From contig JALTLF010000226.1 in assembly GCA_027005735.1 (NCBI GenBank), positions 1-34,138 of the forward strand: 34,138 bases of DNA. The letters run 5' to 3'. Shown piece after piece: positions 1 to 34,138 of this stretch. Below the pieces are notes generated by a model, which was given only the letters and a program-made list of their open reading frames with translations, was not told the origin of the DNA and made no database searches. Numbering within the stretch: position 1 is the stretch's first letter; every line of letters begins with the position of its first letter. A program made the translations under genes and the position numbers. The stretch comes from Chromatiales bacterium. Its GTDB lineage: Bacteria; Pseudomonadota; Gammaproteobacteria; CAMYNG01.

Positions 1-3
1 TAT

Positions 4-3000
4 TCAGCCAAGCCAGACCCGCGCATTGCGGAACAGGCGCATCCAGGGGCCGTCTTCGCCCCACTCATCCGGGTGCCAGGAATTCTGCACCGCGCGGAAC
101 ACGCGTTCCGGGTGCGGCATCATGATGGTAAAGCGCCCGTCGCGGCTGGTCAGGCCCGTAATGCCCTCCGGCGAGCCATTGGGATTGAGGGGATAGGTCT
201 CGGTGGGCCGCCCGTGGTGATCCACGTAACGCAGGGCCACCAGCGCGGCCTCCCGCTGTGCGGCATCGTCGAACTCCACGCGCCCCTCGCCATGGGCCAC
301 GGCCACCGGGATGCGTGAACCGGCCATGCCGGCAAACAGGATGGAAGGACTGTCCACCACTTCCGTGAGCACGAAACGCGCCTCGAACTGCTCGGACAGG
401 TTGCGCTCGAAGCGCGGCCAGTGCTCCGCGCCAGGAATGAGATCACGCAGGTGCGACATCATCTGGCAGCCGTTGCAGACCCCCAGGGCGAAGGTATCCT
501 CGCGCGCGAAAAAGGCGCTGAAGGCGTCGCGGGCGCTGTCGTTGTAGAGGATGGAACGCGCCCAGCCACCACCGGCACCGAGCACGTCGCCGTAGGAGAA
601 GCCGCCGCAGGCGACCAGGCCCTTGAATTCCGCCAGGTCGCGCCGGCCGCCGATGATGTCGCTCATGTGCACGTCGATGGCGCGAAAGCCGGCGCGCTCG
701 AAGGCCGCCGCCATTTCCACCTGCCCATTGACGCCCTGCTCGCGCAGGATGGCCATGGCCGGGCGCGCACCGCGCTGGATGAAGGGCGCGGCGATGTCCT
801 CGTCGATATCGAAGCTGGTGGTGACGCCAAGGCCGGGATCATCGTCGTCGCGCTGGCGCTCGAACTCGCTCCGCGCGCAGGCGGGGTTGTCGCGCAATTC
901 CTGCATCTTCCAGCTCGTCTCCCACCAGGCGGACTGCAGATCGGGGCGCGTCTCGTCCAGCAGGGTCTGGTGGTCACGGCGGAACCGGATGCGGTCCGCG
1001 TCGTTGAGCGTGCCGATGACATGGGTGTGATGGCCAAGCCCCGCGTCGTGGCACCAGGCAAGGACCTCGTCGGTGTCGCAGTGACGCACCTGCAGGACCG
1101 CGCCCAGTTCCTCGCTGAACAGCACGGCGAGGGGATCGGCATCGAAGTCGTCCAGTTGCACGTCGATGCCGCAGTGGCCGGCAAAGGCCATCTCGCAGAG
1201 GGTGGCGAAGAGGCCGCCGTCGGAACGGTCGTGGTAGGCGAGCAGCAGGCGGCGCTCGTTGAGCGACTGGACGAGATCGAAGAAGGCCACCAGGCTTTGC
1301 GGGTTGTCCAGATCGGCGGGGTGGTGCCCCAGTTGCTTGTAGACCTGCGCCAGGCAGGAGGCGCCGAGGCGGTGGCTGCCGCGCCCCAGGTCGATGAGGA
1401 TCAGATCGGTATCGCCCCGGTCGGTGCGCAACTGCGGCGTCAGGGTGCGGCGCGCGTCCAGCACCGGCGCAAAGGCGGAGATGATCAGCGACAGGGGCGC
1501 GGTCACCGCGTGTTCCCCGTCCTCGTCCTGCCAGACGGTCTTCATGGACATGGAATCCTTGCCCACCGGGATGGCGATCCCCAGTTGCGGGCACAACTCC
1601 ATGCCCACCGCGCGCACCGCGTCGTAGAGGCCGGCGTCCTCGCCGGGATGGCCCGCCGGCGCCATCCAGTTGGCCGACAGCACCACGTCGCCGAGCCGCT
1701 CGATGCGCGCCGCCGCCAGGTTGGTGATGGCCTCGGCCACCGCCATGCGTGCCGAGGCGGCATGGTGCAACAGGGCCACGGGCGTGCGCTCGCCCATGGC
1801 CATGGCCTCGCCCCGGTGGGTGTCGAAACTGCTGGTGGTCACCGCCACGTCCGCCACCGGCACCTGCCAGGGACCGACGAGCTGGTCACGGGCAATGAGC
1901 CCCGTCACCGAGCGATCGCCGATGGTGATGAGGAACTGCTTGGCCGCCACGGTGGGCAGGCGCAGGACGCGGTAGGCCGCCTCGCGCAGATCGATGCCCG
2001 TGGCATCGAAGTCGGGCTTGTGGAAGGGGTGGTGGTGCGCCTCGCGCAGCATCTTGGGCGGCTTGCCGAGCAAGACCTCGAGGGGCATGTCGATGGGGGT
2101 GTTGTCGAAGTGACCGTCACCGAGGACCAGGCGCAGTTCCCCGGTGGCCTCGCCCACCACGGCCCAGGGGCAACGCTCGCGCTCGCAGATGGCGGCAAAG
2201 CGTTCCAGGTCCTCGCTGGCGACGGCCAGCACATAGCGTTCCTGCGCCTCGTTGCACCAGATCTCCATGGGAGACATGCCGGGCTCGTCATTGGGTATGG
2301 CGCGCAACTCGAAACGCCCGCCGCGGCTGCTGTCGTGCACCAGTTCGGGGAAGGCATTGGACAGGCCGCCGGCGCCGACGTCATGGATACTGATGATGGG
2401 GTTGTCCTCGCCCTGTTGCCAGCAGCGATCGATGACCTCCTGGGCGCGGCGCTGGATCTCGGGATTGCCGCGCTGCACGGAGGCGAAGTCCAGGTCCTCG
2501 TGGCTCTCGCCGCTGCTCATGCTCGAGGCCGCGCCGCCGCCGAGGCCAATGAGCATGGCCGGACCACCCAGCACCACCAGTTGCGCGCCGACCGGAATGT
2601 CTCCCTTGTCGATGTGTTCCGCGCGAATGTTGCCCAGTCCCCCGGCAAGCATGATGGGCTTGTGGTAGCCACGCACTTCCTCGCCCGTGGGCGCCGGCAC
2701 CTTTTCCTCGTAGGTGCGGAAGTAGCCGCAGATGTTGGGCCGCCCGAATTCGTTGTTGAAGGCCGCGGCGCCGATGGGGCCTTCGAGCATGATGTCCAGC
2801 GCCGAGGCAATGCGCGCCGGCTTGCCGTGGTCCGTCTCCCAGGGCTGCTCGTGGCCCGGCAGGCGCAGATTGGAAACGCTGAAACCGCACAGCCCGGCCT
2901 TGGGCCGCGAACCGCGTCCAGTGGCGCCCTCGTCGCGGATCTCGCCGCCGGAGCCGGTGGCCGCGCCGGGGAAAGGCGAGATGGCGGTGGGGTGGTTGTG

Positions 3001-3888
3001 GGTCTCCACCTTCATGAGGATGTGGATGTCCTCGTCGTGGTATCCGTACTCGCCGTCCTCCGGGCCGGGGAAGAAACGCCCGGCGCGGTGACCGCGGATC
3101 ACGGCGGAGTTGTCGTGATAGGCCGACAGCACCCTCCCCGGGTTCTGCGCGTGGGTGTTGCGGATCATGCCGAACAGGGAACGGGACTGGCGCTGGCCGT
3201 CGATGATCCAGTCGGCATTGAAGATCTTGTGACGGCAGTGCTCGGAGTTGGCCTGCGCGAACATCATCAGTTCCACGTCGCTGGGGTTGCGCCCCAGCGC
3301 GGTGAAGTTATCCACCAGGTAGTCGATCTCGTCTTCGGCCAGCGCCAGGCCAAGACGGGTATTGGCCAGCGCCAGGGCCTCGCGTCCCCCGCCGAGGACA
3401 TCCACCACGCTCATGGGCGCGGGCGCCTCCTCGCGGAACAGCAGGGCGGCGTCGTCGAGGCTGTCCAGCGCCACCTCGGTCATGCGGTCGTGGAGCAGTC
3501 CGCGTACCTCCAGCAGCTCGTGCTCGCTGAGCGCCTGCCGGCTGGGCAGCAGGTAGAGGATACCGCGCTCGATGCGCTCCACCGCCCGCAGGCCGCAATT
3601 GTGCGCAATGTCGGTGGCCTTGCTCGACCACGGGGAGATGGTACCGGGGCGCGGCACCACCAGCACCAGGGCCTCGAACTGGTCGGACTGGAAACGGGAC
3701 GGCGGGCCGTAGTCCAGCAGGCTGGCGAGACGGCGCTCTTCGTCCTTGCTCAGGGCGCGATCGAGCTGGACGAAGTGGCGATATTCCCCGCCGACATCCG
3801 AGATCGCCGGTGCGACGGCGCGAAGGGATGCAAGCAACTTTTCCTTGCGGAAGGCAGAGAGCGCATTCGCGCCGCGTAACTGCAACAT
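4..3888 (-). CDS. purL: Phosphoribosylformylglycinamidine synthase, single-chain PurL
   Basis: The 1294-aa product catalyses the fourth step of de novo purine synthesis in the cytosol: FGAR + glutamine + ATP to FGAM. Its length matches the gammaproteobacterial single-chain enzyme (about 1295 aa). The order is an N-terminal PurS-like part, two AIRS-like synthase halves (for example the [19 protein letters not shown] region and [12 protein letters not shown]), then a C-terminal class I glutaminase. The nucleophile lies in GVCNGCQMM (Cys about 1138) and the His/Glu of the triad in MMPHPERVF (about 1259/1261). The ATG at 3888 has a modest AGG upstream. It lies 107 nt downstream of three DUF2173 genes on the same strand, but may use its own promoter. 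The stop codon is at 4-6, so the gene is complete. Functional link to the DUF2173 genes is not evident. Confidence 0.97.
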
Positions 3889-3928
3889 GAAGGCCTACCG
3901 TAGACTGCCGTGGGAACAGGAAGGACCG

Positions 3929-3934
3929 ATCATA
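3929..3934 (-). promoter_or_regulatory. Possible -10 box for purL
   Basis: Minus-strand TATGAT lies about 40 nt upstream of the purL ATG, in the 107-nt gap after the DUF2173 genes. No convincing -35 box stands 16-18 nt upstream, so this is weak. It suggests that purL need not depend on readthrough from the DUF2173 genes. Confidence 0.28.
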
Positions 3935-3995
3935 CTGCATGCCGGGGGGTGGGGCCACCGGCGGGACGGCCGCGCGGCAACGACGGCCGGGCAGG

Positions 3996-4328
3996 CTACC
4001 AGTGGGCCGCCTCCTTGAGGCGCGCCATGACTTCGTTGAGCGAGCCCTCCTGGTTGCTGAAGACGCACACCAGGTTGGCCACGCTGCACACCGTGGTCTC
4101 CGGGCCCCGCACGATCCAGCCATCGGGCGGCGTCCAGCCGCGCATCTGGGTGAACATGGACAGCTGGTCGGCGTTGCCCTGCACGATGCGCTTGTAGTCA
4201 TGGGCGAACTTGCTCAGGCCCACCATCTGTTCCTCGGGCATCATGCCGAAACCCCGCACGAAGGCGCCGTCGTCGCGGAACTGGCAGATCGCCATGACAC
4301 CGTCGATGGCCAACAAGCGTTCAATCAT
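3996..4328 (-). CDS. DUF2173 family protein, copy 1 (promoter-distal)
   Basis: A 110-aa cytosolic protein without signal peptide or membrane segment. It resembles DUF2173, a small family of unknown function that I place near the Roadblock/LC7 fold (inference). Its C-terminal half carries GWIVRG, TVC and VANLVC followed by SLNEVM, almost the same pattern as the copy at 4730-5086, so the two are clear paralogues. Two cysteines sit in the shared motif and another is in AICQF near residue 15. It is the last of three tandem genes; 12 nt separate it from the middle copy. The ATG at 4328 is close behind the upstream stop. A specific role is unknown. The family is frequent in sulfur-oxidising proteobacteria, which is recalled and not shown here. 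Confidence 0.8.
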   Translation of the reverse strand: MIERLLAIDGVMAICQFRDDGAFVRGFGMMPEEQMVGLSKFAHDYKRIVQGNADQLSMFTQMRGWTPPDGWIVRGPETTVCSVANLVCVFSNQEGSLNEVMARLKEAAHW

Positions 4329-4340
4329 GGCTGCTCCCCG

Positions 4341-4676
4341 TCAGCTGAGGGCGGCGTAGGCCGCATCGAAATCCGCCTTGTCATTGGGCACGATGACGCC
4401 GCGGTGTTCATGGACGATGGCGGTCCATTCGAAACCGACGAGGGAAAACCCCTGGATGGGATAGAAACCCGCCATGCCGGTCATCTTTTCCCAGCCGCGC
4501 GCCTGCATGGTGGCAATCGCCATGTTGGCGACACAGACGTGGCACAGCAGGTCGAGGATATCCTCGTCGAGACCCGAGCCCTCCGCGATGCGATGCTCGC
4601 CAAGCTCACCACCATCGGAAAACTCGAAGGCGCCGAGCGCACCATCGAGTTTCATCAATTCATCCAGGCTGGCCAT
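4341..4676 (-). CDS. DUF2173 family protein, copy 2 (divergent)
   Basis: A 111-aa soluble protein. Its N-terminus, MASLDELMKLDGALGAFEFSDGGEL, follows the same plan as the two neighbouring genes (short helix, then xGAxxAxEFxxxG), so it belongs to the DUF2173-like group. It has lost the GW-VRG and TVC/AN-C motif of the other two; the corresponding stretch reads GFSLVGFEWTAIV. Two cysteines occur together in LLCHVCVAN. The start at 4676 has an aGGAGAGG-type Shine-Dalgarno in the preceding 15 nt. It is the middle gene of the triplet, about 50 nt from copy 3 and 12 nt from copy 1. The divergence suggests a specialised partner, perhaps a heteromeric subunit; this is inference. Confidence 0.72.
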   Translation of the reverse strand: MASLDELMKLDGALGAFEFSDGGELGEHRIAEGSGLDEDILDLLCHVCVANMAIATMQARGWEKMTGMAGFYPIQGFSLVGFEWTAIVHEHRGVIVPNDKADFDAAYAALS

Positions 4677-4729
4677 ATTCCTCTCCTGATATGTGTTTTT
4701 CTGTCGTTATTAATCTGCTGCCGGCAAGT

Positions 4730-5086
4730 TCAGACCAGCGCGCCTTCCTGATCGGCGATATTCTCGCGCATGGTACGCATGACCTCGTTGAGCGAGGCCT
4801 GGCTGTTGTCGAGAAAGCAGAAGACGTTGGCGATCACGCACACGGTAAAAGCCGTGCCGCGCACTACCCAGCCGCGCGCCGGCGCACAACCGCAGTCCTT
4901 GCCCAGCGACTTTATCATGTCCACCTGCATGTGCACGGCCATGGTCGTGGCACGACACATGATGGAAGCCATGCGCGCCTTTTCATCGTCGAGCTGTCCC
5001 TCGTAGGAGAAACGATCACCGCGATAGGAATATTCCCCGGCAGCGATGACTCCCTGCATGGCGGCCAGTTGACTGACTAGACTCAT
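4730..5086 (-). CDS. DUF2173 family protein, copy 3 (promoter-proximal)
   Basis: An open frame begins upstream (5152), but the ATG at 5086 is preferred. It is preceded by a strong GGGGGA Shine-Dalgarno at ideal spacing, and the encoded 118-aa N-terminus (MSLVSQLAAMQGVIAAGEYSYRG cut here) aligns with the starts of the other two copies; moreover the longer start would lie inside the -10 box. The protein has a CGCAP segment, then GWVVRG, TVC, IANVFC and SLNEVM, shared with the copy at 3996-4328. It has no transmembrane segment. It is the first gene of the triplet, behind the promoter at 5152-5180. Function is unknown; a Roadblock-like fold is suspected, which would make it a candidate binding or regulatory subunit. 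Confidence 0.78.
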   Translation of the reverse strand: MSLVSQLAAMQGVIAAGEYSYRGDRFSYEGQLDDEKARMASIMCRATTMAVHMQVDMIKSLGKDCGCAPARGWVVRGTAFTVCVIANVFCFLDNSQASLNEVMRTMRENIADQEGALV

Positions 5087-5151
5087 TGCTTCCCCCTTTG
5101 TCCGTCCCTGCGCTGTGAACGGCCCGCTACGATGAATGTATCCTGCAGGCA

Positions 5152-5180
5152 ATTAAAACGGCAGTACCGGGAATTTTCAA
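5152..5180 (-). promoter_or_regulatory. Sigma-70-type promoter of the DUF2173 triplet
   Basis: On the minus strand, TTGAAA (5180-5175) and TTTAAT (5157-5152) are separated by exactly 17 nt. The predicted start lies about 60 nt upstream of the ATG at 5086. Both boxes are close to consensus in an otherwise GC-rich region, which makes a chance match less likely. The -10 box also excludes the longer reading of copy 3. Confidence 0.6.
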
Positions 5181-5245
5181 GCCGCGATTTTCCCGCTGCG
5201 GAAGCGAGTTGCCTGGCAGGGATGCAGAAAACGGGCCGAGTACGC

Positions 5246-5251
5246 TATCAT
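5246..5251 (+). promoter_or_regulatory. Possible -10 box for the RDD gene
   Basis: TATCAT lies 42 nt upstream of the RDD start codon. No good -35 hexamer is visible at 16-18 nt, so the call is tentative. The divergent region of about 200 nt would then serve both the DUF2173 triplet and the RDD gene. Confidence 0.3.
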
Positions 5252-5293
5252 GGCGTCTTTCCCTGCCGCAGCGGGACCCACGACGTGCCAGCG

Positions 5294-5848
5294 ATGGACA
5301 TTTCCTCACAACGCGCGAGCATCTGGCGCCGCCTCGCCGCCATGTTCTACGATGGCCTGGTACTGGTTGCCGTGCTCATCGCCGCCTCGGCGATCCTGCT
5401 GCTGCTCAACGGGGGCGAACCGGTGGCCAGCGACAACCCCTGGGGCCACCTGTGGTTCTTTCTTGTCACCTACGGTTTTTTTGCCTGGTTCTGGACCCAC
5501 GGTGGCCAGACCCTGGGCATGCGAGCCTGGAAGATCCGTCTCGTCAGTGCCGATGGCGGCCCGCTGGGCTGGGGCCAGTCGCTGTTGCGCTTTCTCACTG
5601 CCCTGCCCGCCTGGCTCCTGCTCCTCATCGGGATCACGATGCTGGGCTCTCCCGCCGCACCCAGCCTGCCCGGCCCCCTGGCCTTTCTGTCACGCCTCCC
5701 GCCCGATCTGCTCACCATGATCGGCGCCGCCTGGATCCTGTGGGACAACAGTCGCTTCAGCTGGCGCGATGCCTTCTGTCACAGTCATGTCGTCAATGTA
5801 TCGCGCTCGGCACCCGGATCAGGATCGACGGACGGCGACGGAGACTGA
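5294..5848 (+). CDS. RDD family integral membrane protein
   Basis: The 184-aa protein has RDD-family organisation. The N-terminal RASIWRRLAAMFYDGLVL holds the Arg/Asp pair, followed by hydrophobic segments at about 17-38 and 50-65, the typical QTLGMRAWKIRLV loop, and two further segments at about 100-120 and 135-155. It ends with the family's WRDAFCHSHVV. RDD proteins are inner-membrane proteins; some act as Na+/H+ antiporters, most are uncharacterised. The ATG at 5294 is chosen because upstream frame residues do not look like family sequence. The gene converges on lptG with no base between the two stop codons. RDD genes are often found beside lptFG in proteobacteria (recalled), but no functional link is shown. 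Confidence 0.88.
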   Translation: MDISSQRASIWRRLAAMFYDGLVLVAVLIAASAILLLLNGGEPVASDNPWGHLWFFLVTYGFFAWFWTHGGQTLGMRAWKIRLVSADGGPLGWGQSLLRFLTALPAWLLLLIGITMLGSPAAPSLPGPLAFLSRLPPDLLTMIGAAWILWDNSRFSWRDAFCHSHVVNVSRSAPGSGSTDGDGD

Positions 5849-6952
5849 TCAGGCCACGCGCCGCAACAACAGGCCGCCGCCCAGCAGGACGATGAGGGTC
5901 GGCACGCTGGCGGCCACCGCGGGCGGGAAGTCGTAGACGATACCCATCTGGCCGGCGAGCTTGTTGATGAGGAAAAAGACGATCCCCAGCATGAAGCCCA
6001 CGAGGATCCGCTGCCCGATACTCGTCGCGCGCATGGATCCGGCGACGAAGGGCACTGCCAGCAACACCATGGCGGCAATGGAGAACGGCATCATCACCTT
6101 GGACCAGAAGGCCAGCTCGTAGTTGTCGGCATTGAGGCCGTTGGCGAGAAGGTAGTCGATATAGTCACCGAGGCGCCACAGCGAGAGGGTCTGCGGCGCC
6201 ACCGAGACGGTATCGATGACCTCCACGGGCAACAGCGGGAAACCGCGCAAGGTATCCAGTCTCTCGGTGCTCACGGCGACCTGCGGGCGGCCCTCCTCCG
6301 GCGCCAGCGCGGCGACATTCGCCAGGTTGCTGCGTTCGACGTCGGAAAGTATCCAGCCCTGTTCCTCGTCCAGCTCGGCGGTGCGCGCATGGGTGATGCT
6401 CCTGAGGCGCTGCTGGCGGTCGAAATTGTAGATAAATATCCCGCGCAGGTGCCGCTTGTCGGTCATCTGCTGGACATGGATGAAGTTCGCCCCGTCACGG
6501 ATCCACAGGCCATAGCTGGTATTGAGGCTGATCTTCTGTTGCAGGGCCTCGATGCGCATCTGCTGGGCATACTGCTCGGCCGGCGGCGCCAGTCCCTCGC
6601 CGAACAGCAGCGCCGCCAGCATGAGCAGCAGGGAGGCGCGCAGGACCGCGCCGACGAGTCGCAGCACGGACAGGCCGGAAGCACGCATCACCACCAGTTC
6701 ACTGCGCGCCGCCAGGCCACCCAGGCCGATGATGGTGCCGAGCACCGCGGCAATGGGAAACAGTTCGTAGATATGCCGCGGTGCACGCAGCAGGACGTAG
6801 CCGAGGGCGCTGAGGTAGGTATAGTTGGCCTTGCCGATATCGCTGAACTCGCCGGCAAAGGAAATCAGCACGAACAGCACGCCGACCACCACGAGCACCG
6901 CCAGCACGCCACCCAGCACTGCCCTGCCGATGTAGTTGTCGAGAATGACCAT
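5849..6952 (-). CDS. lptG: LPS export ABC transporter permease LptG
   Basis: The 367-aa inner-membrane permease pairs with LptF and the ATPase LptB to extract lipopolysaccharide from the inner membrane and push it onto the LptC-LptA bridge. Length matches the family. Visible segments: TM1 (ILDNYIGRAVLGGVLAVLVV), TM2-3 near 55-120, a periplasmic beta-jellyroll of about 160 residues, then three C-terminal segments ending in LLGGGLLLRRVA. It starts one base after the lptF stop, so the two are an operon and probably translationally coupled. Its stop codon abuts the stop of the converging RDD gene (TGATCA). Confidence 0.95.
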   Translation of the reverse strand: MVILDNYIGRAVLGGVLAVLVVVGVLFVLISFAGEFSDIGKANYTYLSALGYVLLRAPRHIYELFPIAAVLGTIIGLGGLAARSELVVMRASGLSVLRLVGAVLRASLLLMLAALLFGEGLAPPAEQYAQQMRIEALQQKISLNTSYGLWIRDGANFIHVQQMTDKRHLRGIFIYNFDRQQRLRSITHARTAELDEEQGWILSDVERSNLANVAALAPEEGRPQVAVSTERLDTLRGFPLLPVEVIDTVSVAPQTLSLWRLGDYIDYLLANGLNADNYELAFWSKVMMPFSIAAMVLLAVPFVAGSMRATSIGQRILVGFMLGIVFFLINKLAGQMGIVYDFPPAVAASVPTLIVLLGGGLLLRRVA

Positions 6953-6953
6953 C

Positions 6954-8048
6954 TCAGCGTCCCGGCAACAGGCGTCTGCCGCGCAAGGGATGGAAGCCGG
7001 ACTGTTGCAGGAACAGGAACAGCCCCAGCGCCAGCATCAGGGCATGCACCCACCACATGCCGAGCCAGGGAGATATCTCCCCCTTCTGCAGCCAGGCGCG
7101 CGCCACGTTGAGCATATTGGTGTAGATGATATATATAAGGATCGCCAGGGAGAGCCTGGCATACTGTCCCTGGCGCGGCGAGGTGCGGCTCAGCGGCACG
7201 GCAAGCACGGCGAACACCAGGGACAACAGCACGGGCGCGATGCGGCCCTGCAGCTCCGCGACGTTGAAGGGTTCCGGGTTGTCCAGCAAGTCCCGCGTAC
7301 TCAGGGCGCTGCGCCGGTAGCCCACCGGCCCCGCCTCCCTCTCCTCGATGCGCACGCCGTGTTTTTCGAATTCGATGATCTTGAAATCCGGCATGCCCGG
7401 CTGTCCCTCGTAGCGGTGCCCGTTCTCCAGTACCACGTAGCGGTCGCCGGTTTTCGCATCGGTAAACTGGTAGCCGTAGCGCGAGGTAAAGATCACCTGT
7501 ACGGCGCCCTGCTGGCGCTGGCCGAAGACATTGCGCAGCTCGGTGCGGTCCTCGCTGAATTCTTCCACGTAGATGGTACCGATGCCGGTACTGATATCCT
7601 TGAAGCGCCCCGCGGTGATGCCGCGCACATCCGCGGTGCGCCCCGCCGCCGCGGCGAGACGCTCGTTGGTCTGCTCCGCCCACGGCGCCAGGTAGAGGGT
7701 AAACAAGCCCGTCAGCAGGGCGAAGATCACGGCCAGGAAGATCACCGAGCGCAACACCCGCCCCTGGCCGACACCACAGGCGGACAGGGCGATCATCTCA
7801 CTGTCCTTGTAGAGGCGGCTCAGCGCCAGCAGGATGGCCAGATAAAAGGACAGGGGCAGGATGAAGCCCAGGTTGACGACGGCCTTCAGGCCCAGAACAA
7901 TAAGAATGGTATCGACCTCCAACGCGCCGCTAGCCGCCTCCTGGAAGATCTGCACGATGCGCGCACTGAGAAAGATCAGCAGCAGCACGAGGGTCACGCC
8001 CAGCAGGGTGGAGAGGATCTCCTTGAGAATGTAGCGGTCGATGATCAC
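6954..8048 (-). CDS. lptF: LPS export ABC transporter permease LptF
   Basis: The frame is open to 8231, but the protein most likely begins at the GTG at 8048. From there VIIDRYILKEILSTLLGVTL matches LptF N-termini, a GGA lies about 8 nt upstream, and the length becomes 364 aa, like known LptF. The residues encoded further upstream are Arg/Gly/Pro-rich and unlike the family. Six transmembrane segments flank a periplasmic beta-jellyroll domain (about 125-265), as expected for the partner of LptG in LPS export. It is the first gene of lptF-lptG and diverges from pepA over 250 nt, the usual gammaproteobacterial arrangement. Confidence 0.95.
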   Translation of the reverse strand: MIIDRYILKEILSTLLGVTLVLLLIFLSARIVQIFQEAASGALEVDTILIVLGLKAVVNLGFILPLSFYLAILLALSRLYKDSEMIALSACGVGQGRVLRSVIFLAVIFALLTGLFTLYLAPWAEQTNERLAAAAGRTADVRGITAGRFKDISTGIGTIYVEEFSEDRTELRNVFGQRQQGAVQVIFTSRYGYQFTDAKTGDRYVVLENGHRYEGQPGMPDFKIIEFEKHGVRIEEREAGPVGYRRSALSTRDLLDNPEPFNVAELQGRIAPVLLSLVFAVLAVPLSRTSPRQGQYARLSLAILIYIIYTNMLNVARAWLQKGEISPWLGMWWVHALMLALGLFLFLQQSGFHPLRGRRLLPGR

Positions 8049-8298
8049 GGTCGCTTCCGTGCGCCGGTTACTGATCCCGGCGCGCTTTTGGACTAGACTA
8101 GGTCGATTCACGGCCCTTTCGGGTCGCCGTGCAATACACTGGTTAGATTCAGGGTTCGGCCAAACTCCGCGCGACCGTCTTCCGGGGCCGCCACATGCGC
8201 GGCGGCGGGCACCATCCCTGAATTCACACACCCGTTAGCCAAGAATACACCCTGTGGCCGGGAGACGGCAATCCGGCGGGGACAGAGCAGGAGCGACA

Positions 8299-9810
8299 AT
8301 GGAAATCAAGGTCAAGCATACCGACATCAGGCAGCACAGGACGGACTGTGCGGTGATCCCGGTGTACGAGAAACGCAGGCTGTCGGCTGCCGGCAAGGCG
8401 CTGGACGAGCTGGCCAATGGCGCCCTCGGCCGTGTCCTGCGCAGCGGCGATCTCGATGGCAGGCGTGGTCAGTCGCGCCTCCTGCCCGCCATGGAGGGCC
8501 TGCCCTGCGCGCGAGTACTGTTGCTCGGCCTCGGCCGGGAGAAGGATCTGAACGAGCGCGGCTTCCGTGATGCCGTCACGCTCGCCTGGCGCGTCCTGCA
8601 GGACACCGGCAGCCGTGACGCCACCTTCTACCTCGGCGAGTCAAAGGTCGGCAAGCAGGGTGAGGAATGGAACATCTACCAGGCCGCGCGCCTGTTGCGC
8701 CTTGCCAGCTACCGCTACACCGCCACCCGCAGCGACGACAGGGCGCCAAAGGCCGCCCTGCGCCGGGTGGTCCTCGACGTCGCCGACAAGCGTCACCTGC
8801 CGCGCGCCCGTCGCGCACTGGCCGAGGGCGACGCGACGGGCGAAGGCATGAATCTGGCCCGCGAGCTGGGCAACCTGCCGGGCAACATCTGCACACCGAG
8901 CCACCTCGCCAGCGAGGCGCGCAAGCTGGCGAAGGGCTGCGAGTCCATGCGCGTACAGGTGCTGGACCAGAAGGCGATGGAGAAACTGGGCATGGGTTCG
9001 CTGCTCTCCGTGGCGAAGGGTTCGCGCCAGCCTCCGCGCTTCATCATCCTCGAGTACCGGGGCGCCAGGGGCACAAAGGCCAAACCCCTGCGTCCCATCG
9101 TGCTGGTGGGCAAGGGCATCACCTTCGACTCGGGGGGCGTCTCCATCAAGCCCTCCGCCGCCATGGACGAGATGAAGTTCGACATGTGCGGCGCCGCCAG
9201 CGTCCTCGGCACCTTCCGCGCCCTCGCGCAACTGCAACCGAAGGTACACGTGGTCGGCCTGGTACCCAGTTGCGAAAACATGCCCGACGGCGCCGCCAAC
9301 AAGCCCGGCGACGTGGTCACATCCATGTCGGGCAAGACCATCGAAGTACTCAACACCGACGCCGAGGGCCGCCTGATCCTCTGCGACGCACTCACCTACG
9401 CTGAGAAATACCAGCCCCGCGCCGTCATCGATATCGCCACTCTCACCGGCGCCTGCGTGGTGGCGCTCGGCAAGCACGCCACCGGCATGCTGGGCAACGA
9501 CGAGCGGCTCATGCATGAACTCGAACGACACGGCCAGGATACCGGCGACCGCGTGTGGCAACTGCCACTGTGGGAGGAATATCAGGATCAACTGAAAAGC
9601 AATTTCGCCGACATCGCCAACATCGGCGGGCGTGATGCCGGCACCATTACCGCCGCCTGCTTCCTCTCGCGCTTTACCGAGAAGATGAAATGGGCACACC
9701 TGGACATCGCCGGCACCGCCTGGCACTCGGGAGAGAAGAAGGGCGCCACCGGTAGACCCGTTCCCCTGTTGACGCGTTACATTCTCAGCAAGGCGGTGAA
9801 AAAATCGTGA
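8299..9810 (+). CDS. pepA: Leucyl aminopeptidase, M17 family
   Basis: The 503-aa cytosolic metallo-aminopeptidase removes N-terminal residues from peptides; in E. coli the same protein also binds DNA for Xer recombination and carAB control. The C-terminal catalytic domain has the M17 signature NTDAEGRL at 352-359 and the metal/active-site segment GKGITFDSGG at 271-280, with a second metal-binding run (MDEMKFDMCGAA) after it. The N-terminal domain (about 1-160) is the variable M17 domain. The ATG at 8299 has a GGAG 6 nt upstream; 15 upstream in-frame codons are not family-like. It overlaps holC by four bases (GTGA) and diverges from lptFG. Confidence 0.96.
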   Translation: MEIKVKHTDIRQHRTDCAVIPVYEKRRLSAAGKALDELANGALGRVLRSGDLDGRRGQSRLLPAMEGLPCARVLLLGLGREKDLNERGFRDAVTLAWRVLQDTGSRDATFYLGESKVGKQGEEWNIYQAARLLRLASYRYTATRSDDRAPKAALRRVVLDVADKRHLPRARRALAEGDATGEGMNLARELGNLPGNICTPSHLASEARKLAKGCESMRVQVLDQKAMEKLGMGSLLSVAKGSRQPPRFIILEYRGARGTKAKPLRPIVLVGKGITFDSGGVSIKPSAAMDEMKFDMCGAASVLGTFRALAQLQPKVHVVGLVPSCENMPDGAANKPGDVVTSMSGKTIEVLNTDAEGRLILCDALTYAEKYQPRAVIDIATLTGACVVALGKHATGMLGNDERLMHELERHGQDTGDRVWQLPLWEEYQDQLKSNFADIANIGGRDAGTITAACFLSRFTEKMKWAHLDIAGTAWHSGEKKGATGRPVPLLTRYILSKAVKKS

Positions 9811-10232
9811 CACGCGTGGACTTCTACATCCTCAGCCATACCGAGCCCTCGGCGCGGGACCGGTATGCCTGCCGACTGGTGCAGAAGGCCTGGGAACTGG
9901 GCCACCGGGTGTACCTGCACATGGATGAAGAAGCCCATGCCAGACAGCTCGATGAACTGTTGTGGACCTTCGACCAGGGCAGTTTCATCCCCCACCGTTT
10001 CCTGCGCGAACCAGCCAGCTGTGAAGAGCCGGTGATCCTCGGCTGTGGCGAGCAGGCACCACCCGATACCGAGGTGCTCATCAACCTGGGCACCGAGGTA
10101 CCGCCCTTCTTCAGCCAGTTCGAGCGCGTTGCCGAACTGGTGGGCGGCGACCAGGCGCACCGCGAACTGGGCCGTGAACGCTATCGTTTCTATCGCGAAC
10201 GCGGCTACCCACTCCACGACCACCGCATCTGA
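9807..10232 (+). CDS. holC: DNA polymerase III chi subunit
   Basis: A 141-aa product with the chi subunit pattern: an N-terminal VDFYIL strand, ACRLVQKAW helix, the LDELLWTFDQGSFIPH core, then PVILG and INLG near the middle and FERVAELV near the end. Chi binds psi of the clamp loader and the C-terminus of SSB, helping the replicase to displace SSB. The GTG start at 9807 overlaps the pepA TGA (GTGA), implying translational coupling; a second GTG three codons later would also fit. Order pepA-holC is characteristic of gammaproteobacteria. Confidence 0.93.
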   Translation: MTRVDFYILSHTEPSARDRYACRLVQKAWELGHRVYLHMDEEAHARQLDELLWTFDQGSFIPHRFLREPASCEEPVILGCGEQAPPDTEVLINLGTEVPPFFSQFERVAELVGGDQAHRELGRERYRFYRERGYPLHDHRI

Positions 10233-10243
10233 ACCGGGCCGAC

Positions 10244-10864
10244 ATGGCAACGCGCAAGAAGGACAGCGGCAAGGCGCAGGGCCCCGGTGGCAAGGGCGGC
10301 GGGACCGACGTGGTCAACGAGGCGCACGAAAGCCTGGTCAAGTCGCTGGAGTCCATCAAGGAACTCCTGCTAAAGAGCGAGAACAAGATCTCCGCCGCGC
10401 GGGAAAATATCGCGCGCGCGGATCGCTCCCGCCAGGGCCATGCCGATCCCGCCTCCACGGAGGACGATTCACCGCCCCTGTTCGATCTCGCCGACAATAC
10501 GGACACGACATCCCCGGCCGGACAGGAGGCGGACGATGCCGCGGTGGAAGAGAACATCGACGCCTTCCTCGCCGACATCGACGGCAGGGATCCGCCACCG
10601 GGGGATGACGATGACGTGCCCATGCTGGAAGACATCGTCGTTCCCGGCAAGCCCGCCACGGAAGACACGGACACGGATGCAAACACCCCCACCCTTTCCG
10701 CCGATACCATCGAGGCCATCATGAACGAGTTCCAGAAAAACCTTGAGAAGAAGGTACACGACACCCTGATCCAGGTCATCGTGCAACTGGAGAGCGATCT
10801 CAAGGCGCAGATCCGCGAAGAAGTGGAAGCATTGCGCCGGCAGTTGCTCGAGGATCGCGACTGA
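10244..10864 (+). CDS. Acidic coiled-coil hypothetical protein between holC and valS
   Basis: The 206-aa soluble protein starts 11 nt after the holC stop. It has a basic, Gly-rich tail (1-22), a predicted helix (about 23-60) rich in Lys/Glu, a long acidic Asp/Pro/Thr-rich linker (about 65-160), and a C-terminal helix (about 163-206) with EFQKNLEKKVHDTLIQ and LKAQIREEVEALRRQLLED, likely coiled coil. No catalytic motif is visible. Proteins of similar composition occur downstream of holC in related gammaproteobacteria (recalled). Position suggests co-expression with holC; a role in replication would be inference. It is followed by the large inverted repeat at 10928-11031. Confidence 0.75.
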   Translation: MATRKKDSGKAQGPGGKGGGTDVVNEAHESLVKSLESIKELLLKSENKISAARENIARADRSRQGHADPASTEDDSPPLFDLADNTDTTSPAGQEADDAAVEENIDAFLADIDGRDPPPGDDDDVPMLEDIVVPGKPATEDTDTDANTPTLSADTIEAIMNEFQKNLEKKVHDTLIQVIVQLESDLKAQIREEVEALRRQLLEDRD

Positions 10865-10927
10865 GCCCCATCTCCGTCGCCGGCCTGATACGCGTTCCAG
10901 ATTCCAGCACAGTTTATTGAAATCAGG

Positions 10928-11031
10928 CTCTCTCGGTGGTGGCGTTTACGGACCGTTAGCCGCAGGGAAGCGGCTGTCGAGCGTACAGGGACGTATGTAC
11001 CGCGCGTCCGTAAACGCCACCACCGAGAGAG
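10928..11031. repeat. Large intergenic inverted repeat (26-bp perfect arms)
   Basis: Arms 10928-10953 and 11006-11031 are perfect reverse complements over 26 bp, separated by 52 nt. The loop holds a smaller perfect hairpin (AGCCGC at 10958-10963, GCGGCT at 10970-10975). The 6-mer GAAATC occurs on both sides (10919-10924, 11037-11042), which could be a target duplication or chance. It lies between two convergent genes, so RNA from either side would fold into the same stem; it could act as a bidirectional transcription block. A non-autonomous mobile element (MITE-like) is the other possibility. Confidence 0.85.
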
Positions 11032-11101
11032 ACCAGGAAATCGTGTCATCCGTTATTTCCAGGCAGTCGAGAATTCGGAACACCGATTTAGATGCCTTTC
11101 G

Positions 11102-12613
11102 TCACTTCCCCCGCGGGCGCAGGTCGTAGCGCTCGTACATGTAGCAGGCACCCCAGGGCAGGCCCTCCGGCATGGTGTAGTAGAGATCGACGATCCAGGC
11201 CAGCATCTCCTCGCGGTAGCGTGCATACCGGAAGCCCCGCCCAAGCCCCAGGTAGAAACGCGCGCCCTCGATGTCCACCACCCGCGCCTCGAACTCGTCG
11301 AAATACCAGGCAAAGCGATAGTCCACCGGGTTCTCGGCGAGAATGGCGAAGTTGCGCCCGTCCAGTTCCCGGTAGTCGGTGACGATATCGTCCTGCCGGC
11401 CATGGTAGGACCCCTCACCGAAGACCAGGAAGTGCGCGCCACCGTCATAGGCGAGCTTGGCCGACAGCGCGTAACTGTCGGTGGCCGGCACGTAGCCCTC
11501 GTGCTCCAGCGCCAGCGCCGCCAGTTGCGGACCATGGGTGCCGATGACCACGCTCTTGTAGTCATCGCCGAGGCCATCGAGGAGACGCGGCGCACCCGCG
11601 ATGATCACGGCGAGGAAAACGACATGCACGAGGCTGAAGCTCAGCATGAAGTACGTGGCGCGACGCATGGCGGTGGTACCGATGACCTGCGCCAGCCCCA
11701 GTACCAGGAAGGGGTAGAAACTCAGCAGCCAGTGCAGACCGATACTGGCGGTGAAGGAGAGCAGCAGGAACAGGCCCATGGGAATGAAGAACAGGCCGAT
11801 GAAGACCCCGGCAACGGGAGAGAGGAACTGCTGCCACAGCACGCCGCGCGCGCGGTAGATATAGTAGATCAGCGCCGGGGTCAGCAGGTAGAGCAGCAGG
11901 ATGCCGTACTTGAGGACATACTCGAAGCCAAACCCGTTCCCCTGCGTACGGTTGACGAGATTGAACAGGTAGTTGTCCCAGCAGTGGGTGTAGTTCCACC
12001 ACAGGTTGAGCGCGATGGCCGGCAGGGTGCCGAGCACGATGAACGACAGGGCCGCCAGTGCGCGGCGCTGGCGGCGCAGGTGCACCAGCAGGAACAGTGC
12101 GTAGGCCACGCCCAGCAGGCCGGCAAAGAACTTGGCGAGGAAGGCCAGGCCAAGGAGGAAACCGCACAACAGGTAGTCGACGAGGCGCCCCGTCTGCTGG
12201 GCGCGGTAGAAGACCAGCGCGGAGAGAAAACTCCACAGCAGCAGCGGCGTGTCGGTAGTAACCAGCACCCCGACGAGATTGATGGGCGTGAGGAGATAGA
12301 GCAACGCCGACCAGCGCGCCAGGCTACGTCCGTGGGGCGCCACCAGCACGTAGATGACCGCGCCGATGAACAGGGAAATCAGCACCGCCGGCAGACGCAA
12401 CCAGACCTCGGCATCGCCCAGGGCAAGAAGGGGCGCCAGCATCCAGGCCACCATGGGCGGGTGATCGTAGTAGCCATAGTCCGGGTATTGTGCCCAGAAG
12501 ATGAAATAGGCCTCGTCGCCGGTCATGGGCAGGAAGTGGGCCAGCGCCAGCTTGAGCAGGGCGATACCCGGCAGCAGGGCGAGGAAACGACGATCGGCGA
12601 GCAGAACGTTCAT
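11102..12613 (-). CDS. GT-C glycosyltransferase, family 39 / ArnT-like membrane protein
   Basis: A 503-aa polytopic protein of the PMT/ArnT group, which transfers sugars from polyprenyl-phosphate donors to lipids or proteins at the periplasmic face. The first periplasmic loop has the expected acidic pair in TGDEAYF (Asp33-Glu34), and the family's YYDHPPM follows at about 48-54. Around ten to twelve hydrophobic segments fill 60-375, and a soluble C-terminal domain (about 380-503) follows. No acceptor can be inferred. It is on the opposite strand to its neighbours, placed between the holC group and valS, next to the inverted repeat at 10928. Start ATG at 12613; it diverges from valS. Confidence 0.85.
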   Translation of the reverse strand: MNVLLADRRFLALLPGIALLKLALAHFLPMTGDEAYFIFWAQYPDYGYYDHPPMVAWMLAPLLALGDAEVWLRLPAVLISLFIGAVIYVLVAPHGRSLARWSALLYLLTPINLVGVLVTTDTPLLLWSFLSALVFYRAQQTGRLVDYLLCGFLLGLAFLAKFFAGLLGVAYALFLLVHLRRQRRALAALSFIVLGTLPAIALNLWWNYTHCWDNYLFNLVNRTQGNGFGFEYVLKYGILLLYLLTPALIYYIYRARGVLWQQFLSPVAGVFIGLFFIPMGLFLLLSFTASIGLHWLLSFYPFLVLGLAQVIGTTAMRRATYFMLSFSLVHVVFLAVIIAGAPRLLDGLGDDYKSVVIGTHGPQLAALALEHEGYVPATDSYALSAKLAYDGGAHFLVFGEGSYHGRQDDIVTDYRELDGRNFAILAENPVDYRFAWYFDEFEARVVDIEGARFYLGLGRGFRYARYREEMLAWIVDLYYTMPEGLPWGACYMYERYDLRPRGK

Positions 12614-12722
12614 GGCAGGGTCGGGCCGGGTTACCGGTGTGGATCAGGGCCGCAATGGTACCACTGTCGGCGGCATCCGGGGACTATCCAATGGGCGTCT
12701 AGGGAAAGCCCGGCGGCTTCTG

Positions 12723-12728
12723 TATAAT
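12723..12728 (+). promoter_or_regulatory. Consensus -10 box (TATAAT) upstream of valS
   Basis: A perfect TATAAT stands 42 nt before the valS start codon and is the only AT-rich hexamer in the 156-nt divergent region. The -35 region (12699-12706) is poor. The presence of this box indicates that valS has its own promoter instead of relying on pepA-holC transcription, consistent with the intervening reversed gene. Confidence 0.5.
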
Positions 12729-12769
12729 GGCGCGCCTGAGTCGTCTCTAATCGCACAGGCAGACAGGCC

Positions 12770-15535
<2,766 letters not shown>

Positions 15536-15675
15536 GACCCGCGATCGGATCCGACCGTCTCGGCGAATGGATCTGCACGCGGCCCGGGGGCGAGGCGTGC
15601 CAGCCTACGCGCGACTGAACGACGCCTTCCGCATCCCACGAGAGTCTACGGACATCAGGCTCCAGCCGGGCGGCC

Positions 15676-15951
15676 TCAGGCACGCTTGATGCGCACCACG
15701 CGCATGAGCTCGAAAGCCAGTCCCGCCACCACCTCGGTATCCGGGTAATAGGTCAGATTGACCCGTTGACCGACGAGACTCCGGTACTTTTTCGCGCGCT
15801 TGTACTTGAAGGGGACCTCGCAGCCCTCGAGCATGAGGGTGTTGAGGTACATGTCGTCCACGCGCCGTTGCACGTGGGAGATCACCTTCATCATGTCCGA
15901 GTGGGTCAGGCGGGGATGCTTCCTGAGAAGTTTTTCGGGCGTGCTCTGCAT
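15676..15951 (-). CDS. Conserved-looking 91-aa hypothetical protein
   Basis: The open frame extends to 16278 but the upstream part overlaps the HxlR gene in another frame. The ATG at 15951 gives a compact 91-aa, basic, soluble protein without signal or membrane segment. It has an N-terminal helix region (KLLRKHPRLTHSDMMKVISHVQRRVDDMY) cut here for length, then a beta-rich part with PFKYKRAKKYRSLVGQRV and LTYYPDTEVVAGLAFE. I do not recognise the family. The C-terminal pattern of alternating polar and hydrophobic residues suggests a small beta domain. It converges on valS. Confidence 0.6.
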   Translation of the reverse strand: MQSTPEKLLRKHPRLTHSDMMKVISHVQRRVDDMYLNTLMLEGCEVPFKYKRAKKYRSLVGQRVNLTYYPDTEVVAGLAFELMRVVRIKRA

Positions 15952-15989
15952 GCGCCCATTATACGGGCGGGACGCGCCTCGCCGCGTAC

Positions 15990-16370
15990 TTATTTCTCCA
16001 CGTCCTGCCCCGGTGGCAGGCGCGTGCCGGGCAGCCAGGCGAGCCCCCAGTCGATGATGGCCCGCAGCGCCGCGGCCAGGGCCTGTCCCTTTTCCGTCAG
16101 TTGATAGCGGTAGCGCGGCGGCCGCTGCTGGTAGGGCTGTTTCGTCACCATGCCGTGCGCCGTCAGGCGCTTGAGGCGATCGGCGAGGATATTGGTGGGG
16201 ATCCGCTCCGGCGAGTCCAGCAATTCGCCGTAGGTCTGCTTGCCGAGAAACAGGTCGCGCACCACCAGCAGGGTCCACTTGTCGCCGAGGATATCGAGGG
16301 TACGGCTGACGGGACAGGGCGAGCGCGCGGCCTGGCGCCCCTTCTCCTTGCTAAGTGACTGTTTTTTCAT
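15990..16370 (-). CDS. HxlR family transcriptional regulator
   Basis: A 126-aa winged-helix protein. The family core is plain: SPCPVSRTLDILGDKWTLLVVRDL at about 17-40 (shown shortened: the conserved Cys is residue 19, followed by GDKWT), then the recognition region with SPERIPTNILADRLKRL and the wing PPRYRYQLTEKG. HxlR proteins are dimeric DNA-binding regulators that respond to electrophiles, redox stress or small ligands, the single N-terminal Cys often being the sensor. It diverges from the membrane protein at 16472; two matching palindromes lie between them. It therefore probably controls both genes. Confidence 0.92.
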   Translation of the reverse strand: MKKQSLSKEKGRQAARSPCPVSRTLDILGDKWTLLVVRDLFLGKQTYGELLDSPERIPTNILADRLKRLTAHGMVTKQPYQQRPPRYRYQLTEKGQALAAALRAIIDWGLAWLPGTRLPPGQDVEK

Positions 16371-16376
16371 GCGTAA

Positions 16377-16404
16377 AGTCTAGCACACCCACCGTGACTT
16401 GCAA
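16377..16404 (-). promoter_or_regulatory. Candidate promoter of the HxlR gene
   Basis: On the minus strand TTGCAA (16404-16399) and TAGACT (16382-16377) are spaced by 16 nt. The -35 box lies inside the first operator-like palindrome, so a bound regulator would cover it. Confidence 0.42.
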
Positions 16405-16413
16405 TTCACAAGT
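16397..16413. promoter_or_regulatory. HxlR operator candidate 1
   Basis: ACTTGCAATTCACAAGT: an ACTTG/CAAGT inverted repeat with 7-nt centre. It is nearly identical to the site at 16433-16449, the centres being 36 nt apart. It overlaps the -35 boxes proposed for both divergent genes. Confidence 0.7.
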
Positions 16414-16426
16414 AACCTGCTAGCAT
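16399..16426 (+). promoter_or_regulatory. Candidate promoter of the membrane protein gene
   Basis: TTGCAA (16399-16404) and TAGCAT (16421-16426), spacer 16 nt. The start point would fall at the second operator (16433-16449), so repression by steric hindrance is plausible. Confidence 0.42.
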
Positions 16427-16432
16427 TCGGTT

Positions 16433-16449
16433 ACTTGCAAATAACAAGT
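16433..16449. promoter_or_regulatory. HxlR operator candidate 2
   Basis: ACTTGCAAATAACAAGT, the second copy. With the flanking bases (GTT...CAC here, GTG...AAC in copy 1) the two sites are arranged as mirror images about the centre of the intergenic region. Confidence 0.7.
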
Positions 16450-16471
16450 CACCACGACAAGGAGAAACACC

Positions 16472-17143
16472 ATGACGGCAAGCACCCTCGATCCCTCCCA
16501 CGCCGACCGCGGCGGCGCCCTGCTCACGGCCGTGATCCTCGCCGCCTGGGGCGGTCTCGTTGCCCTCCTCGCCCTCGACGGTTTCTTCGTGCCGACGTCG
16601 GGTTACGTGCCCCTGCGCCTGTTGCTCTCCGGCGGGCTGGCCCTGTTGCTGTTTGCCGCCGCCTGGTTCCTGCTGCCCGCCTTCCGGGCCCGGATCCTGG
16701 CGCTGGACACGCGCCTGCTGGTACTCGTCCACAGCCTGCGCATGCTGGGCATGGGTTTCGTCATGCTCTATGTGGTCCATCGCCTGCCCATGTCCTTCGC
16801 CTTCCTCGCCGGTTTCGGCGACGCCCTCACCGCCATCGGCGCCGTGGCGCTGGTGTGGGGGATGATCTCCCGTCCCGCGGGGATCGCCCGCGCCTGGCTG
16901 TGGCGCTGGAACAGCTTCGGCCTGCTGGATTTCATCGTCGCCTTCACCGTGGGTATCCTCAGCCGTCAGGGCGGCCCCCTCGTGCCGGCGAACGGGGTGG
17001 ACAGTGACCTCATGACGAGCTTTCCCTTCGCCCTCATCCCCGCCTTCCTTGCGCAGGTCTTCATCCTCACCCACATCGTCATCTACCTGCAACTGCGCCA
17101 TCGCTACGCGGGTCGCCCGCGTATCCAGGCGACCCAGGGCTGA
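16472..17143 (+). CDS. Six-segment membrane protein under likely HxlR control
   Basis: A 223-aa integral membrane protein. Hydrophobic segments are visible at about 17-40, 48-68, 82-102, 108-130, 142-160 and 185-207. No transport or enzyme signature was recognised. The start at 16472 has AAGGAG at good spacing. HxlR-linked divergent genes usually encode small oxidoreductases or transporters; here the target is this unknown membrane protein, so a detoxification or efflux role would be inference only. It converges on the gamma-glutamylcyclotransferase-like gene with 42 nt between the stops. Confidence 0.8.
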   Translation: MTASTLDPSHADRGGALLTAVILAAWGGLVALLALDGFFVPTSGYVPLRLLLSGGLALLLFAAAWFLLPAFRARILALDTRLLVLVHSLRMLGMGFVMLYVVHRLPMSFAFLAGFGDALTAIGAVALVWGMISRPAGIARAWLWRWNSFGLLDFIVAFTVGILSRQGGPLVPANGVDSDLMTSFPFALIPAFLAQVFILTHIVIYLQLRHRYAGRPRIQATQG

Positions 17144-17185
17144 GGGATGCACCGGCAGGAAGGGGGAAACCCGGCGCGACGAACG

Positions 17186-17596
17186 TCACCGGCGTGGCCG
17201 GTACTTCCCGCCGGGGATCCACCGCCCGCCCGTCACCGGCCCGATGTATTCGTACACCCATGCAGAGAGCGCCTGCCCGTCGTCCCGCATCACCGGTCGG
17301 AGGACGCGCCGATATTCATGGGGGCGTGGGCAGGTGGGAGAACAGCCCTCATAGCGATCCAGGCGGGCAAACAGGGCATGGGTGTCGCGGACGCGATAGA
17401 TCTCCCCCTGCACGCGTTGCCCCGCGCTCACGGCCTTCACCAGTCCCGGGTAACTTCCAAGATCGATGAGCCGACCGGCGATCTCGCCCCGGCCGAGGAA
17501 TTCCACACTGCCTTCGAGCAGTTCATGACGTGAACCGGGCAGGCCCCGTTGCAGGGTGCCATAGACGAACAGGTAGTCGTCATTCATCGCCGCCAT
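17186..17596 (-). CDS. Gamma-glutamylcyclotransferase-like (AIG2/GGCT fold) protein
   Basis: A 136-aa cytosolic protein with the GGCT fold: YLFVYGTLQRG (YGTL at 12-15) forms the substrate loop, a GEIYRV strand follows, and the LDRYEG segment carries the probable catalytic acidic residue. The family splits gamma-glutamyl amines or peptides to 5-oxoproline. The ATG at 17596 has GGTGAG in front and lies 23 nt after the TfoX-like stop; ATG 17587 is an alternative. The gene is last in the long minus-strand run. Substrate is unknown. Confidence 0.85.
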   Translation of the reverse strand: MAAMNDDYLFVYGTLQRGLPGSRHELLEGSVEFLGRGEIAGRLIDLGSYPGLVKAVSAGQRVQGEIYRVRDTHALFARLDRYEGCSPTCPRPHEYRRVLRPVMRDDGQALSAWVYEYIGPVTGGRWIPGGKYRPRR

Positions 17597-17619
17597 CGAC
17601 TCACCACGGCCGAGTCCTG

Positions 17620-17970
17620 TCAGTTCCCCCTGCCCGTCGCCGCGCGCCGGGCGACCGCGAAGGCCTGGTTCGCCCATTTGCGCAGTTCATCCCGATCTTC
17701 CAGCGTCTCTTCGGGTGCCTGGTAGTAGTTGAGCCGACAGGGTTTACCCTGGCGCAGGTAAGTGAACGGGGCAAGGGCACGGCGCTCGAATTCCGGCATG
17801 GTCTGCGCATCCACCTTCAGGTAGAGGATATTGTCGACGATGATGGCGAACATGAGGCCGTCGATGAAAACGCCGTCACCACCGAACATACGGCGCGCCT
17901 CCACCGGACCGATTGCCTGCAGCATCTCGACGACATGCTCGACAAACTCCCTGTCCCGCGCCGCGACCAT
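17620..17970 (-). CDS. TfoX/Sxy N-terminal domain protein
   Basis: The 116-aa protein consists of a TfoX N-terminal domain only: VEARRMFGGDGVFIDGLMFAII, then ILYLKVD and the PFTYLRQGKPCRLNYYQAPEE region (given shortened). Full TfoX/Sxy regulators (about 200 aa) also carry a C-terminal helix-hairpin domain and activate competence genes with CRP; single-domain forms are widespread and of unclear role. No Shine-Dalgarno is obvious before the ATG at 17970. The small palindrome CTGTATCAGTTACAG (17978-17992) sits just upstream and could be a control site. Confidence 0.85.
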   Translation of the reverse strand: MVAARDREFVEHVVEMLQAIGPVEARRMFGGDGVFIDGLMFAIIVDNILYLKVDAQTMPEFERRALAPFTYLRQGKPCRLNYYQAPEETLEDRDELRKWANQAFAVARRAATGRGN

Positions 17971-18036
17971 GCAATCACTGTATCAGTTACAGGAGGCCGG
18001 CATGGTACCGTGTTCCACCCGGATGGCCCTGCGTAC

Positions 18037-18252
18037 TCACTGGCCGACGCTGGAGAGCACGAGATTGACAACACCCACGATGGCGAGAATGAAAAGGATC
18101 ACGGCGGCGAGACCGACGATGATGTACTGCCCCGGGCTGCCGTGCTGGAAGTCCCGTTCCCGGTTCCTGTTGCTCTGCACCCCGATGAGCGAGGCGCCGA
18201 CGCTCTGCACCACCTGCCACAGAGTGGGTTTCTGTTTCGATTCTTCCGACAT
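18037..18252 (-). CDS. DUF2970 family small membrane protein
   Basis: A 71-aa protein with the DUF2970 pattern: KPTLWQVVQSVGASLIGVQS, then NRERDFQHGSP and one transmembrane segment at about 44-67. The soluble N-terminus is probably cytosolic. The function of the family is unknown. It is on the same strand as its neighbours, with gaps of 66 and 160 nt. Confidence 0.88.
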   Translation of the reverse strand: MSEESKQKPTLWQVVQSVGASLIGVQSNRNRERDFQHGSPGQYIIVGLAAVILFILAIVGVVNLVLSSVGQ

Positions 18253-18412
18253 GCTCGACTCGCTGGTTCAGGAAAACGTCCGGCGCCTACTATATCCCCC
18301 GCCCCCGGTTTTGACCACCACCACGCGGGATTCCCCTGCCGTCCACAGGGGCACTTGCGGGTCCGTCCATGCCGGTGTGCGCCCACGACACGGCGGATCC
18401 CCATCGACTGAA

Positions 18413-19843
18413 TCACTGCGGGCCTTTCATCTCCCGCGCCAGACGCAGAACCATGAAGGCGACGATGCCCACGCCGAGCACCAGCACGGTCCACAGGACG
18501 AGACGCCGCCAGGGAACCACCGTGGGCGCCACCATCTGTCCCTGCCCACCGAGTTCGATCTCCTCGCCTGCCTGGGCGGCCTTGACGAAACCGGCCTCGC
18601 TATCCTCGCCCAGCTGGCGCAACAGGGCGGGGATGGCGGAACCCGCCGGCGCCACCCCGGCGGCACCGTAGGCAATGCGGAAGGGCGCCTCGCCACTGGC
18701 CATGAAGAGTAACTGGTGCGGCCGCCAGCCCACGGCCAGCTCGATGCCGCCCACGCTATCGGCCTCGTCGGCGGCCAGTTCCACGCGCCAGTAGCGATCC
18801 TGCGTGGGCGAGATCCGCAGCACCGGGTTTTCCACCTCCTCGCCCTGCACCGTCAGCCGGTAGATCACGCCCGCATACCGCTGCCGCCACGGGGCCGCGG
18901 GATCGTCGCGCGACAGGACGGTGACGCGCGCCACGCTGTTGGCACTGGCCAGCCGCAGGCGCAGGCGATCCACGGGCAGGAAGGCGGCGGCATCGTACTC
19001 GAGCCAGGCCAGGCCACCGTCGCCGCGCCGGATTTGCCCGGCGCCGTCGAGGCGCGTCCAGCGGCGCGCCGACTCGCGCAGGGATCCGCCGAAACCGGCA
19101 CGGATGCTGCGCAACAGCACGTTCTGCGCGCCTGCCGGCCAGCTGATCTTCAGATAGCGCGCACGCAGGCCCGCCACCTCGATCCGGCGACGTTGCAGTT
19201 CGTTGCCGTCGAAGCGAAAGTGCGACAGCGTGGTCGCGGGAACCACCGTGCGCCAGTTGTCCAGATCATCGCTGGCGCTGATGGAGACCCGGGTGGCGAA
19301 ACTGTCCGGCGCCCCCTGCCAGTCGAACTCCAGCCAGTCCGGTCCCCTCGCCGCCGCCGTATTCTCCCCCCCTTCCAGCGCCGGACCGAGATCCACCACG
19401 TAGGCATACACCACCTTGCCCTGCCCCACGCTCGCCGGCGAACCCCCGCTGATGTCGATGATGGTGCCGCCCGCATCGGTGACGATGCGCACCTCCGGCG
19501 CCGTGGCGGCGCCACCGCCCGCCTCGCGGTAGACGGGAAACAGTTTCAGCGTTACCGGTTCCCGCGTGACGGTCTGCGTGTCCTTCTCGCGGCGCAACAG
19601 GTGAGGCACCACGGCATTGTTGCTGTTGAAGACACGCAGGTCGCCGAGATCCCGGCGGGTCACATGGCGATACACCTGCTCGGGCAGTTCGAGGCTGTAG
19701 ATGGCGCCGTCGCCGTCCACCTCGAGAGGAATGCCCCAGGCGAAGTCCTGGGGCGTGAGCCGCTCGCCATCCGCGACGGCGACGCCCGGCGTCCCCGTGA
19801 CCAGGCCACAACACAGTACCAGGCTGTATAACAAAGGTTTCAT
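18413..19843 (-). CDS. DUF3999 family exported membrane-anchored protein
   Basis: The 476-aa product begins with a signal peptide (MKPLLYSLVLCCGLVTGTPG, cleavage near 25), has a large periplasmic part rich in beta strands, including discoidin-like stretches (ISASDDLDNWRTVVP; ARYLKISW), and ends with a single transmembrane segment at about 447-466 before a basic tail. This is the DUF3999 layout. The frame remains open far upstream, but the ATG at 19843 overlaps the DUF2339 stop (ATGA) and starts the signal peptide, so it is the true start. The DUF2339-DUF3999 pair is recurrent in proteobacteria (recalled); together they probably form an envelope complex. Confidence 0.88.
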   Translation of the reverse strand: MKPLLYSLVLCCGLVTGTPGVAVADGERLTPQDFAWGIPLEVDGDGAIYSLELPEQVYRHVTRRDLGDLRVFNSNNAVVPHLLRREKDTQTVTREPVTLKLFPVYREAGGGAATAPEVRIVTDAGGTIIDISGGSPASVGQGKVVYAYVVDLGPALEGGENTAAARGPDWLEFDWQGAPDSFATRVSISASDDLDNWRTVVPATTLSHFRFDGNELQRRRIEVAGLRARYLKISWPAGAQNVLLRSIRAGFGGSLRESARRWTRLDGAGQIRRGDGGLAWLEYDAAAFLPVDRLRLRLASANSVARVTVLSRDDPAAPWRQRYAGVIYRLTVQGEEVENPVLRISPTQDRYWRVELAADEADSVGGIELAVGWRPHQLLFMASGEAPFRIAYGAAGVAPAGSAIPALLRQLGEDSEAGFVKAAQAGEEIELGGQGQMVAPTVVPWRRLVLWTVLVLGVGIVAFMVLRLAREMKGPQ

Positions 19844-22608
19844 GCCTCTTTCTCCTTGTCCGCGGGCAGGTGCGAGAAGTATCCCGCTGCCACGTAAACC
19901 GCACCCACCACGAGGAAGGTCATGATGACCTCCAGTTCCTCGCGGTTGGCGAGATCGATGAAAAACAGTTTCGCCAGTGTCAGGCCCACCAGCGACAGGG
20001 CGACGATACGCATGGCGCGGTTTGCCAGCCGCCCGGCCAGGATGAGCAGCACCAGCGCCGTCACGCCCCAGAGAATGGCGATCCCCGACTGGAAGGCGGT
20101 GGAGCGCGCCAGGGAAGCCAGGCTCCAGTACACGCCATCCGAAAAGTGATAGACCCCGCGCGCGACCACCGTGTTGAGCCACAGGAAGGCGGTGCCGCCC
20201 ATGAAGATCACCAGCAGTTGCGGCATCTCCGCCAGATGGCGCCGCAGCCAGTTCTTCTCGCGCAGGAACCACAACACGATCCCCACCATCACGGCAAGCT
20301 GCGAGAGTTCCAGCGGGTTGAGCACCGGGATATAGGGCAGGAAGCGGGTCGCGCCCGACAACTGCAACATGGTGAGCAGGGCCCAGCCCCAGGCCCACAG
20401 CACCATGGCCACGCCGCCGGCGCGCCGCCAGGCCCAGTCGTGATCCCGCACCGGCCAGCGCCGCGCAAGGGCGGCCCGTGCCGGCAGGTAGAGGAACAGT
20501 AGCGGCACCAGTCCCCAGACACTCACGCTCCAGACCTTGCCGGCATGCACCACGTCGTCCAGCAGCCAGGAAAGCTCGATGGCCACCGCGATGGCGACAT
20601 AGATGAACGCCGCCAGGTGCTGGGCCGCCAGCGTGCCGCGACTGAAGTGAAACCGCTCGGCGTAGCGCAGCATCCAGGCCGTCAGGGCGAACACCGGCAA
20701 CCAGAAGACGGCATCCCAGCCGGCGAGAAAATGGAAACTGCTGCGCCCGAACACCATGATGAGGGTAAAGAGGTAGAGCAGGCCCACCTGGAAGAGCATG
20801 GGGTAGCGCAGCAGCGGCCAGCGCAGTGGCGGGGCCAGGCGCGTCATCAGGGCGAAGCTGGCGCCGATCACGGCGAGCGCCGCAAGCGCCTCGTAGCGGG
20901 TCGGCACCTGGTCGATGACCTCGTTGAGCGTGGTGCCGAACCACCACAACACGCCCCACAGGAACATCACCACGTGGTAGAAGCCCTCGAAGGCATGCAG
21001 CTCGTCGCGCCGCCGGTAGAGGTACCAGCCGGAGAACAGGGCCGCGAGACTGATCAGGATGCCGCCGAGAAAGACGCCGTTCCACACCGGCAGGGCATCG
21101 AAACCGAAATCGTGCCCGTGGGCGTAAAACACCCCCGCGGCCAGTTGCAGCAGCAGGCCGAAATTGCGCGCCAGCCAGCGTGCCTGGCGCACGCCGAGCC
21201 AGACCAGCGCCGCTCCCTCCATGGCCCAGGCCGCCGAGGACCAGCGCCCGTCGAGCGCCAGGGGAATGGCCAGGGTGCCGAAGACCACCGCCATGGCGAG
21301 GAAGGATTCCGTCAGCAGGCGCATGACCCGCCGCGTCGCCTCGCTGCCGCGCGCCCACAACGCCCGCGCCAGCACGATATAAAAGAACGCCAGCGCCAGC
21401 GCGCTGAGGGCCATGCCGTACTCGTAGCGATAGACCATGCCACCCTGCAGCGCGGCGGTGACGATGGGCGTACCGAACACCAGCGTGCCGTCAACGTAGC
21501 CGCGAAAACCCTCCGGTTGGCGGAAGGCAAACAGCACCGCGATGGCGACATACATGAGAAAGAACAGGATCAGGAACGGCTCGGTGGTGGCGAAGAAGGC
21601 CGGCTCGTAGCGCGTCACGCCCCAGAACGAACCGATGCCGAAGGTGAACAGGAAGCCGAGCAGGTTGAGCTCGCGCCAGCTGCGATACCAGGCCACCGAG
21701 AGAATACCGAGGTTGAGCAGGGCATAGAAACCGAACAGGGCCACATAGTCGTTGCTACCGGTGGACAACAGAATGGGGGTGAGGAAACCGCCCGCAGCGC
21801 CGAACAGGGCCAGCGACTTCGCGTCCTGCAACAGGGCCAGCGCGGTGGAGAGGATCACCAGCGCCACCATGAGCGCGAAGGCCATGCCCAGGGGCACCAT
21901 CCCGAACAGCTTCGCCGCGCCGAACACGGTGATATACATGATGCCGACACCACCACCCTGCAACAGCAGGGCGAAGGTCTGGCGCCGGTGCCGTTGGCGC
22001 CAGCCGAGCACCAGCAGCACCAGCCCGCCGACGGCGGCACCCAGCAGCCGCGCCTCGATGGAGAGCATGTCATGCTGCACCGCGTAGCGCAGCAGGAAAC
22101 CGACACCGACGAAGAGCACCAGCAGGCCGACGCGCACCACCACGTTGCCGTCGGTAAAGAAGCCCCTGATGAAGGCAAACAGCTTGCCGAACATCTCCTC
22201 GGCCGGACCCGGCGGATGCACCCTGCCCGGCTGGATGGACTGCGGTCGTGGCCTCGCCGGCGCGGTCGGTTCCATGGCAGGCGTTTCCGGCGGCAACGCG
22301 ATGGCGGGCGGCACCGGTTTCGCTTCCGCCTGCGGTTCCATTTCCGGTTTCGTTTCCGTCACCGGCACGGAGACCGCGCCGGCTTCCGCGGGTCGGCTAT
22401 CGCTGGCGGCTTCCCGCTCCTCCCCTTTGAGCCGCTCTTCCAGTTGTGCAAGACGCTGGCGCAACTCGCGATTGTGGCGCGCCACGTCGCCCACCCAGCC
22501 GAACAGGTAGCCGATGAACAGGCCGCTCAGGACACCGCCGAAACTCAGGGACGCCAGGCCGAGGACAAAGGCCCCCACCAGCGCCAGAATGATCCCGATT
22601 ACCGACAT
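19840..22608 (-). CDS. DUF2339 family giant polytopic membrane protein
   Basis: A 922-aa protein. An N-terminal hydrophobic segment (1-35) precedes a charged helix (about 44-68, RELRQRLAQLEERLKGEE), a Pro/Glu/Ala-rich linker (about 72-135), and then more than twenty hydrophobic segments up to residue 915, the hallmark of DUF2339. The ATG at 22608 follows AAAGGAG. Function is unknown. The linker may be periplasmic or cytosolic; topology cannot be decided by eye. It overlaps the DUF3999 gene by four bases, implying coupled synthesis. Confidence 0.9.
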   Translation of the reverse strand: MSVIGIILALVGAFVLGLASLSFGGVLSGLFIGYLFGWVGDVARHNRELRQRLAQLEERLKGEEREAASDSRPAEAGAVSVPVTETKPEMEPQAEAKPVPPAIALPPETPAMEPTAPARPRPQSIQPGRVHPPGPAEEMFGKLFAFIRGFFTDGNVVVRVGLLVLFVGVGFLLRYAVQHDMLSIEARLLGAAVGGLVLLVLGWRQRHRRQTFALLLQGGGVGIMYITVFGAAKLFGMVPLGMAFALMVALVILSTALALLQDAKSLALFGAAGGFLTPILLSTGSNDYVALFGFYALLNLGILSVAWYRSWRELNLLGFLFTFGIGSFWGVTRYEPAFFATTEPFLILFFLMYVAIAVLFAFRQPEGFRGYVDGTLVFGTPIVTAALQGGMVYRYEYGMALSALALAFFYIVLARALWARGSEATRRVMRLLTESFLAMAVVFGTLAIPLALDGRWSSAAWAMEGAALVWLGVRQARWLARNFGLLLQLAAGVFYAHGHDFGFDALPVWNGVFLGGILISLAALFSGWYLYRRRDELHAFEGFYHVVMFLWGVLWWFGTTLNEVIDQVPTRYEALAALAVIGASFALMTRLAPPLRWPLLRYPMLFQVGLLYLFTLIMVFGRSSFHFLAGWDAVFWLPVFALTAWMLRYAERFHFSRGTLAAQHLAAFIYVAIAVAIELSWLLDDVVHAGKVWSVSVWGLVPLLFLYLPARAALARRWPVRDHDWAWRRAGGVAMVLWAWGWALLTMLQLSGATRFLPYIPVLNPLELSQLAVMVGIVLWFLREKNWLRRHLAEMPQLLVIFMGGTAFLWLNTVVARGVYHFSDGVYWSLASLARSTAFQSGIAILWGVTALVLLILAGRLANRAMRIVALSLVGLTLAKLFFIDLANREELEVIMTFLVVGAVYVAAGYFSHLPADKEKEA

Positions 22609-22677
22609 ACGTCACTCCTTTGTCTGTCTGCTTTTCCCGTCTCCGGCGGACCCGGCGAGAGAGCGCCGCCGAGGTAT

Positions 22678-23913
22678 TCATACCCGTGCGCGTCGCGCCA
22701 GGATCCGCCCCGATTCGAACACCCGGGGGGCGAACCGGTGCCCCCGGTAGCGCAACAGGCGCTTGTGGGCGAAGTCGAACAACAGGACATTGTACTGACG
22801 CAGGCGGCGCAGGAAATCGGCCGCCGCCTCGTCCAGGTAGTTCTTCGCCGCCAGGGCCCGCATGGAAAACAGGGGCATCACCCCCGGCAGGGGGTAGTCC
22901 GAACCGTTCACCAGCCGGTGATGCCAGTCCTCGCGTTCGAGGAGCGTCTGCAGGGACCGGCCCAGACGGTTGATCTGGGTAACGGCGGAGATATCCCCGT
23001 AGAGCCTGTCCTCGAAGCGCGCCTCGTCCATGAGACGGGCGAAATAATCGAAGTTGGACCGCTGCGGCCCGTGGGGGCCGCGATCGAGATCGGGGCCGTG
23101 GCCCTCGGTGGCGCAATGGGCGACGATCACCCGCACGCCGTGTTCCAACGGCCGACGCAGGCGCAGGGGGTGACCCAGTTCCTGGTTCGTCACCCCGGCC
23201 ACCGCGTATTCGTGGCCCGCGTGCACCAGCAGCGGCATCCCCATCTCGGCGAGGGCGGCGTAAAAGGCGTCGCACCTGGGCGAGGCGGGATCGATGTTCT
23301 GGATCTGCGGCAACCACTTGACGGCCACCGCGCCCGCGCGCGCCTGCGCGCGCAGATCCTCGATGGCGTCTTCCCGCCAGGGATGTACCGAGGCGATCCA
23401 GCCGAAGCGCGCCGGCTGCCGCGCGGCGAGGAGGCGAACGTAGTCGTTGGGGATGTAGAAGGCGGTGCGCGCAAGATCGCGCCGGCCGTTTTCATCGTGC
23501 CAGGCATCGAAGGCCAGCATCAGGAAGCGCGCGCCGGGGGGGAAGGCGGCGGCGAGGTGTGACAGGCCTTGCCAGGCCGTGGCATCGATACCCGCCTCCG
23601 GATCGGCACAGGCGGCATTGACGTAGAAGCGAAAACGCAGGTTGTGGGCCGGGTGCAGGATCGAACGCATGCGCGGGTCGAGATGAATGCCGGAGTCACT
23701 GTCGCCGGCGCCCACCACGTGGACGTGACTGTCCCATAGCTGCGCGGCATCCAGGTCCTGCCAGATCCGCTGCATCAGTTCGTGCCCGGCCAGCTCGCGC
23801 GGCAGCTCACCGTCGGGACAGGGATTCACGAAGCCCTCGTCCGGCCAGTAGCGCGCCCCCAGCAGGCCCAGGGCCGACGCACCCAGTAGTGAAACAAAGG
23901 TCCTTCTCCGCAT
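22678..23913 (-). CDS. Exported TIM-barrel metal-dependent (amidohydrolase-type) hydrolase
   Basis: The 411-aa protein begins with MRRRTFVSLLGASALGLLG, a twin-arginine-like or Sec signal/anchor. The mature part has amidohydrolase-type metal motifs in order: DSHVHVVG (about 61-68), VKWLPQ (Lys after strand 4), LLVHAGHE, VIVAHCATEGHG, and NGSDYP near 325. The substrate cannot be named; the pattern fits the amidohydrolase-2-like group. It begins 9 nt after the stop of the UMF1 transporter gene, with AGGACGGGG as Shine-Dalgarno, so it is part of the TetR-aas-MFS operon. A link to lipid turnover is inference. Confidence 0.8.
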   Translation of the reverse strand: MRRRTFVSLLGASALGLLGARYWPDEGFVNPCPDGELPRELAGHELMQRIWQDLDAAQLWDSHVHVVGAGDSDSGIHLDPRMRSILHPAHNLRFRFYVNAACADPEAGIDATAWQGLSHLAAAFPPGARFLMLAFDAWHDENGRRDLARTAFYIPNDYVRLLAARQPARFGWIASVHPWREDAIEDLRAQARAGAVAVKWLPQIQNIDPASPRCDAFYAALAEMGMPLLVHAGHEYAVAGVTNQELGHPLRLRRPLEHGVRVIVAHCATEGHGPDLDRGPHGPQRSNFDYFARLMDEARFEDRLYGDISAVTQINRLGRSLQTLLEREDWHHRLVNGSDYPLPGVMPLFSMRALAAKNYLDEAAADFLRRLRQYNVLLFDFAHKRLLRYRGHRFAPRVFESGRILARRARV

Positions 23914-23922
23914 TGCCCCGTC

Positions 23923-25230
23923 CTATTCCAGTTCGCGCGCCATGCGCTCCCCTTGTGGCACATCGACGCGCCACAACAGCAGGGCGCCGCCAATGAAGAG
24001 GATCAGGATGGACAACAGGGAAAGCCGCGGGCTGCCGGTAAGGAGACTGACCACGCCCATCATCAGGGGACCGAGGATGGCGGCGAACTTGCCCAGCATG
24101 TTGTAGAAACCGAAATACTCGGCGGCCTTGCCCGCGGGAATGATGCGTGCATACAGCGAACGGCTGAGCGCCTGTACGCCGCCCTGCACCAGTCCGATGG
24201 TGACGGCGAGAATATAGAACTCGCCGACGCTGTCCATGAACACCGCCCACAGGGTGACGGCGATATAGACCGCAATGCCGACGAGGATCCCCTGCTTGGC
24301 GCCGATGCGCTGGCCGAGAAAACCGAAGGCGATGGCGGCGGGAAAGCCCACGAACTGCGTGATCAGCAGGGCCGTCACCAGCTGGGTGCCGTCGAACTTC
24401 AGCGCCGCGCCGTAGTCGATGGCCATGCGCACGATGGTGTCCACGCCGTCGATATACAACCAGTAGGCGAGCAGGAAGACAAACACCACGCGGAGCTTGC
24501 GGATCTTGCCGAAGGTGGCCTTCAGCTGGCGAAAGCCCTGCCCCACGGCGCGCCACAGGTGAACACCGTCCTCGCGCCGCGGCTCGGGCACATTGATCAT
24601 CAGCGGCAGGGAGAACAGCAGCCACCAGAGGGCGGTGAGCAGGAAGCCGAACTGGGTCGCGTCCTGCGCGGACATGAAACCGAAGCTCCCGGGCCACAGC
24701 CGCATGGCCACGCACAGGGCGAACAGCACGCCGCCGCCGAGGTAGCCGAGGGAAAAGCCCCAGGAAGAAACCACGTCCAGCTTCTCGCGTGGCGCGACAT
24801 TGACGATGAGGCTGTCGTAGAAGATGTTGGCGGCGGAAAAGCCGATGGTGGCGAGCACGAACATCGACAGGGCCATGAACCACTCGCCCCAGGCGACGAA
24901 ATACAGTGCCGCGGTCATGGCCACGCCGAGCAGGGCAAAGACGACGAGGAAACGTTTCTTGCTGTTGGCCGAGTCTGCGATGGCGCCGAGGATGGGGGCA
25001 AGGATCACCACCACGGCACTGGCAAAGGAATTGGCGACGCCGAGCTGGAAGGTGCTGGTGCCGGCCTCGACGCTGGTGGCCCAGTATTCCTTGTAGAACA
25101 GCGGGAAGAAACCTGCCATGACCACCGTGGCGAAGGCCGAGTTCCCCCAGTCGTACAGCGCCCAGGAGAACACCCTGCGATCACGCAGGACGGCAAGGCC
25201 GCCTGCGTCTTTCGGATTATTGTTGTTCAT
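23923..25230 (-). CDS. MFS transporter, UMF1 (Atg22-like) family
   Basis: The 435-aa protein has about 12 transmembrane segments and the UMF1 signature near its N-terminus (VFSWALYDWGNSAFATVV), with the loop GAIADSANSKKRFL after TM3. Substrates of bacterial UMF1 members are mostly unknown. It lies 35 nt downstream of the Aas-type gene. In E. coli the gene next to aas is lplT, an MFS lysophospholipid flippase of a different branch; a similar role is possible here but not shown. The ATG at 25230 has AAGGA directly against it, an unusually short spacing; a GGGGG further upstream may serve. Confidence 0.88.
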   Translation of the reverse strand: MNNNNPKDAGGLAVLRDRRVFSWALYDWGNSAFATVVMAGFFPLFYKEYWATSVEAGTSTFQLGVANSFASAVVVILAPILGAIADSANSKKRFLVVFALLGVAMTAALYFVAWGEWFMALSMFVLATIGFSAANIFYDSLIVNVAPREKLDVVSSWGFSLGYLGGGVLFALCVAMRLWPGSFGFMSAQDATQFGFLLTALWWLLFSLPLMINVPEPRREDGVHLWRAVGQGFRQLKATFGKIRKLRVVFVFLLAYWLYIDGVDTIVRMAIDYGAALKFDGTQLVTALLITQFVGFPAAIAFGFLGQRIGAKQGILVGIAVYIAVTLWAVFMDSVGEFYILAVTIGLVQGGVQALSRSLYARIIPAGKAAEYFGFYNMLGKFAAILGPLMMGVVSLLTGSPRLSLLSILILFIGGALLLWRVDVPQGERMARELE

Positions 25231-25265
25231 TCCTTGTTCGCCCCCGAGCTTCCCAGCTTACACCA

Positions 25266-27449
25266 TCAGGCCGCCGAAGACGCTGCCGCGGCGGCACTAT
25301 TTTCACCCCGCGCCAGCGCATGCGCCGCCGGGTAGTCGATCTTGCCGGTGCCGAGGACCGGCACCTGCCGCACCACCACCACGCGGCGCGGCACGCCCAG
25401 TTCCCCGAATCCCTGTTCGCGCGCGGCCGCCTGCAAGGCGCGGCGGTCGATGCCGGCGCAGTCGGTGACCAGCACCAGTTGTTCGCCCTTGCGGGCGTCG
25501 GCCACCGCCAGCACGGCATGCAGGTGATCCGGCCAGGCCCGTGCAACGAAGGCCTCCACCGCCGCCAGGGAGATCATCTCGCCGCCGATCTTGGCGAAGC
25601 GCCTGGCTCGCCCGCGGATGCGCAGGAAACCGTCCGCGTCGATGCTGACGATGTCGCCGGTGTCGTACCAGCCCGCGCCGCACTCGCTGGCTGGCGGCTG
25701 GCACTGCCCCGGCGCGTCCTCGCGCAGGTAGCCGAGCATGACGTTGGGACCGCGCACGTGCAGGCGCTGTCCCTCCTCCACCCCCGGCACCGGCACGAGG
25801 CGATACTCGATACCGGGCAACAGGCGCCCCACGGTACCGATACGATTGTCCATGGGCGTGTTGGAGGCCAGCACCGGGCTGGTCTCGGTGGCGCCGTAGC
25901 CTTCCAGCACCCTGACCCCGAAACGATCGCTCCACACCCGCCGGGTTTCTTCCTGCAGGGGCTCGGCGCCGGCGAAGACGTAGCGCAGGGTGTAGAAGTC
26001 GTAGGGGTGCGCGAAGCGCGCGTAGCCCTTGAGGAAGGTGTTGGTGCCGAAGAGGATGGTGGCGCCCACGTCGTAACTCATCTCCGGCACGATGCGGTAG
26101 TGCAGCGGCGTCGGGTAGAGGAACACCCGCATGCCCGAGATCAGCGGCAGGATGGTGCCGGCGGTGAGACCGAAGGAATGGAACATGGGCAGGGCATTGA
26201 GGATCACGTCCTGCGCCTGGTAGTCCACGCGCGCGGCGATCTGCGCACAGTTGGCGAGAATGTTGCGGTGCGAGAGCACCACGCCCTTGGGCGCCCCTTC
26301 GGAGCCGGAGGTAAACAGCACCACCGCCGCATCGTCGGCACCGCGGCCGCGACTCATGGCGCGGTGAGCGAGGCGGGCAAAGGCCAGGTCCAGCAGCCCG
26401 CGCAGGCGGGCAAACAGGCCGAGGCCGGCCACCAGGTCCTCGAGATAGACGATCTCGGCCTGCTCCGCCAGCGCCGCGACCACGTCCTCCAGCTTGCCGC
26501 GCGCGACGAACTGGCGCGAGCTGAGGATGACGCGCAGTTGCGCCGCCGTGCAGGCGCTCCGCAGGGCCCGGGTGCCGGCGGTGAAGTTGAGCATCGCCGG
26601 CACGCGTCCCGCCGCCTGCAGGCCGAAGAAACTCAGCACCGCGGCGGTGGTGTTGGGCAGCAGCACGCCGACGTTCTCCCCCGGGCGGGTAAGGCGCGCC
26701 ACCGCCCGCGCCAGCACGAAGCTGCGCAGGATGGTCTGGCGATAGGTCATGGGCTGGCGCTGAATGTCCTCCGCCACCACGTGGCCGCCCCCGTGGCTGT
26801 GCGCCGCATCGAGCAGGGCGCGGAACAGGCTGCGCCCGGTATGGGCGGTCTCGAACATCATGCTGGTCATGATGTCCGACAGGGCCTGCCCCGCCCGGTT
26901 GCGCCGCGCGCGACCGCGCAGTTCCGCCGGCACCTCGATGCGCCGCGGCGGCAGGATGCTGAGGCGAATGCGCGGGAACCAGCGCAGGCGCAGGCGGCCG
27001 CGCATGCGCGAGAAGGGCGTGTACTGGGCGCCGTCGATACGCACCGGCAGGACCATTGCGCCGGAGCGGTCCGCCACCATGCCCGGGCCGTAGTAGATCT
27101 TCATCAACGAGCCGGTCACGGTGATGCGTCCCTCGGGAAAGATCACCACGCGCTGGTTGCCGCGCAGGAACCTGATGAGGGACTTCAGGCTCAGCGGGTT
27201 GGTGGGATCCATGCGAAACAGCTTCGCCAGGCGCAGAAAGGGGCGGAAGTACCAGCGCCGCGCAATGCGCGTGTTGATGGCGAAGCTCGGCTGTTCGGGC
27301 AGGAACACCGCCAACAGGAGGGCGTCGATGAACGAGGTGTGGTTGGCGACGATGAGCACCCGTTTCCCGGCGCGCCGGTAGTTCTCCAGGCCGCGCACGT
27401 CGACGCGATAGACGAGTTTGAGCAGCAGTCGCAGGATCCCGCGTAACAT
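25266..27449 (-). CDS. aas: Bifunctional lysophospholipid acyltransferase / acyl-ACP synthetase (Aas-type)
   Basis: The 727-aa fusion has the Aas layout (E. coli protein 719 aa). Residues 1-200 are a PlsC-type acyltransferase with NHTSFID (HX4D, His37/Asp42) and FPEGRIT (104-110). Residues about 220-715 are an adenylate-forming domain with the P-loop-like FTSGSEGAPKG (379-389), YGATETSP (518-525), WYDTGD (594-599) and the C-terminal lysine in GTGKIDY (Lys703). It re-acylates 2-lysophosphatidylethanolamine and activates free fatty acids onto ACP at the inner membrane. The ATG follows the TetR stop by 4 nt with GGAG at 9 nt, so the two are co-transcribed. Confidence 0.92.
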   Translation of the reverse strand: MLRGILRLLLKLVYRVDVRGLENYRRAGKRVLIVANHTSFIDALLLAVFLPEQPSFAINTRIARRWYFRPFLRLAKLFRMDPTNPLSLKSLIRFLRGNQRVVIFPEGRITVTGSLMKIYYGPGMVADRSGAMVLPVRIDGAQYTPFSRMRGRLRLRWFPRIRLSILPPRRIEVPAELRGRARRNRAGQALSDIMTSMMFETAHTGRSLFRALLDAAHSHGGGHVVAEDIQRQPMTYRQTILRSFVLARAVARLTRPGENVGVLLPNTTAAVLSFFGLQAAGRVPAMLNFTAGTRALRSACTAAQLRVILSSRQFVARGKLEDVVAALAEQAEIVYLEDLVAGLGLFARLRGLLDLAFARLAHRAMSRGRGADDAAVVLFTSGSEGAPKGVVLSHRNILANCAQIAARVDYQAQDVILNALPMFHSFGLTAGTILPLISGMRVFLYPTPLHYRIVPEMSYDVGATILFGTNTFLKGYARFAHPYDFYTLRYVFAGAEPLQEETRRVWSDRFGVRVLEGYGATETSPVLASNTPMDNRIGTVGRLLPGIEYRLVPVPGVEEGQRLHVRGPNVMLGYLREDAPGQCQPPASECGAGWYDTGDIVSIDADGFLRIRGRARRFAKIGGEMISLAAVEAFVARAWPDHLHAVLAVADARKGEQLVLVTDCAGIDRRALQAAAREQGFGELGVPRRVVVVRQVPVLGTGKIDYPAAHALARGENSAAAAASSAA

Positions 27450-27453
27450 GGTG

Positions 27454-28065
27454 TCAGACTCCCTTGCCGTCGGCCGCCAGGCCGATGAGAAAATTGTCGA
27501 TGAGCGAGGCGAAGACCTGTTCCACCTGCAGGGGTCCGGCCACGTCCAGCTTGTCGGTCACGGCGAGCACGCAGATCCCGTGGACGCTGCCCCACAGGGT
27601 GCGCGCCGCCAGCGCCGCGGCCGAGGCGTCGCCGCACAGCGGCCGCAGGATGTCCTCGAGCAGGGCGAAGAGTTCGTGCACGGCGAGGTTGAACCAGGCC
27701 GGCAGGGCCGCCTGGGACATGCGGTGCTCGTACATCAGCGCCCAGCGCGCCGGGTGACGGCGGGCGAAGTCGTGGTAGGCCAGCGCCAGGGCCTTGAGAC
27801 GCGCCCCCGCCGGCTCACCCTCGCTGGCCGCCAGCGAAGCGGCGAGGACGCGGTGCAGCTCTGCCAGGGTACGGCCATTGACCTCCAGGATCAGGGCATC
27901 GAGATTGCGAAACACCAGGTAGAGGGTGCCCACCGTGTAGCCCATGCGCGCGGCCACCTTGCGGGTACTCAGCCCGTCGAGTCCCTCCTCCTCGAGGATG
28001 GCCTCCGCGGCCTCCAGCGCCATGTCGTGGAGTTCCTCGCGGCTGTGCTCACTGCGTCTCGCCAT
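27454..28065 (-). CDS. TetR/AcrR family regulator of the aas operon
   Basis: A 203-aa protein with an N-terminal TetR helix-turn-helix (residues about 10-56: LDGLSTRKVAARMGYTVGTL then YLVFRNLDAL) and an all-helical ligand/dimer domain containing LWGSVHG, the WHG-type mark of the C-terminal domain. The ATG at 28065 has AGGA 8 nt upstream. It is the first gene of the run with aas, 4 nt apart. Two operator-like palindromes sit on its own promoter, so autorepression and control of aas, the transporter and the hydrolase are likely. The ligand may be an acyl-CoA or fatty acid, by context only. Confidence 0.92.
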   Translation of the reverse strand: MARRSEHSREELHDMALEAAEAILEEEGLDGLSTRKVAARMGYTVGTLYLVFRNLDALILEVNGRTLAELHRVLAASLAASEGEPAGARLKALALAYHDFARRHPARWALMYEHRMSQAALPAWFNLAVHELFALLEDILRPLCGDASAAALAARTLWGSVHGICVLAVTDKLDVAGPLQVEQVFASLIDNFLIGLAADGKGV

Positions 28066-28079
28066 GTCTTCAATCCTTT

Positions 28080-28096
28080 ATTGAACGATGTTCAAT
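28080..28096. promoter_or_regulatory. TetR operator candidate O1 (perfect palindrome)
   Basis: ATTGAACGATGTTCAAT: 7-bp perfect arms with a 3-nt centre. It lies just downstream of the -10 box and ends 15 nt before the regulator start codon. Confidence 0.75.
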
Positions 28097-28104
28097 TAAA
28101 CGCA

Positions 28105-28133
28105 AAAATAGTAAACAGCGTTCAATTTGTCAA
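28105..28133 (-). promoter_or_regulatory. Sigma-70 promoter of the TetR-aas operon
   Basis: Perfect TTGACA (28133-28128) and TATTTT (28110-28105) on the minus strand, spacer 17 nt. The -35 box begins just beyond the U-tract of the upstream terminator. The second operator copy fills the spacer. Confidence 0.72.
28110..28126. promoter_or_regulatory. TetR operator candidate O2 (degenerate)
   Basis: AGTAAACAGCGTTCAAT: the GTTCAAT half is identical to O1 and the other half is degenerate. The centre is 30 nt from O1, about three helical turns, and lies between the -35 and -10 boxes. Confidence 0.55.
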
Positions 28134-28134
28134 G

Positions 28135-28159
28135 AAAAAAACCGCCCGGTTGGGACGGT
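28135..28159 (-). terminator. Rho-independent terminator of the sigma-DUF3106 operon
   Basis: Read on the minus strand: ACCGTCC, loop CAACC, GGGCGGT (7-bp stem with one G-T pair), then a run of six T (28140-28135). It lies 24 nt beyond the DUF3106 stop codon and abuts the -35 box of the next operon. Confidence 0.82.
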
Positions 28160-28182
28160 GTCGGTAACGTATTGAAATACAA

Positions 28183-28704
28183 CTAACGCTGGCGCTGGCG
28201 CCAGCGACGCAGGGCCCGACGCCGCTGCTCGGGGCTCATGCGCCGCAGGCGTTCCATGCGGCGATGGATGCGCTGGCGAAAGGCACGGCGCTCCGCCGGC
28301 GTCATGTTCCGCCAGCGCTCGCGCAGCTCCTCGCGGCGCTCCGGCGGCAGGTTGCGGAACCAGCGCCGGGTCTGACGGATCATGGCCCGCTCCTCCGGCG
28401 GCAGCTTGCGGAATTCCTGGTAACGCTTGCGGATCCGTTCCCGCACCTCCGGCGGCAGCCGGTTCCAGCGCTCCATGCGCGCCTGCGCGCGGGCGCGCTG
28501 CGCCTCGTCCATGCGGCTCCAGCGCTCGGCGCCAATGGCCAGGCGATGCTGCATCTGCGCGGGCATTTCATCCCAGCGCTCGGCCAGGGGCTGGAGGATC
28601 CGCTGCTGGGCTTCGTCCAGCGCCTCCCAGGCCAGCGGCTCGGCCGCCTGGGCCGACCACAGGGGCAGGAGCACCAGCAGCACCATCATCAACCACTTAT
28701 TCAT
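28183..28704 (-). CDS. DUF3106 family exported protein
   Basis: The 173-aa product has a signal peptide (MNKWLMMVLLVLLPLWSAQA) and a mature domain of DUF3106 type. It contains tandem helical units of about 20 residues repeating the pattern R-W/F-x-x-L-P-P-E-x-R (for example WNRLPPEVRERI, FRKLPPEERAMI, FRNLPPERREEL, WRNMTPAERRAF), ending in a very Arg-rich tail. It is predicted periplasmic; function unknown. The ATG at 28704 overlaps the preceding gene by 8 nt; the 5-codon longer frame uses TTG and is less likely. It is the last gene before the terminator at 28135-28159. Confidence 0.85.
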   Translation of the reverse strand: MNKWLMMVLLVLLPLWSAQAAEPLAWEALDEAQQRILQPLAERWDEMPAQMQHRLAIGAERWSRMDEAQRARAQARMERWNRLPPEVRERIRKRYQEFRKLPPEERAMIRQTRRWFRNLPPERREELRERWRNMTPAERRAFRQRIHRRMERLRRMSPEQRRRALRRWRQRQR

Positions 28705-28981
28705 AGTCGCCACCCTCAATGATCACTTCGTTCTCTTCCACGCCCGCCAGCGGGTCCGGTTCCTGCGGTCCGGCCGCCACCGTCTGGCCGGTCTCTTCTT
28801 CCACCATCATGTCCAGCACCTCGCCGTCCTCGCTGGCGAAGAGGGCAAGAAATTCCAGCAGTTCGGGGCTGGGGGAGACCTCCTCGGCCAGGGCGAGGCC
28901 GGCGTTGCCCAGCAGCAGGCCAAGACACAGTCCCAGCACCAGTCCGCCCGTTGCCGGCCCGCGCGGCGCTTCAACCGGCAT
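28697..28981 (-). CDS. Small exported acidic protein in the sigma operon
   Basis: A 94-aa protein with one hydrophobic segment at about 10-32 (signal peptide ending near LALAEE) and an acidic mature part with PELLEFLALFASEDGEVLDMM. The ATG at 28981 overlaps the stop of the anti-sigma-like gene by 11 nt, and its own stop overlaps the DUF3106 start, so translation is tightly coupled. A longer frame to 29218 exists, but it would overlap the whole anti-sigma C-terminus. I do not recognise a named family. Confidence 0.68.
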   Translation of the reverse strand: MPVEAPRGPATGGLVLGLCLGLLLGNAGLALAEEVSPSPELLEFLALFASEDGEVLDMMVEEETGQTVAAGPQEPDPLAGVEENEVIIEGGDYE

Positions 28982-29411
28982 CCTGCTCCGCCTCCAGCAG
29001 CCACTGGTAGAACTCCAGTTCTTCCAGCAGTTCCAGCGAGTCGTCCTCGGCGACGATCTCGAGATCCAGCGCCGCAATGTCGGTGGAGGGCACCTGCAGG
29101 GCCGCGTCGTCGCCGCGGGCCAGTTGCGGCTGATCCTCTCCGGCGACGGGTCCCGGCGCATCACGCCAGGGCGCGGCCACCAGCACCGCGAGCAATACCG
29201 TCGCCGCCATGGCGCCACCGAGGTACCAGCCGCGACGGGCAGGCAGGGACACCACCTTGGCCCCCCTGCCGGCGGCCTCCAGCGCGGTGCGCCGCGCCGC
29301 GCGCAGGCGCCCGGCGATGGCCGGATCGAGATCCTCGGCCGCCGCGTCGAAGGCGGCCCGGATGCGGGCCTCGAATTCCCGCTCGTCCTTGGGCTGTTGC
29401 GGCTCTTTCAT
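28971..29411 (-). CDS. Anti-sigma-factor-like single-pass membrane protein (DUF3619-like)
   Basis: A 146-aa protein. The N-terminal cytosolic part (1-60) is charged and helical, with EARIRAAFDAAAEDLDPAI and RLRAARRTALEA; a transmembrane segment lies at about 64-82; the acidic periplasmic tail ends in ELEFYQWLLEAEQDAG. Size, topology and location directly after a sigma factor fit an anti-sigma factor of the DUF3619 kind; no Zn-binding motif (HXXXCXXC) is present. The ATG at 29411 shares one base with the sigma stop (TGATG), implying coupling. Confidence 0.68.
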   Translation of the reverse strand: MKEPQQPKDEREFEARIRAAFDAAAEDLDPAIAGRLRAARRTALEAAGRGAKVVSLPARRGWYLGGAMAATVLLAVLVAAPWRDAPGPVAGEDQPQLARGDDAALQVPSTDIAALDLEIVAEDDSLELLEELEFYQWLLEAEQDAG

Positions 29412-29971
29412 CACAGCACCCCTCCCAGGGTTTCACGTAGTCGTTTCACGGCGCGGGAGTAATGGGTCTTCACGCTCCCGCCGCTGATACCCAGACTCTG
29501 TGCGGTCTCGGTCACATCCAGTCCTTCCACCGCGCGCATCAGGAAGACCTGTTGCTGGCGCAGCGGCAATTCATGCAGGGCGCGCTCGATATGTTTGAGC
29601 AGGCGTCCCTTCTCCAGCTGGCCGTCCGGTGTGTCGGCGACCACCTGGGGCAGATCCTCGAGATCCTTGCCGTCTTCGTCGTCACCCCATTTTAGCCATA
29701 CCCGCCAGCGGTTGCGCACCTGCTGACGGCGGTACCAGTCGCGGACACGGTTCTGCAGAATGCGGTAGAACAGCGGTGCCCATTCCGCCGGCGTCCGCTC
29801 GCCGTAGCGTTGTACCAGCTGGATCATGGCATCCTGCACGATGTCCAGCGCTTCCTCGCTGTTGCCGGTGGCCACGCGCGCCATCTGGAAGGCACGCCGT
29901 TCCACGCCGGCAAGAAATTCGTCCAGTGTCTCCGGTAACTCGGCCTGCTTGTGCGATGCGTCGTTTGGCAC
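29411..29971 (-). CDS. ECF-like sigma-70 family factor
   Basis: A short two-domain sigma factor: region 2 in FLAGVERRAFQMARVATGNS and ALDIVQDAMIQLVQRYG, then region 4 in LHELPLRQQQVFLMRAVEGL and TETAQSLGISGGSVKTHYSR. The family is cytosolic and directs RNA polymerase to a small regulon. The start is uncertain. GTG at 29971 (shown here, 186 aa) has GGGAG in front and gives MPNDASHKQ, close to the domain. ATG at 30097 gives 228 aa with a Pro/Gly/Ala-rich leader produced by a GC palindrome (30040-30067) and no good Shine-Dalgarno. It heads an operon with the anti-sigma-like, small exported and DUF3106 genes. Confidence 0.82.
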   Translation of the reverse strand: MPNDASHKQAELPETLDEFLAGVERRAFQMARVATGNSEEALDIVQDAMIQLVQRYGERTPAEWAPLFYRILQNRVRDWYRRQQVRNRWRVWLKWGDDEDGKDLEDLPQVVADTPDGQLEKGRLLKHIERALHELPLRQQQVFLMRAVEGLDVTETAQSLGISGGSVKTHYSRAVKRLRETLGGVL

Positions 29972-30039
29972 GCGCTCCCTGTCTTCCTGCCTCACCCAAT
30001 GGTTGGCCGCACTGGCGGCCTGCTCGTGAGCCTGTCCCG

Positions 30040-30067
30040 CCTGCGGGTCCCCGGGGGGACCCGCAGG
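30040..30067. repeat. GC-rich perfect hairpin in the sigma factor leader
   Basis: Arms 30040-30052 and 30055-30067 are perfect complements over 13 bp with only 2 nt between them. In RNA it would be a very stable stem, about 70 nt upstream of the GTG at 29971. It may regulate translation or transcription of the sigma operon. Confidence 0.75.
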
Positions 30068-30180
30068 GGATCCAGGTGCGGTGGTGTCGCGCCACATGAT
30101 AACCGCTTCTGTCCGTGTGAGGCAGCCGAAACGTTTATCCGCGTGTGATTGCGCGACCCATCCGCCCATCCGGCGCGTCG

Positions 30181-30666
30181 CTAGTGACCGCGGCGACGGT
30201 CGATGCGACGGTGGACCCGCTCGCCCCGACGGTCCATGCGACGGTCGATGCGCTGGCCGCGGCGGTCCAGGCGGCGGTCGATGCGATCACCCCGGCGATC
30301 GAGACGGTTCTCGATGCGGTCGCCACGGCGATCCAGACGGGCATCGATGCGATCGCCCCGGCGTTCCAGGCGATCGGCGGCGCGGTCATGGCCGGCCTCG
30401 CGCAGGCGCTCGGCGCGGGCATCCAGGCGGTCCTCGATGACGTCACCCCGATGGTCGAGACGGTCGTTGATCACCTCGCCGCGGTGGTCGAGGCGGTCGT
30501 TGATGACGTCGCCACGATGATCGAGACGATCCTCGATGACGTCGCCGCGGTGGTCAAGACGGTCCTCGACGACCTGACCGGGGTCCCCTTCCGAGGCCCA
30601 GGCCGGGCTGGCCAGCGCAATACCCATGGCGGCCATCAGGCCCATCGTCAGCTTGCTCTTTTTCAT
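30181..30666 (-). CDS. Exported protein built of 11-residue repeats
   Basis: A 161-aa protein with a clear signal peptide (MKKSKLTMGLMAAMGIALAS, cleavage after AWA at about 24). From residue 34 to the end it consists of eleven 11-residue units: five of type EDRLDHRGDVI (34-88), an 8-residue break, and six of type DRRLDRRGDRI (97-161). The first block is mixed or acidic, the second strongly basic. Hydrophobic residues fall at positions 4 and 11 of each unit, as in hendecad coiled coils. The ATG at 30666 has AGGGAG upstream; the longer frame would remove the signal from the N-terminus. It precedes the sigma operon on the same strand. Function unknown. Confidence 0.82.
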   Translation of the reverse strand: MKKSKLTMGLMAAMGIALASPAWASEGDPGQVVEDRLDHRGDVIEDRLDHRGDVINDRLDHRGEVINDRLDHRGDVIEDRLDARAERLREAGHDRAADRLERRGDRIDARLDRRGDRIENRLDRRGDRIDRRLDRRGQRIDRRMDRRGERVHRRIDRRRGH

Positions 30667-31088
30667 GTCTGTCACTCCCTGTTGCGTGAATGGTGTCTTC
30701 ACCTGGTACAACGCGGTGGCGGGAGATTGGTTGACAGCCGGGATGAAACCGGCAGTGAAATCGGCCAATCCGCCGGAACCGGTCCGTCATAACAGGTAGA
30801 GAATTCCGGGATGTCCTTGTAAACCACTGTTTTTATTCCAAGAATCCACGGGCGCCCGGTCGGACACCGGACAGGAAACAACCTCCCCCCCACCCCGTCA
30901 AATGCCGCCGAAGGGCGCCGGGGCTCAGCGGGAAACACGCTCGCCGGTGTTCGAGCGCCCGCGAGCCCGGCGCACTGGGGTATCGCGCAGCGACGGCATT
31001 TTCGGGTCCCCTTTTCTTTGGGAACTTTTTTTTGGGGAGGCAAAAGAAAGTTCCTCGCTCGCGGCGGCGAGCGAAAAAGAACCTTAAT
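30667..31088. other. 422-nt intergenic region without a gene
   Basis: No supportable coding frame. The part near 30800-30850 is AT-richer and may hold the promoter of the repeat protein, but I saw no convincing hexamer pair. The end next to prfC (31021-31073) carries two adjacent inverted repeats listed separately. Confidence 0.6.
31021..31073. repeat. Two adjacent hairpins downstream of prfC
   Basis: Hairpin A: 31021-31033 with 31042-31054, 13-bp arms with one mismatch, A/T-rich, loop of 8. Hairpin B: CGCTCGC (31056-31062) and GCGAGCG (31067-31073), loop of 4. On the minus strand B is met first after the prfC stop, then A. They probably end or stabilise the prfC transcript. A similar T/C-rich motif facing its A/G-rich complement recurs between genes in several gammaproteobacteria (recalled). 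Confidence 0.6.
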
Positions 31089-32669
31089 TTAGTGTTCGCG
31101 AGTGGCGTGAAAACGGATGTCGGGCCAGCGCTCGATGGTGAGGTCGAGGTTGACGCGCGTGGGCGCGAGATAGGTGAGGCTGCCGGCGTGATCCAGGGCG
31201 AGGTTGTCGGCGGCCCTGTTGCGGAACTCGTTGAGCTTTTTCTCGTCCTCGCATTCCACCCAGCGCGCGGTGGCGACGTTGACCGACTCGAACTGGCACT
31301 CCACGCCGTACTCGTGCTTGAGGCGATGGGCCACGACGTCGAACTGCAACATGCCCACGGCGCCGACGATGAGGTCGTTGTTGTTGAGCGGCTTGAAGAC
31401 CTGTGAGGCGCCCTCCTCGCTCAACTGTTCGAGGCCCTTCTGCAACTGCTTGAGGCGCAGCGGGTCTTTCAGCACCACGCGGCGGAACAGCTCGGGGGCG
31501 AAGTTGGGGATGCCGGTGTACTTGAGGTCCTCGCCCTGGGTGAAGGTGTCGCCGATCTGGATGGTGCCGTGGTTGTGCAGGCCGATGATGTCCCCCGGCC
31601 AGGCCGCCTCCACGTGCTCGCGCTCGCTGGCCATGAAGGTGATGGCATGGGGGATCTTGACGTCACGGCCGAGGCGCACCTGGCGCGCCTTCATGCCGGC
31701 GGTGTAGTGGCCCGAGCACACGCGCAGGAAGGCGATGCGGTCGCGGTGCTGCGGGTCCATGTTCGCCTGGATCTTGAAGACGAAACCGGTGAAGGCCTCC
31801 TCGTCGGGCGACACCACGCGGGTCTGCGTCGCCCGCGGCTGCGGGGGCGGCGCGTGGGCGACGAAGTAGTCCAGCAGCTCGGCGACGCCGAAGTTGTTGA
31901 TGGCCGAGCCAAAGAATACCGGCGTCAGCTCACCGCGCAGGAAGGCATCCTCGTCCCAGGCATGGCTGGCGCCACGCACCAGCTCGATCTCCTCGCGCAG
32001 CTCCGCCGCCAGCGGACCCAGGACCTCGTCGAGTTGCGGATTGTCGAGCCCCTCGATGACATCCCCTTCCTGGATCCTGCCGCCGTGGGTGGCGGAATAC
32101 AGGTGCACGCGGTCGTCGTACAGATGGAACACGCCGCGGAACTGCTTGCCCATGCCGATGGGCCAGGTCACCGGCGCGCACTGGATCTTCAGGATGTCCT
32201 CCACCTCGTCCATCAGCTCCACCGGGTCGCGGCCCTCGCGGTCCAGCTTGTTGATGAAGGTCAGGATGGGGGTGTCGCGCAGGCGGCAAACGTCCATCAG
32301 CTTGATGGTGCGGTCCTCCACGCCCTTGGCGCTGTCGATGACCATCAGCGCCGAGTCCACCGCCGTGAGGGTGCGGTAGGTGTCCTCCGAGAAGTCCTCG
32401 TGACCCGGCGTGTCCAGCAGGTTGACGATGTGGTCGCGGTAGGGAAACTGCATCACCGAGGAGGTCACCGAGATGCCGCGTTGCTTTTCCAGCTCCATCC
32501 AGTCGGAGGTGGCGTGGCGCGCCGCCTTGCGCCCCTTGACCGTGCCGGCGAGCTGGATGGCGCCGCCGAAGAGCAGCAGCTTTTCGGTGAGCGTCGTCTT
32601 GCCGGCGTCCGGATGGGAGATGATGGCGAAGGTGCGCCGCCGCCGGATTTCCTGTTCGAGAGAAGACAT
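31089..32669 (-). CDS. prfC: Peptide chain release factor 3
   Basis: The 526-aa translational GTPase removes RF1/RF2 from the ribosome after peptide release. G-motifs are visible: [13 protein letters not shown] at 18-30 (G1), RGISVTSSV (G2), [16 protein letters not shown] (G3) and [10 protein letters not shown] (G4). Domains II and III follow to the C-terminus. Length is close to E. coli RF3 (529 aa). The ATG at 32669 gives [20 protein letters not shown] as in the family; the 7 extra upstream codons start with TTG and are unlikely. It diverges from the membrane protein at 32886. Confidence 0.97.
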
Positions 32670-32885
32670 GGCCTGAATCGTGGACAACAAGGCGCGCTAT
32701 TCTACACCAGCCGCGCGGGGGATAAAGCACCACCCTCCCCGCCGTCCCCGGCCGTGCGCGTCTCCCTGCCAACCCCCCGGGCCATTGCGTTGCATACCTT
32801 ATATAAACCCGGTAGGCTTTGGGCCAGGATCCCGTCCCCCGGATCCGGCAAAATCACCATAACAATCAACGGCCAAGGAGACGCC

Positions 32886-33743
32886 ATGTTTGAAGCGCCC
32901 AGAGAACCACAGGATTTCGGCAAGACCCTGGACACGGGATTCCGGCTGTTCGGGGCCGGCTGGAAAGGCGGCATGCTGATTGCGCTCTATGCCATTGTCG
33001 CCCTGGGCATCATCGGCGGCGCGGGCGTGGCCACCTTCATCCCCATGATGGATCGCGTGGACGAGGCCTTCGGCTTTGCCATCGGCATGGGCCTGATCCT
33101 GGGCCTGCTGGCCATCCTCATCTGGACCATCGCCATGAATTCGCTCATTGCCTGGTTCGGGGCCATCTACCGCGGCGCGCCCCTGCGCGTGAATGATGCC
33201 ATCCGCATCGGCATGAACAAGCTCTTCCCCGTATTCGGCTGGTACATCCTGTTCTTCCTGCTCCTCGCCGGCGTGTTGCTGCCCGGCGGCATCATCTTCA
33301 CCATCGGCATCGCCACCCAGGAACCCCTGACCATCGCCCTGACCAGTTTTCTCGGCGGCATTGCCATGCTCATCCCCTACCTGTTCGTTGCGGTAATGTT
33401 CGTCTTTGGCCCCTATCTCATCGTCATGGACGACAGCCGCGTCACCGAGTCCTTCGGTGAATCGAGGCGCCTGGTATGGGGCAACTGGTGGCGCACCTTC
33501 GGCTACGGCGCGGTGGTCATGTTGCTGCTGTGGGTGATCTCCTTCATCCTCTCCCTGCCGCTGGCCATCGTCAGCATCGTCTTCACTTTCAGTGGGGAGA
33601 TGGCCGGCTCGCTCATCACCGACCTCCTGAATCAGCTCATCTCCCTGCTGGTCTACCCGCTGAGCGTGTCCATGACCCTGTCCTACATGTTCGACATGCA
33701 GTTGCGGCGCTCCGGCCTGGACCTGGCGGCGCGTCTCGCCTGA
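32886..33743 (+). CDS. Polytopic inner-membrane protein (YciC/BPSS1780-like)
   Basis: A 285-aa protein with an N-terminal amphipathic stretch (DFGKTLDTGFRLFGAGWKGG) followed by six hydrophobic segments at about 30-52, 68-90, 112-138, 148-178, 205-232 and 240-270. The charged loop DDSRVTESFGESRRLVWGNWWRTFG before the fifth segment (given shortened in meaning: Glu/Ser-rich then WGNWW) is typical of the YciC/BPSS1780/GDPD-membrane-domain type. The function of the family is not established. The start has a perfect AAGGAG at 7 nt. An A/T-rich TATAAA at 32802-32807 could be its -10 region. The next gene starts about 20 nt after its stop. Confidence 0.78.
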   Translation: MFEAPREPQDFGKTLDTGFRLFGAGWKGGMLIALYAIVALGIIGGAGVATFIPMMDRVDEAFGFAIGMGLILGLLAILIWTIAMNSLIAWFGAIYRGAPLRVNDAIRIGMNKLFPVFGWYILFFLLLAGVLLPGGIIFTIGIATQEPLTIALTSFLGGIAMLIPYLFVAVMFVFGPYLIVMDDSRVTESFGESRRLVWGNWWRTFGYGAVVMLLLWVISFILSLPLAIVSIVFTFSGEMAGSLITDLLNQLISLLVYPLSVSMTLSYMFDMQLRRSGLDLAARLA

Positions 33744-33763
33744 GACCCGGGGGCAGGCAGGCC

Positions 33764-34138
33764 TTGGCCCGCTGGCAGTACTACCTGCTGTTGCTGCTGA
33801 CCGCCGCCCCGATGGCGGCCGTCGCGGCCGCCCGGGAGCCGGACACGGTATCCCTGATCAGCGCGTGTATCGAGGCCCGCTTCGAGAACAACGACGAGGA
33901 AGTCTTCCGCGATACCGAGCTGGAGCTGGGGAAACTCTGCCCGCAACTGGCCCGCGTCCTGCGGGCGGGCGATGATCCCCGCCTCGCCGACATCACGCCG
34001 CCACCCGCCGACAGGATGTCGCTGGCGCAACTACAGGATCTCCGCCAGGCGCTGGAGAGCTTTCGCACCGGCCCGGACAGGACCGGGCGCTTCGACCGCG
34101 GCATGCTCGAGGAAGTCATCGCCGCCAGCTACGAGCCG
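33764..34138 (+). CDS. Exported protein, 3' end beyond the window
   Basis: A frame without stop from at least 33764 to the window end (125 codons). With the TTG at 33764 it begins MARWQYYLLLLLTAAPMAAV, a plausible signal peptide cleaved near residue 23. The mature part is soluble and acidic, with SLISACIEARFENNDEEVF, LGKLCPQLARVLRAGDDP and LAQLQDLRQALESF. The real start could also be a non-ATG codon slightly upstream. It lies 20 nt after the YciC-like gene and probably forms an operon with it. Such a gene next to a membrane protein may belong to the DUF4129/transglutaminase type of cluster, but the diagnostic C-terminal part is missing. Confidence 0.6.
   Translation, partial: MARWQYYLLLLLTAAPMAAVAAAREPDTVSLISACIEARFENNDEEVFRDTELELGKLCPQLARVLRAGDDPRLADITPPPADRMSLAQLQDLRQALESFRTGPDRTGRFDRGMLEEVIAASYEP

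Follow-up and report, generated by a model that had tools for sequence, protein, structure and literature searches.

Roadblock proteins are partners of small GTPases, and in bacteria they are usually encoded by one or two genes. The tri-longin proteins (MON1-CCZ1, Fuzzy-Inturned) contain three consecutive domains that are related to one another. Roadblock proteins are already known from heteromeric complexes (PMC9481161, PMC5696360), and Ragulator (LAMTOR) contains two roadblock heterodimers (PMC5696360). Here we analysed a 34,138-nt stretch of DNA (the window) in which three adjacent genes of the DUF2173 family (PF09941), designated A, B and C, are encoded. The model of C shows the fold of MglB from Myxococcus and Thermus (TM up to 0.79); however, MglB is one gene that occurs with the GTPase MglA, whereas the DUF2173 genes are three paralogues with no adjoining GTPase and no sequence-profile match. 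With Ragulator, the locus shares the fold, as modelled for C, and would share the principle of combining differing Roadblock paralogues in a complex. Ragulator, by contrast, is eukaryotic, has a membrane-anchored subunit that holds it, is bound to Rag GTPases and contains four Roadblock subunits, whereas the DUF2173 set has three. The tri-longin proteins are single long eukaryotic chains and, with a TM of about 0.2, are not a structural match to a joined DUF2173 chain.

Three DUF2173 genes behind a putative promoter

The three genes follow one another on the minus strand of the window, in the order A (4730..5086, 118 aa), B (4341..4676, 111 aa) and C (3996..4328, 110 aa). Each protein matched PF09941 over the whole model (A: 127.7 bits, E = 2.9e-37; B: 110.7 bits, 5.4e-32; C: 120.6 bits, 4.4e-35; curated cut-off, 26.1 bits). 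These results confirmed that three small genes of one family stand in tandem, as the initial annotation had claimed, and that copy 2 (B), which it had singled out for a profile check, belongs to the family with a score far over the cut-off. The motifs that it had listed as common to A and C (GW-VRG, TVC, AN-C and SLNEVM) were real. All 48 family members matched PF09941 in a profile search, and an assembly-wide search of the 2.76-Mb source assembly yielded A, B and C as the only copies; no family was matched when A, B and C were searched against NCBIfam. Between the source genome and a same-genus relative, dN/dS was about 0.02 for A, 0.05 for B and 0.15 for C, and these low values indicate that all three are under purifying selection as proteins.

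A putative promoter, TTGAAA-17-TTTAAT, was located on the minus strand at 5152..5180 (−35 at 5180..5175; −10 at 5157..5152), 65 nt before the start of A. The element proposed earlier was thus present. When the upstream region was aligned with those of four relatives, it fell within the part with the highest conservation; three of the four carry TTGCAA and a TATTAAT/TTTAAT box at the same place. The default sigma-70 scan missed it, because the −10 box TTTAAT lacks an A at position 2. Position and upstream conservation are consistent with a single promoter shared by the three genes, which is still to be regarded as putative. In the scan, the stretch from C to purL contained no terminator-like site.

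Order and phylogeny of the triplet

DUF2173 genes occurred in 10 of 56 relatives, with the source genome counted, and all 10 carried them as a tandem of three or as six genes in two triplets. In the sample of the class, 40 of 321 genomes were carriers, covering about 22 family-level groups; whole triplets were found in 35 of the 40, one genome (G024) having two, and the other five held one or two copies of a divergent type. The sulfur oxidiser Thiohalobacter thiocyanaticus (L036) also has the three genes. Single-copy genes were present in G066, G199, G283 and G302. The divergent one- or two-copy genes (L077-L081) come from sulfur-oxidiser genomes and retain the helix-2 and beta4 cysteines. A wider sample of the phylum contained no further carrier among 299 genomes. 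The family extends to archaea, with PF09941 matches in Sulfolobus acidocaldarius and Methanosarcina acetivorans.

We assigned each protein to a paralogue type by its best match to A, B or C of the window. Type agreed with operon position in 141/141 proteins from 47 triplets of diverse Gammaproteobacteria, and every triplet had the order A-B-C, with no reordered version. In a maximum-likelihood tree, A (a clade of 47), B and C were each set apart from the rest by a single branch (SH-aLRT 71, 96 and 97, respectively, from a short alignment). The agreement of position and type, together with one clade per paralogue, indicates one triplication before the spread of the unit. Judged from the sequences, the triplication is ancient and common to many families, and the local triplication with divergence that had been suggested for this operon was refuted by the same two results. 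Within one genome, A, B and C share a mean identity of only 21-27%.

The genes are closely packed. The B-C junction of the window (4329..4340, minus strand) spans 12 nt in the same frame, and across the triplets the B-C gap was mostly −4 to +14 nt, with a 4-nt overlap in 10 of the 47. The subunits also appear to change as a set: in the five divergent triplets all three are divergent, the two triplets of G024 differ as whole units (59/63/61% versus 35/49/42% identity to the window), and distances among A, B and C correlated at 0.85 to 0.93, partly from shared ancestry. The constant order, the single clade of each paralogue and the short or overlapping B-C spacing strengthen the proposal of a heteromeric complex, although co-inheritance of A, B and C can also reflect shared regulation.

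Predicted fold of the subunits

We modelled C of the window with AlphaFold2 from 48 family members and obtained a model with a pLDDT of 94.8, a pTM of 0.85 and the topology alpha-beta-beta-long alpha-beta-beta-beta-alpha. In the PDB, the top matches of this model were all Roadblock/LC7 proteins, with MglB at a TM of up to 0.79; further matches were Roadblock proteins of Streptomyces and Asgard archaea, LAMTOR subunits and dynein-associated light chains. These matches to solved structures support a Roadblock/LC7 fold for the modelled C, in line with the earlier guess of a Roadblock-like family. At the sequence level, Robl_LC7 (PF03259) was absent among the families matched by the 48 members up to E 10, hhalign of DUF2173 against the MglB-type protein of the source genome gave nothing, and the sequence search returned no solved relatives.

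We also predicted a joined A-B-C chain, an artificial construct derived from a same-genus locus (L031) in which A, B and C stand in one frame, with its two stops read as glycine. The prediction was of moderate confidence (pLDDT 78, pTM 0.66), and in it the elements of A and B succeed one another as in C. The suggested heteromer is strengthened by the ordered triplet; a model of this confidence is too uncertain to fix how the three domains would pack. Foldseek hits of the joined chain to tri-longin proteins were weak (TM about 0.2).

Conservation and cysteine distribution

Conservation was distributed differently in the three subunits. In A, conservation was highest in strand 1 and the early half of helix 2, whereas in B the late half of helix 2, the next loop and strand 3 were highly conserved, with a near-invariant QARGWE in helix 2. 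The same elements (late helix 2, loop and strand 3) were highly conserved in C, whose signatures are FRDDG, YKR, GNADQLSMFT and GWTPP.GW, the last two of them within these elements. In known Roadblock proteins the dimer interface is formed by helix 2 and strand 3, and the pattern would thus fit subunits that differ in how they bind. The C-terminus is [LM]-[VI] in the majority of A proteins and Trp or Tyr in the majority of C proteins; these ends could serve as recognition tails.

A cysteine in helix 2 (Cys44 in A and Cys48 in B of the window) was present in 42/42 A proteins, 36/42 B proteins and 6/6 single-copy members, whereas C has Ala or Gly there. A pair of cysteines in beta4/beta5 was found in A (Cys83 in 42/42, Cys90 in 39/42) and C (Cys81 in 39/41, Cys88 in 38/41) and is replaced by Val, Ile or Leu in B; C carries one further cysteine in beta1. 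The initial annotation had copy 2 without the cysteine motif, which held for the beta4/beta5 pair and not for helix 2, where Cys48 is kept. Its division into two cysteine-containing subunits and one without was consequently incorrect: A has both sites, B the helix-2 site only, and C the beta4/beta5 pair together with the beta1 cysteine. In the C model, the hairpin register would set Cys81 opposite Cys88 (81+88 = 83+86). Members without one beta4/beta5 cysteine usually retain the other, and these partial losses make an obligate disulfide unlikely.

Genomic neighbourhoods

Neighbouring genes varied among the loci examined, and gene names without a profile check rest on a reading of the translations. 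At most of the first 16 loci the triplet was flanked on one side by lptF-lptG-RDD and pepA-holC and on the other by purL or pcnB-folK-panBC. It adjoined petABC in the Solemya symbionts (L038/L040), pyrE in L086/L089 and moeA in L087/L090. In L049 (8067-9127) and L088 (7808-8946), diverged triplets had bioD on one side and ccoN, a cbb3-type oxidase gene, on the other, all on one strand. The triplet of L047 follows sufS and a Rieske protein; this is the second, diverged triplet of G024 (8420-9574), adjoining a cysteine desulfurase and the Rieske protein.

Neither a constant functional neighbour nor a conserved sulfur-metabolism neighbour was found at the loci examined. Assignment of a function by association was rejected, with housekeeping genes only at most loci and differing respiratory or Fe-S genes at the others. 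A-B-C alone was constant across these unrelated settings, which is an argument for regarding the triplet as a functional unit in its own right.

Association with sulfur oxidisers

The source genome has soxB and dsrA, the dsrA of this class being usually of the oxidative, reverse type. In the class sample, soxB was present in 37/40 carriers and 91/281 non-carriers (Fisher P = 1.4e-13, a certainty overstated by the relatedness of the genomes), and a carrier with soxB was found in all but two of the about 22 family-level groups. Carriers were also enriched in dsrA (28/40, one of them partial, versus 69/281 non-carriers), which was rejected as a marker, since roughly one carrier in four lacks it. 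No clear difference was seen for soxC (5/40 versus 9/40), which did not discriminate. The soxB enrichment and the soxB and dsrA of the source genome bear out the previously proposed tie of the family to sulfur oxidisers. The triplet was missing from 91 of 128 soxB genomes, and because so many of them lack it, it is accessory and neither core to nor required for Sox-type oxidation. Elemental sulfur was reported to induce a DUF2173 membrane protein in two archaea, by 99-fold and 32-fold (PMC11323534), which provides an independent link between DUF2173 and sulfur. This was the sole paper found naming DUF2173 in our literature search, which also yielded no description of the ordered triplet.

A proposed heteromeric platform and its alternatives

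We consider it probable (about 60%) that the products of the A-B-C operon bind one another and form, in sulfur oxidisers, a Roadblock platform that is obligately heteromeric. Three ancient, non-interchangeable DUF2173 paralogues would be expressed from one three-gene operon, and their products would assemble with one another into a fixed heteromer, pairing via helix 2 and strand 3 if they behave like known Roadblock proteins. In the cytosol of sulfur-oxidising Gammaproteobacteria, the complex may then serve as a platform for regulation or scaffolding. A more specific form, an obligate heterotrimeric or higher-order Roadblock complex that operates with no Ras-like GTPase of its own and uses its conserved cysteines to signal redox state or reactive sulfur, is speculative and rather unlikely. 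If the platform exists, it would be a set of three Roadblock paralogues that keeps its order within its lineage, stands in unrelated genomic settings, tracks soxB and needs no particular GTPase, suggesting another kind of client, and DUF2173 would gain a testable fold and a physiological context.

Like MglB towards MglA, the subunits might instead act as a Roadblock GAP or co-regulator of a small GTPase of the Ras-like type. The closest structural matches are indeed MglB, also in complex with MglA, and such signalling exists in the source cell, where contig C46 (L092, G000:C46) encodes an MglB-type Roadblock protein (PF03259) and a small GTPase on the minus strand (173-616 and 619-1167), the MglB-type gene lying directly downstream of the GTPase gene (PF03029/Roc-like) at the contig end. 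However, no GTPase gene stood beside the triplets examined, and the C46 type of GTPase was missing from 28/40 carriers; it was not clearly commoner there either, with PF03029-type GTPases in 12/40 carriers versus 7/40 soxB genomes without DUF2173. An Arf profile run on 20 carriers matched only long frames (about 860 and 440 aa), whose lengths suit IF-2 and Der and not small GTPases. For the types searched, no cognate small Ras-like GTPase of the MglA/MglB kind was thus found alongside the triplets or consistently in the carrier genomes. An MglB-like GAP role is not favoured, because the C46 GTPase is already paired with an MglB-type protein and most carriers lack it, and we regard such a role as quite improbable; MglA-like or PF03029-type small GTPases, the partners that Roadblock proteins are known to have in bacteria, are not obligate here.

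Any role of the cysteines would likewise have to be inferred from their conservation and modelled positions. The complex could be a redox or reactive-sulfur sensor in which the beta4/beta5 pairs of A and C form a disulfide or take up sulfane sulfur, since these residues are near-universal (38/41 to 42/42), the hairpin register sets each pair opposite in both models and the carrier genomes are those of sulfur oxidisers. The losses of single cysteines are unlike an obligate disulfide, however, and the residues may simply be buried, as the strands lie beneath the helices in this fold, so that we hold a sensor to be doubtful. Many Roadblock proteins are homodimeric, MglB among them, and A, B and C could be separately acting homodimers that merely share an operon, a stand-alone form evidently being viable given the single-copy DUF2173 genes. 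Against such independence, none of the 47 triplets is reordered, the subunits diverge together, even if their correlations come partly from shared ancestry, and A, B and C differ strongly in the very element expected at the dimer interface; separate homodimers therefore seem unlikely to us, and the heteromeric platform remains our preferred reading.

Other features of the window

Two further open frames were noted in the window. A 1152-aa frame at 421-3879 on the plus strand runs antisense to purL and is most likely a high-GC shadow frame. On the minus strand, 19840-22608 encodes a predicted DUF2339 membrane protein of 922 aa.
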